Assembly (NCBI GenBank): GCA_021776465.1
Contig: JAJFFU010000216.1
Span: 1-64,000 of the forward strand
DNA from: Parvularculaceae bacterium
Lineage (GTDB): Bacteria > Pseudomonadota > Alphaproteobacteria > Caulobacterales > Parvularculaceae
Length of the DNA: 64,000 bases
Direction: 5' to 3'
Shown one piece after another: positions 1 through 64,000 of this stretch. The stretch's first letter is position 1. Every line of letters starts with the position of its first letter. The notes under the pieces are model-generated. The model saw nothing but the letters and a program-made list of their open reading frames with translations, did not search any database and was not told the origin of the DNA. A program made the translations under genes and the position numbers.

Positions 1-147
1 CTTTTTGGGTTTTGGCATTGTTTTGCTTTATTCTCGGGGAGGGGTCTTCCCTGTTTGGGGTGAACCATGCCAGCCCTCAAGGCAGCCCCTGATTAGGGGC
101 TACTTAGGGGCTATTTTGTGAGCGATTACTATTGTCAGAAAGAATCG

Positions 148-155
148 TATATTTG
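148..155 (+). promoter_or_regulatory. -7 box upstream of the tmRNA acceptor piece
   Basis: TATATTTG matches the Bacteroidota -7 consensus TAnnTTTG. No TTTG lies 19-20 bp upstream, so the match is half a promoter. A start near 160 would put the 5' end just before the tmRNA acceptor piece. Confidence 0.4.
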
Positions 156-160
156 GAGAA

Positions 161-545
161 TCAATTTGTTTGAGTTCTTTCTAGTATCGTTCTGCCTGGA
201 CGCGGGTTCGACGCCCGCCACCTCCACACTTCCTGTTATAAGCGCAAGCTTTAGGAGTAAGAGTGGTGCAGATGCCGGAGTCTTTACTGACATTGAAGGC
301 TATCCCTGCATTTACCGCTTGACACGGTGCCTGATGCAAGATAAGGGCATGTTAACGTGTCACAGAAACTCTTCCTTGGACGCTGCAAAGCAAAAAAGGA
401 ATATGGGGGTGGTCTTGGATTTGACAGCAGATCGTAATAAGAATTAGAATTGATATGCCTTTAAATGGCAACCTTGATACCATGAAAGCCGCAGCTTAAT
501 TGCTGCCGTATTTCAACCGCTTTTGGGAATAGCGTCAAACCCACT
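161..545 (+). ncRNA. ssrA: Circularly permuted (two-piece) tmRNA
   Basis: tmRNA rescues stalled ribosomes and tags the nascent peptide for degradation. The 3' tRNA-like half comes first: T-stem GCGGG (202-206), T-loop TTCGACG, CCCGC (214-218), acceptor strand CACCTCC (219-225) and discriminator A226. The 5' half lies about 180 nt downstream: GGGGGTG (405-411), which pairs with 219-225 over seven pairs including one G-U, followed by GGATTTGAC (417-425), the conserved tmRNA D-loop-like motif. The tag frame runs 467-499 (GGC AAC CTT GAT ACC ATG AAA GCC GCA GCT TAA) and ends in Ala-Ala-Ala. Its stop lies in a GCAGC/GCTGC hairpin, as in the usual tag-stop helix. A terminator follows at 546. The order acceptor piece, intervening segment (227-404), coding piece is that of permuted tmRNA genes. 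CCA is not encoded (CAC follows A226). The outer ends, resume codon and pseudoknots are estimates. Confidence 0.85.
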
Positions 546-577
546 GAAAGCTCCGACTAGCGGAGCTTTCTTGTTTT
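546..577 (+). terminator. Rho-independent terminator of the tmRNA gene
   Basis: GAAAGCTCCG (546-555), loop ACTAG, CGGAGCTTTC (561-570), then TTGTTTT: a perfect 10-bp stem with a T-rich tail. Confidence 0.9.
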
Positions 578-603
578 CATGTGATTTCTGTGGGAAACTA
601 TTC

Positions 604-621
604 ATTATCTATCAAGATAAT
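604..621. promoter_or_regulatory. Dyad motif ATTATCT..AAGATAAT, copy 1
   Basis: ATTATCTATCAAGATAAT has one mismatch to a perfect 8+2+8 palindrome. It is followed by TTTG (621-624) and TATATTTG (636-643), whose spacing is too short for a standard promoter. Related dyads lie at 14980, 31027, 36164, 47484 and 54999, each in a gap before a transcription unit. Confidence 0.5.
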
Positions 622-684
622 TTGTTTTATTCTTATATATTTGCAAGGTATTACATATGTATATGTGTTTTAACACCATAAATT

Positions 685-1317
685 ATGCAGCAGATAACCT
701 CAATTGAGGAGAAGAAAGTCACTTCGGACCTCGTGAATATATTCACCGCACATCGTTTTGATTACTCTACAAAGCAAGGACGAGAAATGGCTCGGGCGAT
801 CAGAACCTTAATCCTATCCAATATGCCTGACACAGATATCAAGCGTGCAAGATTTAGAATTCTTGATCCAACTCTCAATACGGAGGGGGCGGACTGTCCA
901 GTATGCACCCAGAGAGTTCAGTATTACAGGCGCAGCATTTACAATAAAATGGCCCGATGTTTAATTGTACTCTACCACCTCAACCGGAGGGACACTTCTC
1001 AATATCATCATATCAATGACATCACTAAAGGTGTAACTGATAGTAGTGGAGATTTTGCTAAGTTCCTCTACTGGGGACTTATTGAACAGAAGCCTAAAGA
1101 TGATTCTGATAAAAAGAAGAAGACGAGTGGGTTTTGGAGAATTACAGAAAAAGGAAAGCGATTCGTGAGAGGGGAAGTGCGGGTATGGAAGCAGGCTATT
1201 GTGTTTAATAGTAAGTGTTATGGATTTGTAACAAAAGATGATCAGGCGGATTCCTTGACTATTCAACAAGCTCTAGGGGCCGACTTTAATTACTCCGAAT
1301 TAATGCAAGTCGCTTAA
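685..1317 (+). CDS. Phage protein with a Cys pair and winged-helix-like C-terminus
   Basis: 210 aa. An N-terminal region is followed by a Cys pair (CPVC, about residue 72) and a probable winged-helix segment at 120-165 (FAKFLYWGLIEQK, then SGFWRITEKGKRFVRGEV). That pattern recurs in phage DNA-binding proteins of unknown role. It is the first gene after the tmRNA terminator, about 60 bp below a dyad motif, so it may open the operon. The stop overlaps the next start by one base. DNA binding is inferred from the pattern only. Confidence 0.75.
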   Translation: MQQITSIEEKKVTSDLVNIFTAHRFDYSTKQGREMARAIRTLILSNMPDTDIKRARFRILDPTLNTEGADCPVCTQRVQYYRRSIYNKMARCLIVLYHLNRRDTSQYHHINDITKGVTDSSGDFAKFLYWGLIEQKPKDDSDKKKKTSGFWRITEKGKRFVRGEVRVWKQAIVFNSKCYGFVTKDDQADSLTIQQALGADFNYSELMQVA

Positions 1318-1649
1318 TGACAGCTACCAAAGAAGATATAAACTGGGATATGTGGCGCAAGACCGATATAAATAAATATGAATGTGATCTCGGTACTATG
1401 CGTAAGGCCGTTGTTGTGCGATATTACAGAGACGACAGTACAGTGGTTGCTCGAAAACATTTATGGTGGGCAATATCGCCAACAAGTTGGTTTCCTTTTA
1501 GTGATGATCAAAGAGAGGAATCTTTTGATTCGCCTTATGAATGCATGGTATACGCGCAGAAAATAATAATGGAGTGGCTCGGAAGTATATATGCCGATAC
1601 CCCAAAATTAAGATTAGAAATCCCCAGTGAGAAAGCTAACAATAAATAA
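1317..1649 (+). CDS. Hypothetical protein, 110 aa
   Basis: Not recognised. An acidic, Trp-rich soluble protein of mixed alpha/beta type, with no membrane segment or metal-binding motif. It starts inside the stop codon of the preceding gene (TAATG), which suggests translational coupling. Confidence 0.65.
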   Translation: MTATKEDINWDMWRKTDINKYECDLGTMRKAVVVRYYRDDSTVVARKHLWWAISPTSWFPFSDDQREESFDSPYECMVYAQKIIMEWLGSIYADTPKLRLEIPSEKANNK

Positions 1650-1656
1650 CAGCATT

Positions 1657-2742
1657 ATGATAACAGAAGCAAAAAAAGAACTGAACGATTTCATTTTAGC
1701 CATGAAAACAGAGGACGGCTATAATATATCATCATTGATTCGGAATAGAATAGTCAGCAAATTTGGTCAAATTCTTTCCCAACAACAGGAGCAGGGCGAG
1801 AAGGCAACGGAGGACGTATGGGAATCAATCCAAAAGACGGGAGATTACAAGCTATTACGAGACTCGGAAAAGGGTGTCTTGCCCGATGAAATAGTTGGGG
1901 GTGCCGCACACATGGTTGGTGATTGGAATAGGTCTGGACTTGTATCACACGATGACGGGTCAACGATCTTATCTAAGCTAATAGACTTTTTACATAAGCA
2001 CTCCCCACCCCCTCGAACAGTAGAGATAGATTCGGATTGTGAAATAAAAGCGGAAGAGTCATATAGGGAGGTAAAAGATACAATGCCTTTTGGAGATGAA
2101 GAGTACCATTATATTCAGGGCTTCATTCATGGGGCAAATAATAGCAATTTTTCATGTAAATTCTTTCAATTAGACCCAACGACAAGTAGTGCAACAAAAT
2201 GTATATGCGGTAGAGAAAAATTTGAGCACTGTAAAGCAACTGGGCGGGGTTCATTGATCCACCCTCTACAAAGAACACATGAAAAACCAGAAAGGATGAA
2301 AGCAGAAATTACAAATGAGAATAAGCAGAAGTTCTTTGCGCTTTATTTATTCCAGTGGGTATACAAGTCGTTACAATATGATGGATGTGATGAGTTAATT
2401 CCACTCAGGGGGATTGATAGTGTCCACCCAAAAGATTACTTGAGACTCACCCCTCTCTCAATGATCTCTGATGAGGATGCGAAAGGATTTATGGCGGTCA
2501 TGAAGACCTCCCCAAAAGAGGCGGGGTTTGATTGTTCTTGGCAGAAACTACAAAAGGACCTATCGGAATGCGATCCAGCAGATCAAATGGGAACTATTTA
2601 TTTGATGGATTTCTACGGATGGATACTTGAGGGTATTGACTTCCTCCGATCCCGTGGCTACGCATTACCTTGGATGGGCCTATCAGTAGAAGAAATGGTA
2701 GAGGCTGGATGGATCAAGTTAGTCGAACCTAATAAGGAATAG
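1657..2742 (+). CDS. Fused paralogue; C-terminal half duplicates the 60207 protein
   Basis: 361 aa from ATG 1657; the frame is open from GTG 1627 inside the previous gene. The first ~210 residues include a Cys-rich stretch (CKFFQ, then KCICG and EHC). From residue 215 (MKAEITNENKQKFF) the protein matches the separate protein at 60207-60671, including LTPLSMISDEDA, IDFLRSRG and the end VEEMVEAGWIKLVEPNKE. DNA just before the junction is nearly identical at 2271 and 60168, but here it is read in another frame. This points to recombination between repeats that fused a foreign N-terminus to the module. Function unknown. Confidence 0.75.
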   Translation: MITEAKKELNDFILAMKTEDGYNISSLIRNRIVSKFGQILSQQQEQGEKATEDVWESIQKTGDYKLLRDSEKGVLPDEIVGGAAHMVGDWNRSGLVSHDDGSTILSKLIDFLHKHSPPPRTVEIDSDCEIKAEESYREVKDTMPFGDEEYHYIQGFIHGANNSNFSCKFFQLDPTTSSATKCICGREKFEHCKATGRGSLIHPLQRTHEKPERMKAEITNENKQKFFALYLFQWVYKSLQYDGCDELIPLRGIDSVHPKDYLRLTPLSMISDEDAKGFMAVMKTSPKEAGFDCSWQKLQKDLSECDPADQMGTIYLMDFYGWILEGIDFLRSRGYALPWMGLSVEEMVEAGWIKLVEPNKE

Positions 2743-2744
2743 TT

Positions 2745-2933
2745 ATGATGATAAAAAGAACAATTCTATACGTATCACTGTGTTTCCTATACGGTATAGT
2801 AATGGGTGTGAGGCATCCTGGAATAGAGCCAAGCGGTAGATTCATGCTTACTCATATTGAAACGTACTTGTTTCTTTTGATACTTCTAATAATTCGATGG
2901 ATAACCACCCCAAAAATCGGGGGAATAAAATAA
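2745..2933 (+). CDS. Small membrane protein
   Basis: 62 aa (or 61 from ATG 2748). Two hydrophobic segments at about 5-21 and 38-53. The last ten codons are encoded by the first copy of linker A (2903-2942), which is non-coding at its other sites, so the C-terminus may be an accident of cassette joining. Confidence 0.5.
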   Translation: MMIKRTILYVSLCFLYGIVMGVRHPGIEPSGRFMLTHIETYLFLLILLIIRWITTPKIGGIK

Positions 2934-2942
2934 GATGAGATG
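2903..2942 (+). repeat. Linker A, copy 1
   Basis: AACCACCCC, AAAAATC, GGGGGAATAAAATAAGATGAG and the next gene's ATG. CCCC (2908-2911) can pair with GGGG (2919-2922) around a 7-nt loop. Near-identical copies lie at 21074, 21492, 21861 and 60794, each before a different gene. Confidence 0.85.
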
Positions 2943-3206
2943 AAAGCAATATGGAAATATGAATTAAAACCCACTGACGACCAGAACATTGAAATGCCTG
3001 ATGGAGCAGAGATATTAACGATGCAATGTCAAGGCGAAACACCTTGCTTGTGGGTTCTTGTTGATCCAACAAAACGCAAGAAAATTAGGAGGTTTGAAAT
3101 ATTTGGAACCGGTCATACAATGGATGTGCTTTCAGTTAGCACATACGTAGGAACTTACCAACTCAAGGATGGTCAATTGGTGTTCCATGTATTTGAGCAG
3201 CCCTAA
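2940..3206 (+). CDS. Conserved phage protein (KAIWKYEL type)
   Basis: 88 aa. It opens with MKAIWKYEL and continues MPDGAEILTMQCQGETPCLW, VDPTKR, FEIFGTGH, VSTYVGTYQ and LVFHVFE. I recall this pattern from small all-beta phage proteins of unknown function. The ATG is the last part of linker A, and linker B follows the stop. The same two linkers frame an unrelated gene at 21112-21294. Confidence 0.8.
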   Translation: MKAIWKYELKPTDDQNIEMPDGAEILTMQCQGETPCLWVLVDPTKRKKIRRFEIFGTGHTMDVLSVSTYVGTYQLKDGQLVFHVFEQP

Positions 3207-3222
3207 AGCAAATAGGCATTTA
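3198..3222 (+). repeat. Linker B, copy 1
   Basis: 25 bp identical to 21286-21310, spanning the end of the upstream gene (CAGCCCTAA) and AGCAAATAGGCATTTA. With linker A it brackets an exchangeable gene. Confidence 0.8.
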
Positions 3223-3233
3223 AACTAAGAGAG

Positions 3234-3881
3234 ATGGAAAAGAAGGTGAGATTATTTAACGGGTGTCCAGGGTTCGGAGCCAACACGCATCTTCTCGATG
3301 GTAAATATGAGGTAACCCATGTTGAAATGTTTCAGAAGATTGCAGACGTCAATAAAGAATTACACCCTGGCCACACAGTTATTGTGGGTGACTCTTACGA
3401 TTACTTTCAGGCCAATCATGATAAGTTTGACATGGCCTGGTTCTCACCTAATTGCCAAACCCACACCCGTATGGTTAAGGCTACCCGGCATAACGTTAAC
3501 AGAATCCCGGACATGACTGGTTTATATGGGTTGATAATATTTCTAACGCATTTTTATAGTGGGCCCTGGGTGGTGGAAAACGTAGTCCCTTTTTACAAAC
3601 CGCTGATTGAGCCAACGTTGAGAGTTGGGAGGCATTTGTTTTGGAGTAACAAAATGTTATTTGGAATTGAAGATGTTCCGAGGCCAAAAAATTTCATAAA
3701 CAACGCCAATATAGCAGGGGCAGACGCCATGAAAGAATGGCTTGGTCTGGATTTTGAAGGATATGTTTATTACAAGGGGAATCATTGCCCCGCTCAAACC
3801 CTTCGTAATTGTGTGCATCCGAAAATAGGAAAACAGATAATTGAACAGTTAACCCCCGGCTTCACGGCCCGGATAAATTGA
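3234..3881 (+). CDS. DNA (cytosine-5) methyltransferase, orphan
   Basis: 215 aa. It methylates C5 of cytosine in DNA using SAM. Motifs: FNGCPGFGANTH near the N-terminus (motif I), SPNCQTHT around residue 63 (motif IV, where the usual form is PPCQ; the Cys is the expected nucleophile), WVVENV around residue 108 (motif VI) and NCVHPKIGKQI near the C-terminus (motif X). At 215 aa it is shorter than typical bacterial enzymes (300-400 aa), so its target-recognition region is small. No endonuclease lies beside it, so its likely role is masking phage DNA from host restriction. Confidence 0.85.
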   Translation: MEKKVRLFNGCPGFGANTHLLDGKYEVTHVEMFQKIADVNKELHPGHTVIVGDSYDYFQANHDKFDMAWFSPNCQTHTRMVKATRHNVNRIPDMTGLYGLIIFLTHFYSGPWVVENVVPFYKPLIEPTLRVGRHLFWSNKMLFGIEDVPRPKNFINNANIAGADAMKEWLGLDFEGYVYYKGNHCPAQTLRNCVHPKIGKQIIEQLTPGFTARIN

Positions 3882-3885
3882 GATT

Positions 3886-4119
3886 ATGACAGAGGTTTTC
3901 TATTGTGAGCAATGCGGTGAAGAAATGAAACTGCAAAAGAGACTTTCAAACGGTAAGACAAAAGGCGGTACGTATAGGCGCAGAAGATTTGAATGCTCAA
4001 GCATGGCATGTGATCACACGGAGGTTATTTATGCTAGTGGATATAAGGACGGTCACACCGAAAGATTTAAAAGATTCGAAAGCCTTGATATTGAAAAGCA
4101 CGACACAGAAGACAATTAA
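3886..4119 (+). CDS. Small zinc-ribbon-like protein
   Basis: 77 aa. CEQC near residue 8 and CSSMACDH near residue 42 form a CxxC...CxxxxC-type metal site around a basic linker (RRRRFEC). Such proteins often bind nucleic acid; this one is otherwise unknown. It follows the methyltransferase by 4 bp. Confidence 0.7.
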   Translation: MTEVFYCEQCGEEMKLQKRLSNGKTKGGTYRRRRFECSSMACDHTEVIYASGYKDGHTERFKRFESLDIEKHDTEDN

Positions 4120-4130
4120 ATTGAAAAGAG

Positions 4131-4433
4131 ATGGCTAATAAAATATCGAAAGAAAAAACATTACAGCTTCAAACAGCTCACAAGCTACTTAGATCAGCCG
4201 TAGACCACAGCACTAAAACATCTATGAGTTATGATCGGATAGCCGAACTAATGGTTGATTTAAATACCCAAATGCTCACGGAGTTTATAGAGGGGATTGA
4301 GTGGCCCGAAACAAATAAAACCCCTGATTTACATTCTAGCCTAATGTATCCATATACGGTTGGTCAGAAAGAAATGCGAGAAAGAATCAAATCAATACTA
4401 ACCAAACGCCTTGAGGAGATCAAGGGGGAATAA
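4131..4433 (+). CDS. Hypothetical protein, paralogue of 5187
   Basis: 100 aa, helical, charged. It shares TQML..FIEG.EWP in the middle and IKS.LTK.LEEIK at the C-terminus with the 115-aa protein at 5187-5534. Function unknown. Confidence 0.7.
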   Translation: MANKISKEKTLQLQTAHKLLRSAVDHSTKTSMSYDRIAELMVDLNTQMLTEFIEGIEWPETNKTPDLHSSLMYPYTVGQKEMRERIKSILTKRLEEIKGE

Positions 4434-4444
4434 ATAAAACAACT

Positions 4445-4795
4445 ATGAGAACAATAAAATTTAGAGGGAAACGAATTGATAACGATGAGTGGGTTTATGG
4501 GTATATGACAGTCACACCTCAATCTGAACATCATTTTATAGGAAGCGGAACAATGGGTACTTGGATAATTGTATATCCCGAAACAGTCGGCCAATACACC
4601 GGACCGAAAGACAAGAACGGGAAAGAGATTTACGGCGGTGATATAATCCAAACAGCCACAGGGAGTACATCGGTAGTTGAATGGAGTGATATTCATGTTA
4701 CTTGGATTATCGGCGAAGAGTTTCTATTTGAAATGAACTTTGCAAGAGATGAAATAATTGGCAACATCCACGACAACCCCGAACTGATTAAATAA
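4445..4795 (+). CDS. YopX family phage protein
   Basis: 116 aa. Family signature: KFRGKRIDNDEWVYG, then VGQYTGPKDKNGKEIYGGDI, and the end IIGNIHDNPEL. YopX proteins are common in phages of Firmicutes and Bacteroidota and have an SH3-like beta fold; their role is unknown. A divergent relative lies at 5768-6187. Confidence 0.9.
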   Translation: MRTIKFRGKRIDNDEWVYGYMTVTPQSEHHFIGSGTMGTWIIVYPETVGQYTGPKDKNGKEIYGGDIIQTATGSTSVVEWSDIHVTWIIGEEFLFEMNFARDEIIGNIHDNPELIK

Positions 4796-4802
4796 TTGAA
4801 CT

Positions 4803-5162
4803 ATGGAATTGACAGGAAAGAAAATACTTGATGCGTGTTGTGGTAGTCGAATGTTCTGGTTTGATAAGTCTAACCCGAATGTAGTGTTTGCGGACATACG
4901 TGATGAAAAGCACACGCTTTGCGATGGACGTGAATTGGACATATCACCTGATGTCATAGTTGATTTCCGGTCAATGCCTTTTGATGATGATACGTTCAGC
5001 CTGGTTGTATTCGATCCGCCACACCTAAAGAGTCTGGGGAAAAACAGTTGGATGGCAAAAAAGTACGGTGTATTAAATTACAACTGGGAACACGATTTAC
5101 TTCAGGGCTTCAAAGAGTGCATGCGAGTACTTAAGCCAAACGGAACCTTGAATGTTAAGTAG
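4803..5162 (+). CDS. Class I SAM-dependent methyltransferase, C-terminally short
   Basis: 119 aa. KKILDACCGSRMFWFDKS is the SAM-binding motif and FSLVVFDPPHL a DPP(Y/H) catalytic loop; the frame ends at RVLKPNGTLNVK. Relatives I recall run about 40 residues further, so this copy looks truncated and may be inactive. Substrate unknown. Confidence 0.75.
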   Translation: MELTGKKILDACCGSRMFWFDKSNPNVVFADIRDEKHTLCDGRELDISPDVIVDFRSMPFDDDTFSLVVFDPPHLKSLGKNSWMAKKYGVLNYNWEHDLLQGFKECMRVLKPNGTLNVK

Positions 5163-5186
5163 TAAGCTAGTGAAATTGAAAAAACA

Positions 5187-5534
5187 ATGAATAAGAAAAC
5201 ATTGGAAGAAAAGGTAAAGGCATTCTGTCTGGAATATTGGGGAGAGGGCGATTCAAGATCGTATGAGGACGATCATATTGACATGCTAACTAAGTTCCAC
5301 ACCCAAATGCTTGCGAAGTTCATAGAGGGGGTTGAGTGGCCGGATGAGAAGTATTTATCAGGAATATCCGACTCAACGCACCCAGAGAAAAAATTTGGAA
5401 ATAAAGTGCTTAATCCTAAATTCTTAGAAGGACTACGGTTAGGAACTGTTCATGGTGTTAGCCTCGGAGGAAACTTGATTATTACAGAAATCAAATCAAG
5501 ACTAACCAAAACCTTAGAGGAGATCAAGGCTTAA
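5187..5534 (+). CDS. Hypothetical protein, paralogue of 4131
   Basis: 115 aa, mostly helical. It keeps the TQMLAKFIEGVEWP core and IKSRLTKTLEEIKA tail of the 4131 gene, with a different middle (LGTVHGVSLGGN). Two genes apart, the pair suggests local duplication. Function unknown. Confidence 0.7.
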   Translation: MNKKTLEEKVKAFCLEYWGEGDSRSYEDDHIDMLTKFHTQMLAKFIEGVEWPDEKYLSGISDSTHPEKKFGNKVLNPKFLEGLRLGTVHGVSLGGNLIITEIKSRLTKTLEEIKA

Positions 5535-5545
5535 GAATTAGAGTT

Positions 5546-5758
5546 ATGATACCATTAGTAGAAGAACCGAAAGGATATTTTAATGAGCGGGAAACACATG
5601 AAAATTGCTATTTCAAATGTGGTGAAAAAACTAAATATTGGCATTGGAGAACAAACCAGCCAATATGTAAAGAATGTGCTAAAAATCGTAAAGTGGCAGA
5701 GGTTGAAAAATGCACGCCAAAATATAAGCCACCGACTAAATCTGAATACATTAAATAA
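5546..5758 (+). CDS. Small Cys-rich protein
   Basis: 70 aa. NCYFKCG near residue 21 and CKEC near residue 41 give a possible zinc site; the tail is Lys-rich. Not recognised. Confidence 0.6.
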   Translation: MIPLVEEPKGYFNERETHENCYFKCGEKTKYWHWRTNQPICKECAKNRKVAEVEKCTPKYKPPTKSEYIK

Positions 5759-5767
5759 TTGAAGATT

Positions 5768-6187
5768 ATGAAAAGAGAAATTAAATTCAAATTTGTTGTG
5801 AAATCTCAAGAAGGGACGACGGTTATATCACGTGCCTTTAGCTTAGATGAGATTCTGAAAAACGCAATTACCGAAGAAGAGATAATTGAATCGCTTATTC
5901 CAAATGAATGTCAGTCATCTACTTGCAATACTGAATCACAAAATTTCTGTGACTGTGCAGGAGACGAATGGGAGACAGCAAAAATCATAGGGAAGCTGCC
6001 ATTCAGTGGACTTAATGATATTTATTCGGGGGATATTAACTCAGAGGGGTACGTGTGTACATGGGATGAATCACTTTGTGCCTTTGTGTGGTATATGGAT
6101 GAAGGTTTTCAAGCGTTAACTGAAGAGACTGTCTCAACTCAAATAGTTGGAAATATACATGACAACACTAATACATTAAATGTGTGA
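5768..6187 (+). CDS. Divergent YopX-like protein
   Basis: 139 aa from ATG 5768 (TTG 5759 directly follows the previous stop and is less likely). The end TQIVGNIHDNTN matches the YopX C-terminal signature, and FSGLNDIYSGDINSEGYVCTW fits the SH3-like part. The middle carries four Cys (CQSSTCN, CDC). Confidence 0.6.
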   Translation: MKREIKFKFVVKSQEGTTVISRAFSLDEILKNAITEEEIIESLIPNECQSSTCNTESQNFCDCAGDEWETAKIIGKLPFSGLNDIYSGDINSEGYVCTWDESLCAFVWYMDEGFQALTEETVSTQIVGNIHDNTNTLNV

Positions 6188-6190
6188 ATA

Positions 6191-6643
6191 ATGGAACTGA
6201 AAGGACAAGCGAAAAAAGATTTTGATAAGTGGGCAAACAAGAAGAGTTATTTCTTGCTTGACCCTCACGATGGTAAATGTTGGACATGTGATTACTTGGA
6301 ATGGAAGGACGTAAAACCTGCCATGCAATACGGAGTTTATATTGAATATATCCGAGAAGAACGCAATGTGTTGATAAACGCGTATAGAAATGGGAGTGGT
6401 TATTTGTGGCAAATGGAGGAAGCGGAGAGCGGTACTTCATTAGGTTGGTGTGAATTCACGGGAGACGATCCAGAATCAGGAACTTTCACTAGTTACGATA
6501 AGGCAATAGAAGATGCAATAATGCTGGAACTAAGTGGTGGCCTTGAAGAGTTTAAAAAGGATGTTCCTCCAAAGAAATTCCATTGGGGTAACTATGCAGG
6601 TTGGCTTATTGATAACAACCAAAAAGACGGAAATAATGAATAA
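6191..6643 (+). CDS. Hypothetical protein; truncated paralogue at 21918
   Basis: 150 aa. Its C-terminal 40 residues (LELSGGLEEFKKD, FHWGNYAGWLIDNNQ) recur in a 46-aa gene at 21918-22058. Both are followed by members of one downstream family, so a two-gene cassette was duplicated. Function unknown. Confidence 0.75.
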   Translation: MELKGQAKKDFDKWANKKSYFLLDPHDGKCWTCDYLEWKDVKPAMQYGVYIEYIREERNVLINAYRNGSGYLWQMEEAESGTSLGWCEFTGDDPESGTFTSYDKAIEDAIMLELSGGLEEFKKDVPPKKFHWGNYAGWLIDNNQKDGNNE

Positions 6644-7091
6644 TGAATTGAAATATTACGTAGACACAAATCTGAAAGTACAGTGGCACGGAAAAGAATT
6701 CAAATTATCTGGTGTAGCAAATCAGAGTGTGGTTGTTTATGACCAATCGTCCAGATTCGAACCAAAAATAAAAGATATTAAGCCCATCGTGCGAAAGCTG
6801 TCCAGACTTACTCAACCTATAACGGTATCGGGTTATAATAAAGGTGAGACATTTACACCACTTGATGAACTAAGAAAGAGATGGTCTTACATCAGAGAAG
6901 AAGAGGGTAAAATTTGTTACTATCTAGATGAATCAGCGGGGGTTGGTATTTGGTTCGGTGATGAGGATTGGAGTTTTGGATTAAATGACAATCTTCCTTT
7001 TTGGGTGACACAATTACTATGTGAATGGCACTTCTGGATATTCGACCAAGAGGACTTTGAAACTAACAAGGTGGCTGAACTGACTCTCTGA
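6636..7091 (+). CDS. Hypothetical protein, paralogue of 22048
   Basis: 151 aa from ATG 6636, overlapping the previous gene by 8 bp. The frame is open upstream to 6534, but the paralogue at 22048 starts at the matching Met (MNNELK versus MENELK). Shared core: IKPIVRKLS.LT.PITV and C-terminal WHFWIFDQEDFET. I recall similar proteins as phage hypotheticals. Confidence 0.75.
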   Translation: MNNELKYYVDTNLKVQWHGKEFKLSGVANQSVVVYDQSSRFEPKIKDIKPIVRKLSRLTQPITVSGYNKGETFTPLDELRKRWSYIREEEGKICYYLDESAGVGIWFGDEDWSFGLNDNLPFWVTQLLCEWHFWIFDQEDFETNKVAELTL

Positions 7092-7116
7092 GCTATTATG
7101 AGAGATTAAAAAAATA

Positions 7117-7467
7117 TTGATGATGACGAGCCCGCACTCACACCATAACGATATTATATATTGGTATCCCATTCTGAAGCTTTTAAGGGTGCCCACTCCT
7201 AAAACCATCCTGATAGACCCGAGGGTTAATCTGATGGAAATAGTGCTTGACAACAAAGAGGATAAGGGTTATGACTATTTCATTAAAAGACTTAAACTAG
7301 CTGCTTCACAGATTGGGTACCCATGTTTCTTGAGGTCTGGTCACACCAGCCATAAGCACGACTGGAAAGATTCGTGCTATCTAACTGAAGAGTCACAGAT
7401 TAAAGGGCATATTAACACCCTTGTGGAGTTCTGTGCGTGCTGTGATATGTTTGGCCTGCAACTATGA
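7117..7467 (+). CDS. Conserved phage protein with HTSxKHxW motif, possibly truncated
   Basis: 116 aa. KLLRVPTPKTILIDP is followed by IGYPCFLRSGHTSHKHDWKD. I recall larger phage proteins that start this way and continue past the point where this frame stops (EFCACCDMFGLQL), so it may be an N-terminal fragment. Its stop overlaps the next start by 4 bp. Confidence 0.6.
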   Translation: MMMTSPHSHHNDIIYWYPILKLLRVPTPKTILIDPRVNLMEIVLDNKEDKGYDYFIKRLKLAASQIGYPCFLRSGHTSHKHDWKDSCYLTEESQIKGHINTLVEFCACCDMFGLQL

Positions 7468-7757
7468 CTGTCGGTTATCACATACTACACATTTTACACA
7501 CTATGATTGAAAGGCATGTGGATTTTGTATGGGACAATGCTGGATTACACTCTTGTTTTAACACCCTTAAAGCGGTAGATGAGATTCATAGGTGTTATCC
7601 GAGCCTTGGGTATGAGACTATTCTAATGTCGGTGGGTAAAAACGTTTACATAAAAGAGCCGTGGGGTGGTAGAGATGGGTCTGCGGTCTGGGGAAAAACT
7701 GCATGTGCAAGGGAACTCGATGGAATTTTAACCGTTCAGGAAAAACTGAGAACATGA
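7464..7757 (+). CDS. Hypothetical protein, tandem copy 1
   Basis: 97 aa. Nearly colinear with the next gene: MT.GYHI.HIL, then EIHRCYP.LGYETILMSV and GKTACARELD. A short third gene (8042) shares only the GYHI start. ATGA overlaps couple it on both sides. Function unknown. Confidence 0.75.
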   Translation: MTVGYHILHILHTMIERHVDFVWDNAGLHSCFNTLKAVDEIHRCYPSLGYETILMSVGKNVYIKEPWGGRDGSAVWGKTACARELDGILTVQEKLRT

Positions 7758-8038
7758 CAATAGGCTATCACATAGTGCATATTTTGAATTCCAAGATTGA
7801 AAGGACGGTGAATTATGACTGGGTCAATGGGGGAAGTTACCGCTGGTGTTTCGACACTCTTAAAGCAGTGGGGGAGATTCATAGGTGTTATCCTGTGCTC
7901 GGGTATGAGACTATTTTGATGTCAGTGTGTACTAATGTTTATTTAAAGCCATGGGACGGAAGAGGAGAGGTTACAGTAAGGGGTAAAACTGCGTGCGCAA
8001 GAGAGCTTGATAAAATTTTAACAGCAGTGAAAAAATAA
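7754..8038 (+). CDS. Hypothetical protein, tandem copy 2
   Basis: 94 aa from ATG 7754, which overlaps the previous TGA and matches the start of tandem copy 1. The two keep long identical blocks (EIHRCYP, LGYETILMSV), so the duplication is recent or under constraint. Confidence 0.75.
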   Translation: MTIGYHIVHILNSKIERTVNYDWVNGGSYRWCFDTLKAVGEIHRCYPVLGYETILMSVCTNVYLKPWDGRGEVTVRGKTACARELDKILTAVKK

Positions 8039-8041
8039 GCT

Positions 8042-8161
8042 ATGGGCTATCACATTAGATATTACCGCCTTGTAAAACATGGGGTTGTTTGCATCGTAAC
8101 AAGGGATGTAAGACACTACTATGAAGTTGGGCATTATAGATATGGTCGATTTAAAAATTAA
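8042..8161 (+). CDS. Small basic protein, 39 aa
   Basis: ATG 8042 to TAA 8161, three bases after the tandem pair. It begins MGYHIRYYRL, echoing the GYHI start of the two genes before it, then diverges; rich in Tyr, Arg and His. Probably a shortened third copy. Confidence 0.5.
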   Translation: MGYHIRYYRLVKHGVVCIVTRDVRHYYEVGHYRYGRFKN

Positions 8162-8246
8162 CCTAAATATTGGCCCTGTATCATCCGGTGGCGTTGGAAG
8201 CGACTAAGTATTCACGCCGGATTATGGGGTTTTTAAAAAATGAGTC

Positions 8247-8636
8247 ATGACAGAAGATGAGAAATATTCTAAACAGCTCCTGCAAGAGGTAGACTGCAAC
8301 TGTAGTGATTGTAAGTTTATGATCCGGGATTTTGATAGGTTCAATGAATCTCTTAAGCTACACAAGAAGTGGCAACTCGATTATTTCAACCTAATGGTGA
8401 GGAAAAAACGTGACGCTGCATGGGACTACCTCTTCGGGAAGAATGGTAAATCCGTAGACTATGATAAATACCGCCAACTGCTGAAGGAGTCTGAAAAAAT
8501 GAAATTTCAATTTGATAAGAGTTCCTGTACTATCAATTACGGCACCTGTGATAAGTTTAAAAAGCCAGTATCATTTATCCCTAACCAGTGTTCGATTGAT
8601 ACCCAAGATTGTTTTGTGCATAGGAAAAATGTCTGA
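8247..8636 (+). CDS. Conserved Cys-rich phage protein
   Basis: 129 aa. CNCSDCKFM near residue 18, then FGKNG, YGTCDKFKKPVSFIPNQC and TQDCFVHRKN: seven Cys in two clusters, consistent with zinc binding. I recall this C-terminal pattern in phages of Bacteroidota, function unknown. Confidence 0.75.
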   Translation: MTEDEKYSKQLLQEVDCNCSDCKFMIRDFDRFNESLKLHKKWQLDYFNLMVRKKRDAAWDYLFGKNGKSVDYDKYRQLLKESEKMKFQFDKSSCTINYGTCDKFKKPVSFIPNQCSIDTQDCFVHRKNV

Positions 8637-8877
8637 CGATAGATTACATAGCGCTTTGAACGATCCTAAGTGGTTAGCCCATACAATAGGATCGTGTTAC
8701 ACCATGGACTCTAAATCAGACCTATGGAGAATAGCTTACTATCCAATTTTGGAGGACGGTAAGACAGGGAAGCAATATTCAGAACCCCGAGCATTAATTG
8801 AAAAACCAATCCTTGGAGGGATCGACTTTAGAGAGATTCCTTTGAGATATTTAACTAAACATGAGGATAACACCTGA
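8629..8877 (+). CDS. Hypothetical protein, 82 aa
   Basis: Starts at ATG 8629, overlapping the previous gene by 8 bp; open frame upstream to 8512 is overlap. Begins MSDDRLHSALNDPKWLAHTIG. Not recognised. It overlaps the next gene by 17 bp. Confidence 0.7.
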   Translation: MSDDRLHSALNDPKWLAHTIGSCYTMDSKSDLWRIAYYPILEDGKTGKQYSEPRALIEKPILGGIDFREIPLRYLTKHEDNT

Positions 8878-9301
8878 AAATATTACAAAACTGGAAAGCA
8901 ACCAGATATTTGTATTCGGTAGCAACCAGTCTGGAAGGCACGGAAAAGGTGCAGCTAAAACTGCATTAGGGTGGGGAGCTGTCTGGGGACAAGCTGAAGG
9001 GATACAAGGTAAGACTTACGGAATACCAAGTAAAGATAAAAGCATAAGGCGCACCTTGAGAATCGACGAGATCAAACCTTACGTGGATAGATTTATTGAA
9101 TGCGCTCAACAGCATCCTAAACTAACTTTCTTAGTCACGGAAATTGGGTGCGGATTGGCAGGGCTTAAGCCCAAACAAGTAGCACCGCTTTTTGTGAATG
9201 CAATTGAACTTGAGAATATTTGGCTGCCTGCTCGGTTTTGGCATAAGCTAAACCGCGTGCAGGGCGAAAATGAAAAAGAAGGTAAGAGTTATGGCGAATA
9301 A
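8861..9301 (+). CDS. A1S_2505-type phage protein (macro-domain-like)
   Basis: 146 aa. IFVFGSNQSGRHGKGAAKTA near residue 16 is the glycine-rich signature of the A1S_2505 phage family; TYGIPSKD and VTEIGCGLAGLKPKQVAPLF follow in the expected order. The fold is thought to resemble macro domains, which bind ADP-ribose, so a role in nucleotide or ADP-ribose metabolism is plausible but unproven. Confidence 0.85.
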   Translation: MRITPENITKLESNQIFVFGSNQSGRHGKGAAKTALGWGAVWGQAEGIQGKTYGIPSKDKSIRRTLRIDEIKPYVDRFIECAQQHPKLTFLVTEIGCGLAGLKPKQVAPLFVNAIELENIWLPARFWHKLNRVQGENEKEGKSYGE

Positions 9302-9395
9302 AAGACTGAAAGATAAAGCGAAAATCCCGGAAGTTTCATTTTTATTTGTTTACACGGAGGATTCAGAATGTATTTCTGTTTTACACGGTAGATGA
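9291..9395 (+). CDS. Possible small protein, 34 aa
   Basis: ATG 9291 (TTATGGCG context) to TGA 9395, overlapping the previous stop by 11 bp. Starts MANKRLKDKAKIPEV and has one hydrophobic patch. Placement is the only support. Confidence 0.35.
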   Translation: MANKRLKDKAKIPEVSFLFVYTEDSECISVLHGR

Positions 9396-9414
9396 AAACA
9401 ACTATTGTACTTAA

Positions 9415-9446
9415 TTTGGTACTTTGGATATTATTTCGTACCTTTG
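9415..9446 (+). promoter_or_regulatory. Bacteroidota-type promoter
   Basis: TTTG (9415-9418), 20 bp, TACCTTTG (9439-9446). GTACCTTTGTTGGTAC around the -7 box is a near-palindrome and could be an operator. A start near 9453 fits the ATG at 9468. Confidence 0.75.
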
Positions 9447-9467
9447 TTGGTACAGGTTTACAAAATC

Positions 9468-10010
9468 ATGACTATGAGAACAGAATTTAAAGTTAATGAC
9501 GGTGGCCGCTCAAAGTATTTTGACGGAACTGGTGGGGATTGTGTCACGCGGGCAATTGTGATTGCAAGCGGTAAGGATTACATGGAGGTTTATAACAGGC
9601 TTGCTGAAGGGAACGCCACCCAACGAAAAGGGAAACACGAAAGGAAATCAAAAGCTGGGAAGAAAAGTGCCTTAAACGGCATCAGCACTAAGCGCAAGTG
9701 GTTTAAAGACTACATGAGGGAACTGGGTTTTGAATGGGTGCCAACTATGGAGATCGGCAAAGGATGTACTACTCACCTGTGCAGATCAGAATTACCTGAT
9801 AAGGGTAGGCTTATAATTTCTGTTAGCAAGCATTACACAGCCCTGATTAATGGTGTGATACACGATACGTATTCACCTCAACGAATCTGGTCAAGGCCTG
9901 ATAAGGGTGAAGACCTCAAGAGTAACGAGTTTAGGACTGAAGACAATAGAATGATTCATGAAGAAAAAAGATGTGTGTATGGATACTGGATTTATAAGGG
10001 CTTGGCTTAA
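9468..10010 (+). CDS. Papain-like cysteine peptidase fold protein
   Basis: 180 aa from ATG 9468; the frame is open to 9405, but the promoter at 9415-9446 lies inside that part, so 9468 is the better start. GTGGDCVTRAIVIASG near residue 20 supplies a candidate Cys nucleophile, and SKHYTALINGVIHDTY near residue 120 supplies the His and Asp. This is the layout I know from conserved phage proteins with a papain-like fold. Substrate unknown. It begins a new unit. Confidence 0.7.
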   Translation: MTMRTEFKVNDGGRSKYFDGTGGDCVTRAIVIASGKDYMEVYNRLAEGNATQRKGKHERKSKAGKKSALNGISTKRKWFKDYMRELGFEWVPTMEIGKGCTTHLCRSELPDKGRLIISVSKHYTALINGVIHDTYSPQRIWSRPDKGEDLKSNEFRTEDNRMIHEEKRCVYGYWIYKGLA

Positions 10011-10410
10011 AGAAAGGACCTGTCTTTCTCTTCTTTGTTTAGAGCGTGAAGCGGGGCTCCCCGTTAAAACCCTTGACCATTTTATGGCACGAAGGCGCGA
10101 ACTGAACGAGCAACACTGGCAAAAGTTGGAGCCTGTCTTGTCGCGGTATGGATGGAAGAGTAAGGATATGACAAAGAGTGTTATTATCATTTATTATCCC
10201 GAAACTGGAACCCCAAAATTTGTAAAAACCTATGTTGGACCTAATATCTATGGTACTTCAGCAGTTCTAAAAACCAGTTTGCGAGAGTCTGCAAAAACAT
10301 TTGAATGGGATGAAGCCGTGAGTATAGTAACATCACTTAATGACTCCCACAGAGAACCCGGACTGTGGGATATTGCTAATGCAAAAATTAGCCAAAATAC
10401 TAAAGAATAG
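9958..10410 (+). CDS. HTH-containing protein
   Basis: 150 aa, overlapping the previous gene by 53 bp (ATG 9979 would shorten the overlap). Residues 10-65 (FIRAWLKERTCLSLLCLERE, AGLPVKTLDHFMARRREL) read as a helix-turn-helix of the type seen in Bacteroidota regulators. The C-terminal half starts MTKSVIIIYYPETGTPKFV. Possible regulator of this region. Confidence 0.65.
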   Translation: MKKKDVCMDTGFIRAWLKERTCLSLLCLEREAGLPVKTLDHFMARRRELNEQHWQKLEPVLSRYGWKSKDMTKSVIIIYYPETGTPKFVKTYVGPNIYGTSAVLKTSLRESAKTFEWDEAVSIVTSLNDSHREPGLWDIANAKISQNTKE

Positions 10411-10576
10411 GTAAAAATTTGAAACGTAAAAACCCTGAGATTAAATGGAAACGGAATAATTTGTCAAGGCGATTATAGAAATTGGGAAGGGGGTACGGTT
10501 GCAAGAATTCCTTCTACACATCCCTACAGTTATGATGCGTATATTAATTAGGGGGGCTTCCCCATAACCCTGGACC

Positions 10577-10729
10577 ATGAAGAAATGGCTGATACAGTTT
10601 ACCATATACACCTTGATGAGTTTAGCAGGAATGTTGATCTCTCATTACATCGCTACAGAGTACTTCTGGTTCTGGGTGGTGGTATCTCTGGTTATTGGAC
10701 ATATTGTGAACCGAAAAAATTATAGATGA
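10577..10729 (+). CDS. Small two-pass membrane protein
   Basis: 50 aa, ATG 10577 to TGA 10729. Hydrophobic segments at about 5-24 and 28-44, basic at both ends. It overlaps the next start (ATGATGG). No conserved motif. Bases 10411-10576 show no convincing gene. Confidence 0.65.
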   Translation: MKKWLIQFTIYTLMSLAGMLISHYIATEYFWFWVVVSLVIGHIVNRKNYR

Positions 10730-10962
10730 TGGAAAAATTGATTTATTACCAACGATTACAGTTAAGAGATAAGATTTGTCAAATTAAAGTTGACGATTTA
10801 ACCGACATAGAAAACCTTGAATTGCAAGGGCGAATTCTCTATAAACTTGGATTCAATGAAATTCAATCTGAATACCCGAGTGACACCTATGTGGGAGTTC
10901 ATAGGAGAGAAGGATGGGAGGTTGCTAAATCTGATTATGAAGAATCAATAACACTGGATTAA
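10726..10962 (+). CDS. Hypothetical protein, 78 aa
   Basis: Acidic, helical, not recognised. Either of two adjacent ATG codons (10726, 10729) could be the start; it is coupled to the preceding membrane protein. Confidence 0.65.
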   Translation: MMEKLIYYQRLQLRDKICQIKVDDLTDIENLELQGRILYKLGFNEIQSEYPSDTYVGVHRREGWEVAKSDYEESITLD

Positions 10963-11017
10963 ATAACCCCCTTTAGAAACATTGAAAGGTAAAAGACACA
11001 TAAGAAGACCCATTCTG

Positions 11018-11233
11018 ATGCGAAAGGCCGTTAAAATTGAGATAATACGGCAAAATCTGGATTTATTTACCCGGACATTTAAGAAAGGATTCGAGACAGA
11101 CCATCACAAGTCAGAGAATGGTCTTAAGATTGTGACACTGATGCGTACACGGCTTGGATACGCCTGTACAACTTTTAACTACGATATACTCTGGACAGCT
11201 TATCTCACATGGAAGGAAAATTTCAATAATTAA
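11018..11233 (+). CDS. Hypothetical protein, 71 aa
   Basis: Start chosen at ATG 11018 because the earlier option is TTG 10982. Basic: MRKAVKIEIIRQNLDLFTR, later MRTRLGYACTTFNYDILW. Not recognised. Confidence 0.6.
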   Translation: MRKAVKIEIIRQNLDLFTRTFKKGFETDHHKSENGLKIVTLMRTRLGYACTTFNYDILWTAYLTWKENFNN

Positions 11234-11242
11234 TACGATGCT

Positions 11243-11638
11243 ATGACTGTTGAACAAAAATTTGGAGTGCTACAAGAGCCAGATCAGAACTGCCACTACG
11301 TAAACCGTATGGCGAGGGAATTAGGCTATGTTTTGACGGGCCCCGGAGTGTCTACCTTAAAAAGGTGGACACCTAAGGTGGTGTCTAGATTCACGACCCT
11401 AAGAGAGCGGGGGAATAAAATAAAGAAAAAACAATCCGTAGCGAGTCCAAGCCTGAAGTACGACCTTAAAGAGGTAGAGGCGATGATAAAAGACTTACTC
11501 CCCTTTATTTCAGATGAGGGGCTGTCGAGGTTAGATTACTGGGAACAGAGAATGATATCTAGGGTCATAGTGATGCGAGAATGGATTGATTGCCTTACAG
11601 ACATTATCAAACATGTAAAAGTAAGTGATCTTAAGTGA
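11243..11638 (+). CDS. Hypothetical protein, 131 aa
   Basis: A basic N-terminal half (RWTPKVVSRF, ERGNKIKKKQ) and an acidic helical C-terminal half. No recognised domain. Confidence 0.65.
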   Translation: MTVEQKFGVLQEPDQNCHYVNRMARELGYVLTGPGVSTLKRWTPKVVSRFTTLRERGNKIKKKQSVASPSLKYDLKEVEAMIKDLLPFISDEGLSRLDYWEQRMISRVIVMREWIDCLTDIIKHVKVSDLK

Positions 11639-11669
11639 AATCAACATTAGAACTCGTAATTAGAATTAT

Positions 11670-11984
11670 ATGAATCACCCAAAAACAGGTAAGACTATAT
11701 CCAAAAAAGATAAACTTGCGCTTGCTCACGGATCAGCTATGTCCAAAGATCGAGGAGCCCATAATCACTCATTTAAAATGGGGTGGGAAGCATGTGAGAA
11801 TAACCTTGGATGGATACGATTTGATAAGGATGATCCACAAACCTATCCTAGAATATATGACAAATATGAAGTGTATCGCGAAGGAGCTAAAAAGCAGCAC
11901 TACCAAACTTGGAATGGCTCATGGTGGGCGTATGACGGCAATGATATAACCCACTATAGAGAAATAATATCCCCCAATAATTGA
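11670..11984 (+). CDS. Hypothetical phage protein, 104 aa
   Basis: Begins MNHPKTGKTISKKDKLALAH. The C-terminal part (YDKYEVYREGAKKQHYQTWN, then GSWWAYDGNDITHYREI) resembles short phage proteins that repeat a W-x-YDG / ITHYREI pattern; function unknown. Confidence 0.7.
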   Translation: MNHPKTGKTISKKDKLALAHGSAMSKDRGAHNHSFKMGWEACENNLGWIRFDKDDPQTYPRIYDKYEVYREGAKKQHYQTWNGSWWAYDGNDITHYREIISPNN

Positions 11985-11997
11985 AATACGAAATATC

Positions 11998-12231
11998 ATG
12001 AGTAACAATGCTATTGAAGTTTTATCGAAATACGGAACTGTCAGAACTTGTAAAAAGGTTCATGACGATGTGGTCACCATAGTCCTAACTCATGGATTCA
12101 CAGAAAACGGAGTGAAGACCATAGAGTTCTTAAAGAAGTGTCAGGAATTGTTTCCAGAGCACAGCGCCCTTGAGACATGTCTTACTGAGGAGAATTGCGC
12201 AATAGTTGTTCTTACAAAACAAATTACATGA
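11998..12231 (+). CDS. Hypothetical protein, 77 aa
   Basis: Small alpha/beta protein, not recognised. Its TGA overlaps the next ATG. Confidence 0.65.
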   Translation: MSNNAIEVLSKYGTVRTCKKVHDDVVTIVLTHGFTENGVKTIEFLKKCQELFPEHSALETCLTEENCAIVVLTKQIT

Positions 12232-13055
12232 AAAAGATTAATCAGAAAAATATTGAACTCCTTACAAATGGTGAAGTGGCAGTTGCTCACTCAGGAAGCG
12301 TGGTTGCATTAAGAGCGATTATTAAACTCGCCTTTCCAAATGGAATAATACCTGAAGGAACTAGGAATTTTTACTTCCAACACCCAGACGATCCAAACAG
12401 GTGGAGGGGGGAGCTTGATACTGAGCTTCCGGTTCTTTCAGCAAAAGAATTCTTTGAATGTGAATTTAGCCAAGAGTGGTTACAACTAGAATCTTTCGCA
12501 ATGTGTTTTCGACTTAGAAAAACAGGTCGGCATGGAGCGTCTCATGATGATATGAAGGAGTTTTGGAATGATCTTAACGCTGGCCTCTGCGCATCAAAAT
12601 ATGCTGCTCAGCTCGAAAAGGAGAATGAACGGCTGTTGAGTAAACTAGGTGAGGGGGTTACCCCGGAGCTTGATAAGGCTCATACGAGAGTGGCTGCGCT
12701 GGAAGCAAAGCATACTCGGGTTGTCAACATCTTAAAGGGTCATCAGGATCGTCAGAAACATCTTGGAACTCCAATGGGGGAAGCTATTGCTGATGCGTTA
12801 CGGCTAATTGGAAATGATATCGATGGTATTACGGGTCTTGGCTCAGTTCCTGAAACATCGCCCGAGAACCGATACTCAGATTATTTTACTCCTCCCTTTC
12901 GCGTTGGCCGACACCAAAAAAGAGCAGTCCTTGATTCTCAGTCTCATGAGGTTGTAATATTTCCGGTGGGGCGAGAGGTGCAAGCTATGCTCTATTGCAA
13001 TTACTTGAATTCTGATCAGGTGAACACCTCCCGTGCGGGTAAAATTAAAGCATGA
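12228..13055 (+). CDS. Hypothetical protein with coiled coil
   Basis: 275 aa from ATG 12228 (ATGA overlap). An N-terminal alpha/beta part (EVAVAHSGSVVALRAIIKLA, FYFQHPDDPNRWRG) is followed by a heptad-like helix at about 135-180 (YAAQLEKENERLLSKL, ARVAALEAKHTRV) and a C-terminal part containing FPVGREVQAMLYCNYLN. Function unknown; coupled to the J-domain gene that follows. Confidence 0.7.
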   Translation: MKKINQKNIELLTNGEVAVAHSGSVVALRAIIKLAFPNGIIPEGTRNFYFQHPDDPNRWRGELDTELPVLSAKEFFECEFSQEWLQLESFAMCFRLRKTGRHGASHDDMKEFWNDLNAGLCASKYAAQLEKENERLLSKLGEGVTPELDKAHTRVAALEAKHTRVVNILKGHQDRQKHLGTPMGEAIADALRLIGNDIDGITGLGSVPETSPENRYSDYFTPPFRVGRHQKRAVLDSQSHEVVIFPVGREVQAMLYCNYLNSDQVNTSRAGKIKA

Positions 13056-13864
13056 AATCAAAGCAGTACGTCAAAAAGTATGATCTCGGCCAAGGTGTAA
13101 ACTTCAATCACAATGAGTTTATAGCTGACATGGTGTTTGACTTTATGTCCATGATAGAATGGGAAGAACTCCGGGGAGAGTTTAACCTAGGCAAATTCGA
13201 TCAAGTAGTGACCCAGATGCGTGATAAGTGGGAGGGTATAAATAATAAGACTCTTGGGATTCTTCCAGAGAAATTATGGAAGTATTTCTATGCCACTGTG
13301 GTTGTTGAACTTAAATCTGAAAAGTTCCCTGAACTTGAGAAACAACGACAGGATATTCTAAATATGAATAACCGTGAGCTTGAAAGAGTCCTCTCAAATC
13401 AAGGTATCAGTGTGAGTATTGGGTTTGGATTTAACGTGGCTTGGGATCGCCAATGGGGACAGGCTCATGATCTTAACAACAGGTTCGTCTTCATAGCTCT
13501 TCGAGAAGCTGAAAGGCGCAAAATGAAACGGCAGAATCAAGAGGCTGAAGAACTGCAAAAAAGAGCCGCGCAGTGGAAAAAGGAAAAGGAAGCGCGGCGA
13601 AACTTTTGGGAGGGGTATGGACACACCTCTGGGGATTCTTCTTTTTTTGGAGGTATTCTTTCTGGCATTCTCAAAGGAATGAGTGCTCCAATAAAGGCTT
13701 TGGATACTCTGAATATTTCAGAGGATGCTACCGAGGATGATGTGAAAAAAGCATACCGCAAACTAAGTTTGAAGCATCACCCAGATAAAGGTGGTAATCA
13801 ACAGAAATTCATTGAACTGACTGAGGCGAAAAATAAATGCTTAGCCTATGTTTCAAACCGATGA
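13052..13864 (+). CDS. J-domain (DnaJ-like) protein, C-terminal J
   Basis: 270 aa. A unique helical N-terminal region, a charged helix (EAERRKMKRQNQEAEELQKR) and a Gly-rich link, then a J domain at about 208-265 with HPD in LKHHPDKGGNQQ. J domains stimulate Hsp70 ATPase, so this would bring host DnaK to whatever the N-terminus binds. DnaJ's own J domain is N-terminal; here it is C-terminal. A second J protein lies at 26815. Confidence 0.85.
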   Translation: MKSKQYVKKYDLGQGVNFNHNEFIADMVFDFMSMIEWEELRGEFNLGKFDQVVTQMRDKWEGINNKTLGILPEKLWKYFYATVVVELKSEKFPELEKQRQDILNMNNRELERVLSNQGISVSIGFGFNVAWDRQWGQAHDLNNRFVFIALREAERRKMKRQNQEAEELQKRAAQWKKEKEARRNFWEGYGHTSGDSSFFGGILSGILKGMSAPIKALDTLNISEDATEDDVKKAYRKLSLKHHPDKGGNQQKFIELTEAKNKCLAYVSNR

Positions 13865-13909
13865 GGCCTCTGATGATGAGGTGGAATTAACAACTAAAAA
13901 CAATATGTA

Positions 13910-14215
13910 ATGTTTGGTATTTTTAAAAAGAAAAAGCAGGAAATCAAAAAATCCGAAGGGAAGGAGTACTCATTTATTTGGTACAAACAGATGAAAGTGA
14001 GGGACAAGGTTTTTTACACACAGCCATTCAGGACAAAGGTAAGAGCGAAAAACTATAAGGAAGCAAAAGAAAAGGCTACAAATTTTGCTTTGGGTAAAAT
14101 GGAGTTAGTCGTCGTTAGAGAAAAGGACTTTGACAAGACAAAGCTTTCAAAGCTTGAAAAAGGATTTGCTAATATGCACAAACAAATGGATGAACTATTT
14201 AAGGGGTTTAACTAA
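13910..14215 (+). CDS. Hypothetical basic protein, 101 aa
   Basis: Strongly basic and Lys-rich (MFGIFKKKKQEIKKSEGKEY), with a core FIWYKQMKVRDKVFYTQPFR. Not recognised; nucleic-acid contact possible from charge alone. Confidence 0.65.
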   Translation: MFGIFKKKKQEIKKSEGKEYSFIWYKQMKVRDKVFYTQPFRTKVRAKNYKEAKEKATNFALGKMELVVVREKDFDKTKLSKLEKGFANMHKQMDELFKGFN

Positions 14216-14356
14216 AATGACATGCCAAGAATAGGAAAAGAAGTATTTAGGATTAAAGGTGAATCGCGAGAGATGGTAATTTATTAAAGTTTTGAATTTT
14301 ATCAGTTATTAACTGATGGCAGGTGATTAAATAATAAAACCTTATTATAGAACACA

Positions 14357-14683
14357 ATGGATATTAAGTCAATAAAAAAAATCGTAAGCAGTAACTACCC
14401 TGATGACATCAAGGAAAAGTTAATAATTGACGTGTTAGCACTAGATTCAAATGCAATACCACTGGTTATGGAAGTTTTGCAGAAAGAAAGAAAAAGTAAA
14501 AAAGAATTAGTGCGGGATTTAAACCTTGAATTATCGAGGGCTCACATTTATATTGATATGAGGCCAGAATCTAAAAAAGAAGGGAGAGAAAATGTTAACA
14601 AAGGCTTTTTATTAGACCAAATAGCAAAGTTTTACATTAAACACAAAGGGGAGGTCACTCATTGCTTTAATAGGTTTAATTAA
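14357..14683 (+). CDS. Hypothetical protein, 108 aa
   Basis: Helical, charged, not recognised. The 140 bp before it hold only a 21-codon frame at 14222 and a small hairpin (ATCAGT..ACTGAT, about 14298-14314). Confidence 0.6.
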   Translation: MDIKSIKKIVSSNYPDDIKEKLIIDVLALDSNAIPLVMEVLQKERKSKKELVRDLNLELSRAHIYIDMRPESKKEGRENVNKGFLLDQIAKFYIKHKGEVTHCFNRFN

Positions 14684-14692
14684 TAATAAAAA

Positions 14693-14853
14693 AGTAGTCG
14701 CCGTCGTTAACGAAAAATCCATGAAATAATGAAGATGCCATTTCAAAACGGCCCTTAGATTTGTTTTCCAAGGGTCAAAAAGTCGAAGTGACCATCATTG
14801 ATTTTGATACGGAGCAGAGAAAACTTTCTTTGACCAATAAAGTAAGTGAGTAA
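14693..14853 (+). pseudogene. Relic of an S1 RNA-binding domain
   Basis: Read in two frames, this stretch gives KVVAVVNEKSMK, a stop, then DAISKRPLDLFSKGQKVEVT and IIDFDTEQRKLSLTNK: the second half of an S1 (OB-fold) domain as in ribosomal protein S1 repeats. No start codon serves the second part. It looks like a captured, decayed S1-domain gene, lying in a 370-bp stretch without an intact gene. Confidence 0.6.
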
Positions 14854-14979
14854 TAAGGATTAGTCATTCAAGATAGACAACTCTTATCTAGCCGATATCA
14901 ATCAAAACAAGCACATTACAAGAGCCCTCACACCCCTTAATGAATGGTGTTGTAAAACTAAGTTTAGATTGTTCATAAT

Positions 14980-15027
14980 ATTATCTTGATGAATAATTTG
15001 GTAATTGGTTATTTCTTTTTAGATTTG
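14980..15027 (+). promoter_or_regulatory. Dyad motif plus canonical Bacteroidota promoter
   Basis: TTTG (14997-15000), exactly 19 bp, TAGATTTG (15020-15027): a full consensus match. A diverged dyad, ATTATCTTGATGAATAAT (14980-14997), overlaps the -33 box. A start near 15034 precedes the ATG at 15052. Bases 14854-14979 show nothing further. Confidence 0.85.
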
Positions 15028-15051
15028 ACCTGTTAGATTAATTTTTACTCT

Positions 15052-15228
15052 ATGGATAACCAAACCAAATCAAGTCTTCCTCAGATTATTAGACAGAGTT
15101 TTACCGACCACAAACAAGAGTGGTGTGAGGTTCCTTATGCGGTAAACCAGTTTAGACATGATTTAATTACAAACCAAGGCGAAATCCGAAGTCTTTCAGG
15201 TGAGCTTTTCACTATATTTCTTTCATGA
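15052..15228 (+). CDS. Small protein, 58 aa, first in operon
   Basis: ATG 15052 lies about 18 nt after the predicted transcript start, and the TGA overlaps the next gene's ATG. Begins MDNQTKSSLPQIIRQSF. No recognised domain; the promoter and coupling make it a convincing gene. Confidence 0.7.
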   Translation: MDNQTKSSLPQIIRQSFTDHKQEWCEVPYAVNQFRHDLITNQGEIRSLSGELFTIFLS

Positions 15229-15791
15229 TGGTATATAACGAAAAAACACATAAGGCTATTTGCATTACTAAAGCACTTCCATTTTGTTCTCTGACGAGTT
15301 TTACCCATATCATGCGGGGGCACCATCCAAAGAACATATTCCTTTGGATGGTATCTAGGCTAACAGCTCGTGTATATCTCTGGCAACTAGAAAGGCGGGG
15401 GCTACTCAAGCGATCTTATGACCATCAAAAGAAATACTACAAAATTACTCCTAAAGGATGGCTATATGCCAACAGCTTCGATATAATGAATAGTGAGCTA
15501 TTAGCTTTAGTCTTTGCGCGAGGGGTTTCAGAGTTTTATGCAACTGTCATCCCTGCTAAATTAGCCACTACATTGGGTGTTTTAATTGAGTATACGGGTA
15601 ATTATAAAAATTGCTGTAGCCTTCTTAGGGCTGCCTCATGTAAGGAGACCTTCTTGGAGAAACGAAAAGCTATTGGTGTTGGTAAAACACAGTTAGCCCT
15701 CATCAAGAACGGGGCGAAACTCACAGTTGACGGAATCAAAGGAAAGCACACTGAATACTGGGAGAAAGAATTAAACAAATCTGCATCATGA
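15225..15791 (+). CDS. Winged-helix-like protein
   Basis: 188 aa. Residues 40-90 (ARVYLWQLERRGLLKRSYDH, QKKYYKITPKGWLYANSFD) follow the winged-helix pattern of phage proteins, like the 685 gene. The C-terminal half is unrelated. Probable DNA binder, second gene behind the 14997 promoter. Confidence 0.65.
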   Translation: MMVYNEKTHKAICITKALPFCSLTSFTHIMRGHHPKNIFLWMVSRLTARVYLWQLERRGLLKRSYDHQKKYYKITPKGWLYANSFDIMNSELLALVFARGVSEFYATVIPAKLATTLGVLIEYTGNYKNCCSLLRAASCKETFLEKRKAIGVGKTQLALIKNGAKLTVDGIKGKHTEYWEKELNKSAS

Positions 15792-16522
15792 TGCTATTTC
15801 GAAAAAGAAAGACAACACGGAAACTTGAATCTGATGTAAGAATATTAGAGAATAGAGTTGAGTTACACCGTAAAGAAGTCGAGATTGAACAGGGTAGAAT
15901 CCAGTCTCTTATCTCAAATGTAAGATTAAGGCGATTGGTATTTGGTAGAAAAGGTTCTGGCAAAACGAGCTTTATTCAAAATATTATACTCCCCGATCTA
16001 AATGATTACCTAGTTGTTTGTTTAGAGCATGAATACACGGACCTCGATTCAATGAAACTTCCTAGTCCCGTGCTGCGACTCAAGAATGGTTCTGCAACTG
16101 AAATTGAGGATGCTATTAAGATTATCGGTATGAATTTACACAGGCCGATAATTATAGACTGTATAGAACTCTTTGCATCTATAAAACATCTTAGAACGCT
16201 CTGGGACGCGATTAAAGATGGTCAGTATATCATAGCTTGTTCACATGACAGCCATACGGTAATCGATTTTACTTACAGTGTTGTTTACAATTTTGGTGGT
16301 TACCGCCCTTTAAAGAAAAAAGGGGCTTATGATGAAACAATGGTGAAAAATGATGAACCTGATTTAGCGGTTATTCATCCGGGAGAGATAGCAAGACTTA
16401 TGGTGGGGTTTAGTTATGTTAGACCAGAAAAATATGTTAGTCCTGAAGAAATGGCTCGAAGGAAAAAACAGCACAGTGAAAAAAATTATGAAACTAAAAG
16501 ATATGGACATCAAGATGCCTAA
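15788..16522 (+). CDS. P-loop ATPase
   Basis: 244 aa (ATG 15788 or 15791). An N-terminal coiled coil (about 12-45) precedes Walker A FGRKGSGKTSF near residue 57 and Walker B PIIIDCIELF near residue 120. The layout resembles small zonular-occludens-toxin-like or AAA ATPases, but the class is unclear. Partner unknown. It overlaps the preceding stop by 4 bp. Confidence 0.75.
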   Translation: MMLFRKRKTTRKLESDVRILENRVELHRKEVEIEQGRIQSLISNVRLRRLVFGRKGSGKTSFIQNIILPDLNDYLVVCLEHEYTDLDSMKLPSPVLRLKNGSATEIEDAIKIIGMNLHRPIIIDCIELFASIKHLRTLWDAIKDGQYIIACSHDSHTVIDFTYSVVYNFGGYRPLKKKGAYDETMVKNDEPDLAVIHPGEIARLMVGFSYVRPEKYVSPEEMARRKKQHSEKNYETKRYGHQDA

Positions 16523-16613
16523 TGATAGAAGTGTAGGAAGCATCTGCACACCGCCAAAAGTGAAATCGGTAGTGTTCTTACAGATGTTTAATCCGGTAAG
16601 TCATGACAAATAA
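16515..16613 (+). CDS. Possible small protein, 32 aa
   Basis: ATG 16515 to TAA 16613, overlapping the ATPase by 8 bp and the next gene by 11 bp, and filling the gap exactly. Starts MPNDRSVGSICTPPKVK. Support is positional. Confidence 0.4.
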   Translation: MPNDRSVGSICTPPKVKSVVFLQMFNPVSHDK

Positions 16614-16860
16614 AAACTCATTCATAGTTAGCATCGACTCAGACTGGGACTCATCTCAAGATGAGGCTGAGCAGGATAAGAGAGAGTTCAGCTTGCATGT
16701 GACCGTTCACACCCTTGTAAAGGGGAAGGTGAATGAGACTCACAATGCGGAGTTAAAGGTTAAAGGAGATATGGGTTTCTCAGATTTATGGAAAAAGATT
16801 GGAGATGAAATCACCACACATATGACGGATAATCCGGCGTATCACGCATTTGGAAGCTAA
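16603..16860 (+). CDS. Hypothetical acidic protein, 85 aa
   Basis: Not recognised. An acidic N-terminus (DSDWDSSQDEAEQDKREF) then a beta-rich segment. Three bases separate it from the next gene. Confidence 0.65.
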   Translation: MTNKNSFIVSIDSDWDSSQDEAEQDKREFSLHVTVHTLVKGKVNETHNAELKVKGDMGFSDLWKKIGDEITTHMTDNPAYHAFGS

Positions 16861-16863
16861 CAG

Positions 16864-17628
16864 ATGAAAAAAGGAAAACTCTCAATTACCGTGCCTCTTC
16901 CAAACCCTGAATTAACAGAGTGGATGCATGATCAGACAATCAGTGTGCGCACTGAGTTTGATGCCGAGAGTAGTTATTTTTCATTTCATCTCACCATCCC
17001 TAAATACATCTACCAAGGGGTGGTTGACAAGGAAGAGAAATATGGAGTAGAACTCACTAAAAAGAAGAATAGTGAAAAACAATATTTTGAGAAAAACGAA
17101 AAATTCTTCAATCAGAAAATGAAATCCTATTCTCTAGGTGTCTTAGTCCAGGAGTTTCGTTCAATCTGTGCCGATGCCATCACCCACACCTTAATGGAGC
17201 ACGCCGAGTCGTCAAAATGGCTCGCCGTCATATGGTCGCACAGCCACAGACAAAATAGGGACCCACTTAATTTTGCTGACAAAGGTATGAGCGTAGGTTC
17301 GGCATTTCAGTGGTGGGTTGCCTTCAAGATAGAGGCTAAAGATGGAGGGTTTGACAACCAACGTCTTTGGAGGAGTAATAAGCGGATCAGAAGTGAAGCT
17401 CCCGCCAAGGAACATGACCATGGAGAATGGCATTACTATATGGAAAATTTGACTGATATGCCGCGGGTAAAACTCATTCCTTGGACGCAGGAACGCGAGG
17501 ATTTCTTGGCACTTGTTGAACAGAAGTTCGTTAGTTTAAATTCTAATCTGGACAACTTCTTGGGAGACCTCACTGAAGAGAAACTTGATAAGCTAATGAT
17601 TAGCGGAATAAAACTATTGAATTCATGA
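16864..17628 (+). CDS. Hypothetical protein, 254 aa
   Basis: Soluble, charged, no recognised domain. A beta-rich start (KLSITVPLPNPELTEWM), a Lys-rich helix near 70-90 and an acidic helical C-terminus. Overlaps the next start by 4 bp. Confidence 0.7.
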   Translation: MKKGKLSITVPLPNPELTEWMHDQTISVRTEFDAESSYFSFHLTIPKYIYQGVVDKEEKYGVELTKKKNSEKQYFEKNEKFFNQKMKSYSLGVLVQEFRSICADAITHTLMEHAESSKWLAVIWSHSHRQNRDPLNFADKGMSVGSAFQWWVAFKIEAKDGGFDNQRLWRSNKRIRSEAPAKEHDHGEWHYYMENLTDMPRVKLIPWTQEREDFLALVEQKFVSLNSNLDNFLGDLTEEKLDKLMISGIKLLNS

Positions 17629-17873
17629 CTGGTAAAGAACTTATAGGGAAAACAATAGGGGTTCACCTCGTTGAGAAAAAAGTCAGCAGATTCAAGGTTC
17701 ACAACACTGAGCCTTGGGGAAAGACCTCTACCCTATTGCATTTAGAATGGCTCGATAGTAGTCCGTTTAAGATGGGAGGTGTATTGACACAGGTGCTCCC
17801 GAATTCATTCATTCAGTCGCTTTTGGACAGTGGGAGAGGCGCGTACTGCAAACATCACTATCAAATAGAATAA
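17625..17873 (+). CDS. Hypothetical protein, 82 aa
   Basis: Opens MTGKELIGKTIGVHLVEKK; mixed alpha/beta, not recognised. Coupled by ATGA to the gene before it. Confidence 0.65.
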   Translation: MTGKELIGKTIGVHLVEKKVSRFKVHNTEPWGKTSTLLHLEWLDSSPFKMGGVLTQVLPNSFIQSLLDSGRGAYCKHHYQIE

Positions 17874-17890
17874 CGCGTGTGGAGGTTGTC

Positions 17891-18091
17891 ATGTTTTGTC
17901 TATACGACCCTAAGGGGGAAGGACAGCTTAATTTCATTAGGCGTCACCGTAAAACCGTTATCAGAGACTGGATGATGAGAGAGGAAAACAACTACAAAAG
18001 CTTCAGAACATGGCATAGGCATGGTTGGCGGATTCAAAAAATTAAAGTCACTATTGAACCAAAATCTATTAGCATTTTAGAAAATGAATGA
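17891..18091 (+). CDS. Hypothetical basic protein, 66 aa
   Basis: Start taken at ATG 17891 rather than GTG 17879. Contains RRHRKTVIRDWM and WHRHGWRIQKIK. Not recognised. Confidence 0.6.
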   Translation: MFCLYDPKGEGQLNFIRRHRKTVIRDWMMREENNYKSFRTWHRHGWRIQKIKVTIEPKSISILENE

Positions 18092-18455
18092 ATCAGCGAA
18101 GAAAGACCAGATATATTCCGAGTTACACGAGGACATTATGCATGCTAGAATCAAAATTAAAAAAATATTAGGCGATGATAAGGCGTGGGATGAAGTGGAT
18201 AACGTTTTATCTGACTTGAATATGTCTGCGCCTCAAAAAGCTATTCAGTTTAGCCTAACTGATGCTCAGAGGGATGAAGAACTACTTGAGTTTATAGATC
18301 AATATGTAGAGGGCATCTGTGTTGATGGTTACGACAGCTATGAGTGGAGGGGCTCCAAGTGGGTGAATACCAAAACCGGAGAGAAGAAAACCGATTCTGA
18401 AATACTTAAGCTCTATAGAGAGAATCAGGAAGAAATGAAAAAGGTGGGAAACTAA
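18084..18455 (+). CDS. Hypothetical acidic protein, 123 aa
   Basis: Helical, acidic, with a C-terminal DGYDSYEWRGSKWVNTKTGE segment. Overlaps the previous gene by 8 bp. Not recognised. Confidence 0.65.
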   Translation: MNESAKKDQIYSELHEDIMHARIKIKKILGDDKAWDEVDNVLSDLNMSAPQKAIQFSLTDAQRDEELLEFIDQYVEGICVDGYDSYEWRGSKWVNTKTGEKKTDSEILKLYRENQEEMKKVGN

Positions 18456-18510
18456 ATATAATGATGTATGTGGATATTCTCTTAAAACGAATTATTAAAG
18501 ACTACTTAAA

Positions 18511-19251
18511 ATGACAAATAAAGCCACGCAAAATATTCTCTTAGCCATTGCTTCTATATTATTTGCTGGGTTCTTGTGGAGCTTACAGTTTTTAGGGAGC
18601 GGCGGAACTTCGATATTCACGGATTGTTACAAAGAGGTTTCTCCTACGACTCTTTCGGTTAAAAATTCGCATCCATTGGACACTGTGACGGTGTATCTCA
18701 CCTTAAGCGGGGGTGAGCATCGCATGAGTGATGTTTATGCTTTATACGGCATCAAAACAAGTGGCTTGCAGGGACAGTTTCAGCTTTTACCTCAACAGGA
18801 ACTCTCTTACACCCCGCCAAACGGGACCGCATTAATTGGGAACTTCACTTTTGGAGAGCCTCCAATTAATTGTCCAAAAGGTAATACCCGGTACGAATTC
18901 ACTCTTAACAACTCCTTTCAAGGAATAAACGCTCAAGAAACAGTCGATATTAGCTGCGTAGCGGGGGTAAACGCTATCGGAGAATTTACTCTTAAAGGAG
19001 GTGGGCCATGGACAGCCACCACTGGGTATACCAATATCCAATCTATATTCAATCGACACCTATATGAGAATAGGGGCCAAGTCGGTGTATTTCCTTATGG
19101 GTGCGACGACTGCACCTCAAGTAAAAATCCGCCGAAATGCGTAAAGCAACATGCACCAGCTCAACTTAAACCAATCTGTAATGTGTCACGGAATGCTACC
19201 ACCCAAAGAGGAGGAACTGTGACGTGTGAATTTATAACTCTTGTAAAATGA
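18511..19251 (+). CDS. Membrane-anchored, secreted-type beta protein (possibly thaumatin-like)
   Basis: 246 aa. A signal-anchor at about 9-27 is followed by a Cys-rich, beta-rich ectodomain with eight Cys and a cluster GVFPYGCDDCTSSKNPPKC near residue 195. Segments such as SFQGINAQETVDISCVAGVN recall thaumatin-like domains, but the standard thaumatin fingerprint is not fully present. The Cys suggest disulphides, so it should act outside the cytoplasm, perhaps at the cell envelope. It is the only extracellular-looking gene in its surroundings. Confidence 0.6.
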   Translation: MTNKATQNILLAIASILFAGFLWSLQFLGSGGTSIFTDCYKEVSPTTLSVKNSHPLDTVTVYLTLSGGEHRMSDVYALYGIKTSGLQGQFQLLPQQELSYTPPNGTALIGNFTFGEPPINCPKGNTRYEFTLNNSFQGINAQETVDISCVAGVNAIGEFTLKGGGPWTATTGYTNIQSIFNRHLYENRGQVGVFPYGCDDCTSSKNPPKCVKQHAPAQLKPICNVSRNATTQRGGTVTCEFITLVK

Positions 19252-19928
19252 AGAAAGAATCAAATATGCAGCGGGTAATCCATGGTGATTACCAAGACCC
19301 TAATAGCACTCGGGATATTGTCGAAATGACAGAGCAAGAATGGAATCTGATGAAGGATAATATTGAAATTTATTATCTAAACAATGTTTCTATTCTTGAT
19401 TTCCCTGATGAGGTGCTTAGGCAGCTACCAGGAATGTCCGAAAAATTAGCCGAGTACACCTCAGCTATAAATCCTGACGCCAAACAGGAAGCACAACTCG
19501 CTAAAGAAGTAATTGAAAGCGGTATACTCGAACCAGTCAGGGATGACATAAGAAGGAGAATCAAATTAATGGATGGACTGAAAAAGAGATTTCATATGAA
19601 TATAGGACCATTAGGCGCTAAATATATGATGCGGGATATTACCCCTGAAGAGTATGGAGGCTTAATTGATGCACTGCAATCGGTGCTTCAGGTGTGTTTT
19701 GCTGCCGTAAATATGCCGCTTGGAGAGATAGAAAAAATAGGAAAAACTACCGATGTTGACGGAAGCAGTATCGGAACTATTCTTTTTTCTGAGATAAAAG
19801 ACTCTAGTACTAAAGGAGAGGAGCGTCACCAACTTAAGATAGCTATTTGCCAAGACAGGATGGAAATCCTGTACTGCTGGCTGGAAAAATTAAATCAACC
19901 ATATGAAGGAGCGATCTATGAAGGCTAA
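19248..19928 (+). CDS. Hypothetical protein, paralogue of 22571
   Basis: 226 aa. Very close to the 22571 gene over the full length: MQRVIHGDY.DPNSTRDI.E near the start, and MMRDITPEEYG plus TTDVDGSSIG later. Mostly helical, no known domain. In both copies the following gene is a PRPP-synthetase-like fragment that overlaps by 11 bp, so the pair moved as a unit. Confidence 0.8.
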   Translation: MKKESNMQRVIHGDYQDPNSTRDIVEMTEQEWNLMKDNIEIYYLNNVSILDFPDEVLRQLPGMSEKLAEYTSAINPDAKQEAQLAKEVIESGILEPVRDDIRRRIKLMDGLKKRFHMNIGPLGAKYMMRDITPEEYGGLIDALQSVLQVCFAAVNMPLGEIEKIGKTTDVDGSSIGTILFSEIKDSSTKGEERHQLKIAICQDRMEILYCWLEKLNQPYEGAIYEG

Positions 19929-20259
19929 TACTTGGACAAAAACGCTTCATCTACCTGAGACAAACCCCGAGCGTAAAGCACTTTTACCAAATGTAGGGTA
20001 TGAATTACACACTTTCGCAGGGGGAGAACCGCATATTAGATTAGACAGTCCAGAAAAATTAATAGGTCATGACGTGGCTATAATTACCCGGATTCAGTCA
20101 TTCAACGATATCGGGGTGTTAGTAGTAGCGGTAGACGCCTTAAAAAGATGTAATGTGAGCGGCTTTGGACTTCATATTCCTTATTTTCCGGGGGCTAGAC
20201 AAGATCGGGTGATTGAAAAGTTTCTCGATTCCAGAAAATCGCCAAAACAAAAAGCATGA
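19918..20259 (+). pseudogene. PRPP-synthetase-like protein, N-terminal fragment
   Basis: 113 aa from ATG 19918. ELHTFAGGEPHIRL, then VAIITRIQSFNDIGVLVVAV, DALKRCNVSGFGLHIPYFP and GARQDRV match the N-terminal domain of ribose-phosphate pyrophosphokinase, including the ARQDR motif. Full enzymes run about 280-320 aa; here the frame leaves the family after ARQDRV, so the flexible loop and ribose-phosphate site are missing. Some phages carry PRPP-synthetase relatives for NAD salvage, so this may be a relic of such a gene. A shorter relic lies at 23241. Confidence 0.75.
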
Positions 20260-20729
20260 CTCAAGAGTTTTTAGATTATATAACACGGGAGCAAACATTA
20301 ACTCTGTGGACCTATCCAAGAACAGGGAGGCACTGTTTGATTGAGGAAAAGCACGGAGACGGTAAACAATTGATTTGTTTCCAGACAATGGATAGCAGGC
20401 CATTTAATTATTACATAAGGGTGGATTCAAGCCTGAACTTAGATCATGAGGACCATGAAGTGCTCAACAGCCGAGATACGGATGAATTTGGTTGCTTCTC
20501 AGAGATGATAATGCGAATGATCGAGGAGGAACACGATAACATTGATCGTTATCAGGAGCAGGAAGACGGATTGTACACAAATGATCAGGATAGAGATGAA
20601 GGTCACCCCCCATTTAAATATAAATGGCCGATGTTTTCGCTTGGTGCAGGGTACAGTTATGGCGTTGTGGATGTCGAGGCGGGTATTCGGGCGATGATTA
20701 GAAATACACCAGTGCCTAATAAGGAATAA
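20256..20729 (+). CDS. Hypothetical protein, paralogue of 24521
   Basis: 157 aa. Over 80 percent of positions match the 24521 gene by eye (YITREQTLTLWT, EEKHGDGKQLICFQTMDSRP, DRYQEQEDGLYTNDQDRDEG). Acidic, soluble, no known motif. Followed in both places by members of one family. The end PNKE plus TAATTATGAG resembles the junctions at 2742 and 60671. Confidence 0.8.
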   Translation: MTQEFLDYITREQTLTLWTYPRTGRHCLIEEKHGDGKQLICFQTMDSRPFNYYIRVDSSLNLDHEDHEVLNSRDTDEFGCFSEMIMRMIEEEHDNIDRYQEQEDGLYTNDQDRDEGHPPFKYKWPMFSLGAGYSYGVVDVEAGIRAMIRNTPVPNKE

Positions 20730-20731
20730 TT

Positions 20732-21076
20732 ATGAGTGAGAACAACAAAGAAGATTTTATGGCAGAAGTGGAGCAAGCTGAAAAAGAAGAAATCTCAAAG
20801 TACCACACCTGCATGGACGAAATTAGAATCATAAAGGGCGATGAGTTTTTGGACAGCCTAAAGAAATACATTCAGGAGAGTAATGATAATTATGACTTCC
20901 AGTTTGTCACACGAAAACCTGATTGGCCCCCAGAAGGGGAATACATCCAAGGCGAAGACGGAGAAATATGGGTTGACCAATATCAAAACGGGGGGTACAG
21001 TGGTGACAGTTTTGCAGGATATGTGTATGTCAGAATCCAACCAGGAATGTATTTAAAATTTCACTACAGTATGTAA
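20732..21076 (+). CDS. Hypothetical protein; broken paralogue at 25012
   Basis: 114 aa, acidic: KEEISKYHTCMDEI.IIK, YIQES, YDFQFV, GEYI.G, DIWVD-like, SGDSFAGYVYVRI.PGMYL and KFHYSM. Its paralogue at 25012 has two frameshifts. The stop TAA is the first base triplet of linker A copy 2. Confidence 0.75.
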   Translation: MSENNKEDFMAEVEQAEKEEISKYHTCMDEIRIIKGDEFLDSLKKYIQESNDNYDFQFVTRKPDWPPEGEYIQGEDGEIWVDQYQNGGYSGDSFAGYVYVRIQPGMYLKFHYSM

Positions 21077-21114
21077 CCACCCCAAAAATCGGGGGAATAA
21101 AATAAGATGAGATG
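21074..21114 (+). repeat. Linker A, copy 2
   Basis: TAA stop of the upstream gene, CCACCCC, AAAAATC, GGGGG, AATAAAATAAGATGAG, then the ATG of the 21112 gene. Same as copies 1 and 5. Confidence 0.85.
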
Positions 21115-21294
21115 ACTGAAAAAAGATCAAAAGAATTAGAAATAGAATTTCTTAAAGAATGCTTGACGTTCAAGTCTGAATCCTGCAATATACTGAGGCG
21201 TCACCGTAAATACTACGTATTAGCTGGATTCGCCATAGGTTTTGGTCTGTGTGGTGTATTGGTTATTGCTGAATTAATTCAATTACAGCCCTAA
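21112..21294 (+). CDS. Small membrane protein
   Basis: 60 aa. A charged N-terminus with one membrane segment at about 36-57. Framed by linker A before and linker B after, the arrangement seen around the unrelated 2940 gene. Confidence 0.6.
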   Translation: MTEKRSKELEIEFLKECLTFKSESCNILRRHRKYYVLAGFAIGFGLCGVLVIAELIQLQP

Positions 21295-21310
21295 AGCAAA
21301 TAGGCATTTA
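21286..21310 (+). repeat. Linker B, copy 2
   Basis: 25 bp identical to 3198-3222; contains the stop codon of the 21112 gene. Confidence 0.8.
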
Positions 21311-21312
21311 GG

Positions 21313-21480
21313 ATGTGGAAATACGGTAAAATAGGAAATGGCGTTCAGGCAAGAAAAAGCAGGTTAACAGGTAAGGTATATGTACTGGTTTGGTTGGCTG
21401 GTCAGCATGGGCATAAAAAAAACTGGTATCACCAATGCGGAATTGGGTGGGAGAAAACATTTGTACAAGATGCGCACTGA
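21313..21480 (+). CDS. Small basic protein, 55 aa
   Basis: ATG 21313 to TGA 21480. Begins MWKYGKIGNGVQARKSRL and continues KVYVLVWLAGQHGHKKNWYH. Not recognised. It sits between linker B and linker A copy 3. Confidence 0.55.
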   Translation: MWKYGKIGNGVQARKSRLTGKVYVLVWLAGQHGHKKNWYHQCGIGWEKTFVQDAH

Positions 21481-21491
21481 TAAGAAGAAAA

Positions 21492-21531
21492 AACCACCCC
21501 AAAAATCGGGGGGATAAAATAAGATGAGATG
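21492..21531 (+). repeat. Linker A, copy 3
   Basis: AACCACCCC, AAAAATC, GGGGGGATAAAATAAGATGAG, then ATG 21529. One base differs from copies 1 and 2 (GGGGGGAT for GGGGGAAT). Confidence 0.85.
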
Positions 21532-21753
21532 ATAGACACAAACAAGGAATTAGGATGGCTACAAGAATGGGTTAACGATCCAGCCGACGAAGGCACAACA
21601 AACCTTGATGAGCGCAAATGGACGACTCATGAGGTAGAAATCATAATGCGTATCTATGCAAGCGAGTTGGTTTGCATAGAGAATAAGAAGTCCATTTGCA
21701 ACAACCCTTTGCAACAACCCTTTAAGCCACCAATGTTGCAACAAACACCATAA
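21529..21753 (+). CDS. Hypothetical protein, 74 aa
   Basis: Starts directly at linker A. Contains LGWLQEWVNDPADEGTTN and ends with a short internal repeat (NNPLQQPF..MLQQTP). Not recognised. Confidence 0.6.
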   Translation: MIDTNKELGWLQEWVNDPADEGTTNLDERKWTTHEVEIIMRIYASELVCIENKKSICNNPLQQPFKPPMLQQTP

Positions 21754-21810
21754 ACGATAGAGCTAATTTAAACAGGAGGAATAGTTATGAGTAATAAGAA
21801 AACTTGGTTT

Positions 21811-21837
21811 CAGTTGTCAAAGAAATTTTGACAACTG
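21811..21837. repeat. Perfect 11-bp inverted repeat
   Basis: CAGTTGTCAAA, loop GAAAT, TTTGACAACTG. There is no T-run, so it is not a classical terminator. It lies in a 14-codon frame (ATG 21787, MSNKKTWFQLSKKF) whose start resembles the 60674 gene, so it may mark a deletion scar. Confidence 0.7.
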
Positions 21838-21860
21838 CCGCTGACGGTAAAAGTATTAAT

Positions 21861-21894
21861 TAACCACCCCAAAAATCGGGGGACTAAAACAAGT
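21861..21894 (+). repeat. Linker A, copy 4 (diverged 3' end)
   Basis: TAACCACCCC, AAAAATC, GGGGG, then ACTAAAACAAG in place of the usual AATAAAATAAG. The next gene starts 24 bp later, at 21918. Confidence 0.75.
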
Positions 21895-21917
21895 AATAAC
21901 AATTAAAATCAGAAACA

Positions 21918-22058
21918 ATGAGTAACGCTACCGAATTGGAACTTAACGGTGGACTCGAAGAGTTCAAGTATCAAACGCCATCAAATGAATTTCACTGGGG
22001 CAATTACGCTCATTGGTTAATTAATCACAACCAAAAACACGGAAACCATGGAGAATGA
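21918..22058 (+). CDS. Truncated paralogue of the 6191 protein
   Basis: 46 aa, matching the C-terminal 40 residues of the 150-aa protein at 6191 (LELNGGLEEFKYQ, FHWGNYAHWLINHNQK). It overlaps the next gene by 11 bp; the 6191 pair overlaps by 8 bp. It lacks the first two-thirds, so it is probably a remnant, though it has its own ATG. Confidence 0.6.
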   Translation: MSNATELELNGGLEEFKYQTPSNEFHWGNYAHWLINHNQKHGNHGE

Positions 22059-22509
22059 ACTGAAAGAGAAAATCAATCTATACCTTCCGCACAAATTAAA
22101 TTGCATGGTTTATGACGTAAATAAATCAATAGACGGAGAGAAGGGCTTGTTGGGAGGTGTTTATTATAATGGTAGCTGTGTATTTCATAATCTGATCGAA
22201 TCAGAAGTGGGGTTTAAACAAATTAAACCCCTCGTCCGAAAGCTGTCAAGCCTTACTGAACCTATAACGGTGGAAGGGGAGACGTTTATCCCCGCAAAGG
22301 TCCTAAACTTTGATGAGGTAAATCCAAGCCCAGAAAACAGATCACCAGACACTGAGGGCTATTGTTTCAGGATCAGGAATGTTTGGTACACGATAGACTC
22401 ATTACCCTTTTCTACAGTTAAGAAACTTATCAAATGGCACTTCTGGATATTCGATCAAAAGGACTTTGAGACGGGAAGGGTAATTGATGTTAATACGATT
22501 GAGAGATGA
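22048..22509 (+). CDS. Hypothetical protein, paralogue of 6636
   Basis: 153 aa. Shares IKPLVRKLSSLTEPITV and WHFWIFDQKDFETG with the 6636 gene and follows a remnant of the same upstream neighbour. Function unknown. Confidence 0.75.
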   Translation: MENELKEKINLYLPHKLNCMVYDVNKSIDGEKGLLGGVYYNGSCVFHNLIESEVGFKQIKPLVRKLSSLTEPITVEGETFIPAKVLNFDEVNPSPENRSPDTEGYCFRIRNVWYTIDSLPFSTVKKLIKWHFWIFDQKDFETGRVIDVNTIER

Positions 22510-22570
22510 ACTGTGTAGATTGCTATAATCCGTATGTATTGTTCATAATTGCGTTAATTCGGAGTGTCAA

Positions 22571-23251
22571 ATGAAGAAACAATCAAATATGCAGCGGGTA
22601 ATCCATGGTGATTACCGAGACCCTAATAGCACTCGGGATATTATCGAAATGACAGAGCAAGAATGGAACCAGATGAAGGGTAATATTGAAATTTATTATC
22701 AAAACAATGTTTCTCTTCTTAGCTGGGATGATGAGATGCTTAAGAAATTGCCCAGAATGTCCGAAAAAATAGCCGATTACACCTCAGCTATAAATCCCAA
22801 CGCTAAGCAGGATGCAGCAGCCGCTAAAGAAGTAATTGAAAGTGATGTGCTCGAACTAGTTAGGGACGATATAAGAAGGAGATTAAAATTAATGGATAGC
22901 CTGAAAAAGAGATTTCATATGATCGTGGGTCCCCAGTCTGTACAGTACATGATGCGGGATATTACCCCTGAAGAGTATGGATGTTTAATTGATGCACTTC
23001 AAGCGGTTCTTCAGACGTGTTTTGGTATGGTGAATATGCCGATTGAAGAAATAGAAAAAATAAAAAAAACTACCGATGTCGACGGAAGTAGTATCGGAGA
23101 GATTCTTTTTTCAGAACTTAAGGACTCTGACGCCAAAGGAGAGGAGCGTCATAAACTTAAGATAGCTATTTGTCAGAACAGGATGGAAACCGTGTACTGC
23201 TGGCTGGAAAAAATAAATCAATCATATGAAGAGGCAAGTTATGAAGCTTAA
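22571..23251 (+). CDS. Hypothetical protein, paralogue of 19248
   Basis: 226 aa, same length and near-colinear with 19248. The DNA is nearly identical at the start and drifts in the middle. It overlaps a PRPP-synthetase-like relic by 11 bp. Confidence 0.8.
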   Translation: MKKQSNMQRVIHGDYRDPNSTRDIIEMTEQEWNQMKGNIEIYYQNNVSLLSWDDEMLKKLPRMSEKIADYTSAINPNAKQDAAAAKEVIESDVLELVRDDIRRRLKLMDSLKKRFHMIVGPQSVQYMMRDITPEEYGCLIDALQAVLQTCFGMVNMPIEEIEKIKKTTDVDGSSIGEILFSELKDSDAKGEERHKLKIAICQNRMETVYCWLEKINQSYEEASYEA

Positions 23252-23378
23252 TCCTAGTACAAGAGAACTTATCCTTACCCAGAGTAAAATCATGAGTACA
23301 GAAGTATTACCCGTGATAGGGTATGAACTACACACCTTCTCGGGTGGGGAGACGCATATTCGATTTGAAAGTACCTGA
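23241..23378 (+). pseudogene. Second PRPP-synthetase-like relic
   Basis: 45 codons. VIGYELHTFSGGETHIRF matches the start of the 19918 fragment, then the frame stops at TGA. The following 120 bp are open in the same frame (EKYRAVFHMGILKSLGFG, ending 23495) but are unlike the family. The rest of the gap to 23604 shows nothing. Confidence 0.7.
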
Positions 23379-23603
23379 AAAATATCGAGCAGTTTTTCAT
23401 ATGGGAATACTCAAAAGCCTAGGGTTTGGGGAGTATCAAGAACTGGATAGACATATTCTCACACGTGGCTATGATCAAGTGAGAATGTTAGCATGAACCT
23501 GTAAAACTAGAAAAATAGAGTTTAATCACTACCTCTCCTCAAGATCACTGTTCAAGGAAAAAGAAATTGTGGATATCAAACAGTAAGACTAAAATTATAT
23601 GAC

Positions 23604-23864
23604 ATGAATTTTAATCAAATTTCACCAGTACAACAAAAAGAATTAGACAGACGTATCGATCTGCATAAAAACGAAACCATACACTTTGGATATGTTTGTG
23701 TTTGTGGATTTGATTTCTTAGCCAGTGATGAATCTTATATGGTTGATGGAGTTGAGTACCCAATAATAACTGGATATTGCGATCATGAAGGAGATAGGAA
23801 CTGGACTGAACATCACAAATGCCCTAAGTGCAGTAAAGAAACTCAATTTAATGATGGCACCTGA
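23604..23864 (+). CDS. Small zinc-binding-like protein
   Basis: 86 aa. VCVCGFDF near residue 33 and CPKCSKE near residue 75 make a CxC/CxxC pair. Soluble; not recognised. Confidence 0.65.
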   Translation: MNFNQISPVQQKELDRRIDLHKNETIHFGYVCVCGFDFLASDESYMVDGVEYPIITGYCDHEGDRNWTEHHKCPKCSKETQFNDGT

Positions 23865-23900
23865 ACAGAGATACTATAAATAGCTTTAAACTTACCAGAT

Positions 23901-24323
23901 ATGGCGATATTAAATTACACAACATCCATTAAATGCGAGAAGACCATAATGGAGATTCAGAAGTGCCTTGTCAAACACGGTGCTACAAAAATTACTACTG
24001 ATTACGCTGATCAGATTCCTGTAGGAGTGACGTTTTGCCTTCTGATGAGTGGAAGTTTGGTAGCATTTTCTCTTCCTGTAAATTACAACGGTGTGTTAAA
24101 ATCTATGAGCACTGATAAAAAAGTACCAAAGAGATTAGTAACCCAAGAGCAGGCTCTAAAGGTAAGTTGGCGAATCATAAAGGACTGGGTGGAAGCACAA
24201 CTCGCAATAGTTGAGGCACAACTCGCTGAAATGGCCGAGGTGTTTTTACCGTATGCAGTAACCAATAACGGTAAGACACTATACCAAGAAATAGGTTCAA
24301 CTGGCATATTATTACTTGAATGA
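23901..24323 (+). CDS. Conserved phage protein (AILNYTT type)
   Basis: 140 aa. MAILNYTTSIKCEKTIMEIQ opens a pattern I recall in many phages: KHGATKI..DY, VTFCL, FSLPVNYNGVL, QALKVSWRIIKDWVEAQLA and EVFLPYAV..GKTLYQ. Function unknown. Confidence 0.8.
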   Translation: MAILNYTTSIKCEKTIMEIQKCLVKHGATKITTDYADQIPVGVTFCLLMSGSLVAFSLPVNYNGVLKSMSTDKKVPKRLVTQEQALKVSWRIIKDWVEAQLAIVEAQLAEMAEVFLPYAVTNNGKTLYQEIGSTGILLLE

Positions 24324-24345
24324 CACCTCTATAAATAATTACATC

Positions 24346-24513
24346 ATGAAAAAAGAATACTCAATATACGTGGAGGCTTACGGCACACATATTACAACCG
24401 AAAAAGCTTGTGAGAAAAGCTTTAAAACGCCAGAAGATGCTTTAGGGTGGATAGAAAAACATGCAGAGAAAGGAAAGAAATATGAAATCAAAGAATTTTA
24501 CCAAAAAATCTAA
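24346..24513 (+). CDS. Hypothetical protein, 55 aa
   Basis: Start chosen at ATG 24346. MKKEYSIYVEAYGTHITTEK leads into an alternating beta/alpha pattern. Not recognised. Confidence 0.6.
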   Translation: MKKEYSIYVEAYGTHITTEKACEKSFKTPEDALGWIEKHAEKGKKYEIKEFYQKI

Positions 24514-24520
24514 TATCCAG

Positions 24521-25009
24521 ATGAGCAAAAAAGAGATTATAACAAATCAATACCAAGAGTTTTTAAACTACATAACACGGGAACAAACATTAACCCTATG
24601 GACTCATCCAACAACAGATCGGCACTGTCTGATTGAGGAAAAGCATGGAGATGGCAAGCAATTGATTTGTTTCCAAACGATGGATAGCAGGCCGTTTAAT
24701 TATTACATAAGAGTGGACTCTAACCTAAACTTAGACCATGAAGACCATGAAGTGCTCAACCAGAAGGATAGAGATGAATTTGGATGTTTCTCAGAGATGA
24801 TAATGCAAATGATCGAACAAGAACACGATAACATTGATCGTTATCAAGAACAGGAAGATGGATTGTATACAAATGATCAGGATAGGGACGAAGGTCATCC
24901 GCCATTTAAATATAAATGGCCTATGTTTTCGCTGGGTGCAGGGTACAGCCTTGGGGTTGTGGATGTCGAGATGGGTATACGTGCTATGATTGGAAATAAA
25001 CGTGCCTAA
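24521..25009 (+). CDS. Hypothetical protein, paralogue of 20256
   Basis: 162 aa from ATG 24521; the frame is open to 24461, but that part overlaps the previous gene. Near-identical to the 20256 gene, minus its last few residues. Confidence 0.75.
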   Translation: MSKKEIITNQYQEFLNYITREQTLTLWTHPTTDRHCLIEEKHGDGKQLICFQTMDSRPFNYYIRVDSNLNLDHEDHEVLNQKDRDEFGCFSEMIMQMIEQEHDNIDRYQEQEDGLYTNDQDRDEGHPPFKYKWPMFSLGAGYSLGVVDVEMGIRAMIGNKRA

Positions 25010-25011
25010 TT

Positions 25012-25354
25012 ATGACTTATAATAGTAAAGAAGATATTGTGGTTGAAGTAGGGCTGGCGCGAAAAGAAGAAATTTTAAAGTACCACTCCTGTTTGAATGA
25101 AATTGCAATCATAAAAGAAAATCAGTTTTTAGGATGTCTAAAGCAATACATTCAGGAAAGTGGTTATACCTATGACTTTCAGTTTGTAGAGGAAAACCTG
25201 ATTTTAAGTCAGAGGGAGAATATATCCGTGGTCAAGATAGAGATATATGGGTTGATAAATATCAAAACGCGGGCTTAGTGGAGACAGTTTTGCAGGATTC
25301 GTATATGTCAGAATTCACCGTGGAATGTATTTAAAATTTCACTATAGTATGTAA
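25012..25354 (+). pseudogene. Frameshifted paralogue of the 20732 gene
   Basis: The first ~62 codons match 20732, but the frame then runs out at 25278. Similarity continues in a second frame (FKSEGEYIRGQDRDIWVDKY, about 25203-25275) and a third (SGDSFAGFVYVRIHRGMYLK, ending FHYSM at 25351). Two small indels therefore broke it, while 20732 is intact. Confidence 0.85.
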
Positions 25355-25388
25355 CCCTAAAAAATGGGAGTTTAAATAACACAAGATG
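25352..25388 (+). repeat. Degenerate linker A
   Basis: TAACCCTAAAAAATGGGAGTTTAAATAACACAAGATG (written in parts: TAACCC, TAAAAAAT, GGGAG) keeps the stop-hairpin-ATG layout, but the stem is only 3 bp. Confidence 0.5.
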
Positions 25389-25970
25389 AAAAAAGCAAAT
25401 GATTCACACGCTACTGTTAGCAAAGAATTGCCAAAGTATAAACTTCATGAGATTATTGGTGCGTTGAAAATCAAAAAAATAGAATGGTTAATTATACCTT
25501 ATGACTACCAGATAAGACCGCCTGATCAATTCAATGAAATAGCTGGAATAATCCATTGGGAAGAAGAAGGCTACGATCCTATTGAAGTTACACTTGGGTG
25601 GGTATTAAAATACCAACCTCAAGTAGGTGGTTATTATATAATACGGGAGGATGCTAAAACCCTATATGATGAGGCTGACAACTTTAAAACCCTTTACCTT
25701 CGATTGTCAGAACAGGATGAGGTGGCTCAGGCATATAAAACCCTTACCAATGCCATCAAGATCGATCCTGAATTTAGACGTAGTTATCACGCTAATATTG
25801 CTGTTGCGTTTAAAGAAGAAGTTAAGAGAATGATGGAAGAGAAAAACATAAGTCCTCAGAGCCTTGTAGCAAAACAGGTTATTAGTAAATCTTTTGGTGG
25901 TGAGAATTCTAGCTTACTGAATCTTGATGAGTTGTCACGGGCGGCTAATAACTTTTTAGATCAATGGTAG
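25386..25970 (+). CDS. Conserved phage protein, 194 aa
   Basis: The C-terminal half (LSEQDEVAQAYKTLTNAIKI, DPEFRRSYHANIAVAFKEE) resembles a phage pattern I recall as ending W/Y-H-x-NIA. The N-terminal half is unique (IEWLIIPYDYQIRPPDQF). Function unknown; it begins the stretch after linker A's relic. Confidence 0.7.
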   Translation: MKKANDSHATVSKELPKYKLHEIIGALKIKKIEWLIIPYDYQIRPPDQFNEIAGIIHWEEEGYDPIEVTLGWVLKYQPQVGGYYIIREDAKTLYDEADNFKTLYLRLSEQDEVAQAYKTLTNAIKIDPEFRRSYHANIAVAFKEEVKRMMEEKNISPQSLVAKQVISKSFGGENSSLLNLDELSRAANNFLDQW

Positions 25971-26016
25971 GAAAAACCTCATCAATAAGATATTACAAAC
26001 TAAGTTTATACCTTAG

Positions 26017-26811
26017 ATGATTATGATAATCAATGACCTTACCAAGGGGAAGAGATTCCTTTATTGGGGCATCACCAAAAGATGGCATCAAGTAATCTTA
26101 ATTGTAGGGATGATTATCGCAGCATGGGCGCTTCAGCCTGAATTATCGCCCACTGGGTTCTATCTTTTAATATCGTTTTACAGTATAGTTGTAATTGGTG
26201 TTTTCAAAATTGAAAAGGCCAATTACCGAATCCAGAGGGCGGGTGTCTCGTACGGGTATACCTCTGCTCGGATATTCCCTAATAAACACTACAGTGATCA
26301 AAAGTGGTGGCGTCCCACTTTTGGAGTTCATGCTATGAGTATGGACGTTATATTCGATAAAGACTGCTTGTCTGATCCAAGTGATCATTGGAATAAACTA
26401 TTTGGGTTTTCATTAGGTTTGAACCATCATGAGAATTCAGTTCGTGTCGCATGGCGGAAGCCACCTGACTCGGAGAAAATTCAGGTTTGTTTATATGTGT
26501 ATTGTGGGGGAGAAAGGCTGATATACCGCGCATCGATTGTTGAAGTGGTAACTATGTGTGAATATTACATTAAAGTTTCTATTCGTCTTCGACATCCACA
26601 AATACAAGTGATTAGTAAAAATAAAAAAGGAGGGGGAAATGTGATTGGTAATTACCAATCTCCTATGCCGTTTGCCTATAGGTTTCGCTCTAAATTCCGA
26701 CTCGGATACACCCTAGGGTTTTATTACGGAGGTGACTCAGTACCCTCTCAAGCTAAAACAATCTACTACAAAAAAACCGATAGTAACGGTCGAAATCTAT
26801 ACATGGAATAA
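26017..26811 (+). CDS. Membrane protein with soluble C-terminal domain
   Basis: 264 aa (ATG 26017 or 26023). Membrane segments at about 23-42 and 47-64, then a ~200-residue polar, beta-rich domain with many aromatic residues (FYYGGDSVPSQAKTIYYKK). Not recognised. Four bases before the J-domain gene. Confidence 0.7.
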   Translation: MIMIINDLTKGKRFLYWGITKRWHQVILIVGMIIAAWALQPELSPTGFYLLISFYSIVVIGVFKIEKANYRIQRAGVSYGYTSARIFPNKHYSDQKWWRPTFGVHAMSMDVIFDKDCLSDPSDHWNKLFGFSLGLNHHENSVRVAWRKPPDSEKIQVCLYVYCGGERLIYRASIVEVVTMCEYYIKVSIRLRHPQIQVISKNKKGGGNVIGNYQSPMPFAYRFRSKFRLGYTLGFYYGGDSVPSQAKTIYYKKTDSNGRNLYME

Positions 26812-26814
26812 CCA

Positions 26815-27534
26815 ATGGAGACAGATTGGAAAAATAAGCAGCGCGTAAACAATGATGATTTTGACTTTGCCCGCGAACTAGTCAACCCATATAAGGTGTT
26901 GGGCATTGAGAGCGATGCAACAGATGAGCAAATAAAGAAGGCACACCGTAAAAAGGCTAAGGATACTCATCCAGACAAAGAAGGGGGTAGTAACGAGGCG
27001 TTTAAAGCAGTTCAGGAGGCTTATGAGACCCTTTCTGATCCAGAGACTCGGAAACGGTATGATCGTGACGGAAAACTCTACACAGTCGAGGATTCTACCT
27101 TGATTGCTGATTATATCTATATGGAACTGCTTGGAGACATTAAGGATTTCGAGGATATCAATGAGTTAGATGTTTTACGGAGGTGGAAAATAAAAACTAA
27201 AACAGCCTTCAATTCTGCCAGAGAGCAAATCACAGTTAATCGAGAGAAAATTAAAAAATGTGCGCGTGCCATTGAGAATCTTAAACTCTTAGAATCTAGG
27301 CTTGTTAAGAGAAATCCAGATGTAGAAGATTACTTTACTAGACTCATCTCTGAGCGCATGGATTTATACAGGAACGAGGCTCGTCAATTAAGAGTAGACA
27401 TCAAACAATATCACAGGGATCGAGCCGTATGTGTACAGGTGAAGAAGATTCTTGATCAATATGAGTATCTTTTGTCGGCTGGACTACTTAAAGATTTTGA
27501 TGTTATGTCATTTTTAAAAGAAGGAATTACTTAA
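26815..27534 (+). CDS. J-domain (DnaJ-like) protein, N-terminal J
   Basis: 239 aa. J domain at about 24-85: [23 protein letters not shown] in DTHPDKEGG, then [15 protein letters not shown]. The remaining ~150 residues are charged helices. There is no Gly/Phe region or zinc finger, so it is a class C J protein that could direct host DnaK to a phage target. Its last eight codons (VMSFLKEG) recur in DNA at 27743. Confidence 0.9.
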
Positions 27535-27546
27535 TTTTTTACGACT

Positions 27547-27738
27547 ATGGATGAAACAAAGCTACACAATGATAATCTTATACCAGAATGGCATAAATGC
27601 CTGAATGCCTCCAATATAAAAGCTTACGCTATGCTTGGAATAGGGATCGATGGACGGATTCGGGTTATTCAGATTGACAGCATTAGTAAAAAAGACCTTG
27701 CCGCACAACTCCGAGCGGTGGCCGATAGGATGGATTAA
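27547..27738 (+). CDS. Hypothetical protein, 63 aa
   Basis: Small alpha/beta protein ending LAAQLRAVADRMD. Not recognised. Confidence 0.6.
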   Translation: MDETKLHNDNLIPEWHKCLNASNIKAYAMLGIGIDGRIRVIQIDSISKKDLAAQLRAVADRMD

Positions 27739-27926
27739 AATTATGTCATTTTTAAAAGAAGGATTAGAAACACGAGTGATCGAGTCGGATGCTGGACATA
27801 TAAACACCACCCCTATACTGGAAAGTGTCTAGTGTATGATCAGTATATTCCATCTGAGGACTACAGTTGGGATGCACTCATTAATCCTTATCCACTAGAA
27901 TCAATTAATGATAAATTTGACTTAGA
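27739..27926 (+). other. Gap with decayed coding sequence
   Basis: ATG 27743 opens a 29-codon frame whose first 23 bases repeat the end of the J-domain gene (27507). A second frame in phase with the 27547 gene runs to 27938 without an ATG (WTYKHHPYTGKCLVYDQYIP, later NDKFDLEWHR) and looks protein-like; GTG 27833 could start it. Probably rearranged gene debris. Confidence 0.35.
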
Positions 27927-28229
27927 ATGGCACCGATAGACCCTTATTTTAAAGCTTATATTCTTTGGGTATTCCTCCCGATGTTTATAATATTCGGAGG
28001 ATATAGCATGCATAAATATGTTGACACTGCCTCAACCTTTTTTGGCTGGTGGGTTATGTTTAAATGGTTTATATTTCCAATCATACTACTGTGGAGTATG
28101 ATGTTAGTGATCACGTGTTCCCGAGATGTGAAACAGAAATCGAAACACCCTTTCAAATGTTGGTTGATTTTTTTGCCATTTGCATTATTTTGGAACCTAA
28201 TGATAAAAGACATAGTATATATACCGTAA
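27927..28229 (+). CDS. Three-pass membrane protein
   Basis: 100 aa with hydrophobic segments at about 9-27, 40-62 and 79-92, and a basic loop (RDVKQKSKHPFK) between the last two. Function unknown. Confidence 0.65.
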   Translation: MAPIDPYFKAYILWVFLPMFIIFGGYSMHKYVDTASTFFGWWVMFKWFIFPIILLWSMMLVITCSRDVKQKSKHPFKCWLIFLPFALFWNLMIKDIVYIP

Positions 28230-28232
28230 GCA

Positions 28233-28442
28233 ATGACGACAATGTGGGAAAAAGCTCCGAGTTGGGCTAAGTGGATAGCACAGGAACAAGATGGGAAATG
28301 GTGGTGGTTCTCTGTACGACCCACCGCTTTCACCAGTGGGAACTGGGTAATAGAAGGGGTGGGTACCGCAGAAATGGCTTATGTTAGCCCCCCATCTCAT
28401 AACTGGACAGACACCCTTAGAGAAAGACCACAAGAAATTTGA
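28233..28442 (+). CDS. Trp-rich phage protein
   Basis: 69 aa. MWEKAPSWAKWIAQEQDGKW is a pattern known from short phage proteins of unknown role (W..AP.WA.WIA.D.DG.W). Soluble. Confidence 0.75.
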   Translation: MTTMWEKAPSWAKWIAQEQDGKWWWFSVRPTAFTSGNWVIEGVGTAEMAYVSPPSHNWTDTLRERPQEI

Positions 28443-28657
28443 TAATTTTAAACTACACGAAAGTCAGATGTCAATAACCTAAGTGTTTACATTGCCAGAT
28501 CGTGCAACCCTTGCTGTCTTGTCTGGTGGTGGATGCACCGATCAAAAACAACGGCATAGTCGAGAGTATTAAAGTTTTCCTGAACATGTCGAATCTAGAC
28601 ATTATATAGACCCCGCAAATAGGAATCTTCATTTAGTTATCCCTATCAATAATTTTA

Positions 28658-28665
28658 TATCTTTG
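28658..28665 (+). promoter_or_regulatory. -7 box TATCTTTG
   Basis: Matches TAnnTTTG. A weak TTAG sits about 21 bp upstream instead of TTTG. It implies a start near 28672, which favours ATG 28713 over GTG 28671 for the next gene. The 215 bp upstream (28443-28657) hold no gene I can support. Confidence 0.5.
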
Positions 28666-28712
28666 GGGGTGTGAATGGTTTAAACATAAAGAGTCTTAAC
28701 GGACTTATCTGG

Positions 28713-28955
28713 ATGAGTGTAGATGAGTACTATGAATTTAGGCCTTTTTTACGCCGTACCGCTGCTGGAACTCAAGGTAAACTACATGTAGTTCAACACA
28801 GCACCTCAGTATGTCTTGCTAAAATACCCAGCAGTTCCACCGAGTCCACTGCTGAAACCGTGGGATATTTAATATCATTTCCCGATAGGAAATATTATGA
28901 TTTGTTCCATAAACTTCTGGATGAATACCAACAGTTAAATAAATCGCATGAGTGA
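28713..28955 (+). CDS. Hypothetical protein, 80 aa
   Basis: Begins MSVDEYYEFRPFLRRTAAGT. The frame opens at GTG 28671, which would coincide with the predicted transcript start. Not recognised. Overlaps the next gene by 8 bp. Confidence 0.6.
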   Translation: MSVDEYYEFRPFLRRTAAGTQGKLHVVQHSTSVCLAKIPSSSTESTAETVGYLISFPDRKYYDLFHKLLDEYQQLNKSHE

Positions 28956-29232
28956 AAATTGGGAAGAAGAATTTAGAACCAGATGGCGCAGGTGGCTTGC
29001 CCAAAAATGCCGCATAGATCGTGACGGATGGGCTACTCTGTTGGATAGTAATTGGAGGCACTGGCCGACTTCAGTCCTTGAAGAAAGAGCAGTCGATTGC
29101 TCTAAATATTACAGTCCGTTTTTAAGTCGCCAAGATATTATAGAACTTTTTAGTGAGGCCCTTGATGTTTGTACGTTGGATGAAATGTACAAGCTCGATA
29201 ATATCTATTGTGAAATGCAAATAGAACAATAA
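28948..29232 (+). CDS. Hypothetical protein, 94 aa
   Basis: Trp-rich, charged: WEEEFRTRWRRWLAQKCRID, later DSNWRHWP. Mostly helical. Not recognised. Confidence 0.65.
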   Translation: MSENWEEEFRTRWRRWLAQKCRIDRDGWATLLDSNWRHWPTSVLEERAVDCSKYYSPFLSRQDIIELFSEALDVCTLDEMYKLDNIYCEMQIEQ

Positions 29233-29233
29233 A

Positions 29234-29770
29234 ATGACGGAAAATATGCGCCAAATTCAAATCGGGATTTCCAACTGGGCAACTGTCAGGAACTCAAAAG
29301 GTGAACAGATTAAATTAGAGAACTATTTTTTTAGGAGAACCTGCGACGGAATCAAATGTTTTACTACAGATCATGAGTACTACTGGTCAACCGCTGACAG
29401 ACAAGGAGACCTGACTTTTAATGGGGTTACATTTGAGATGTGGGTTCAGGGATTTGAAAAAGAGCAGCGGGAATTCTTTCTTGATCCTACTAAGAAATTC
29501 ATACTTAAAAATCCTCACAATCTAGTTTCTAGACAAGGTAAGGCCCCTCTGGATCATTGGAAGTGCGATTTCTGCGAGGTAGAGGGAACCTTTACCGAAG
29601 TTCACGCCAAAGAATGCACCCATGAATATGAAGTCTGTAAGTATTGTGGGGGAGCTCCGACGTGCGATATAAACTGCACAGGTATAGCTATGGCACTAAG
29701 TCATCCTGACGTTTATGTGATTGGTGACCAGAAAGGGAAGTACACTAAAAACAAACCGTTATTAAATTAA
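29234..29770 (+). CDS. Hypothetical protein with Cys-rich C-terminus
   Basis: 178 aa. Two or three metal-type clusters in the C-terminal half: CDFCEVEG, ECTHEYEVCKYCGG and CDINC. The N-terminal half is beta-rich. The zinc site is inferred. Confidence 0.65.
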   Translation: MTENMRQIQIGISNWATVRNSKGEQIKLENYFFRRTCDGIKCFTTDHEYYWSTADRQGDLTFNGVTFEMWVQGFEKEQREFFLDPTKKFILKNPHNLVSRQGKAPLDHWKCDFCEVEGTFTEVHAKECTHEYEVCKYCGGAPTCDINCTGIAMALSHPDVYVIGDQKGKYTKNKPLLN

Positions 29771-29809
29771 ACAACTCATGTTATTAATAAATATCACACC
29801 TAAATCTAA

Positions 29810-30034
29810 ATGAATAATTTTCATATTGCTCTAGCCGTAATTGTCGTTGAATTAATCACTTCCATTGTGGGCATATACTGCTTGATTCGTTTTCCTTTCA
29901 AAGGGAAGGGAGGTCATTTTATTACTCTAGTATATTTGCCTTTCTACGGGATGTATCTACTATTTATTAGACCAAAAGTTAATAAAGGCAATCGTTTGGG
30001 TGCATCAACCGACAACTCAACACCTAATCATTAA
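29810..30034 (+). CDS. Small membrane protein
   Basis: 74 aa with membrane segments at about 3-25 and 35-52 and a basic C-terminus. Not recognised. Seven bases before the disrupted BCS1-like gene. Confidence 0.6.
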   Translation: MNNFHIALAVIVVELITSIVGIYCLIRFPFKGKGGHFITLVYLPFYGMYLLFIRPKVNKGNRLGASTDNSTPNH

Positions 30035-30040
30035 ACAATT

Positions 30041-30268
30041 ATGGATATACCAGATATAGACAGCGGACTTCTTTTTCAGGGGAGTGTTTTAATTGGCGTT
30101 TTAACTTATATAGCAACCCAACTTCGGGGACTCCCCGTATATATTTGGGAACGTATTAAAAGAGCGCTTTTTTACAGTGTGTATATCGATCAGACCGATC
30201 CTCTTTACTATGCTATTGAACGATGGTTATCTCATCATCATAAAAAAGAATGGGATTTATATACATAG
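30041..30268 (+). pseudogene. BCS1-like AAA ATPase, 5' part, cut by IS1595
   Basis: The native sequence runs 30041-30251; the last six codons before the stop come from the insertion sequence. It has a membrane segment at about 12-30 (FQGSVLIGVLTYIATQL) then SVYIDQTDPLYYAIERWLSH, as expected of the N-terminal BCS1 region. Removing the element and one target copy joins it in frame to 33111 (HKKEYRDVQGGL). The ATPase domain follows at 33325. Confidence 0.8.
30244..30251. repeat. Target-site duplication, left copy
   Basis: AAAAGAAT, identical to 33103-33110. Eight bp is the expected length for IS1595 insertion. Confidence 0.95.
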
Positions 30269-30288
30269 TTAACCCAAACCGATGGTTA
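30252..30288. repeat. Terminal inverted repeat, left
   Basis: 37 bp starting GGGATTTATATACATAG; the exact reverse complement of 33066-33102. Confidence 0.95.
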
Positions 30289-31003
30289 TCTTTTTACTGT
30301 GTTCGTACAGCAATGGCAGTTCGTCGGCACGCACCCTAAACTTAGTTCCATGATTTCTTAATGCTGATCCGGGACCTTCTTTAGTTCTGGCATCAAAATC
30401 AATATGGACGACTCCTTTGGCTAATGCCTCACAAAAACCCTTTAAATTAAAGTCCCAGTATGCGGTTGCTTTTTCATATCGAACTCGCTTAGGGCTTCTT
30501 TGTAATGATCCGTCCACCAGTATTAAACGTCTTAGTTTGGCACCTGCTGCGTTTAATAAGGTGTTATGACTCCAATACGGAACAACTGTATCTTTGATCT
30601 TATTTCGTACTATAATACGATCAGCCTCATTAACTACATAAAATCCTCTTTGAGATTCACCCCCTAAAGTGTGTCTGAAACTAATTCGGCCCTTATCATC
30701 CTCCCATCCATGTTCATGTACCAAATATCGCATAACCCCTCTTGGCTCAGGGTCTTTATGGAATAGTGTGATTAACGTCCCACCGCCATGATATTTCAAC
30801 TCCCAATCCATCAGATCAGGCGAGTCATGATTATTTTCGGCCACTCCCAATAAGTGTTCTAAGAGCCTTCCGGGAGCACCTGATCCTCTAAACGATTTTT
30901 CATCCGGTATATCGATCCATCCGAGCTTAATAATCCGGTTAATCTCTTTAAAGGCTGCTTTGGAGGATTTGGGAAGTTTGGGCGGGGTGAGCTTTCGTGT
31001 CAT
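30269..31003 (-). CDS. MvaI/BcnI-type restriction endonuclease
   Basis: 244 aa. GAPGRLLEHLLGVAENNHDS is followed by DLMDWELKYHGGGTLITLFH, giving the D..E-x-K of a PD-(D/E)XK active site in the arrangement of the MvaI/BcnI family. Those enzymes cut CCNGG-type sites, nicking one strand at a time as monomers. The specificity here is not deducible. Its own -7 box lies inside a dyad at 31027-31044, apart from the methyltransferase, so the two could be timed separately. Confidence 0.8.
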   Translation of the reverse strand: MTRKLTPPKLPKSSKAAFKEINRIIKLGWIDIPDEKSFRGSGAPGRLLEHLLGVAENNHDSPDLMDWELKYHGGGTLITLFHKDPEPRGVMRYLVHEHGWEDDKGRISFRHTLGGESQRGFYVVNEADRIIVRNKIKDTVVPYWSHNTLLNAAGAKLRRLILVDGSLQRSPKRVRYEKATAYWDFNLKGFCEALAKGVVHIDFDARTKEGPGSALRNHGTKFRVRADELPLLYEHSKKITIGLG

Positions 31004-31026
31004 TCTCCCAATTTAGCAATATTGCG

Positions 31027-31044
31027 ATTATCTTCAAAGATAAT
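31027..31044 (-). promoter_or_regulatory. Perfect 18-bp dyad with -7 box, before the endonuclease
   Basis: ATTATCTTCAAAGATAAT is a perfect palindrome. On the minus strand it contains TATCTTTG (31042 to 31035), a -7 box about 32 nt before the endonuclease ATG. A DNA-binding protein at the dyad would block the promoter. Confidence 0.65.
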
Positions 31045-31069
31045 TATGTGCTAAATGAAGAATTGTGTT

Positions 31070-31255
31070 TCAAGTGGGAAGGGGCGGTTCTTGATTTAGG
31101 GACACTGTGAAGTATTTTTGTTCAAACAACTTTTGTATTCCGAGTTCTGTAAACAGGTCTTCTAAGGTTTGGCGAGTTATAATTTCATCTTTAGAAAACC
31201 AAAGGAAAGGCTTGCTTATTTTAATGCTTACAAGGATGTGTGACTCGTCTCTCAT
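31070..31255 (-). CDS. Small passenger protein of the R-M element
   Basis: 61 aa, overlapping the methyltransferase stop by 4 bp. MRDESHILVSIKISKPFLWF, then KDEIITRQTLEDLFTELGIQ. No clear helix-turn-helix, so calling it a controller protein would be a guess; its place between methyltransferase and endonuclease is where such proteins often lie. Confidence 0.55.
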   Translation of the reverse strand: MRDESHILVSIKISKPFLWFSKDEIITRQTLEDLFTELGIQKLFEQKYFTVSLNQEPPLPT

Positions 31256-32112
31256 CTGTTCATTTGTGCTCGTTTCTGATATTCCTGAATATTATTTTCC
31301 GCCATTTCACAATATTCTTGCGCCACATCAATTCCTATCCAGTCACGTCCTTGCGCCACCGCAGCTATTCCTGTTGTTCCGCTTCCCATAAAAGGGTCTA
31401 ATACAATGCCTTCTGGCGATGCTCCAACGCAACGTTGAGCTAACTCGATGGGAAAGGGAGCTGGATGGTCGTTACCTTTAACCTGCGGTATTTCCCACAC
31501 ATCCGTCATTTTATTTGCCCCTTTGGTCAGTTTAAAATCGGGCTTGACGATCAAATATATTACTTCAAAGGTTGGGAGAAAATACCCGGCATTAAAGTTG
31601 ATGCCTCCGGCCCGTTTCCATATTATAACTTGTCTCACAGGAAACCCCTCTAAGATGTCTGCTCTGTCTTGTAAAATTCCACCCTGAACTCGCCATTTAT
31701 GATTATAAAATATAGCGCCGTCACGCCGCAACACACGCATCATGGAGGACAAACAATTACGCTGCCATTTTACATATTCGTCGTGAGGCATATTGTCGCC
31801 ATGATTGGCATATCCATTTATCAATTCTGCTTTAGGCCATTTCCCTCCACGCCCATCTTTCATTCCATTTCCAGTAGAGTTTTTAAGATTGTAAGGAGGG
31901 GAAGTAACGATCACGCCAACTGACTCGGCGGGAATCTTATCCATAATCTTAATACAGTCACCACAATGCACTTTTCCAATAAATTTCTTTAACGCTTTGT
32001 TGTCCACAGGAATAGGAGAAGGCTTGATTGGTTCTGGTGCGCCGACAAGAGTCTTCATTACATTATCAAAGGATGCCTGAATAGGCTGTATGAGTTTGGG
32101 CTTACGTGACAT
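31252..32112 (-). CDS. DNA amino-methyltransferase (N4-cytosine/N6-adenine type)
   Basis: 286 aa. Beta-class order: motif IV VIVTSPPYNLK near residue 89, DVWEIPQVKGNDHPAPFPIE near residue 210 and motif I LDPFMGSGTTGIAA near residue 245. TSPPY is typical of N4-cytosine enzymes, and MvaI's own partner is an N4C enzyme, which fits the neighbouring endonuclease. It protects DNA from that endonuclease. Overlaps the transposase end by 11 bp. Confidence 0.9.
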   Translation of the reverse strand: MSRKPKLIQPIQASFDNVMKTLVGAPEPIKPSPIPVDNKALKKFIGKVHCGDCIKIMDKIPAESVGVIVTSPPYNLKNSTGNGMKDGRGGKWPKAELINGYANHGDNMPHDEYVKWQRNCLSSMMRVLRRDGAIFYNHKWRVQGGILQDRADILEGFPVRQVIIWKRAGGINFNAGYFLPTFEVIYLIVKPDFKLTKGANKMTDVWEIPQVKGNDHPAPFPIELAQRCVGASPEGIVLDPFMGSGTTGIAAVAQGRDWIGIDVAQEYCEMAENNIQEYQKRAQMNR

Positions 32113-33013
32113 TAGTTAATTGCTTATAGGTTACTCTACGTCCATTTGCGTTGTAGAACACACGGCTAAGGGTTTTATCCCACGTTGAATAAGCATGGTT
32201 ATGCCGGAAAGTAAATTCATCAACATACCGAGCTAAATGCGCAGGACTCATTTGGTGATAAATCCCAATGAACCCACGCTTCAATAATGCCCAAAATGAT
32301 TCGATTCCATTAGTAGAGGCCATCCCCTTAACATACTCTCCTACTGAGTGCTTAACTACCTTATGGTGGTAATCTAAAAGTCCTTGATAAGCCCTGTGAT
32401 CATCAGTATAGACATAGCTTCCGGGTAAAACGTGTTTTTTGATTTTTTTATGCAGTGTCTCTTTTTGAATGTTGGAAACAGGCATTGACACCACTCGCCC
32501 ATCTCGTTGCTTTATTCCCAAGACGGCTATCTTTCCAACACTTCCCCGCCCCATGTGTAACTTCTTATCTGAGTGCTTATTTTTCTCTTTACCTCCCACA
32601 AAAGTTTCATCTACCTCAATTTCTCCACTGAACAGGCCACCGCTACCCTCGGTTAGAGCTTCACGTATTCGGTGTGCTAAAAACCAAGCAGTCTTTTGTG
32701 TCACTCCAAGAGTTTTTGCCAGTTGAACACTTGATATTCCCTTTGAATGAGAAGTAAGAATCCATACCGCCATAAGCCATTTTTGAAGCGGAACCTTACT
32801 TTCAGCCAATAGAGAGCCAGTACGAACGCTGAATTGCTTGCGACACCCTCCACATTTCCACCGTTTCTGTTTTTCAAGCCGATATACCCTGTGATTCCCA
32901 CAGCGAGGACAGTAGGTGCCCCGGGGCCACCGAGCTTGTTCGATGTACTTCTCACAGGAGTTTTCATCAGGAAATTTCTTTATAAAACCAAAAATATCAA
33001 TATTGTCTTTCAT
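32102..33013 (-). CDS. IS1595-family (ISXO2-like) transposase
   Basis: 303 aa. An N-terminal zinc ribbon (YCPRCGNHRVYRL, KCGGCRKQFS), HTH-like LAKTLGVTQKTAWFLAHRIR, then the DDE-type core: EIEVDETFVGGKEKN, VYTDDHRAYQGL and TNGIESFWALLKRG. Full length and apparently intact. A -7 box TATCTTTG lies upstream (33049 to 33042), inside the element. Confidence 0.95.
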   Translation of the reverse strand: MKDNIDIFGFIKKFPDENSCEKYIEQARWPRGTYCPRCGNHRVYRLEKQKRWKCGGCRKQFSVRTGSLLAESKVPLQKWLMAVWILTSHSKGISSVQLAKTLGVTQKTAWFLAHRIREALTEGSGGLFSGEIEVDETFVGGKEKNKHSDKKLHMGRGSVGKIAVLGIKQRDGRVVSMPVSNIQKETLHKKIKKHVLPGSYVYTDDHRAYQGLLDYHHKVVKHSVGEYVKGMASTNGIESFWALLKRGFIGIYHQMSPAHLARYVDEFTFRHNHAYSTWDKTLSRVFYNANGRRVTYKQLTNVT

Positions 33014-33065
33014 AGGATTACTTTCTACCTTTGTTTACGAACAAAGATATAAAAAGTTACATAAC

Positions 33066-33102
33066 TAACCATCGGTTTGGGTTAACTATGTATATAAATC
33101 CC
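33066..33102. repeat. Terminal inverted repeat, right
   Basis: Reverse complement of 30252-30288 over all 37 bp. Confidence 0.95.
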
Positions 33103-33110
33103 AAAAGAAT
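33103..33110. repeat. Target-site duplication, right copy
   Basis: AAAAGAAT, identical to 30244-30251. Confidence 0.95.
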
Positions 33111-33319
33111 ATAGAGATGTACAAGGTGGACTGAGGTCGCCTTATATTTCACGTTCAGAAATGGATGAAAGTGTCGCGGAACTTGACCATGAAGACAGCC
33201 TAGAAAAACCTAAAACGATCTACTACTGGCAAATGGATAGCTTTTTTTTATTAAAAGCAGGGGTAAACGAGTTGCCATTAATAAAGATCGTCAGAAAAAT
33301 GAATATGCTCAAAGTGTAG
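33111..33319 (+). pseudogene. BCS1-like AAA ATPase, middle part, after the insertion
   Basis: Continues the 30041 frame: YRDVQGGLRSPYISRSEMDE, later TIYYWQMDSFF. The frame meets TAG at 33317. At the T8 run (33242-33249) a -1 slip gives SFFFIKSRGKRVAINK and runs straight into the 33325 ATPase frame, as BCS1 proteins require. So the gene is broken twice, or it uses frameshifting at T TTT TTT. Confidence 0.7.
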
Positions 33320-33324
33320 GAAAT

Positions 33325-34248
33325 ATGTTCTATGATAGCTATACCATTTCTGGATGGAGAGCGGAAAAATCAATTAAATCACTATTGGAAGAGATGGTAG
33401 ATTTTAACGAACGGTTCATTTCAGAAAGAAGGCCATATCAATACACTCAGAACTCACACGTTTGTTGGGATGAAGAAAGAGAAATTCCTGAGAAAAATTT
33501 TAGTCATTTAGTCTTAGAATGTGAAGAGAGACTGGTTAAGGACATTGACAACTTTCTAGCAGATGAACAGTGGTATCAAGAGCGGGGAATTCTTTACAAA
33601 AGAGGATATCTCTTTAGTGGAGAGGCGGGGAACGGCAAAACCTCACTCTGTTTTGCAATCGGGAATTATGTTGGATGGAGTGTTCATTTTTTAAGTCTTA
33701 ACGACATAAACAATGACACTGATCTCTTTAGTTTATTCGGACAATTAGGACAGAGAAGTATCGTCGTCCTCGAAGATGTTGATGCTGCGTTTAATAAACG
33801 GGATGGAGAGCAAACAGGAGTTTCCTTTTCTGCGCTTCTTAATTGTCTAGATGGGGCGTTTTCTGCTGAAAAATCAATTACCATCCTCACCACTAATCAC
33901 CCTGAGAAAATTGATCCAGCACTTATTCGACGGGGTAGGGTTGATTGTCATGTAGAGATAAACAACCCATCTCTTGAAATGATAAATAAATATATTACCA
34001 AGTTCTACACTATTCAGAATAAGAAAGTTTTGGAGATTGAGGATTTTAAGAACAATATATCGATGGCCGATATTCAGAATCATTGTTTGGACTACAGGGC
34101 AGACTTACAAGGATGTGTGGTGGCAATCAAGAAAGAAATAAAGGTAAGAGATTCAGCCTTGAAAAACAGGGGGTTGGCCCATGAGGCAAAGTTTGCTGAT
34201 AGAAATCAGGAAGACCTTACTGAATCAGGCATCTGTAAAACTCACTAA
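33325..34248 (+). CDS. BCS1-like AAA+ ATPase, ATPase domain
   Basis: 307 aa. SGWRAEKSIKSLLEEM, Walker A LFSGEAGNGKTSL near residue 98, Walker B SIVVLEDVDAAF near residue 145, sensor LTTNHPEKIDPAL and arginine finger RRGRVDCHVE. This is the AAA core of BCS1-type proteins, which translocate folded proteins at membranes in mitochondria; phage and bacterial homologues have unknown clients. The membrane N-terminus is cut off by IS1595 (30041-30268). The true start may be the -1 frame from 33241. Confidence 0.85.
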   Translation: MFYDSYTISGWRAEKSIKSLLEEMVDFNERFISERRPYQYTQNSHVCWDEEREIPEKNFSHLVLECEERLVKDIDNFLADEQWYQERGILYKRGYLFSGEAGNGKTSLCFAIGNYVGWSVHFLSLNDINNDTDLFSLFGQLGQRSIVVLEDVDAAFNKRDGEQTGVSFSALLNCLDGAFSAEKSITILTTNHPEKIDPALIRRGRVDCHVEINNPSLEMINKYITKFYTIQNKKVLEIEDFKNNISMADIQNHCLDYRADLQGCVVAIKKEIKVRDSALKNRGLAHEAKFADRNQEDLTESGICKTH

Positions 34249-34251
34249 CAC

Positions 34252-34743
34252 ATGGAGTACGCCACAGCATACAAAATCGCGTGTGAGACCTTAGAGCAAC
34301 TCAGACCATACTGTAATCGAATAGAGATTGCTGGCTCTATCAGGCGCAAGAAAAAAACCAACATAAAGGATGTGGAAATCGTCTGCATTCCTAAACCTTA
34401 TGATGTTGGGCTTTTTTCCACTGGTATCGCAACAGTAGTAAACCAGTGGAAAAAAGTGCGGGGTGAACTTCCCTGTCGATACACTCAAAGAATCCTTCCT
34501 TGTGGAGCTAAGCTTGATTTGTTTATCACCGAGCAGGAGCGGTGGGGGATGACATTTGCGCTTCGGACTGGGTCGGCAGACTATAGTTATAAGGTGTTAG
34601 GCTCTGGGTGGGTAGCCAGAGGGTATAAAAGTGTAGATGGATGGCTCACATATAAAGGAAAGAAAATTGTGATACGAGAGGAAATTGACCTGTTCAATAA
34701 ACTTGGGATGGATTATGTAAACCCTGAAAACAGAGAGGTGTGA
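34252..34743 (+). CDS. PolX-like DNA polymerase beta nucleotidyltransferase
   Basis: 163 aa. IEIAGSIRRKKKTNIKDVEI (GS plus the first catalytic carboxylates), ILPCGAKLDLFITE (LDLF, third carboxylate), then FALRTGSADYSYKVLG. This is the palm and thumb of PolX-type enzymes without the HhH 8-kDa part. Suggested role: short gap filling or end repair. It follows the ATPase by 3 bp. Confidence 0.85.
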   Translation: MEYATAYKIACETLEQLRPYCNRIEIAGSIRRKKKTNIKDVEIVCIPKPYDVGLFSTGIATVVNQWKKVRGELPCRYTQRILPCGAKLDLFITEQERWGMTFALRTGSADYSYKVLGSGWVARGYKSVDGWLTYKGKKIVIREEIDLFNKLGMDYVNPENREV

Positions 34744-34804
34744 TAAGATCATAAATGCTAATTTTGATATATATCAAATGTTATTGAACTGAACAAACTA
34801 CATT

Positions 34805-35032
34805 ATGAAATTTTACGGAGAAGTTGTTTCGATTGACGCAAGTTATTTAAAAGCTACTAATGATGATGGTGCCGAAATAAAGGTGGCTCTAAAAGACGTT
34901 GATAAAGCCCTTGTTCAAACTATTCATCTGGGCACAAAAATAAAATTTGATGGGACTCTTGGAGATGTTTTCTATAAAAAGGGTAAAGAGAGAATTTGGA
35001 CTTTTGTTAAAAATGTTATCGCCGCTGAATAG
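34805..35032 (+). CDS. Hypothetical protein, 75 aa
   Basis: Beta-rich with short repeated strands (KFYGEVVSIDASYLKATNDD, IKVALKDVDKA, IKFDGTLGDVFY), suggestive of a small OB or SH3-like barrel. Not recognised. Confidence 0.65.
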   Translation: MKFYGEVVSIDASYLKATNDDGAEIKVALKDVDKALVQTIHLGTKIKFDGTLGDVFYKKGKERIWTFVKNVIAAE

Positions 35033-35034
35033 TT

Positions 35035-35223
35035 GTGTGGATTTCAAAGCGTAAATATTACAAGATAGCCAGTAAAGCGAATGCAAAAATGCTTCGAATG
35101 TATCATTGGCAGTATAGTAAAAGGCATCGAGATTTACCAAACAATTTTACAGTGGGGGTGCTCGGCGCGGTTCTTGTCGACTTACCAAAAGTAATTGCAA
35201 AAAATAATTTACCCCCCATGTAG
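35035..35223 (+). CDS. Hypothetical basic protein, 62 aa
   Basis: Start GTG 35035 directly after the previous stop (ATG 35089 is the alternative). Strongly basic start: MWISKRKYYKIASKANAK. Not recognised. Bases 35224-35310 contain an ATG-less open frame only. Confidence 0.5.
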   Translation: MWISKRKYYKIASKANAKMLRMYHWQYSKRHRDLPNNFTVGVLGAVLVDLPKVIAKNNLPPM

Positions 35224-35310
35224 TTATTAGACCATCTAAGCGGATCGAACAATTTACCGAGCTGATTACTTCTTTAAAAGCTCAGGGGTAAAATTCTCGA
35301 TGACCAAACC

Positions 35311-35625
35311 ATGTCCGAATTGCCCTTCACCACTACGTGTCTCAAAGGGTGGCGTGCCGAAGAGATTATTGAAAGCATTACAACGGTGGATCAAACATTT
35401 GCATGTCATCAAACAATCGAACATGATGATTCCGAGGATGGAGATCGAACTGTAACTTCAAATAGCGAGCATTGTGCGGGAGCATTAATACTCCTTGAAA
35501 AGCAGCAATCACCCAACCAAATGATGCGCATCTCTGAAAGACTCGGGATGTATGATAGATTCAAATTGAATATGGGTTCTAAAGTGTTTGACACTTTTGA
35601 TGAATTCATCGATCACCACTCTTAA
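35311..35625 (+). CDS. DUF6283-like phage protein
   Basis: 104 aa. CLKGWRAEEII, FACHQT near residue 31, EHCAGALILLEKQQSPNQMM and RISERLGMYDRFKLN follow the CHQ...CAGA layout of DUF6283 proteins in phages and Actinobacteria. Function unknown; the conserved Cys and His suggest metal binding. Recognition from memory. Confidence 0.65.
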   Translation: MSELPFTTTCLKGWRAEEIIESITTVDQTFACHQTIEHDDSEDGDRTVTSNSEHCAGALILLEKQQSPNQMMRISERLGMYDRFKLNMGSKVFDTFDEFIDHHS

Positions 35626-35654
35626 ACTAAGTTTATAAAGTCTTAAATTTGAGG

Positions 35655-35897
35655 ATGAACTTTTCCAGACTTAATACTTTACGCGGCAAAATAAACGAAG
35701 GAACCTCTACCGAATCTGAAAACTTAGAATTTATAAACCTGCTTCACGCTGAAGGATCAATGCCTGATAAGATAATGCAAGATTATAAAGGGTCAGGAGA
35801 TAAGATAGAGATTTTAAAAGCAGCAAACATAATTGCGGGGATTATTCTATTGGGGCATATACTAATGATGGTGGCCGAGGGACGGATTAAACTGTAG
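35655..35897 (+). CDS. Hypothetical protein with C-terminal membrane segment
   Basis: 80 aa from ATG 35655 (TTG 35649 less likely). A polar helical N-terminus then a hydrophobic segment at about 58-75. It meets the 35887 gene tail to tail, overlapping by 11 bp. Confidence 0.6.
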   Translation: MNFSRLNTLRGKINEGTSTESENLEFINLLHAEGSMPDKIMQDYKGSGDKIEILKAANIIAGIILLGHILMMVAEGRIKL

Positions 35898-36093
35898 CCT
35901 TCCAGAACTTTTCTGGGGCTGGGCACTCATCTACGTCAATCATTATCTTTAAATTTATTACACATGAACAAAAGGGACATAATGGGTTTGAGGGATTTTT
36001 TCGGTGAGGACATTTAGCACATAGGCGTCCTCTTTTTTTTCGGGTAAGATGATCAACATGATGTTTTGGAAGAAGTACGTGTTGGAATCCCAT
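35887..36093 (-). CDS. Small zinc-binding protein on the minus strand
   Basis: 68 aa. HVDHLTRKKRGRLCAKCPHR, CPFCSCVINLK and CPAPEKFW: six Cys in the order CxxC, CxxCxC, C-P..W that I recall in small zinc proteins of Bacteroidota and their phages. It fills a 300-bp gap between + strand genes. It is the only minus-strand gene outside the insertion sequence. Confidence 0.65.
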   Translation of the reverse strand: MGFQHVLLPKHHVDHLTRKKRGRLCAKCPHRKNPSNPLCPFCSCVINLKIMIDVDECPAPEKFWKATV

Positions 36094-36163
36094 GGTGTAA
36101 AACTAATAAAAATAGATTTCTAAAATTTTATATCACTTTTTAAGGTGCTAATCGAAAATTATA

Positions 36164-36181
36164 ATTATCTTTGACGATAAC
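36164..36181 (+). promoter_or_regulatory. Dyad with -7 box before 36199
   Basis: ATTATCTTTGACGATAAC: -7 box TATCTTTG (36166-36173) between TTATC and GATAA arms. No good -33 TTTG. ATG is 26 bp downstream of the -7 box, which fits a transcript start near 36180. Confidence 0.6.
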
Positions 36182-36198
36182 TTACAAAACCAACTTTT

Positions 36199-36708
36199 AT
36201 GAACTACAGAATCAGACGCTCAGCTTTATTTACAATCGCAACAGGGCTCTTTATTTACTTCACTCTTTTAGTTACAGGAATAGGGGATTCAAAATGGAAT
36301 GAGTGGCAACAGGCCATTGTTCTTGCTTTATCCAGTGGGGTTCTAGTCTTCTGTTTGGAGAGTGTTTTTGGCAACTTTAAGCAGATGCCAAACACCCCTA
36401 AGGGGGTATCCATAAGTACTCTTAGTGATAACGATCAGGCGTATCTTACTCAAATACTCACAGACGTCTCCGCCTATTCTTTTTCTTATCATGGGCACTC
36501 CCTTATGATCGATGTAAATATGAATGAGTTGATTTCTATCAATCTTGATGGCTTTGTGAGATTTATGTATAAAGATTTAGCCCTTAAGATGAATAGTACG
36601 AACCATGTATTGGCATTCAATGCTTATCTCAACACTAAAGGAGAATCAGAGTATTATAAAAAGTGGTTGGCCGAGGCCGGATTAGCTCCTAAACCAGTGG
36701 AGGTATGA
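36199..36708 (+). CDS. Membrane protein, 169 aa
   Basis: Two membrane segments at about 8-27 and 38-57, then a ~110-residue soluble tail. First gene behind the 36164 dyad. Not recognised. ATGA overlap with the next gene. Confidence 0.7.
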   Translation: MNYRIRRSALFTIATGLFIYFTLLVTGIGDSKWNEWQQAIVLALSSGVLVFCLESVFGNFKQMPNTPKGVSISTLSDNDQAYLTQILTDVSAYSFSYHGHSLMIDVNMNELISINLDGFVRFMYKDLALKMNSTNHVLAFNAYLNTKGESEYYKKWLAEAGLAPKPVEV

Positions 36709-37313
36709 AAGTTTTCGTTAAATATCTTCCTTTTGTTTTAGGAAAAGTTGATTTGACCGCAGATTATGTTTTCGCTGAACGCAATGGAATACTGCACTTA
36801 TGTGAAATATTTAAGGTGACCACCCACGGGCGTGTTGATCTCCGTGCAGCGACTGGGGTAAGAGATATATTTTTTACAAGTATTCCTGCTCTTATTCCTG
36901 CGGCGGCATACGCCGTTAAATACGGCGCCGAACCTGATGATCTCGTGTATGTTGACACTCTTGAGGCTGGAATTCAGCAAGTAAAAATCCATAGGAAAAC
37001 ATTCCTACAAGATGGTGCCCCCGAACCTACATATTACTATTTAGATTCAAAATCACACGAGCAACTTGTAAGCTCGCCAATATACAGCGTGATTGGACGT
37101 TTATCTGACAAAGCGACCTGGGTTAGAGACCACGATAAAGTAGAAGTTGCTAGAAGATATCAGTGTTGGGATAGTAACAATCCAGCCGATGGTTACTCGT
37201 ACTATTCAGAAGACTTAAAACGCCCGGGGAAGACTCACCCAGTAGCCAGCGCTATTTCCGATGAGGAAAGCCCTTTACATGTCAAATGCACACAATGTAA
37301 CCTCTGGCATTAA
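36705..37313 (+). CDS. Hypothetical protein, 202 aa
   Basis: Soluble, mixed alpha/beta; ends with a CTQC pair (HVKCTQCNLWH). No known domain. Stop and next start overlap by one base (TAATG). Confidence 0.65.
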   Translation: MKVFVKYLPFVLGKVDLTADYVFAERNGILHLCEIFKVTTHGRVDLRAATGVRDIFFTSIPALIPAAAYAVKYGAEPDDLVYVDTLEAGIQQVKIHRKTFLQDGAPEPTYYYLDSKSHEQLVSSPIYSVIGRLSDKATWVRDHDKVEVARRYQCWDSNNPADGYSYYSEDLKRPGKTHPVASAISDEESPLHVKCTQCNLWH

Positions 37314-37573
37314 TGAAGATATTACTCGTCATACTATTAGCGATGTCTTTGCTGCTTTTTTTGCGGTGGGGACGAAATACCTCGTGGGGACGCTTTACTC
37401 GTTTATGGGGGTATAAAGCTAGGAAGTGTAAAAGATGCAATCAGCTTCATCACCGCAGGGCTAAACCCTTTGGGCAAGGAAATACTTATTACTACTGGGC
37501 GGTTGATCCTCCGGTTAACGACCCCACTTGTGGGTGTTTAAAATATTGTGACCATGTCAGAGGTGTCAGATAG
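37313..37573 (+). CDS. Small membrane-anchored Cys-rich protein
   Basis: 86 aa. An N-terminal hydrophobic segment at 2-16, a basic stretch, then CKRCNQLHHRR and CGCLKYCDH. The Cys are probably cytoplasmic zinc ligands. Overlaps the next gene by 20 bp. Confidence 0.6.
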   Translation: MKILLVILLAMSLLLFLRWGRNTSWGRFTRLWGYKARKCKRCNQLHHRRAKPFGQGNTYYYWAVDPPVNDPTCGCLKYCDHVRGVR

Positions 37574-38153
37574 AATTCGAAAAAACAAGCTTCTACCAGA
37601 GGATATGATCCAATCTTTTGAGAGTATGCAGGCTACCCTTGCTTTTTGGGGTGGATGGGAACACATCGGAGAATCTGGTGTGAATCCTGAGGTTGGTTTT
37701 TTGGTCGCCGGATGCGGAGGCGGTCAAGGGGGTTATGATTTTTCAATCGTCACAATCGACCCCAATCCATTGCCTGAGAAAGTAGCTAATCTGTTTATGG
37801 ATCAGGTGAATATTAAATGGCACGTGTCAATTGAAGAGACTGACCTTTATAAGGACTGGGGGGAGCGGAGTTTTTATATCAATGTAATGCTTATTCCCAC
37901 TGTTGGCTTTACCCAAGAACAAGGGTTGAAGCAAATATCAAGCCTCCTACGCTGGCGGAGATCACTTCTTCTGGATACAATTCCTGACTGCTTTCACAAG
38001 AGTATACTAAAATTCTTCAGGAAGAACAACCTGCAAGGGAACAAAGAAAAGGATCGGGAGTCCGGTATCCCCACCAAGGATATCCGTCTGTGGCTTAAGG
38101 AAGTTAAAAAGAATGGATTCGGTTATCCAATACATTTTAAAGAATCAAAATAA
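37554..38153 (+). CDS. Hypothetical protein, 199 aa
   Basis: ATG 37554 preferred to GTG 37548. A Gly-rich motif GFLVAGCGGGQGGYDFS near residue 48 is striking but fits no family I know. The C-terminus is basic and helical. Confidence 0.65.
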   Translation: MSEVSDRIRKNKLLPEDMIQSFESMQATLAFWGGWEHIGESGVNPEVGFLVAGCGGGQGGYDFSIVTIDPNPLPEKVANLFMDQVNIKWHVSIEETDLYKDWGERSFYINVMLIPTVGFTQEQGLKQISSLLRWRRSLLLDTIPDCFHKSILKFFRKNNLQGNKEKDRESGIPTKDIRLWLKEVKKNGFGYPIHFKESK

Positions 38154-38160
38154 ATAAAAC

Positions 38161-39447
38161 ATGACACAGACTGACCCATACGACCTTGAGCAAATAGTCC
38201 ATTCAGTCGCCACCAATACAGTTGGGTGGGTGGATACTATCTATGACAAATATTCAGACATCAAAGATGAACACCTCAAAGAGCAGTTTCTTTGTGACTT
38301 AACAGATAGAAAAAAAGAGTTTGACCCTGAGGAGCTTAAAAAACAGAGGTGGTACCTGATTCGTAACTGGGCAGACGTAGATGTTTTTCCTGAGTCGGAC
38401 CTTAAGCTTTACGAAATAGAGGATGAATTTGGATCGGAGGAGTTTCATGCTTATCTCATTAGTGAGATGGATGCAATGAAAGAAGAGCAGGAATTTTTCA
38501 ATGGGTTTACCAATCATGGTGAAGGCAAGTTAAGGATAACCCTGTTTAATTCGGTTGGGCTTAAGTCTACTTATGACTTGATGTACTATCTGAACTTGAG
38601 AAAAGTGTTAGGGGAGGAGCATTGGGAAAAGTTGTTTTGGATTTTTGATACCCGTAATGATTACGACATATTTCAGTTTTTAGTGGACACTGACACCGAG
38701 GGGTCTCCAATGTATTCGATAGAGGAATGCAAGGAACTTATCGATGGCACAATTGAAACATTGGAATTTGTTCAAGATTCTATCTATCAGAGTTTTTACT
38801 TCAAATCTGAGATTAAAGAGCATTTCTGCGCTGGGAATAATTTTCTTTCGCATAATGCTGACATGAGCCCCGAAGAGCTTACTCAGGTGTTTGAGAATGT
38901 ATTAGAGGACGAGAGTCAATTTTTTCCAACGCTTAGGAGCCATATAGAATCACTGCTGCCTGAGGATAGTTTTATGTCGGATTTATGGGAATTTGGCTCA
39001 GACGAGGTCAGTCTCTATTATGACATCTCAAAATCAGCCTATTCAGACTTCATGGCTAAATTTAAGGCTTGGGTGGACTATGCCGAACTAGGTCATCTGA
39101 TCTCATGGGAAGTAAAGGACGTGAGCTGGCCCCAAGAAAGACCAATTATAGAATACCACGGGTGGAGACTTGAAGAGAAAATCAAAGGGAACGCCTTACG
39201 ATTACTGGATTCATTAGCAGAAAAAGCGACAAGCGACGCTCCCAAAGAGGTCCATGTATTGCACGTGGATAAAAAGGTTCAATGTGGTATTATTCTTACC
39301 ATATTGGAGGAGGGCCAAACATTCGATGTCCGCAAGCTTCACTACGATTTAATCACACTGAGTGATCCATATGAACTCGGTAGCATTCCAGATAATACTG
39401 ATTTACCATCTTTTATTGGTGAACTTAAAACAAAGTGGTCAACATGA
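38161..39447 (+). CDS. Large acidic hypothetical protein, 428 aa
   Basis: One of the largest proteins in the window. Strongly acidic, mostly helical, rich in aromatic residues, without membrane segments or nucleotide motifs. Contains WRLEEKIKGNALRLLDSLAE near residue 335. Not recognised; the net charge could suit DNA mimicry or protein binding, but nothing shows this. Confidence 0.7.
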   Translation: MTQTDPYDLEQIVHSVATNTVGWVDTIYDKYSDIKDEHLKEQFLCDLTDRKKEFDPEELKKQRWYLIRNWADVDVFPESDLKLYEIEDEFGSEEFHAYLISEMDAMKEEQEFFNGFTNHGEGKLRITLFNSVGLKSTYDLMYYLNLRKVLGEEHWEKLFWIFDTRNDYDIFQFLVDTDTEGSPMYSIEECKELIDGTIETLEFVQDSIYQSFYFKSEIKEHFCAGNNFLSHNADMSPEELTQVFENVLEDESQFFPTLRSHIESLLPEDSFMSDLWEFGSDEVSLYYDISKSAYSDFMAKFKAWVDYAELGHLISWEVKDVSWPQERPIIEYHGWRLEEKIKGNALRLLDSLAEKATSDAPKEVHVLHVDKKVQCGIILTILEEGQTFDVRKLHYDLITLSDPYELGSIPDNTDLPSFIGELKTKWST

Positions 39448-39917
39448 GTGATAAATTAATCCTAGAATACCCCGACAAGGCTGCGGCTTATCTGGAAAAG
39501 AAGCTGTTTTCTAAGATGAAGTCCAATGGGCGAATGACCTATATGGTTCGAAAGGAAAAACATCTAACCACAACAATAGTGATCAAATGCTTAACTCCTA
39601 CCCCGGAGAGATTTTTCATGAATCTAGGTCTTGACATCGCCAATACTCTTTTGCCTTATAAACGGATTTACTATCGAGCGCGGCTGCGTAAATTTAAACG
39701 GGTTATAGATGCGTGTGAGAAGCGTATTGAAGATGTAAAGTCTGAGCGGCTTATATCTTACAAAAACTTTGCAAAAAACACTCTTAAGCACAAGGAGCTT
39801 CAGGATTATATCCAGCAAACAGGTCGTGTCCTTCACAATGCTAAATGTAAGATGCACGCCTGTAAAACCTATAGTGAAATGACTCAAAACAGGTTAAAAC
39901 TCCTTCTCGGTGAGTAA
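39444..39917 (+). CDS. Hypothetical basic protein, 157 aa
   Basis: Start ATG 39444 (ATGA overlap). The second half is highly basic and helical (RIYYRARLRKFKRVIDACEK). Not recognised; its charge is opposite to that of the large acidic neighbour. Confidence 0.65.
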   Translation: MSDKLILEYPDKAAAYLEKKLFSKMKSNGRMTYMVRKEKHLTTTIVIKCLTPTPERFFMNLGLDIANTLLPYKRIYYRARLRKFKRVIDACEKRIEDVKSERLISYKNFAKNTLKHKELQDYIQQTGRVLHNAKCKMHACKTYSEMTQNRLKLLLGE

Positions 39918-40281
39918 AGACCAAACCATAGAAGAGGTTTCCTCTGTGATGCGGGCATTATCTAGGTGTCGGTTTTCACTCTCAAACGAGAAAGAACTTC
40001 AAACCGAGATCAGCAAGAAATTTGAAGAGCTGGGTTTTGATGAAATTAAAAGAGAACACAGGTTAGATTGTGATAGCGTAGTTGATTTTTTCTATCAAGG
40101 TGTAGCGATAGAGGTGAAAATTAAAGGAAGTGCGAAAGCCATCTATAGACAGTGCGAAAGGTATTGCCAGATCAAAGAAGTGAATGCTCTGATTCTAGTC
40201 ACTAACAAAGCGATGGGGTTTCCAGAGGAGATTCATGACAAACCATGCTATGTGATCAACCTCGGTAAAGCATGGTTTTAA
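39910..40281 (+). CDS. PD-(D/E)XK nuclease-like protein
   Basis: 123 aa, start GTG 39910. ELQTEISKKFEELGFDEIKR, then VVDFFYQGVAIEVKIKGS gives D...ExK, and IYRQCERYCQIKEV plus ALILVTNKAM complete a restriction-endonuclease-like core. Likely a structure- or repair-type phage nuclease; its substrate cannot be read from sequence. Confidence 0.7.
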   Translation: MSKDQTIEEVSSVMRALSRCRFSLSNEKELQTEISKKFEELGFDEIKREHRLDCDSVVDFFYQGVAIEVKIKGSAKAIYRQCERYCQIKEVNALILVTNKAMGFPEEIHDKPCYVINLGKAWF

Positions 40282-40541
40282 TGCATTTAAACAATTATGA
40301 TATGCCAGAAATAGATAGAGGGGACTTTATAAAAGGACAGGAGGTACTTTTTTTCGATGACATCCATTGGAGCCAGATTGGACACGATGTTGGAAACAAT
40401 GATGTGTTCTACAAAAAAGCGAACATCAATGGATTTAGGAATAACAAGCAAACCGGATTTAGAACCGTGGCTGACCTAATTCTTCCTGACGGAAGAGTGA
40501 GTACTGGTCATTTTATTTCAAGTCTTAAGACTGTAGCCTGA
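40281..40541 (+). CDS. Hypothetical protein, 86 aa
   Basis: Start ATG 40281 overlaps the previous stop (TAATG); ATG 40272 is possible. Begins MHLNNYDMPEIDRGDF, later DIHWSQIGHDVGNNDVFY. Not recognised. Confidence 0.65.
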   Translation: MHLNNYDMPEIDRGDFIKGQEVLFFDDIHWSQIGHDVGNNDVFYKKANINGFRNNKQTGFRTVADLILPDGRVSTGHFISSLKTVA

Positions 40542-40632
40542 GAAGTATGAGAGAGGGAAGAAAGTATATGCCTGATTAAAACAGCGAACTGTAGAGTAGA
40601 ATGTGCGCTGGTTTATCAACAACAAAATTCAT

Positions 40633-40857
40633 ATGAAAAAAACATCAAAAAAATGGCTTGAAAGCATCCCAAAAAGATGGCGCCCGGAAATAATTGATCC
40701 CTGCGGATGGGACACCTCAAATCCAGAGTACTCCTTTAACGAAGAAAAGATTTCTGCATTTGATTTTATAAACAGGCTCGGTAACTCCTTTATTAAAGGG
40801 AGGGCGCAGACACAGTGGGAGAAATTCAAGAACAACTTCTTAGATCAGAACTCATAA
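40633..40857 (+). CDS. Hypothetical protein, 74 aa
   Basis: Start ATG 40633 rather than GTG 40603. MKKTSKKWLESIPKRWRPEI, then PEYSFNEEKISAFDFINR. Basic; not recognised. Confidence 0.6.
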   Translation: MKKTSKKWLESIPKRWRPEIIDPCGWDTSNPEYSFNEEKISAFDFINRLGNSFIKGRAQTQWEKFKNNFLDQNS

Positions 40858-40889
40858 CGAGGACAGGTCATGAAATTTTGATAAAAAAC

Positions 40890-41126
40890 ATGGGTAAAAG
40901 AAAAACTATAAATGATAAACTCTTACGAGATATTTCTTACGAAATGAGTGTTGCTTTTACCGAGACTCTAAGTGAACATTGTCGAGATAAGGGACTGAGT
41001 GAAGAAAACCAATGGTTTAATAATCCTCCTGATTCATGGTCGGATTCTGAGCGGGATATGTTTGATGCCTTATCGTCATTTGATGACAAAGCATTCGAGC
41101 GTATAAGTAGAATATTAGCAAATTAA
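40890..41126 (+). CDS. Hypothetical protein, 78 aa
   Basis: ATG 40890 preferred; an upstream GTG 40815 would overlap the previous gene by 43 bp. Helical and acidic. Not recognised. Confidence 0.6.
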   Translation: MGKRKTINDKLLRDISYEMSVAFTETLSEHCRDKGLSEENQWFNNPPDSWSDSERDMFDALSSFDDKAFERISRILAN

Positions 41127-41135
41127 TGGTAGAAC

Positions 41136-42320
41136 ATGGAAGAAGCAGGTTTTAAAAAACCCCTACAGAAACGCGGGGGATCAAGGCGAGACGGCAACCT
41201 TTACAAGCCTCAAACTAATGAGGTCCCACTTTACAATACGAGTTGGGGAGGGAGTAGTATTAATGCCTTTTCTGGGGTTATAGAGTTTGATTCATTTCCT
41301 CTTCGGCAGCTTTTTTTGGATAGACATGAGGCATTTCCCTGTGAATGGGATGCTGGGTATTTATCTCATAAATTCATTGATGAATATATTGAGCAACACA
41401 AAGATCATGTAATGACAACACATTATAAGCTTAATGGACAGGACGTTTCAAAGTGTTTACTCTCAATTGGTGGAGAGGAACACATATACATCTATCTCTA
41501 TGGCAGACAACTAAGCTATATAAAGGAGGTACGTGACAAATACGGGGTATGTCTGTTGTTTTCTAAGAAAACTGACCGCGTTCAATCTGTAATGGATTCA
41601 TTTATAGATAATTTTTTAGATGAAGAGCCTCCGGTAACAGGCAATCTACATATACTCGTTCGGGATTCGAATGGGTTCAGCTTGCAAGCTCATAAAGTGA
41701 ACTGCCCTGAAATTGATTTTTCCATTAATTACAATAAGGACTTCTCAGATATCAATACCCTGATAATCGATCGGTTGTCAACTGAAGACTCGAAAGGTTT
41801 AGTCTTACTTCATGGGGTGCCCGGGGGTGGTAAAACAACTTACATTCGTTACTTGATCCATACGATTGAAAAGAAGAAAGTAATCTATGTTCCTCCAAAC
41901 ATGACCAACTCCCTGTCTGATCCAGCATTGATCAAATTCTTTCTGCGGCACCCAAACTCTATTTTAGTGATAGAGGATGCTGAGAATGTATTGATAGAGA
42001 GGAGCGAAGGGGGTACGCAGGCTATTGCTAATATTCTAAACCTGACAGATGGTCTGTTAAGTGATTGTGCGAACATTCAGATTGTCGCCACCTTCAATAC
42101 CGATATGTCGAAAATTGATAAAGCTCTACTGAGAAAGGGGCGCTTGATAGCTAAGTATGAGTTCAAGACTCTGGAAAAGAAGCGCGCGAAAAAACTTGCT
42201 AAAAAACTAGGAGTCCAGATAAGTGAGGAGAATACGCTCGCAGATATTTACAATGCATCTGAAAAAGGATTCAATGAAAAAGAATCTAGTATTGGATTTA
42301 AAAGTAACCAACCAACTTAA
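41136..42320 (+). CDS. AAA+ ATPase with large N-terminal domain
   Basis: 394 aa. A unique ~215-residue N-terminal region, then an AAA core: Walker A LLHGVPGGGKTTYIR near residue 230, Walker B SILVIEDAENVL near residue 278, sensor IVATFNTDMSKIDKALL and arginine finger RKGRLIAKYE. Related in its core to the 33325 BCS1-like protein but without a membrane segment. Similar proteins are common in large phages of Bacteroidota. Client unknown. Confidence 0.9.
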   Translation: MEEAGFKKPLQKRGGSRRDGNLYKPQTNEVPLYNTSWGGSSINAFSGVIEFDSFPLRQLFLDRHEAFPCEWDAGYLSHKFIDEYIEQHKDHVMTTHYKLNGQDVSKCLLSIGGEEHIYIYLYGRQLSYIKEVRDKYGVCLLFSKKTDRVQSVMDSFIDNFLDEEPPVTGNLHILVRDSNGFSLQAHKVNCPEIDFSINYNKDFSDINTLIIDRLSTEDSKGLVLLHGVPGGGKTTYIRYLIHTIEKKKVIYVPPNMTNSLSDPALIKFFLRHPNSILVIEDAENVLIERSEGGTQAIANILNLTDGLLSDCANIQIVATFNTDMSKIDKALLRKGRLIAKYEFKTLEKKRAKKLAKKLGVQISEENTLADIYNASEKGFNEKESSIGFKSNQPT

Positions 42321-42331
42321 AATTGATTAAA

Positions 42332-42703
42332 ATGACATATGAGGAAGTAGAACATATCAAGTTTGAAGTTTGCCGGAAGGCTAGGCAATATTCACACAGC
42401 TTATCATATGATGACCGTAGAGGTCTTATTGATGGTATTTTAAAGAATTTTAGCGAGGCCATGTGGGTGGACAAAGACGGTGAAGTTCAGGTAGAGGACA
42501 ACAGTAAATACGCGCCTCATCATGCTAAAATGATGAAGATCATGTGGCCTCTACTTTCATATAAAAAAGATGGGTTTCCAATTGCGAGGGCATACTGTGA
42601 GTGGGTTGAAATATCTGATGTATCGACAATTGGGGAGATGATCCTACAAGCGCTTGATCCAGAAGGTGACTTTCACGATATGAAACGTCTTTGCGAATGT
42701 TAG
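42332..42703 (+). CDS. Hypothetical protein, 123 aa
   Basis: ATG 42332 preferred over TTG 42323. Charged, helical; ends LKRLCEC-like (MKRLCEC). Not recognised. Overlaps the next gene by 7 bp. Confidence 0.65.
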   Translation: MTYEEVEHIKFEVCRKARQYSHSLSYDDRRGLIDGILKNFSEAMWVDKDGEVQVEDNSKYAPHHAKMMKIMWPLLSYKKDGFPIARAYCEWVEISDVSTIGEMILQALDPEGDFHDMKRLCEC

Positions 42704-43182
42704 AAGCGCTTGGCTTAATGTGGGCAGGGGGACTGTTTGATGACGACGATGGCTATTGCCCTCCGGTTTCACGTGGGGCTTCAATAACGCCCCCTGTTGA
42801 TCCCACTCAATATAACTATCACACCCTTGAATTTTCATATCAGAATCCCACCGTTAAATTAGAACCTCATAATGGGATGCTTGATTTAGATCGAGTTTTA
42901 TTTATTCATGGCGGATTACCAAAATCTTTCGACGATCTCAGTTGGCTACAATTCTCGTGGGCTGTCGCCGAAGACTACCAAAGAAGAGATTGTTTAGGCA
43001 ACAGTATTGCTCGTGAAGAAAGGGGCTATGAAATAGTCAGAGCCTCTACCCGATTGGACGGATGGCTTCCATTGGGGGAGGCCACCGAGCTAACTATGGA
43101 AAATATCAAGCCGGAAATGGGCACTATCACTATTAAGTATAAAGTTAAGGTTGAAACATTAAACCCACCCTACACCACATGA
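42697..43182 (+). CDS. Hypothetical protein, 161 aa
   Basis: ATG 42697 preferred over TTG 42691. An acidic start (GGLFDDDDGYCPPV) then beta-rich sequence. Not recognised. ATGA overlap with the next gene. Confidence 0.65.
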   Translation: MLEALGLMWAGGLFDDDDGYCPPVSRGASITPPVDPTQYNYHTLEFSYQNPTVKLEPHNGMLDLDRVLFIHGGLPKSFDDLSWLQFSWAVAEDYQRRDCLGNSIAREERGYEIVRASTRLDGWLPLGEATELTMENIKPEMGTITIKYKVKVETLNPPYTT

Positions 43183-43961
43183 GAGACTTGAAGCAATTTC
43201 TGGAAATATTCGGGATTCATATTATGGATGGAAAGGATCAGGCTTTTGTCCTCAGGAGAAAGGAGAAGGGGAAATACTTCTATATTCATGAGGTTTTTAG
43301 AAAGGAGGTGTGGGAGGATGAAGAAATTAATAGTACGATTAAAATATTCTACCGGAATGATAAAACCAATATTGAGTCATTCAAAAAAGAACATGACCTG
43401 CACAAAAAATTCCATCCGGTTTCAATTGAAAAAGCCATCGGGAAAAGCGGACGGATTGGTGAGGTTAATGGTAAGAAAATTCTCAGGGAAGACCTGTTAC
43501 CCGAAGATATGTTTGCAATTATAAATATCGAATTTGATGGGACCCTCCGGTTTATGCATTTCAGAGAGAAGCAAGGAGATTATATCAGTAAGAAAGCTAT
43601 AATCGGAGCATGTGGATTTTTTAAGAAGAATGCTGTAGAGTTGGTTTCTGAGATGGATGAGGACGATCGGTCGAGGACCACAATCCAAACCTTTGATGTT
43701 GCACAAGATTTGGTTAACGGGTCAAGGGAGAACCTGTTTGCGCATATGGGTTGGTTTTATCTGCAAAAGGCAGATAACGAAACTAAGTTTCTAAAGGTGT
43801 ATGAGAAAATGGGTAACCAATCAAGTTTTGTAGCTGTCGATAAGGAAGATGCTTATGCGTATCCATTTTTTAAAGCCACCATTATTATGAATTCGGTATC
43901 AGGATATGTTCCATTAGCAGCCAAACCAGATCAAGAGAGCGGAAAACAGAACGATGACTGA
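43179..43961 (+). CDS. Hypothetical protein, 260 aa
   Basis: Soluble, charged alpha/beta protein. No known motif. ATGA-type overlaps link it with both neighbours. Confidence 0.65.
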   Translation: MRDLKQFLEIFGIHIMDGKDQAFVLRRKEKGKYFYIHEVFRKEVWEDEEINSTIKIFYRNDKTNIESFKKEHDLHKKFHPVSIEKAIGKSGRIGEVNGKKILREDLLPEDMFAIINIEFDGTLRFMHFREKQGDYISKKAIIGACGFFKKNAVELVSEMDEDDRSRTTIQTFDVAQDLVNGSRENLFAHMGWFYLQKADNETKFLKVYEKMGNQSSFVAVDKEDAYAYPFFKATIIMNSVSGYVPLAAKPDQESGKQNDD

Positions 43962-44226
43962 ATTTGATTCCGAAATAATTGATTATTACCAGCGGGGAGA
44001 TTATAACTGCTCCGGTTGGTGGGATACCAAGAATCAAAAACCCCATGGGTGCATGATTGTCGGAGATACTTCTACAAGGATTAATTTAGAGTGGTTCATC
44101 GAGCGAGACGGATCGTATTTTTTAACCCCTAAAGGAGAAGAAAATTATAAAATTTGGCTGGAAAATAATTCACTTTTTCTGTCCGAATTAAAAAAGGTGG
44201 GGAAACTGAATATACCATCACTATGA
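43954..44226 (+). CDS. Hypothetical protein, 90 aa
   Basis: Acidic, Trp-rich: YYQRGDYNCSGWWDTKNQKP, then GDTSTRINLEWFIERDG. Not recognised. Confidence 0.65.
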   Translation: MTEFDSEIIDYYQRGDYNCSGWWDTKNQKPHGCMIVGDTSTRINLEWFIERDGSYFLTPKGEENYKIWLENNSLFLSELKKVGKLNIPSL

Positions 44227-44480
44227 ATATAGCATTAAACTTAGTTGAAGATATTGACAAGGTATTAGAAAAAGGAGACGCGGTAATCGTTATGGGCGCG
44301 GAAAACCAGAAGCAGTTAGTGATGTGCTGTCCTCAGTGCGGGAAACGATCTGGATCAGCAGGAAATCATGTATATGATGAGGCGACCCGAAGTTATTCTC
44401 CTTCAATTGTTCACAATAAAGACCTAGGGGGATGTGGGTGGCATGGATATCTTAAAAATGGAAGGTTTGTCAATGCTTAA
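44223..44480 (+). CDS. DUF6527-like zinc protein
   Basis: 85 aa. MCCPQCGKRSG near residue 33, YSPSIVHNKDLGGCGWHGYL near residue 56: CxxC, then PSI and GC.WHGYL, the DUF6527 layout. Probably one zinc site; function unknown. Confidence 0.7.
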   Translation: MNIALNLVEDIDKVLEKGDAVIVMGAENQKQLVMCCPQCGKRSGSAGNHVYDEATRSYSPSIVHNKDLGGCGWHGYLKNGRFVNA

Positions 44481-44551
44481 CTATTTCTGAGCAGAATAAA
44501 AATAATACGCGGCGACCATTATGAGGGGCGAACGAATTTAAACTATTGATT

Positions 44552-44827
44552 ATGGATAAGAAACAGGTTGTTATTGATTGGCTCAAAAGAAAACGGATCA
44601 AATTCTCCAATACTACAGAAGATGGGACATTTGGAGTTGCGGACATATACGCCAAAGAAACTAAGCGTAAGAGCTGGCAGTTTGATCTCTATGAAGATCA
44701 CATGGATATCTATTTAAGTTGCTGGGATAAGGATCATGAGATGGAGGACTCAACAGAGCTCTATAATATTCCTTTTACCAGCAGTCCAGAGCAACTCGAC
44801 AGCCTTATGAAATTAACTGGATACTAG
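44552..44827 (+). CDS. Hypothetical protein, 91 aa
   Basis: ATG 44552 preferred over TTG 44546. Acidic, alpha/beta: QVVIDWLKRKRIKFSNTTED. Not recognised. Confidence 0.65.
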   Translation: MDKKQVVIDWLKRKRIKFSNTTEDGTFGVADIYAKETKRKSWQFDLYEDHMDIYLSCWDKDHEMEDSTELYNIPFTSSPEQLDSLMKLTGY

Positions 44828-44835
44828 AATAGGAT

Positions 44836-45063
44836 ATGGACGCAAATAAACAGCTCGAAGAAAAAGCACAGGATCATTATCACTCACATGATATGATCAC
44901 TGAAGAAGGGCAATACGTTCTTCTTTCAGACGCAGTAAGAATAACTACTGAAATTAAATCTCAACTTGAAATAGAAAGAAAGATAGTCGATCACATTCTT
45001 CATAATGCATTGACGCCAAAATTTCTTCGTGAATACATTACTGAAAATCGAAAAATTACATGA
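44836..45063 (+). CDS. Hypothetical protein, 75 aa
   Basis: Helical, acidic, with HYHSHDMITEEGQYVL. Its stop overlaps the helicase start (ATGA), so it belongs to the helicase operon. Confidence 0.65.
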   Translation: MDANKQLEEKAQDHYHSHDMITEEGQYVLLSDAVRITTEIKSQLEIERKIVDHILHNALTPKFLREYITENRKIT

Positions 45064-46733
45064 GGACTTACGGACGGATAGTATTAGAAGAAGACCCTTA
45101 TGCACGCGGAAAGGATGTTAAACCGAAGTGGGCTATTCATGAGCTTGAGCCACATGTGTGCATAAAGCTAAAGAATACTTTTGCGCAGATTGATAAAACA
45201 TCGGTGAGCCCTTTTCGTTTTATCAATGATCCAGAGATGTGTGGGGACTTATTATGGTTCATGACAAGGTATCCCTTGGAAATATCAGAAAAGGACCTTG
45301 GAAGGCTTAAAAGAGGCCGTAAGAAGTTTGAAAATAAGATTGATGAAATAGAGCATTATTTTGACCCCAACTACAAACCAGTTGCGTTGGATTTTAAAGA
45401 TGGTCAGAAAGCGCGAGATTATCAAGCCACAGGGAAAGATATCTACATGGCGGCTAAACGCACCTGTTGCGCTGACGATATAGGTTTGGGAAAAACCGTT
45501 CTCTCAATCTGTAGCTTTACTGAAAAAAAATGTCTTCCGGCTTTAGTTACAGTACAGACCCATCTTACCAAACAATGGAAGGCCGAGATTGAGAAGTTTC
45601 TTGATGTTACCGTTCATATAATTAAAACCAGAAAACCCTATAAACTGCCTCCGGCAGAGGTGTATATCAGTAAATACGGAAGTTTGTCTGGATGGGTGGA
45701 TGTATTCGCCAAAGGAATGTTCAAGTCAGTAGTTTTTGACGAGGTCCAAGAACTTCGCCGAGAGGAGTCCCAGAAATACCAAGCCGCGAAAATAGTGGCT
45801 GATCGAGCGCGGTACGTGCTCGGTCTTTCGGCAACACCTATCTATAATTATGGTGATGAGATATTTAACATCATGCAAGTTATTGATCCTAATGTACTTG
45901 GTAATCGATATGATTTTATGCGCGAATGGGTCATGGATAAAACTGTTACTGATCCAAAGGCTCTTGGGGCTTACCTTAGAGAGAAGCACGCTTTATTCAA
46001 GCGCACCAGAGCGGATGTTGGAAGAGAATTACCCCCGGTGAACACAATCATACACACAGTACCAATTGATTATAAGGAGGTCGAGAATAGCCGCTCACTT
46101 GCTAAAATGCTGGCCCAACAAACCCTAAATGGATCGTTTGTTGAAAGAGGTAGAGCAGCGAGAGACCTTAGTATTATGTTGCGGCAGTCCACCGGGATAG
46201 CCAAGGCGAAGGGAGTTGCGGATTACGTACGGATTCTGCTTGAAAATGGAGAGCCAGTTCTTTTAGCAGGGTGGCATCGGGACGTTTATGATATATGGCT
46301 GAAGGAATTGGAAGGATTCAATCCGCTGATGTATACCGGAACTGAAAGTGAAGCGCAAAAGAGAAAAACCAAAGAAGGGTTTATCAATGGGGATAGCAAC
46401 CTAATGATCATATCTTTACGGTCTGGGGTGGGCCTTGATGGGCTTCAGAACAGTAGATGTAAATATGTATTAATTGGGGAACTGGATTGGTCGCCTGAGG
46501 TGCATAATCAAATTATAGGTCGTGTGGATCGAGATGGTCAGGAAAATGAAGTGACGGCAATCTTTCTTACAGTTGATTACGGGTCCGATCCTAGTATTGT
46601 AGATATCTGCGGTTTGAAAGCTTCTCAATCTCACGGAATTGTTAACCCCCTTCTAGCACCCGCCCAGCAGTATAGCGATGGGGCACGATTGAAAAAACTA
46701 GCAGAAGACTATCTTAGTAGTCTTTCATCTTAA
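45060..46733 (+). CDS. SNF2-family DNA helicase/translocase
   Basis: 557 aa, superfamily 2. Q-like DYQATGKDIYMAAKR, motif I DDIGLGKTVLS near residue 140, motif II SVVFDEVQELR near residue 224 (DEVQ in place of DEAH), motif III LGLSATPIYN near residue 260, motif V VGLDGLQ near residue 462 and motif VI IGRVDRDGQ near residue 485. Phage members remodel DNA during replication, recombination or transcription. Length is typical of the compact phage form. Confidence 0.95.
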   Translation: MRTYGRIVLEEDPYARGKDVKPKWAIHELEPHVCIKLKNTFAQIDKTSVSPFRFINDPEMCGDLLWFMTRYPLEISEKDLGRLKRGRKKFENKIDEIEHYFDPNYKPVALDFKDGQKARDYQATGKDIYMAAKRTCCADDIGLGKTVLSICSFTEKKCLPALVTVQTHLTKQWKAEIEKFLDVTVHIIKTRKPYKLPPAEVYISKYGSLSGWVDVFAKGMFKSVVFDEVQELRREESQKYQAAKIVADRARYVLGLSATPIYNYGDEIFNIMQVIDPNVLGNRYDFMREWVMDKTVTDPKALGAYLREKHALFKRTRADVGRELPPVNTIIHTVPIDYKEVENSRSLAKMLAQQTLNGSFVERGRAARDLSIMLRQSTGIAKAKGVADYVRILLENGEPVLLAGWHRDVYDIWLKELEGFNPLMYTGTESEAQKRKTKEGFINGDSNLMIISLRSGVGLDGLQNSRCKYVLIGELDWSPEVHNQIIGRVDRDGQENEVTAIFLTVDYGSDPSIVDICGLKASQSHGIVNPLLAPAQQYSDGARLKKLAEDYLSSLSS

Positions 46734-46744
46734 CATAAATCAAT

Positions 46745-46969
46745 ATGAAACCATATACAAATTTTTTGCACTACCTCAGGGAAAATAAAAACGACAGAAA
46801 GTTTGCAATAATGATGCTGCTTTTTGGAGTGCTGGTGATACTCTATTCGGTGTGGGATGTGTTTTATTTTGAACCGTTCTGGACGTTTTATCTCACTCTT
46901 TTTCTTGCTGTAGTGCTAGGTGTTAGTGGAATTTATTACGCTTGGTTTAAATATAAAAGAACTAAATAA
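46745..46969 (+). CDS. Small membrane protein
   Basis: 74 aa with membrane segments at about 22-42 and 45-68 and charged ends. Not recognised. Confidence 0.65.
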   Translation: MKPYTNFLHYLRENKNDRKFAIMMLLFGVLVILYSVWDVFYFEPFWTFYLTLFLAVVLGVSGIYYAWFKYKRTK

Positions 46970-46982
46970 TGACAGTGGACTG

Positions 46983-47381
46983 ATGCGACATACTGAATAT
47001 CCTGAATGCTATGCCGCTAGAAAACGACGCAAGCAATGGGAGAAACAAAATAGACAGTGCTTTTATTGTAGAGAACATACCCACTTCAGAGGTCCAACAC
47101 ACGCGCACACCCGTGCTACAATAGATCATGTTTTTCCCAAATCAAGAGTAAACAGGGAGGTTTACGGTTTGATTAAAAAATTCAAAATCCCACAACTGGT
47201 ATGTGCATGTTCAAAATGCAATAAAGAAAAAGCTGACATGACAGTTCTTGAATGGTTGGAATTAATTTCCTTGCGGGAAAACGATAGGCATATAACCATC
47301 CAAACCACACTAGAGATGTTAATCTCTCAATACCCGATAGTTGTGGAGGTTTCTAAATCGTGTGAGCCAAGAAAAACTTAG
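46983..47381 (+). CDS. HNH endonuclease
   Basis: 132 aa from ATG 46983; the open frame back to 46920 overlaps the membrane gene. RQCFYCREHTHF, then ATIDHVFPKSR and CACSKCNKEKADMTVLEW: CxxC, (D)H, and C..CN..K of a zinc-stabilised HNH nuclease. It could be a homing-type gene or a packaging/repair nuclease; it stands alone and does not interrupt a gene. Confidence 0.85.
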   Translation: MRHTEYPECYAARKRRKQWEKQNRQCFYCREHTHFRGPTHAHTRATIDHVFPKSRVNREVYGLIKKFKIPQLVCACSKCNKEKADMTVLEWLELISLRENDRHITIQTTLEMLISQYPIVVEVSKSCEPRKT

Positions 47382-47462
47382 TTTTATTTTCTATATGCCC
47401 CTTTTTTAGAAAGGGGTAAATCTTTTAAATATGTAATTGTTGATAAATTTATAACCGTTTGA

Positions 47463-47501
47463 CTTGTGAGTCTGAGGGGTAAAATTATCTTTGTCGATAA
47501 C
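47463..47501 (+). promoter_or_regulatory. Promoter with dyad before ssb
   Basis: CTTG (47463-47466), 19 bp, TATCTTTG (47486-47493), inside the dyad ATTATCTTTGTCGATAAC (47484-47501). A transcript start near 47500 precedes ATG 47537. Confidence 0.75.
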
Positions 47502-47536
47502 CGCATTCACACCATGTGGTGGCTTTAAAAAACCGA

Positions 47537-47995
47537 ATGAATCGTTATTTGATTACCGGGAACTTAGGAAGTGACCCAGTGGGTGGAACAACCTCCGGGG
47601 GGGTTCATTATTGTAGGTTCTCAGTAGCAAGCCATGAGTACTACAAGGATAAGATCACCGGGGAGAAAAAGACGCATGTAGAATGGCATAATGTGGTGTT
47701 GTGGCGCAGATTAGCTGAAATCGCCTTGAAATACCTTAAAAAAGGGGATAAGGTTTTAGTTGATGGCAAACACAGGAGTAAACAGTATGAGGATAAAAAT
47801 GGGGCTGTGCGGTACTCCTCGGAACTAGAGGGGGACACATTGGAGATGGAGAGAACTCCATCTAAACCTAAAGAACCTCAGGTGAGTAGTGAAGCTTCAG
47901 TTGATGATGGGGTGCCAGATTATTTAAAAACCAACAAAGAAAATCAAGATAGCGACAAGGTAAACCCGCTGGATCAGGATGATATACCATTTTAA
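47537..47995 (+). CDS. ssb: Single-stranded DNA-binding protein
   Basis: 152 aa from ATG 47537. MNRYLITGNLGSDPV, YCRFSVASHEYYKDKITGE, EWHNVVLWRRLAEIALKYLK and GDKVLVDGKHRSKQYEDKNG form a bacterial OB-fold SSB; a linker and acidic tip DQDDIPF follow, the partner-binding tail of SSBs. It coats ssDNA in replication and repair. Its own promoter and dyad lie just upstream. Confidence 0.95.
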   Translation: MNRYLITGNLGSDPVGGTTSGGVHYCRFSVASHEYYKDKITGEKKTHVEWHNVVLWRRLAEIALKYLKKGDKVLVDGKHRSKQYEDKNGAVRYSSELEGDTLEMERTPSKPKEPQVSSEASVDDGVPDYLKTNKENQDSDKVNPLDQDDIPF

Positions 47996-47996
47996 A

Positions 47997-48242
47997 ATGA
48001 CCGACAGAGATATCCATACTATAGAAACCACTACTTCCCTTATTGAAAACCAGGTAATGGTCGGTCCGAGTGACTGTTACTCACTTATGGATTATATAAC
48101 AGGGTGCGTAGAGTTTTCAGTAGAGGTGAAAATTCGCTTGTTGGAGTATATTACCCAGCATCCATACTATCTAATGGAGAGCCCCAACCACATGAGCCGA
48201 CTTAAATCTGACCTTCTTAAAAAACTGAACTCCTTGTTATGA
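47997..48242 (+). CDS. Hypothetical protein, 81 aa
   Basis: ATG 47997, one base after the ssb stop. Acidic, helical. Not recognised. ATGA overlap with the next gene. Confidence 0.65.
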   Translation: MTDRDIHTIETTTSLIENQVMVGPSDCYSLMDYITGCVEFSVEVKIRLLEYITQHPYYLMESPNHMSRLKSDLLKKLNSLL

Positions 48243-48859
48243 TAAAAAAAGAGCAGGCCTATAACGATCTTGAAATAATGAAAAAGTATGCCCTAGAACA
48301 ATCCTCGGAAAATGGGTGTAATTACAATATCCTTAGATTCAGTAAAAAAAATCAAAGGCTTTATGGTGGGATTTCGTACGATTTGGTGGATAATAACTAT
48401 CTCCAAAATCACCCAGGAGATCATGAATTAGTAGTCACAACTGATGACTTAAAAGAGGTGGAGGTTCTAATTACGCTTTCACACCTAGAGGGTAAAGAAT
48501 TATTCACTCAGGATGTGACATCTAGACAAGGACAGTCCTTAAGTAGTTATTTGAAGTTTTTTTGGACCACTCCTAAAGGAATAATGCTAGAGGTCGACTA
48601 CCCGAAATACTTATCACATTATTCATCTTTGACTGAGTTGATTGATAAGATTGTTGGCTTAGGGTTTAAAAATAAATCCGTTACCTACCGAGCCGAGGTT
48701 AGTGTTAAATGGGATGGTCACAGAGGGAGAATATGTGGAGTGGGTAAAACCGAGACCATCGCCACGGCTATGGCTATCTATAACTACGCCATTGATAATA
48801 TACTAACCCTTGAAAAATACGAGGACGGCCCTATCGTTCCCGACTGCTCGCAATTATAA
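48239..48859 (+). CDS. Hypothetical protein, 206 aa
   Basis: Soluble alpha/beta protein in the ssb operon. No recognised motif. Confidence 0.65.
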   Translation: MIKKEQAYNDLEIMKKYALEQSSENGCNYNILRFSKKNQRLYGGISYDLVDNNYLQNHPGDHELVVTTDDLKEVEVLITLSHLEGKELFTQDVTSRQGQSLSSYLKFFWTTPKGIMLEVDYPKYLSHYSSLTELIDKIVGLGFKNKSVTYRAEVSVKWDGHRGRICGVGKTETIATAMAIYNYAIDNILTLEKYEDGPIVPDCSQL

Positions 48860-48869
48860 AATAAAAATT

Positions 48870-49184
48870 ATGGGTTCTGGAAAGACATCAAGCTCGGCTT
48901 TAAAAACGGGAGCGATCGGCTCAAAATGGCAAGATTTTAGCGAGATAAGAATCTGTGTAAAGTATGATGACTATTGTCGTCTAGCGAAAGGTGAAGAGGC
49001 CACAATCGAAGGCGTTGAGCAGGATCGTTTCTCAACCGTCAGGGTACCCCTTTCAATGACTCATGATCAATTGAGGAGAATTTCAGTCCGAGATGAGATT
49101 CTTATCGGGAATCGACTTGTTATCATGCAGGACTTTGGCACCCTTCTCGCGATGCAGGTATTAATGTCAGTTAAGGGTGAGTGA
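48870..49184 (+). CDS. Hypothetical protein, 104 aa
   Basis: Start ATG 48870; upstream open frame overlaps the previous gene. MGSGKTSSSALKTGA resembles a P-loop, but it sits at residues 1-15 with no preceding strand, so it is probably not one. The rest is beta-rich. Overlaps the next gene by 8 bp. Confidence 0.6.
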   Translation: MGSGKTSSSALKTGAIGSKWQDFSEIRICVKYDDYCRLAKGEEATIEGVEQDRFSTVRVPLSMTHDQLRRISVRDEILIGNRLVIMQDFGTLLAMQVLMSVKGE

Positions 49185-49731
49185 AAATCAACAGATATTA
49201 TCTACAAATGGGCATCGAAAACTTACAGATGCCGAAAAAAGAAAGAATGAGAAAGGATTATGCATCACAAGGTATTGCTCTCGGGAGCACGCGAAACAAA
49301 GACGGTATTGTTATCGGTGTAAGCACCGTAGACACGCTAAGAGTAAACCTATTTCTTATGCTTTTCAGAACCTTAAATCAAACGCTAAAAGACGTGGTAA
49401 AGAATTCTCCCTTACCCTTAAAGAGTTCACCGAATTTGTGGAAAATAGTGGCTATATGGATCGGAAAGGGAAAACGAAAATGGCGTTCTCAGTTGACAGG
49501 ATTGATGAAGGAAAGGGCTACTCGGCTGATAATATTCAGGTTCTTACGATTTCGGAAAACAGGAAGAAGGCACATCGAGAAGCTATGGCGAGAAAATATC
49601 ATGACCTTGATTATGATCAGGAGGCGATGGAGTATTACAAGGGCATCAATGACGAGGTGGATGTTAATTCCCTCCCTACAATTGGGACAGATTCCGAGTT
49701 TACACCCATACAAGGGGAGAGTCCATTTTAA
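49177..49731 (+). CDS. HNH-like / zinc phage protein
   Basis: 184 aa, start GTG 49177. GLCITRYCSREHAKQRRYCY and CKHRRH give a Cys-rich N-terminus; FSVDRIDEGKGYSADNIQVL then TISENRKKAHR is the D-R-D...GY..NIQ...N..K signature of phage HNH-type proteins. Likely a DNA-binding nuclease relative; its catalytic competence is unclear. Confidence 0.7.
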   Translation: MSENQQILSTNGHRKLTDAEKRKNEKGLCITRYCSREHAKQRRYCYRCKHRRHAKSKPISYAFQNLKSNAKRRGKEFSLTLKEFTEFVENSGYMDRKGKTKMAFSVDRIDEGKGYSADNIQVLTISENRKKAHREAMARKYHDLDYDQEAMEYYKGINDEVDVNSLPTIGTDSEFTPIQGESPF

Positions 49732-49926
49732 ATGAATAAGGATAAAAATATTAAATGGAGACGGGTGTTTATTGTCGCGGGGATAGTGTGTGGGGGATGT
49801 ACATTTACATTCTGGTGTATACATCCCGATTGGGGTTTGCAGTACTCGTTTGAAAAATCCATTCCGGTCGCATTGATGAGTTGGTCGGTTGGATTCTTAA
49901 CGGGAGTGCTAAAGAAGTACTCTTGA
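49732..49926 (+). CDS. Small membrane protein
   Basis: 64 aa. A clear membrane segment at about 11-30 and a weaker one at 44-60. Starts directly after the preceding stop. Confidence 0.65.
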   Translation: MNKDKNIKWRRVFIVAGIVCGGCTFTFWCIHPDWGLQYSFEKSIPVALMSWSVGFLTGVLKKYS

Positions 49927-49970
49927 AACAATGAAAAAATAAGTTTATAGATTTAATCAATATTTTAGTA

Positions 49971-50261
49971 ATGATAGATTTCAATAAAAAAGATCGGTAT
50001 ATAATTGCCGAATTCGTGTTTAGTTACCAGACTGATGTTTTGATCAAAGATGATGCGCAGAAACTTATAGATGTCTTAGATAAGCATGGACTTATTGAAG
50101 ATGCACAGAAATTCAGGCAGGATGTCGAAAACAATACCGGGGGCGCACCCAGGAGGTTAGATGCTATTCTTGTGGGAAAAATCCCATCAGAGCAAGGCAA
50201 TGCTATTATGCAGGAATATTATGGTAGGGAAAAGTATTCTCTGAAACCGGGAGGGGAATAA
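49971..50261 (+). CDS. Hypothetical protein, 96 aa
   Basis: Acidic, helical: MIDFNKKDRYIIAEFVFSYQ, later QKLIDVLDKHGLIEDAQKFR. Not recognised. Confidence 0.65.
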   Translation: MIDFNKKDRYIIAEFVFSYQTDVLIKDDAQKLIDVLDKHGLIEDAQKFRQDVENNTGGAPRRLDAILVGKIPSEQGNAIMQEYYGREKYSLKPGGE

Positions 50262-50279
50262 TTAGAAAATAAATACGGT

Positions 50280-50966
50280 ATGGCTAAGACATTTTCATCA
50301 TTTGAGGCTTTGGGAGATTCAAGGCTTAGTAAGGAAGACCTTCATCATAGAGAAGCTAAGAAAAAGGAGCGGATGCGCCAACAAGACGCTATATTAAACA
50401 TTTCGAGCATACCCCTTGATAAAGATTCTCCCGGAAACACTGAACTATCAGACCAGGAATATGAGGCTCGACACCCCTACAATGACCCTGGGAAAGCTCA
50501 AGCCCAACAAGCTAAAATTAGAACCCATATTGAAGAACTCTATCAGGGGGCTGCACGTAAATTTATTATTCATCTAATATATAATTTCATCCCAGCCTAC
50601 AAGGTGGAGTTGATGTATAAATACCCTACTGCAAAAAAAGCCGTATGCGCAATTACTAACAGGAAGTTGATAGGGGTAGGTGAGGCCAAATGGGATAAAA
50701 CGACCTTTAAAACCCTGACCGAATATACAGAGAACTCTTTAGAGTCCCTCATGCAAGGGGATTTCGATATGGAGGATTGTGAGTCCGAAAAAATAATCGG
50801 AAAACACCTCGGGTATACAGGAGAGAAAACCAGTACGTTTATTTCTCATTCGGCCCTGATCGCTCTTACACACTTTACTCTTGAAAAATACCAACAGAAA
50901 GACCCCTTCATCACAAAAACTATTAATCGAATTGTGAAAAAAGGAGAAATTGAATCAAAACGATGA
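50280..50966 (+). CDS. Conserved phage protein, 228 aa
   Basis: A charged N-terminal third, then GAARKFIIHLIYNFIPAYKV near residue 93 and AVCAITNRKLIGVGEAKW near residue 125. I recall this central block in phages of Bacteroidota without known function. Overlaps the next start by 4 bp. Confidence 0.65.
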   Translation: MAKTFSSFEALGDSRLSKEDLHHREAKKKERMRQQDAILNISSIPLDKDSPGNTELSDQEYEARHPYNDPGKAQAQQAKIRTHIEELYQGAARKFIIHLIYNFIPAYKVELMYKYPTAKKAVCAITNRKLIGVGEAKWDKTTFKTLTEYTENSLESLMQGDFDMEDCESEKIIGKHLGYTGEKTSTFISHSALIALTHFTLEKYQQKDPFITKTINRIVKKGEIESKR

Positions 50967-51580
50967 TTATGAGATCAAACGCATATATTGTTCCCGCCTC
51001 GCGCCGCGATATGATCACCCTTATCTGGATGCTTCCCACTATTATCCTGTTGGGCTGGTTTGCTACTAAAATGACCTACTGGCAAAATATGTCTGCATTT
51101 TCTGTTCTAGCTGATTTAGCCCCCAAGATCGAATCGGAAATACTGCCTGCCGAGAGCGTTGTCTACATGGACTCGGTCGCCGTTACCCGTTATGACACCT
51201 TGCGGGTGAACATCTCAGCTACCTGCTACAACCCGGTACCAGCGCAAACCGATGGATCGCCGGATCGGACCGCGTGGGGAGATAACATCGATCTGGCCCA
51301 CCCGGAGAAGCACAGGTGGATAGCTGTGAGCCCTGATCTGGAACGAATTGGATTCAACCACAATGATACTGTCTGGGTTACCGGAACTTGGGTGTACGAC
51401 GGGTGGTGGATCATTAAAGATCGGATGCACCATATGCAAAGAGCTAAGATAGATTTCTTAGTGAACGCCAACATGTATATGAATTATTGGAAGGCCCCTC
51501 GTCATCCTGAGGTGTTCATAACTAAAGTAAACAAGGTGCATTCTTTTGATATCGTACAAAGAAGCGGATGTGGATTATGA
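50963..51580 (+). CDS. Membrane-anchored 3D-domain (double-psi barrel) protein
   Basis: 205 aa. A membrane anchor at about 17-36, a linker, then NISATCYNPVPAQTDGSPDR, TAWGDNIDL, HRWIAVSPDLERIGFNHNDT and IKDRMHHMQRAKIDFLV: the double-psi beta-barrel seen in 3D-domain and RlpA-like proteins of Bacteroidota, including the three Asp that name it (D-G-D, K-D-R, I-D-F). Such domains act on cell-wall glycans in some proteins. Envelope role inferred. Confidence 0.75.
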   Translation: MIMRSNAYIVPASRRDMITLIWMLPTIILLGWFATKMTYWQNMSAFSVLADLAPKIESEILPAESVVYMDSVAVTRYDTLRVNISATCYNPVPAQTDGSPDRTAWGDNIDLAHPEKHRWIAVSPDLERIGFNHNDTVWVTGTWVYDGWWIIKDRMHHMQRAKIDFLVNANMYMNYWKAPRHPEVFITKVNKVHSFDIVQRSGCGL

Positions 51581-51879
51581 AACCTAGGGTCAGTACATAC
51601 AATCCGTTTGATTACGAGGCGATTAAGAAAAAATCGTTATACATGTACTTGTCCGAGGTGAATGGGGAGGTACTACCACACATCGTCCTCGCGGAATCTG
51701 TTGACTTTGGAGCCCATAGAGGAACTACGTTGGTTCAAGATGGAGATGGCGTATGCATTGGAGATGATTTTAAGAGAAAAAACAACAAAATAGACATGGA
51801 AACAATCACTGCCGACATCGATGTCGGTGTCTGCAAATGGCTTGAATCAGTTAATGCCCGAAGGCTCGAAATTTACTAA
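51577..51879 (+). CDS. Hypothetical protein, 100 aa
   Basis: ATG 51577 (ATGA overlap) preferred over ATG 51568. Beta-rich, ends with an acidic helix. Not recognised. Confidence 0.65.
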   Translation: MKPRVSTYNPFDYEAIKKKSLYMYLSEVNGEVLPHIVLAESVDFGAHRGTTLVQDGDGVCIGDDFKRKNNKIDMETITADIDVGVCKWLESVNARRLEIY

Positions 51880-51881
51880 TC

Positions 51882-52259
51882 ATGGGTATTGCAGCACTAG
51901 GGTTAATAAGCGTTTGTTTATGGATGTTAAGTCGTAGCGTTAATATGGTATTTGAAATTAAAAGGAATCAATTAACCCGGCATACTGGGGGAGACTATAT
52001 CAAATACGTATCCTATAATTTCTTTCTTTTTATTCGGGTGAAATTTATGCTTCACTTTCAAAGGAAGGTACGAGTGGTGATAGACGATGAATATACAGAA
52101 TCGAATAACTTGGAAGATGTTGAATACTATCTAATGGACATCATTACCGTCACTGGTGGTAGCTATTTTAGATTAGTAGCAGAGGGAAATATGTTGATAG
52201 TTCCCGATACCGCTATTCAGTCTATAGATGACAGGAAAATAAATACTCCCTCGGTGTAA
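51882..52259 (+). CDS. Membrane-anchored protein, 125 aa
   Basis: An N-terminal membrane segment at about 2-20, then a soluble part with HFQRKVRVVIDDEYTESNN. Not recognised. Confidence 0.65.
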   Translation: MGIAALGLISVCLWMLSRSVNMVFEIKRNQLTRHTGGDYIKYVSYNFFLFIRVKFMLHFQRKVRVVIDDEYTESNNLEDVEYYLMDIITVTGGSYFRLVAEGNMLIVPDTAIQSIDDRKINTPSV

Positions 52260-52271
52260 AACACGTTGACT

Positions 52272-52451
52272 ATGAAAATACGATCGGTAAAAGAAATTGA
52301 ATCTAAGCTCACGCTTGAAAAAGACCAGGCTAACAGGCTGCTAACTATGCACCATAATGCACGTAATGGTGACGAGTCTTATCTCTTTCTTTATAACAAT
52401 TCATTAGAGCGCATCATAACCTTGAACTGGGTGTTAGGGATAATTGATTAA
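52272..52451 (+). CDS. Hypothetical protein, 59 aa
   Basis: ATG 52272 rather than TTG 52266. A helical hairpin-like sequence (EIESKLTLEKDQANRLLTMH). Not recognised. Confidence 0.6.
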   Translation: MKIRSVKEIESKLTLEKDQANRLLTMHHNARNGDESYLFLYNNSLERIITLNWVLGIID

Positions 52452-52461
52452 TTAAGATACA

Positions 52462-52671
52462 GTGAACAGTAAAGTAACTAAATTGAAAATGTATCTCACT
52501 GAGAATCAAATTACTCAGGTGGATATTGTTAATAAAACTCATCTGTCTGTTGGGGCTGTACATAAATTGGTCAATACAGGACTTGGTTCCAAAAGCACCC
52601 GGAAACTTGTGTCTATGATTTTGGAGAAAACTGAGGCTGAGTTTGAGAAACTTTTGGAATTTGTAAACTAA
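52462..52671 (+). CDS. HTH (Cro/C1-like) protein
   Basis: 69 aa, start GTG 52462. Residues 10-45: MYLTENQITQVDIVNKTHLS, VGAVHKLVNTGLGS, the two-helix pattern of a Cro/C1 HTH. Small enough to be just the DNA-binding domain; possible repressor of the dyad-bearing promoters, without direct evidence. Confidence 0.75.
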   Translation: MNSKVTKLKMYLTENQITQVDIVNKTHLSVGAVHKLVNTGLGSKSTRKLVSMILEKTEAEFEKLLEFVN

Positions 52672-52677
52672 GTTTTT

Positions 52678-53847
52678 ATGGCGAAGAAAACCGACGATAA
52701 AAATAAGGACTCTGCTAAAAATAAGGCAGGTAAATCCGGTGGGACAAAGAAAATAAATAAGAAATCTGGGGGTTCAAAATCTAAAAAGACCCCCAAACAG
52801 AAGGGTCGTCCTAAAAAGACTACACCAAAGAAATCATCTAAGAAGCCTACCCCAAAAAAAACCACTGCTAAAAAGTCAGGAAAAAAGGTGACCAAAAAAG
52901 CCGTTAAGCGTGACAGGTTTGCCAGTAACTACAACGCAATACGGTCCTTACTTTGGAAAGAATATAAAAAAGAGTGGACAGCTCAAGGAAAGACCTACCG
53001 GGAATTCATCGCTAAGGGTGGAGTTGTATCACAGACCTATCAGCGGTGTAAGACCATTGAAACCGAAAGGTATGTTGGTAGGGATAAAAAGCGCCACACC
53101 CGTCAGGCGATTATTTCTAGATGCACCCCGGAGGAAATACGAGGTATATACGGGGAGGTCACCGGAGCGTATGTTCCTCCACCGCCGCGTATCCCCGAAA
53201 GCCTCAAAGAGCCTCGACCCTTTTGGGGACTCGATACCGAGATCGACTTTAGCATAATTCCGAACTATGTCACCATTGTATCTCCAATGCTGATGGCGGC
53301 TCCTGCGGAATTTCAGCCGCAGCAGTACGTGTACGAGAACACCTTTCAGGGATTTGTGGATTGGTGTAACGAGCTGTATGAAAGAGGTGAATGGGCTGGC
53401 TCTGACGATGCGCCTATGGTTAGAATGGGGGAGCCCTACTATGATGACCATATGAATCGATGGGAAATTGAGGTTTACTCTTGTGATGCAGATGGTAATA
53501 GAGTTAATTATGGGTATATCCCCACACCCGAGCTGCCAAGTGACATCCGAAAAGTACCGGAAATTGAAATGCCTAGTCCGCCGGACTTTGATGAATTGGA
53601 GGATGAAGGAAAGCTGCCGGGTGAGCCGCCTGAAGAAAGAAGACCTATTCCTCCGGCAGCTATTTCGCCGGAACTCGCCCTACAGAAAGAACGTACTCGC
53701 CAAATGGAAATCGAACTTGAACTTGCTAAGCAAAAGTCCAAATCCGAAGAAGTTCGCCTTGAAACCATTAAACAGTACATGGAAATGCTTGATAAGGATG
53801 TAATAAGTAAGGCAGACTTTAAGAATCTTATGAAAAAACTTCAATGA
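52678..53847 (+). CDS. Protein with histone H1-like Lys/Pro-rich tail
   Basis: 389 aa. Residues 1-78 are almost only Lys, Pro, Thr, Ser, Gly and Ala in KKTPKKTT-like repeats, as in histone H1 tails and bacterial H1-like nucleoid proteins. A folded-looking middle follows (RFASNYNAIRSLLWKEYKKE, then CTPEEIRGIYGEVTGAYVPP), a Pro-rich linker and a C-terminal coiled coil (about 335-385). The tail should bind DNA or RNA. The middle's role is unknown; condensing phage or host DNA is a reasonable inference. Confidence 0.8.
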   Translation: MAKKTDDKNKDSAKNKAGKSGGTKKINKKSGGSKSKKTPKQKGRPKKTTPKKSSKKPTPKKTTAKKSGKKVTKKAVKRDRFASNYNAIRSLLWKEYKKEWTAQGKTYREFIAKGGVVSQTYQRCKTIETERYVGRDKKRHTRQAIISRCTPEEIRGIYGEVTGAYVPPPPRIPESLKEPRPFWGLDTEIDFSIIPNYVTIVSPMLMAAPAEFQPQQYVYENTFQGFVDWCNELYERGEWAGSDDAPMVRMGEPYYDDHMNRWEIEVYSCDADGNRVNYGYIPTPELPSDIRKVPEIEMPSPPDFDELEDEGKLPGEPPEERRPIPPAAISPELALQKERTRQMEIELELAKQKSKSEEVRLETIKQYMEMLDKDVISKADFKNLMKKLQ

Positions 53848-53848
53848 T

Positions 53849-54112
53849 ATGACATATAAAGACATTCGATTAACGTTATCTTTTGTTTGGGAAACCCTTA
53901 ACTCAGTGATAGATTATCGGTATATCCGATACAAGACTAGAACCAAAAACAAGGAGTTTAATATTTGCTGTAAAGCGCTTTACCGTCAGGTAGCTTATGA
54001 TGATTACCATTGGATAGAGATGCTTGAACTTAAATACCAATATGAGCAGATGGAGACACCGTTTCATCGGGTTATGAAGTCCTTAATTTATACCGTTGTT
54101 CAGAAACATTGA
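53849..54112 (+). CDS. Hypothetical protein, 87 aa
   Basis: Tyr-rich, basic, helical: FVWETLNSVIDYRYIRYKTR. Not recognised. One base after the H1-like gene's stop. Confidence 0.65.
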   Translation: MTYKDIRLTLSFVWETLNSVIDYRYIRYKTRTKNKEFNICCKALYRQVAYDDYHWIEMLELKYQYEQMETPFHRVMKSLIYTVVQKH

Positions 54113-54129
54113 AACTAAGTTAGAGGATT

Positions 54130-54909
54130 ATGCTGCGAGTCAACGATCGGGATTTTGAGGTATGCATTGAAAACCTAATCAACAACAAGAAGAGCTTTAT
54201 AGTTGAAAAAAAACGCAGGGACCGCATCATCATCGTCAATGGTAAAAAAGTAGTCGGGCTTCAAAAAAATGTTACCATCAAACTGCCGCACAAGAAAAAG
54301 CGATCCGTCATCAGCCTGTTTGCTAATGTTAAGAAAAGTTTTCAGCGGTACGCCCAGAGCCAAGAAGGAGTAATAGAACCCATTGAACAACTTCACAGCC
54401 CCACCTATAGAAGTAAGAAAGACTTCTCTTCTCTGGACATGGGAGAAAAGATGTATTATGTTGATGTCTCTCACTGCTATTGGAGGATCGCATACCTACT
54501 TGGATACATAACCATTAGAATGTATAAATCGGTCCTGACCGAAGACAAGACAAACGATTATAAACTTTGGCGTAATATCGCATTAAGCTCAACTATTGCC
54601 CCAAAAATTGTTACTCACTTTGAGTATGGTGAATTGATTGAAGAGGTTAAAGAAGATACCAGCGCCACTAAGATCATGTACCAGAACATCCGATTCACGG
54701 CCTATAACATTATAGGGGAGGCTAAAGAAGCCATTGGTAAGAAAGGATGTCTTAACTATCGGATAGACGGAATGCTGATTCTGCCCAAGCACTTGCGTAA
54801 AGTCAAAAAGGTGTTTGAAAAACATGATCTTCTATATGAAGTGGTGGAATGCCGGAAAGTAGGAGAGTATTCTTACCTCTATAATGGAGAAAAAATTAAA
54901 AAATTCTGA
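54130..54909 (+). CDS. Possible degenerate polymerase-like protein
   Basis: 259 aa. A basic N-terminal part, then MYYVDVSHCYWRIAYLLGYI near residue 115 and CLNYRIDGMLILPKHL near residue 210. The D-V-S-x-C-Y block looks like family B polymerase motif A (DxxSLYP), and Y-R-I-D-G could stand for motif C. The protein is far too short for a full polymerase. Related proteins occur in mobile elements of Bacteroidota, as I recall. Last gene before the large RNA region. Confidence 0.4.
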   Translation: MLRVNDRDFEVCIENLINNKKSFIVEKKRRDRIIIVNGKKVVGLQKNVTIKLPHKKKRSVISLFANVKKSFQRYAQSQEGVIEPIEQLHSPTYRSKKDFSSLDMGEKMYYVDVSHCYWRIAYLLGYITIRMYKSVLTEDKTNDYKLWRNIALSSTIAPKIVTHFEYGELIEEVKEDTSATKIMYQNIRFTAYNIIGEAKEAIGKKGCLNYRIDGMLILPKHLRKVKKVFEKHDLLYEVVECRKVGEYSYLYNGEKIKKF

Positions 54910-54998
54910 TTTTTCTTTCTTTTTTTTAAATTTTTTTTATTTTACCTATTACACCTACCCTCATTGGGTTGTAGAGCTTTTCGTGCATGATTGAATTA

Positions 54999-55016
54999 AT
55001 TATTCTTAAAGATAAT
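54999..55016. promoter_or_regulatory. Dyad motif upstream of the large RNA
   Basis: ATTATTCTTAAAGATAAT, a near-palindrome of the same family as 31027-31044, ending 12 bp before the -33 box. The preceding 54910-54998 is T-rich and without a gene. Confidence 0.55.
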
Positions 55017-55027
55017 TGTAACCTTCG

Positions 55028-55058
55028 TTTGGAAGTTCCGTTCTAAACACTATATTTG
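55028..55058 (+). promoter_or_regulatory. Canonical Bacteroidota promoter of the large RNA
   Basis: TTTG (55028-55031), exactly 19 bp, TATATTTG (55051-55058). Full consensus match. The predicted start near 55064 coincides with the first hairpin of the RNA, and no start codon follows for 700 nt. Confidence 0.9.
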
Positions 55059-55063
55059 ACCTG

Positions 55064-55750
55064 TCGGTGCAACTTTTACCGACACTCTTTTAGAGGTCTT
55101 TGACGTACTGTGTTCCACTTCTCTCCGAAGAAATTAGCCGAGAGTCGCCACGATCCTGAAACCACAATCTTTCACAAGTGAGGAATCGGAGAAGCGATAC
55201 TTTGAGGTGGTAGGAGAGTAACAACCACGGAAATCGAACAACCGAGTAACAGACCACAAGTGATTGTGCTGTTACCCCGACAAGAAACTACCTTACAGTG
55301 AGGACTAGTAACGTTAAGGGTATTATTAATACGGCTTTACGGAATGTGATGCATTGTACATGTGTCGATCGTTCGCTCGATCATAAGCCGCTAAGAAGTT
55401 AGTAGGTGGGGGTAAGATATAAATGACAAATATCCTTGTCAACCTTCACCTATGGAAAACTAGACGCGCAACCCAGCGATGAGATTTGTCAGGCTGAACT
55501 GTTTCCGTAGGCGCAAGCTATTGCGGGCCTCGTAATGAGATAGGTGAGTACAAACGGTGAGACTGGGCTCTGTGAGAATAAGTATACCGAAGCGAGGCAA
55601 GTGTTCACATTAGTAGAAGGCGGTTGAAAGAGTACCGCTGGTGGTTAGGATCGATGAGCTCTCCTATTTAGAAATCGTATGTTGCTTATGACCGTGCTAG
55701 ACACAATGAGACTGTAGTTGAGCTTCCCTACTAACTTCCTCTTTTTCACT
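55064..55750 (+). ncRNA. Large structured non-coding RNA (candidate ornate large RNA)
   Basis: About 700 nt with no plausible gene on either strand, driven by a perfect promoter. Local structure is dense: TGTCGGT/ACCGACA (55062-55068 / 55078-55084); GTAACAG/CTGTTAC (55246-55252 / 55269-55275) enclosing CACAA-GTGA-TTGTG (55255-55268), a stem capped by a GNRA tetraloop; TAGGTGG pairing with CACCTA near 55402-55454; and GATCG/CGATC around 55370. Size, phage context and gene-free neighbourhood recall GOLLD and ROOL, the large ornate RNAs of phages. I cannot match a consensus by eye, so it may be a relative or a new class. The 3' end is uncertain; no classical terminator was found before 55763. 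Confidence 0.75.
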
Positions 55751-55762
55751 TAAAACCACACC

Positions 55763-55987
55763 ATGAAAACAGATATGATCAAATACAGAAAGGAACTCGT
55801 TGAGATTCTTTCTACTGCTAAAGATAAAATCGATGAGCTTGAAGAGGAGTTTGAGACCTATCTTGATTTCTTACATGATGAAAACAAAGAAATGGCACTT
55901 GAGACTTGGAATGACAAGCACGACGAGCTAATCACACTTCAGGAAGCGATTAGAGAATGGATGGATACGGCGGGAAACATCAAATAA
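55763..55987 (+). CDS. Hypothetical coiled-coil protein, 74 aa
   Basis: Acidic and helical throughout (ELVEILSTAKDKIDELEEEF). Starts 13 nt after the RNA region's last bases, so it may share the transcript. Confidence 0.7.
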   Translation: MKTDMIKYRKELVEILSTAKDKIDELEEEFETYLDFLHDENKEMALETWNDKHDELITLQEAIREWMDTAGNIK

Positions 55988-56007
55988 TTTCACTAGAAAC
56001 AGAAACT

Positions 56008-56721
56008 ATGACAACGCTAAAAAAATTAAATGAGCACCTTGAAAGCACAAAGGAACTCAGAGAGCAAAAGAATGCTGAATACACCAAAGTATGCAATGAT
56101 GAGCATAAAGAACTTGAGGTGATTCGACAGAAATATAAGAGTGGAATCGACACTCTTAAAACCATTGTTGATGATTTCGATAACGACATACGGGACACTG
56201 AGAATAAAATTCGAGAAGAGGAAATCGATCAGGTCTGGTTAGAAGCCCAGTCTAAAAATGAACTAAGCGAGTTCTACTTCCTGTCCATGATGAATAAATG
56301 TGGGCTCGATACATATGGATCGATTGATATCAAACATAAGAAAACCCTCAAGAATGGCATTGATATCTGGATGATAATTGACGACAACTATAGGGCCTAC
56401 AAATTATATCTTGCGTTTTCAGGACAAGAGCTGGTAGGCACATCCTATCGAGAGACTCCAAAACACGCAGGCGATGCAACGCTTCCGTTCTCTTTTATAG
56501 GCGACTTCAAGCAAGTGCTTACTGGGTTGAAAACACGACGTGGGTACATCAATGAGAGGGAGATGAATCTTACATTTCAGGAATGGGCGAAAGAATTGAA
56601 AAAGATTGACGTTGATACATTTGACGCCGTGCCAATGAATGATGCCACCCTTAAAGAGATAAAGGAAGGGGTTAAGAAGTACTGGTGTCCCTTTTCTTGG
56701 GAAAGAAGAGGTGAGAAATAA
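56008..56721 (+). CDS. Hypothetical protein with N-terminal coiled coil
   Basis: 237 aa from ATG 56008. Residues 1-75 form a charged coiled coil (LKKLNEHLESTKELREQKNA), followed by an alpha/beta domain. Function unknown. Confidence 0.7.
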   Translation: MTTLKKLNEHLESTKELREQKNAEYTKVCNDEHKELEVIRQKYKSGIDTLKTIVDDFDNDIRDTENKIREEEIDQVWLEAQSKNELSEFYFLSMMNKCGLDTYGSIDIKHKKTLKNGIDIWMIIDDNYRAYKLYLAFSGQELVGTSYRETPKHAGDATLPFSFIGDFKQVLTGLKTRRGYINEREMNLTFQEWAKELKKIDVDTFDAVPMNDATLKEIKEGVKKYWCPFSWERRGEK

Positions 56722-56766
56722 CCCGAGAAAATCAATTAAAGATCGCTATTCACTAAAAGCAAAATC

Positions 56767-57231
56767 ATGAAAAATCAAACACTATATCAAATGCCCTACG
56801 TGATACTTCTCGAAGATCATCCTATTTATGGCACCGTCCTTACTAAAGGAACCGATCTTCCGGTATACTATCATGAAGGTGGTAACGATTACGTTCCAGA
56901 AGGAACCATCAAAGTTGTCCATGACCAAAGCAGGGGCGCCATTCATGTTGCCAATATCCCTGAATCTATCTGCTTCCAATTCTCTAAAGAGGTGCGACCA
57001 GAATTCAACAAAGGGGACGTGGTTATCAACAAGAAGGGAGGAATTCCATTTCGAGTCTCATCATGGAGTCAGCGATCAGGCGATGTCTGGTATCAAAGTG
57101 ACTTCGGAGACAACAATAATCTTGCTTGGGGTGCTATGGAGTCTGATTTACGGCTGGCAACTAAGCATGAAAAAAGCCAGAATACTTGGGCGCTAGATTA
57201 CGCATCGCAGCCGTCTAAAAAGACAGTCTAA
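56767..57231 (+). CDS. Hypothetical protein, 154 aa
   Basis: Beta-rich soluble protein: YVILLEDHPIYGTVLTKGTD, later GDVVINKKGGIPFRVSSWSQ. The second half resembles an SH3-like barrel in pattern. Not recognised. Confidence 0.65.
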   Translation: MKNQTLYQMPYVILLEDHPIYGTVLTKGTDLPVYYHEGGNDYVPEGTIKVVHDQSRGAIHVANIPESICFQFSKEVRPEFNKGDVVINKKGGIPFRVSSWSQRSGDVWYQSDFGDNNNLAWGAMESDLRLATKHEKSQNTWALDYASQPSKKTV

Positions 57232-57253
57232 TTATTCACTATAATCAAAAGTC

Positions 57254-57532
57254 ATGATAACATTTATGATCGTATTTAGTTTTATCGTTACCCTTAGCAT
57301 TACATGCTATTTGCTTTGGGTGTATTTTCCTTTTTATCTTGAGTTCAATAGAACGGTTTGGTGTAAAAAATCATACTCCATTACATTATGGATGATTACA
57401 TCGGGGAACAGGCGAACCACATACGGAAGCGCGAAAGGTGTTTTTACGTTGCCCTTTAGAAATGAAGATAGATTGAATGCTTGGGACGACGCTATGTTTG
57501 ATAGCGGAAAATACCAACAATACAGGAAATAG
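57254..57532 (+). CDS. Membrane-anchored protein, 92 aa
   Basis: A membrane segment at about 2-26 followed by a soluble tail. A strong terminator lies 34 bp after the stop, so it closes the operon. Confidence 0.7.
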   Translation: MITFMIVFSFIVTLSITCYLLWVYFPFYLEFNRTVWCKKSYSITLWMITSGNRRTTYGSAKGVFTLPFRNEDRLNAWDDAMFDSGKYQQYRK

Positions 57533-57565
57533 ATGGCTCGCTTTTCTGCTATCTCCTTTTGCTTA

Positions 57566-57596
57566 TGGGAGCAACAAAACGTTGCTCCCATTTTTT
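57566..57596 (+). terminator. Rho-independent terminator 1
   Basis: TGGGAGCAAC (57566-57575), loop AAAAC, GTTGCTCCCA (57581-57590), then TTTTTT. Perfect stem. Confidence 0.95.
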
Positions 57597-57663
57597 AGTG
57601 CATAATCCATTAGCGATTAGGTCTGGCAAATGTCAGGTTTAGGCTCTTAGAAGCGCTCAAACT
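57597..57663 (+). repeat. Leader element, copy 1
   Basis: GTGCATAATCCATTAGCGAT, TAGG, hairpin CTGGC-AAAT-GTCAG (57623-57636), then TTTAGG and a CGCTCAA end. The first of three copies, each placed after a terminator. Unit 1 holds only tiny frames (ATG 57680, two codons; ATG 57709, 15 codons across the next terminator). Confidence 0.8.
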
Positions 57664-57715
57664 ATAAAACCATTTATCATGAAGTGACGCACTTTTTACC
57701 TATACTGTATGAACG

Positions 57716-57754
57716 AAATCCCCATTGATGCATTCTTTGGGGATTTTTATTTTT
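57716..57754 (+). terminator. Rho-independent terminator 2
   Basis: AAATCCCC (57716-57723) with GGGGATTT (57739-57746), then TTATTTTT. It closes unit 1. Confidence 0.85.
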
Positions 57755-57843
57755 AGCGCATAATCCATTAGCGATTAGGTCTGGCAGATGTCAGGTTTAG
57801 GGTCATAGCACCGCTCAAGCTAAATTTCACTAAAATATAAACC
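57755..57843 (+). repeat. Leader element, copy 2
   Basis: GCGCATAATCCATTAGCGAT, hairpin CTGGC-AGAT-GTCAG (57781-57794), TTTAGGGTCATAGCACCGCT, CAAGCTAAATTTCAC, ending at the ATG of the 57844 gene. Confidence 0.85.
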
Positions 57844-57909
57844 ATGGATATAATTTTTGATATCATCGCCGCAGTACTCGATAGTGTGCTCGGGGAATTA
57901 GGAAAGTAA
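57844..57909 (+). CDS. Amphipathic peptide, 21 aa
   Basis: ATG 57844 to TAA 57909: MDIIFDIIAAVLDS, then VLGELGK. Hydrophobic residues recur every three to four positions with acidic residues between, giving an amphipathic helix. It has its own leader element and terminator, so the unit is a complete one-gene transcript. Such peptides can be membrane-active (toxin-like or phenol-soluble-modulin-like) or regulatory; the choice is open. Confidence 0.55.
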   Translation: MDIIFDIIAAVLDSVLGELGK

Positions 57910-57912
57910 AAG

Positions 57913-57953
57913 ATAAGGGGTTGGAACTAAGTTTTTAGCCCCTTATGTTTTTT
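57913..57953 (+). terminator. Rho-independent terminator 3
   Basis: ATAAGGGG (57913-57920) with CCCCTTAT (57939-57946), then GTTTTTT. It closes the 21-aa peptide unit. Confidence 0.9.
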
Positions 57954-57958
57954 CAAGT

Positions 57959-58045
57959 TAGCGCATAATCGTAATCGATTAGGTCTGCCATTTGGTAGGT
58001 TTAGGGTCTTAAGCACCGCTCAAGCTAAATTTCATTAAAATATAT
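57959..58045 (+). repeat. Leader element, copy 3
   Basis: GCGCATAATC, GATTAGGT, hairpin CTGCC-ATTT-GGTAG (57985-57998), TTTAGGGTCTTAAGCACCGCT, CAAGCTAAATTTCATT. The hairpin differs from copies 1-2 by paired changes that keep the stem, which supports an RNA structure. Ends three bases before ATG 58049. Confidence 0.85.
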
Positions 58046-58048
58046 ACT

Positions 58049-58435
58049 ATGGATAATGCACGTAAATGGGAGTTTGAAATCGACGATTCTATGGTTAGGT
58101 TAATCCTTCCTGACGGTGGTAAAGAGGGTATGTCTTACGGGGAAATGAGAAGTATAGAGCAATGCAAGAAGCTCCTTATTTATGCTCAGATAACAAGAAT
58201 AAGAAGCAAGGAGCTTAGAGCGGAATGGGAATTAATGAGCGATGCGGAATTAGTCGCCTCTTCTTATTTCGCTTATTCACGACATAAAAATCATGGCGTT
58301 AACATCTATTGTAAATCCCCTTTTTCTCCAACCGGGATTGAATTAGCCAGAGGTATTTCACACGAGGTTGCCGATAAGATACTGTCCGGTACCTCATCAC
58401 CCTTGTCTCCCACAGAAGATTTAAGGACAGCATAA
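58049..58435 (+). CDS. Hypothetical protein, 128 aa
   Basis: Third unit with the leader element. Alpha/beta, with WEFEIDDSMVRLILPDGG and a C-terminal helix. Not recognised. Confidence 0.7.
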   Translation: MDNARKWEFEIDDSMVRLILPDGGKEGMSYGEMRSIEQCKKLLIYAQITRIRSKELRAEWELMSDAELVASSYFAYSRHKNHGVNIYCKSPFSPTGIELARGISHEVADKILSGTSSPLSPTEDLRTA

Positions 58436-58501
58436 TCATTGCAGCGGGGAACCTTATAAGATGGTATAGGAAATTAAATCTGTTAAACGATATTTAAAAT
58501 C

Positions 58502-58750
58502 ATGATCGAAGTAAACGGAGTAAAATACAATAAAAAGGAAGTTAAGAGGGTAAAGCCTATAGCTTCGAAGATGGCGTTACTTTTTGCGCTTATGTATGGT
58601 GGGGGTAATACCAGAGCCCCAGACAGAGAACCGTCAATAGATATTGTTAAAGAATACGGCTTGATTCAATTGAAAAAATCATCGCTATCCGCCAAACAGA
58701 GAAAGCAAGTGGTACAGCAATTTGAACAGCTATACGAAAAGGCTTATTAG
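58502..58750 (+). CDS. Hypothetical basic protein, 82 aa
   Basis: MIEVNGVKYNKKEVKRVKPI, a Gly-rich loop (LMYGGGNTRAPDREPS) and a basic helical C-terminus. Not recognised. Confidence 0.65.
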   Translation: MIEVNGVKYNKKEVKRVKPIASKMALLFALMYGGGNTRAPDREPSIDIVKEYGLIQLKKSSLSAKQRKQVVQQFEQLYEKAY

Positions 58751-58796
58751 GTCGACAGGAGTAGCTGTTTTGTAATTAGTTTTTAAAAACCATATT

Positions 58797-59450
58797 ATGC
58801 CAAGGATCGAAGAAACAATCATATTCAATATATTCAACCATACAGTGGTGGGTCTTTACCTCGGGGAAAAGACTTTACAGAATGTACCGCATGGACGAAG
58901 CGCCATCACCGCACATATTAAGCAGGGAATAAACTTAGGTAAGAGAAAAGGATGGTGTGCGTTGAGTGATTTTCAATCCTCCATTACGTGGCATGTGAAA
59001 CCTCCCATGGAGAAGATTGACCTGATAAAAAAACAAAATTCGGCAGGTAAATTTATCTATAGCGCCATTAAAGACGGGGAAATTCTCTATGAGAGTTATC
59101 CTTCTAATCAAGAATACGTAGCCATGATCATTGATAAGTATGATGCAGTGTATAAATTTGGATCGGTCAACTCTATAGGAAAAGGCAGTAGCCGCCTTGA
59201 CTACCTGAATCACTCTTATCCCTACATAGCTATTATTGCCGGAATAGAGACTCAGGTTGCTATACCTGTGAAAACTCCGGTATCCAGATATCGTTTTAAG
59301 CTTACCTCTGGTACCGAATGTGACTATCACGGTATCTCTGAGCAACAGGCGAGAAAAGCCATGAAACGTAAAGCAACAAAATATTTTGGTGAAAAAGCTA
59401 TAGATGGTGCAGTTCTCATATCCGCTAGGCCATGGGATGCCCTCTGTTAA
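58797..59450 (+). CDS. Hypothetical protein, 217 aa
   Basis: Soluble alpha/beta protein, basic. No known domain. After the stop, CAGC-GAGG-GGCTG followed by a T-rich stretch (about 59521-59545) may be a weak terminator. Confidence 0.7.
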   Translation: MPRIEETIIFNIFNHTVVGLYLGEKTLQNVPHGRSAITAHIKQGINLGKRKGWCALSDFQSSITWHVKPPMEKIDLIKKQNSAGKFIYSAIKDGEILYESYPSNQEYVAMIIDKYDAVYKFGSVNSIGKGSSRLDYLNHSYPYIAIIAGIETQVAIPVKTPVSRYRFKLTSGTECDYHGISEQQARKAMKRKATKYFGEKAIDGAVLISARPWDALC

Positions 59451-59571
59451 AAGTTTATTTTCCATCCTTCAAGTGGCCCTTCGCGCTGTCTTTTGTGAAC
59501 ATCGCGTAAACTATAGATATTCAGCGAGGGGCTGCTTTTCATTTTCTGAATAATAAATAAACGACGGCAGT

Positions 59572-60210
59572 ATGATAACAGAAAAAGACATTAAGAAAGC
59601 ATATTCTATTTTAAGAGAAAAAGACCAAACCATACCAAGTGAAACGCTTCAATTTATTTTAGACGCATCGTTAGAGAAGCTAAATTCTCCTGAACCACCA
59701 CAACAGAGTGAGAAGATGGTCCAGCTTACGGGCGACCTACGAGAGTTAATGATGAAGTGTATTGATTATGGCCTGTCTAAGTGTGGTGTTTCAACATCTA
59801 CACAAGATAATCGGTTCATTGATCGGTTGATGCTTTCGGTTTCGCTTCCAACAGTAGAGGTGAGTGAGGAGGAGATAAATGCTATAGCAGAAGAGTGGGT
59901 GAAAAACACAATTGACAATGTAGGAAGACACGGTATTGAATACACACGCTACCAACTTGCATTCGGATTTTTTGCCGACAAGATGCGCTCCCAACAGAAT
60001 ACAATTGATGTGGTGGGACTGTTGGATTTATTCGGAAGGTGGTTAAGCGAGAACAGGTGGGAGCCACAGAATAAAGTTGGCCGATGGATTCAGCGTAGCA
60101 ACAATCCCAAGCTGCCTCTTTTACATTCGTATGCTGTAATCGGAGAGCTTAGAGTTAAGTTCATGGAATCCACCCTCTACAAAGAACACATGAAAAACCA
60201 GAAAGTATGA
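59572..60210 (+). CDS. Hypothetical protein, helical
   Basis: 212 aa, acidic and helical: MITEKDIKKAYSILREKDQT. Its last ~15 codons are nearly identical in DNA to 2271-2305, where they are read in another frame in the fused gene. ATGA overlap with the next gene. Confidence 0.7.
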   Translation: MITEKDIKKAYSILREKDQTIPSETLQFILDASLEKLNSPEPPQQSEKMVQLTGDLRELMMKCIDYGLSKCGVSTSTQDNRFIDRLMLSVSLPTVEVSEEEINAIAEEWVKNTIDNVGRHGIEYTRYQLAFGFFADKMRSQQNTIDVVGLLDLFGRWLSENRWEPQNKVGRWIQRSNNPKLPLLHSYAVIGELRVKFMESTLYKEHMKNQKV

Positions 60211-60671
60211 AAGCAGAAATTACAAATGAGAATAAGCAGAAGTTCTTTGCGCTTTACTGGGGGCAGAAAGTTATTGACTTTGGAGTGGATAAACTTGAAG
60301 TTGATGGAAAACTATTCCGGGTATATGAATTAGACGACTGTGTGGCTGAACTCACACCTCTCTCAATGATCTCTGATGAGGATGCGATTGAAGTTGCAAA
60401 GATAATGCACGGTCAAGAAGGAGATTTTGAGATTGTGTTCAATGCGGCAGGCGTCACAAGCGTTTCTGCTTATGGTAGGCCAAATTATGCACCGACAATC
60501 GAAATAGGATGGAATGGCAACGTGTCTTATGAAATGGCATCTGAAGTTAAAATAGCTCACGCTATTGACTTCCTCCGCTCCCGTGGACACGCAGTTGATT
60601 GGATGGGGGTAAAAGTAGAAGAAATGGTAGAGGCTGGATGGATCAAGTTAGTCGAACCTAATAAGGAATAG
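60207..60671 (+). CDS. Hypothetical protein, donor module of the 1657 fusion
   Basis: 154 aa. MKAEITNENKQKFFALYWGQ, LTPLSMISDEDAIEVAKIM and VEEMVEAGWIKLVEPNKE. Its start and end are nearly the same as the C-terminal half of the 1657 gene, while the middle differs. The stop is followed by TTATGAGTAAGAAG, a junction shared with 2742 and 20729. Confidence 0.75.
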   Translation: MKAEITNENKQKFFALYWGQKVIDFGVDKLEVDGKLFRVYELDDCVAELTPLSMISDEDAIEVAKIMHGQEGDFEIVFNAAGVTSVSAYGRPNYAPTIEIGWNGNVSYEMASEVKIAHAIDFLRSRGHAVDWMGVKVEEMVEAGWIKLVEPNKE

Positions 60672-60673
60672 TT

Positions 60674-60796
60674 ATGAGTAAGAAGAAAACTTGGTATATA
60701 GATGGGTTTAGTCTTGTTTGCAAGTCCTGCAATCATAGGAACTATGACAAAAAGGGATGGCCTAAGAAATGCTCAAATTGCAAAACAAAATTGTAA
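60674..60796 (+). CDS. Small zinc ribbon, 40 aa
   Basis: ATG 60674 to TAA 60796. CKSCNHRNYD and KCSNCKTKL give CxxC...CxxC at a spacing typical of a zinc ribbon. A 14-codon relic of the same start lies at 21787. Its stop is the first part of linker A copy 5. Confidence 0.7.
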   Translation: MSKKKTWYIDGFSLVCKSCNHRNYDKKGWPKKCSNCKTKL

Positions 60797-60834
60797 CCAC
60801 CCCAAAAATCGGGGGAATAAAATAAGATGATATG
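60794..60834 (+). repeat. Linker A, copy 5
   Basis: TAA stop, CCACCCC, AAAAATC, GGGGG, AATAAAATAAGATGAT, then ATG 60832. 40 kb from copies 2-4. Confidence 0.85.
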
Positions 60835-61323
60835 AAATTGATTAGTATGAGATCATTCGTTCTGTGGATAAGGGGAATGACCACTATAAAATTATGTGAG
60901 ACCTTACCACGGAGATTTGTTTTACCTACATGGTCAAACAGTGTGGGAAATCACCCACTCCCTTTACTGGCTCTCGATGCTCAGAAATGGGATTTGGTTG
61001 GAGAATACGCTAAACTAATAGATACCCTTGTAACCTTGGAGCTGTTCGTGCCCTGTGGTAAGGATGGGAATATTTTGGAAGAATATACAGGGCCACCCTC
61101 AAATTGGGAGAATAACGAACAGTTCGCGAAGTTTACGGAATACAATTATGCCAAACAAAAGGTTTTGTTTGAGGGAGTGTGGGATTATGAGAATGAATAC
61201 TTTATAATTGATTCTGATAACAACTGGATTGACCCGGCACAGATGGGCGGAAAGACAATAGAGGATTTATTACAATACGATCTCACCTTCACCGAGGCAG
61301 TGCTTAACCGAATTGGTATTTAA
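60832..61323 (+). CDS. Hypothetical protein, paralogue of 61543
   Basis: 163 aa. FVPCGKDGNILEE near residue 75 and YAKQKVLFEG near residue 105 match the 61543 gene. Soluble, unknown function. Confidence 0.7.
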   Translation: MKLISMRSFVLWIRGMTTIKLCETLPRRFVLPTWSNSVGNHPLPLLALDAQKWDLVGEYAKLIDTLVTLELFVPCGKDGNILEEYTGPPSNWENNEQFAKFTEYNYAKQKVLFEGVWDYENEYFIIDSDNNWIDPAQMGGKTIEDLLQYDLTFTEAVLNRIGI

Positions 61324-61334
61324 ACTTATCAGAG

Positions 61335-61505
61335 ATGAAACTTGAAATTACACCAGCACAGTTAAAGACTATCATGGATTTAACTGATGACATCAGCGCA
61401 ATGACAGGATGCAGTGATGAGGAGCAGAACAATAAATGGACTAAAGATGTGCGACTTGTTGATAGGATGCTAAAAAAGAATGGGTATAAAAGACAATACA
61501 CTTAA
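61335..61505 (+). CDS. Conserved small phage protein, 56 aa
   Basis: ATG 61335 to TAA 61505. MKLEITPAQLKTIMDLTDDI, then DVRLVDRMLKKNGYKRQY: a pattern I know from short phage proteins. Function unknown. Confidence 0.75.
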   Translation: MKLEITPAQLKTIMDLTDDISAMTGCSDEEQNNKWTKDVRLVDRMLKKNGYKRQYT

Positions 61506-61542
61506 CCTTTGGTTCTACAGGGGCCGAACAAATTGAAAAGAA

Positions 61543-62052
61543 ATGAATTTCGTCAGTATGCTTAAGTTTGTAAAGGCGCAATATGCTATTGCAACGACAT
61601 CACACAAAACCCCTATGAAAGGGGAGGTTCTACAACACAAGGCAACAGTTATGGATCGCTGTCAAAACTACACACACCTCCTAGAGAGACGTCCAATTAT
61701 TGGAATGTTCGTCCCATGTGATAATGACGGTAATTTTTTGGAAGAGCCATTAGTGCATTTTGCAAAGAACAAGAACTCATTTCTAAATAATAGTATGGGA
61801 AGGGCATTGTATAATGCTCAATACAAACAAGCCAAAAACCGTGTTTTATTTGAAGGATTTGAAATAGTTGACTATTCCAATTCATCAAAGAAATGTGTGT
61901 TCCAATCTTCAGGAAGTCAAACTGTTGCTGCTATGTGCGTTGATAATGACGCTGAAGGATGGCGTCCAGCCGTAGGAATACACTCCCTTGAGGATTTAAC
62001 TGATAAAGGGCTCACCCTCACTAAAAAGGCTACAGATAAAATACTGCGCTAA
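61543..62052 (+). CDS. Hypothetical protein, paralogue of 60832
   Basis: 169 aa. Shares FVPCDNDGNFLEE and YKQAKNRVLFEGFE with the 60832 gene and ends with SLEDLTDKGLTLT, parallel to IEDLLQYDLTFT there. Confidence 0.75.
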   Translation: MNFVSMLKFVKAQYAIATTSHKTPMKGEVLQHKATVMDRCQNYTHLLERRPIIGMFVPCDNDGNFLEEPLVHFAKNKNSFLNNSMGRALYNAQYKQAKNRVLFEGFEIVDYSNSSKKCVFQSSGSQTVAAMCVDNDAEGWRPAVGIHSLEDLTDKGLTLTKKATDKILR

Positions 62053-62054
62053 CT

Positions 62055-62405
62055 ATGGAAGGAGATAAACCAATTGCTGCAAGACCGAGTTTTTACGCTC
62101 TTTGTTTTTATGACCTCAAAGAGATCGCGATAAAATATGGCTACAACCTCGTGCTTCACGGGAGTTTAAATAGAGATTTAGATTTAATCGCAATTCCTTG
62201 GGAGAAAGAAATAGGAAGTGCCGAGGAAATGATTGATGAATTCGCTGAACATTTAGGGGGTCTCGTGCCCGAGCAGTCAGAAGAGGCTAAGAATTGCTTT
62301 CCACATGGTCGCCAAGGATACACCATAAATCTCAATAGAGGTGGCAAATGGACTAATTATAGAGACCACCAGTATTATTTAGACATCTCAGTAGTCCCTC
62401 ATTAA
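62055..62405 (+). CDS. Nucleotidyltransferase-like phage protein
   Basis: 116 aa. YGYNLVLHGSLNRDLDLIAI (G-S..RD-D-D), PWEKEIGSAEEMIDEFAEHL, PHGRQGYTINL and YYLDISVVPH match a conserved phage family with a nucleotidyltransferase-like GS...D-x-D core. Substrate unknown. Confidence 0.75.
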   Translation: MEGDKPIAARPSFYALCFYDLKEIAIKYGYNLVLHGSLNRDLDLIAIPWEKEIGSAEEMIDEFAEHLGGLVPEQSEEAKNCFPHGRQGYTINLNRGGKWTNYRDHQYYLDISVVPH

Positions 62406-62421
62406 TATTCATATACACACT

Positions 62422-63012
62422 ATGCAGTTAACAGGAAAAATCCTCCCCATATACATGTATGGGTCGAAAATATTAACACAGGTATCTTTCCCTGTTGAAA
62501 AAAATGACCCAGAGTTAAAACAGCTAATCGCCGATATGCGAGCCACATTGGCTAATATTCCGACTGGCGTTGGCTTAGCTGCACCTCAAGTAGGTGTGCT
62601 TAAACGAGTCTTTCTTGGAGAAGACAATAAGGTGTTCATAAATCCTATAATCACAACCTTTGGAAAGGAGACCAAAATGGGTGAAGAAGGCTGTCTTTCC
62701 ATACCAAGGATTTATGCCCCTGTTAGACGCAGTAAGAAAGTAACGGTTACTTGGCGAGATCAGAGGTGGGCTGAACACTCTGAAGAATTCGAAGGAACCC
62801 TTCTGAATGAAGGAACTCCTGATGAAAAAGAGACTCTTGAGGCAATTGTCATCCAACATGAACTTGATCATTTGGACGGAATCTTATTCACTGAGAAAAC
62901 AGGTGATGTTTACAAGCAGAGAATGAGAGCAGACCTTCAGAAATTCTTGAAGAGAGAAATGCCCTATACGGTGAACTACCCTGTAGTGTTCCAGGAGGGC
63001 AATGGAGATTAG
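62422..63012 (+). CDS. def: Peptide deformylase
   Basis: 196 aa. It removes the formyl group from N-terminal Met of new proteins. All three motifs are present: GVGLAAPQVG near residue 52, EGCLSIP near residue 90 (the Cys is a metal ligand) and IVIQHELDHLDG near residue 148 (HExxH). Full length, with a C-terminal helix after the active site, which many phage forms lack; an insertion near 120-140 (LNEGTPDEKETLE) separates motifs 2 and 3. It acts on ribosome-bound nascent chains, so it belongs with the tmRNA among translation-related genes. Confidence 0.95.
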   Translation: MQLTGKILPIYMYGSKILTQVSFPVEKNDPELKQLIADMRATLANIPTGVGLAAPQVGVLKRVFLGEDNKVFINPIITTFGKETKMGEEGCLSIPRIYAPVRRSKKVTVTWRDQRWAEHSEEFEGTLLNEGTPDEKETLEAIVIQHELDHLDGILFTEKTGDVYKQRMRADLQKFLKREMPYTVNYPVVFQEGNGD

Positions 63013-63014
63013 TT

Positions 63015-63164
63015 ATGGAAGAATTCAGCTTATTTAAATACACCGTATACCTAACCTATCTGCATGAACTCAAACAGATTAAATGGTATCAATTCAAAAA
63101 ACGCAAAGCATTAAACATATGGCTAGATAAGAAGATTGAAAAAGCCACTGCTCTGCAACATTAA
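63015..63164 (+). CDS. Small basic protein, 49 aa
   Basis: ATG 63015 to TAA 63164. MEEFSLFKYTVYLTYLHELK, then basic (FKKRKALNIWLDKK). Not recognised. Confidence 0.6.
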   Translation: MEEFSLFKYTVYLTYLHELKQIKWYQFKKRKALNIWLDKKIEKATALQH

Positions 63165-63174
63165 ACTTGAAATT

Positions 63175-63834
63175 ATGGCAAAAGCGACATTTGTAAAGAA
63201 AGCCCGAAAACCTATATATAGGCGGGGAGTAAGAGTAGAGGCCGATAATAAAAATGGCTATCGCATTGATACCTCTCAGCCTCATCCAGACGGGGATATC
63301 CTTGTGGTTGAAAGAGGGGCGAGCTACTACTGGTGGCAGTTCATGAACCAAGGAAAGCATTACAGCCTAACTCCGCCACACAGAAGTGAGCTTACTCAAT
63401 CTGGGTTTCTCTCTCAGCTCTATGACTTGCAGGATAAGCTCTCTGCCTTCTCAGCCGATGTTGTTACACAGGTCGAGTCCAGCGAGCACATTCAAGAATG
63501 GGTAGAAGAATTTTGTGCCAGTATTGATACACTTAAGGAAGAATGTGAGGAGAGTATGGAGAATATTCCTGAAAATCTGCAAGAGTCCCCGGTAAGTGAA
63601 CTGCTTCAAGAAAGAATTCAAGGGTTAGAAGAATGGAAGGACCAACTCGAATCAGTTTCATGTGAGGTTGACGATGAAGAAATTCAAGAACAGGCGCAAG
63701 ATGATATAGATGGGATGCTCTGGAATTCTGGTCCGTCACACAAAAAAGCGTTAGCGATTAAAGCAGCTTATCTCACCGCGAAAAAAAGAGAGGAAATAGC
63801 TGAGGAACTCTCAAATGTGGAATGCCCACTGTAA
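63175..63834 (+). CDS. Conserved phage protein, 219 aa
   Basis: ATG 63175; the frame is open to 63136, but that overlaps the previous gene. MAKATFVKKARKPIYRRGVR, then ERGASYYWWQFMNQGKHYSL, TPPHRSELTQSGFLS and a long acidic coiled coil. I recall this start in phages of several host groups; function unknown. Confidence 0.75.
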   Translation: MAKATFVKKARKPIYRRGVRVEADNKNGYRIDTSQPHPDGDILVVERGASYYWWQFMNQGKHYSLTPPHRSELTQSGFLSQLYDLQDKLSAFSADVVTQVESSEHIQEWVEEFCASIDTLKEECEESMENIPENLQESPVSELLQERIQGLEEWKDQLESVSCEVDDEEIQEQAQDDIDGMLWNSGPSHKKALAIKAAYLTAKKREEIAEELSNVECPL

Positions 63835-63873
63835 ATCAGCAGGGGGTTAAGCCAATAATATTTGTTTATGTTT

Positions 63874-63960
63874 GAGTATGTAACAGCGCAAGAGCGTTGT
63901 TTGGAGACCCGAGTTTTTCATGGTTGAGGGTTGTAGGTTCGAATCCTACCATACTCACCA
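63874..63960 (+). tRNA. tRNA-like RNA with atypical anticodon region
   Basis: 87 nt including CCA. A perfect acceptor stem GAGTATG/CATACTC, discriminator A and CCA, and a perfect T-arm GTAGG-TTCGAAT-CCTAC. The D region folds as an odd hairpin (ACAGCGC-AAGA-GCGTTGT) without the usual GG loop, and no 5-bp/7-nt anticodon arm is evident; the best hairpin is GTTTGG-AGAC-CCGAGT. It may be a decayed tRNA, a tRNA with an unusual fold or a tRNA mimic, so no amino acid is assigned. Confidence 0.6.
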
Positions 63961-64000
63961 TATCGGGACAATTAGATGTCAGCCCGATTCATAAACCATG

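What the first reader, a model, noticed from the sequence alone, without database searches (positions are those of the whole stretch)
54910..55762. Large promoter-driven structured RNA, possibly GOLLD/ROOL-like or new
Seen: 850 bp without a gene in an otherwise gene-packed window, a perfect TTFG-type promoter (TTTG, N19, TATATTTG) ending exactly before the first hairpin, and several long stems, one with a GTGA tetraloop. Known: GOLLD and ROOL are large ornate RNAs of similar size found in phages. Inference: this is such an RNA or a new class, in a phage of Bacteroidota.
Basis: partly seen in the sequence, partly recalled or inferred. Interest (0 to 1): 0.85.

Follow-up and report, generated by a model that had tools for sequence, protein, structure and literature searches.

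The report
Orphan 680-nt phage noncoding RNA candidate
A virus that probably infects Bacteroidota bacteria carries an 850-base stretch without a gene that looks like its own RNA gene with a real promoter; it matches no known RNA family, and its start could pair with the message of another viral gene, but no relatives could be found to prove its structure or function.

Summary
The gap is real: no ORF of 60 aa or more in 54910-55762, the longest gap in the contig's first 146 kb. The promoter is real: its extended form occurs three times in the contig, in none of 20 shuffles; published numbering puts the transcript start at 55063, first base of a 7-bp hairpin. GC of the RNA part is 45.6%, other gaps 37.1%.

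'Ornate structure' is not shown: fold energy, local hairpins and longest helix are as in shuffles. No Rfam family matches credibly, even at E 10, so it is no recognisable GOLLD or ROOL. No homologue was found in the collections searched, so covariation could not be tested.

New lead: RNA 55085-55105 is complementary (21 bp, one G-U) to the unstructured leader of contig gene 65943-66197, outside the window; 0 of 1000 shuffles do as well against gene leaders, 1 of 60 against the whole contig.

Best reading: a phage noncoding RNA, perhaps a trans-acting antisense regulator; rivals are an ornate RNA or a long 5' leader. A Bacteroidota host is supported.

The parts
54910..54945 (+). A/T-rich inverted repeat and T-run after the upstream gene 54130-54909; could end the upstream transcript
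   Evidence: inverted repeats I1/I2/I4, which reach back to 54890; inferred from sequence. The terminator scan did not list it
55011..55025 (+). upstream box GATAATTGTAACCTT, repeated exactly at contig 68901-68915
   Evidence: 82-nt match of 76% identity at contig 68887-68968; exact copies
55028..55031 (+). -33 element TTTG
   Evidence: sequence; motif count
55051..55058 (+). -7 element TATATTTG, followed by ACCT as at contig 15020 and 68941
   Evidence: only TAHHTTTG in 54910-55763 on either strand
55063..55740 (+). candidate noncoding RNA of about 680 nt; 3' end not determined
   Evidence: predicted +1 from published -7 numbering; no ORF; GC 45.6%, 96th percentile of contig windows of that size; no Rfam match
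55063..55083 (+). 5' hairpin GTCGGTG/TACCGAC, beginning at the predicted +1
   Evidence: mean pairing probability 0.88
55085..55105 (+). segment complementary (21 contiguous pairs, one G-U) to contig 65904-65924, leader of gene 65943-66197 outside the window
55246..55275 (+). hairpin GTAACAG/CTGTTAC plus CACAA/TTGTG with GTGA tetraloop
   Evidence: mean pairing probabilities 0.99 and 0.95; local hairpin energies of the RNA are not unusual against shuffles
55395..55738 (+). region closed by a perfect 12-bp long-range inverted repeat (55395-55406 with 55727-55738), which competes with the local 12-pair stem 55402-55413/55442-55453
   Evidence: 14 of 60 shuffles hold a perfect helix of 12 bp or more
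55763..55987 (+). downstream gene (74 aa, unknown); no TAHHTTTG of its own and no intrinsic terminator recognised between it and the 5' hairpin of the RNA
   Evidence: no family match

Best explanation
55063 to about 55740 is transcribed from its own phage promoter as a noncoding RNA of about 680 nt. Its 5' part (about nt 10-48) most likely acts in trans: it pairs with the A-rich, unstructured leader of another phage gene (contig 65943-66197, an 84-aa protein of unknown function) from about -48 to the start codon and so blocks ribosome entry. The remaining 600 nt would be a structured or protein-binding body that stabilises or presents it. Supported here: the promoter, the absence of a gene, the raised GC and the complementarity. 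Inferred: transcription itself, the 3' end, pairing in the cell, the sign of regulation, the role of the body.
For: Extended promoter 3 times in the contig, 0 in 20 shuffles; the other two copies sit 21-29 nt before the start of an ORF, here no ORF of 60 aa follows for 700 nt. GC of 55063-55740 is 45.6% against 37.1% in 62 other gaps of 60 nt or more, rising after the promoter and falling at the end. Complementarity: ungapped score 49; 0 of 1000 dinucleotide shuffles of the RNA reach it against 239 gene leaders; of 967 sense-strand tiles of the contig only the 5 that contain this 5' end reach it against 223 leaders. The duplex is predicted at -48 kcal/mol, with a further 7-bp block in register across a 6x6 loop. 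The target leader is unusually open (z +1.94; 198 of 200 shuffles fold at least as well). No TAHHTTTG lies in contig 65500-66200 on either strand, so a shared operator is not obvious.
Against: Against the whole contig on both strands 1 of 60 shuffles reaches the same score. Random natural segments, half from each strand, reach 49 in 23 of 1000 cases; the 15 that the call lists all come from the minus strand. The lead was noticed after the fact in a BLAST listing where its E-value was 0.051. In the full-length ensemble the antisense segment is mostly paired (unpaired probability 0.06-0.57 per base over 55085-55105). In the duplex-energy scan this leader ranked seventh, at -45.4 kcal/mol, behind six leaders with broken duplexes down to -53.3. 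No homologue, no covariation, no expression data, and no structural signal in 55063-55740. With no terminator recognised, the transcript may run on into 55763.
Confidence: 0.33

Rival explanations
1. A large ornate structural RNA that works like GOLLD or ROOL (abundant, perhaps multimeric) but has no sequence relation to them; the complementarity to 65943 is incidental.
For: Size (about 680 nt), phage location, own promoter, hairpin at +1, GC enrichment, several confident helices. A missing energy z-score does not exclude structure: 16S rRNA 681-1360 gave z -0.02 in the same test.
Against: No credible Rfam match even at E 10; fold, hairpins and longest helix as in shuffles; ARAGORN finds no tRNA in the window, while GOLLD and ROOL are often near tRNA islands (PMC12286853, passages).
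Confidence: 0.22
2. A long 5' leader (cis-acting) of the operon that begins at 55763, transcribed from the 55051 promoter without a stop in between.
For: No other TAHHTTTG and no intrinsic terminator after the 5' hairpin between 55063 and 55763; genes 55763 and 55957 follow on the same strand.
Against: The two sister promoters sit 21-29 nt before an ORF, so a 700-nt leader would be exceptional among them; no riboswitch or leader family matches.
Confidence: 0.22
3. Remains of a decayed gene or neutral filler behind a promoter that once drove a gene.
For: Sister promoters drive ORFs; structure not beyond chance; no homologue found.
Against: Stops in all six frames; the 8 longest open stretches have no PHROGs match and in Pfam only one chance match at E 0.22; against the contig's own other proteins the best is E 0.001, 24.6 bits, over 61 aa on the minus strand; GC of the RNA part well above the mean of the other gaps.
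Confidence: 0.13
4. The shared 21-mer at 55085 and 65904 is a DNA operator for a phage regulator in inverted orientation, not an RNA pairing site.
For: Only these two copies within 4 mismatches; a third place, contig 115415 on the minus strand, has 5 mismatches. The 55085 copy holds the palindrome CTCT-TTT-AGAG just after a promoter; the 6-nt block between the two shared blocks differs.
Against: The other copy breaks the palindrome; no TAHHTTTG in contig 65500-66200.
Confidence: 0.1

Closest known systems
GOLLD RNA
   Same: phage or prophage encoded, several hundred nt, no protein, unknown function (PMC12286853, passages)
   Different: no Rfam match here even at E 10; no tRNA called in the window
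ROOL RNA
   Same: phage or prophage encoded, unknown function (PMC12286853, passages); similar size class (recalled)
   Different: no Rfam match; abundance and multimer formation untested; no tRNA called in the window
Phage K long noncoding RNAs
   Same: long phage transcripts of unknown function, likened to GOLLD and ROOL by location and abundance (PMC9241854, one passage)
   Different: those are seen as abundant transcripts of a Staphylococcus phage near tRNA genes; this one is sequence-only
Trans-encoded antisense RNAs that cover a translation start (general kind, recalled)
   Same: long complementarity to an open leader next to the start codon
   Different: far longer than usual small RNAs; the target lies on the same phage, about 10.8 kb away; no experimental support

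Membership tests
GOLLD | match to the Rfam covariance model | tested here: not met
   cmscan of all 4227 families: 0 at gathering in the window; at E up to 10 on 54880-55800 only ASpks and SNORD26, E about 6. No known GOLLD was run as positive control
GOLLD | covarying stems with a conserved 3' region | not testable with these tools
   no homologue found to align
GOLLD | phage or prophage locus, often near tRNA genes | tested here: inconclusive
   viral-type contig (endolysin), but ARAGORN finds no tRNA in the window; tRNAs only at contig 147.5-148.1 kb; a tRNA-like cloverleaf lies 8 kb away
ROOL | match to the Rfam covariance model | tested here: not met
   as for GOLLD; no positive control was run
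ROOL | homo-oligomeric nanocage | not testable with these tools
   needs native gel or cryo-EM
Bacteroidota primary-sigma promoter | -33 TTTG and -7 TANNTTTG (TAHHTTTG in F. johnsoniae) | tested here: met
   consensus from PMC6847099 and PMC7366714 (passages), which also report that the -33 motif is not evident in F. johnsoniae
Trans-acting antisense RNA | complementarity to a translation initiation region beyond chance | tested here: met
   0 of 1000 shuffles against 239 leaders; weaker against the whole contig, 1 of 60, and 23 of 1000 natural segments of mixed strand
Trans-acting antisense RNA | pairing conserved by compensatory change | not testable with these tools
   no relatives of the RNA found; the core pattern gave 2 IMG/VR matches judged chance; the target protein was searched only in PHROGs and Pfam
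Cis-acting 5' leader | co-transcription with the downstream gene | not testable with these tools
   no terminator after the 5' hairpin and no second TAHHTTTG recognised; needs RNA data

The most novel reading that the evidence does not exclude
An undescribed class of large phage RNA that joins a 5' antisense arm, aimed at a start site of the same phage, to a body of about 600 nt, in a lineage of large Bacteroidota viruses whose virion-side proteins mostly have no relatives in the libraries searched.
Probability: 0.17. Interest if true: 0.75.

Novelty: new member of a known kind. Interest (0 to 1): 0.42.

Why it matters
Few long noncoding RNAs of phages are known, and GOLLD and ROOL still have no described function (PMC12286853, passages). 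If this one pairs with a start site of its own phage, it gives a concrete, testable job to a long phage RNA, in a phylum that lacks Shine-Dalgarno starts and so should be open to occlusion of A-rich leaders. If it does not, the case is a warning: a promoter and handsome stems in one sequence do not establish an ornate RNA.

Tried and rejected
Homologue hunts that found nothing: blastn at low identity in 50,697 phage records and 72,556 plasmid records; an exact 20-mer of the RNA in IMG/VR; the RNA in 100 genomes, the bin and its relatives (only the bin itself), 385 genomes of its class (6 other genomes with matches of 20-37 nt), the Hymenobacter rigui genome and the L097 record (two matches at E 0.54), and 345 genomes of the class of H. 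rigui (5 genomes with matches of 23-39 nt); these short matches do not extend. Some genomes are in more than one of these sets. Neighbour proteins 54130-54909 and 55957-56721 gave no relatives by pattern in IMG/VR, nor the first in genome contigs or phages. Virion-side proteins: one in 149 relatives (only the bin), one in phages (none), one in IMG/VR (none), one in phages (none), that one in 289 genomes of the bin's class (only the bin) and in 335 of the H. rigui class (one marginal 17-bit match). The helicase 45060-46733 has 59 relatives in IMG/VR and 27 in genome contigs; apart from the small gene 39910-40281, which is often shared, few neighbours match, so it was dropped as marker. Promoter pattern in IMG/VR: 1 match (L076), judged chance from its sequence and ORFs. 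tmRNA pattern: 3 matches, of which L097 is a permuted tmRNA. Antisense-core pattern: 2 matches, judged chance, each with 19-23 nt of similarity to the RNA at that site.

Controls that I discarded: the control segments gave energies down to -122.7 kcal/mol, which I put down to segments antisense to the leaders themselves; (196 of 600 at 49 or more) runs bled from one leader into the next; repaired. One search has no separators between leaders, which can only raise the shuffles. ORF sets were chosen by a crude greedy rule on length.

Rejected ideas: replication origin at 55 kb (GC skew does not change sign there); pairing of 55440 with the tRNA-like element (score 39.5 equals the shuffle mean maximum of 39.2). 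A fold of protein 54130-54909 without alignment was useless (mean pLDDT 37.6). 16S rRNA was not found in the bin, so its phylum rests on the tmRNA argument.

Full report
What the window is. The window is bases 1-64000 of contig C131 (148,517 bases) of a genome bin, G000. Genes run mostly on the plus strand to about 77 kb and mostly on the minus strand after that, and GC skew changes sign near 77 kb. Recognisable genes are few: an SNF2-type helicase, an N6/N4 methylase, an AAA ATPase, a LuxR/sigma-region-4 regulator, a topoisomerase-I-like protein, an endolysin, a glycosyltransferase and a weak HerA-like ATPase. Among the proteins scanned (only part of the contig's ORFs) no terminase, portal or capsid gene was named, apart from one weak terminase match at E 0.012. 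I treat it as a virus because of the gene packing and the endolysin; this is inference.

Host. Of 385 genomes of the bin's class, 349 hold a permuted tmRNA over the family cut-off. That family was built from Alphaproteobacteria, Betaproteobacteria and Cyanobacteria (PMC11915505, passages), so the bin is most likely alphaproteobacterial (inference). The contig itself reads as Bacteroidota: 10 of 170 ORFs of 100 aa or more have a Shine-Dalgarno-like 4-mer against 21.9 expected, and A is frequent at -13 (0.54), -12 (0.61) and -3 (0.50). These are positions where A promotes initiation in Flavobacterium johnsoniae (PMC6847099, passages). Promoters of the TTTG/TANNTTTG type occur. I conclude that the virus infects Bacteroidota and was misbinned, or that the contig is chimeric: its last kilobase holds tRNA-Leu and the start of a glnB-like gene (recognised by eye in the sequence).

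The observation. No ORF of 60 aa or more lies in 54910-55762; the longest open frames are 50 aa (plus) and 65 aa (minus), and the 8 longest have no PHROGs match and one chance Pfam match at E 0.22. The stretch is the longest gap in the first 146 kb. The promoter TTTG-N19-TATATTTG ends at 55058. With the published numbering (G = -5) the start is 55063, where a 7-bp hairpin begins. The 82 nt around the promoter recur at 68887-68968 with 76% identity, and a third copy of the core lies at 14997-15031. The extended core is seen 3 times and in 0 of 20 shuffles; the short motif alone is not beyond chance (7 seen, shuffle mean 2.8, maximum 7). The two sister copies lie 21-29 nt before an ORF start (the ORF at 15 kb is shorter than 60 aa); here none follows.

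Structure. The minimum free energy of 55060-55762 is -192.1 kcal/mol, z -0.22, with 6 of 20 shuffles folding at least as well; the reverse strand gives z -0.11. Of 24 windows of 150 nt over 54700-55999 the lowest z is -2.86, in the A/T-rich part upstream, within the range of 80 control windows (lowest -4.39). Three parts of the RNA give z -0.88, -0.82 and 0.0; yardsticks in the same test were RNase P -2.84, four rRNA pieces from -2.86 to -0.02, and two coding controls -2.43 and -0.79, so the test discriminates poorly. The six best local hairpins and the longest helix are average: 12, 25, 27, 38, 30 and 30 of 60 shuffles match or beat the hairpins, 14 of 60 the helix. Cut out on their own, 55395-55500 and 55230-55330 fold at z -2.50 and -2.11, two others at -0.71 and 0.04, and the 5' 63 nt at -1.70; these pieces were picked by eye. 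Confident helices exist (GTGA hairpin 0.95-0.99; 55402-55413/55442-55453 0.88; 5' hairpin 0.88), but they are not evidence of selection. What does stand out is GC: 45.6% over 55063-55740, 96th percentile of contig windows of that size, against 37.1% in the 62 other gaps of 60 nt or more. The whole gap, promoter region included, is 42.2%, and 1 of the 21 other gaps of 180 nt or more is higher (44.6%).

Families and relatives. Rfam: 0 matches in the window at gathering scores; at E up to 10 on the stretch only ASpks (minus strand, E 6.1) and SNORD26 (E 5.9), both chance. No homologue was found in phage or plasmid records, in 100 genomes of the bin and its relatives, in 385 genomes of its class, or in 345 genomes of the class of Hymenobacter rigui, a Bacteroidota species whose genome gave the closest helicase. 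Pattern scans of IMG/VR gave only chance matches to the RNA. All of these need fairly close similarity, so a diverged homologue is not excluded, and metagenome contigs could not be scanned. Hence no covariation test.

The antisense lead. A BLAST listing of the RNA against its own contig showed 34 nt of 79% identity to the minus strand at 65904-65937, E 0.051. That is the gap before gene 65943-66197 (P0001, 84 aa; one weak PHROGs match at E 0.12, no Pfam match). RNA 55085-55105 pairs with 65904-65924 in 21 contiguous pairs with one G-U; five more pairs follow across a bulge, and ACUUUUA pairs with UAAAAGU across a 6x6 loop; predicted -48.0 kcal/mol. Against 239 gene leaders (-60 to +20) 0 of 1000 shuffles reach its score of 49 (mean 32.6, sd 2.6, maximum 48). 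Of 967 sense-strand tiles of the contig against 223 leaders only 5 reach 49, all of which contain this 5' end. Less favourable: against the whole contig on both strands 1 of 60 shuffles reaches it; 23 of 1000 random segments, half from each strand, do (the 15 listed are all from the minus strand); by duplex energy with loops allowed this leader ranks only seventh; and in the full-length ensemble the segment is mostly paired. The leader itself is open: 198 of 200 shuffles fold at least as well. The sequence alone cannot separate RNA pairing from an inverted DNA operator; the absence of a TAHHTTTG in contig 65500-66200 and the broken palindrome there lean towards RNA.

Verdict. A real promoter and a real gap make a noncoding transcript likely (I would say about 0.7); that it acts by pairing with the 65943 leader is my best single mechanism (0.33), ahead of an ornate structural RNA and a long cis leader (0.22 each). 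It is not a recognisable GOLLD or ROOL. Of literature searches, one search listed 5 papers, none, and one search listed 5 papers with at least 3 of 4 terms, none of which held 'Bacteroid'; they cover open-licence papers only, so I make no claim that it is unpublished. Papers were seen as passages found by term only (PMC12286853, PMC11915505, PMC9241854, PMC6847099, PMC7366714); others only as search listings.

Noticed in passing
window 134-590; L097 2899-3136: Circularly permuted tmRNA on a virus with Bacteroidota-type expression signals: ARAGORN tag GNLDTMKAAA*, RF04321 43 bits, just under the 47 cut-off. A second viral contig (L097, IMG/VR 3300029286_000313) has one over the cut-off at 69.7 bits (ARAGORN did not call it), and none of its 12 ORFs examined has an SD-like motif. 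The permuted Rfam model was built from Alpha-, Betaproteobacteria and Cyanobacteria (PMC11915505, passages), so permuted tmRNAs in Bacteroidota-type viruses may be worth a study of their own.
   Followed up: partly
window 63873-63963: tRNA-like cloverleaf: acceptor closed by 8 bp with ACCA end, normal T arm, but an 8-bp D-position stem with a 4-nt loop and a 17-nt anticodon-position loop; z -2.69. ARAGORN does not call it; Rfam tRNA gives only 15.5 bits.
   Followed up: partly
contig C131, right end, about 147.5-148.5 kb (outside the window): tRNA-Gln and two tRNA-Leu and the start of a glnB-like gene (by eye) at higher GC: cellular flank or chimeric join; the bin looks alphaproteobacterial, the virus Bacteroidota-like.
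   Followed up: partly
contig 128894-129820 and 132998-140557 (outside the window): HerA/FtsK-like ATPase (DUF87, E 0.00093, below the Pfam cut-off) not far from two very large proteins without clear relatives in the searches made; no clear terminase was recognised. Possibly an unusual virus lineage.
   Followed up: no
window 32102-33013 and contig 118022-118996: Two proteins of PHROG 25593 (unknown function) in one element; distant relatives of the first in Streptococcus phages are annotated transposase.
   Followed up: no
contig leaders near 2745, 2940, 19903, 22048 and 60207: High scores of minus-strand control segments suggest that several gene leaders share long direct repeats with other parts of the contig; not looked into.
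   Followed up: no
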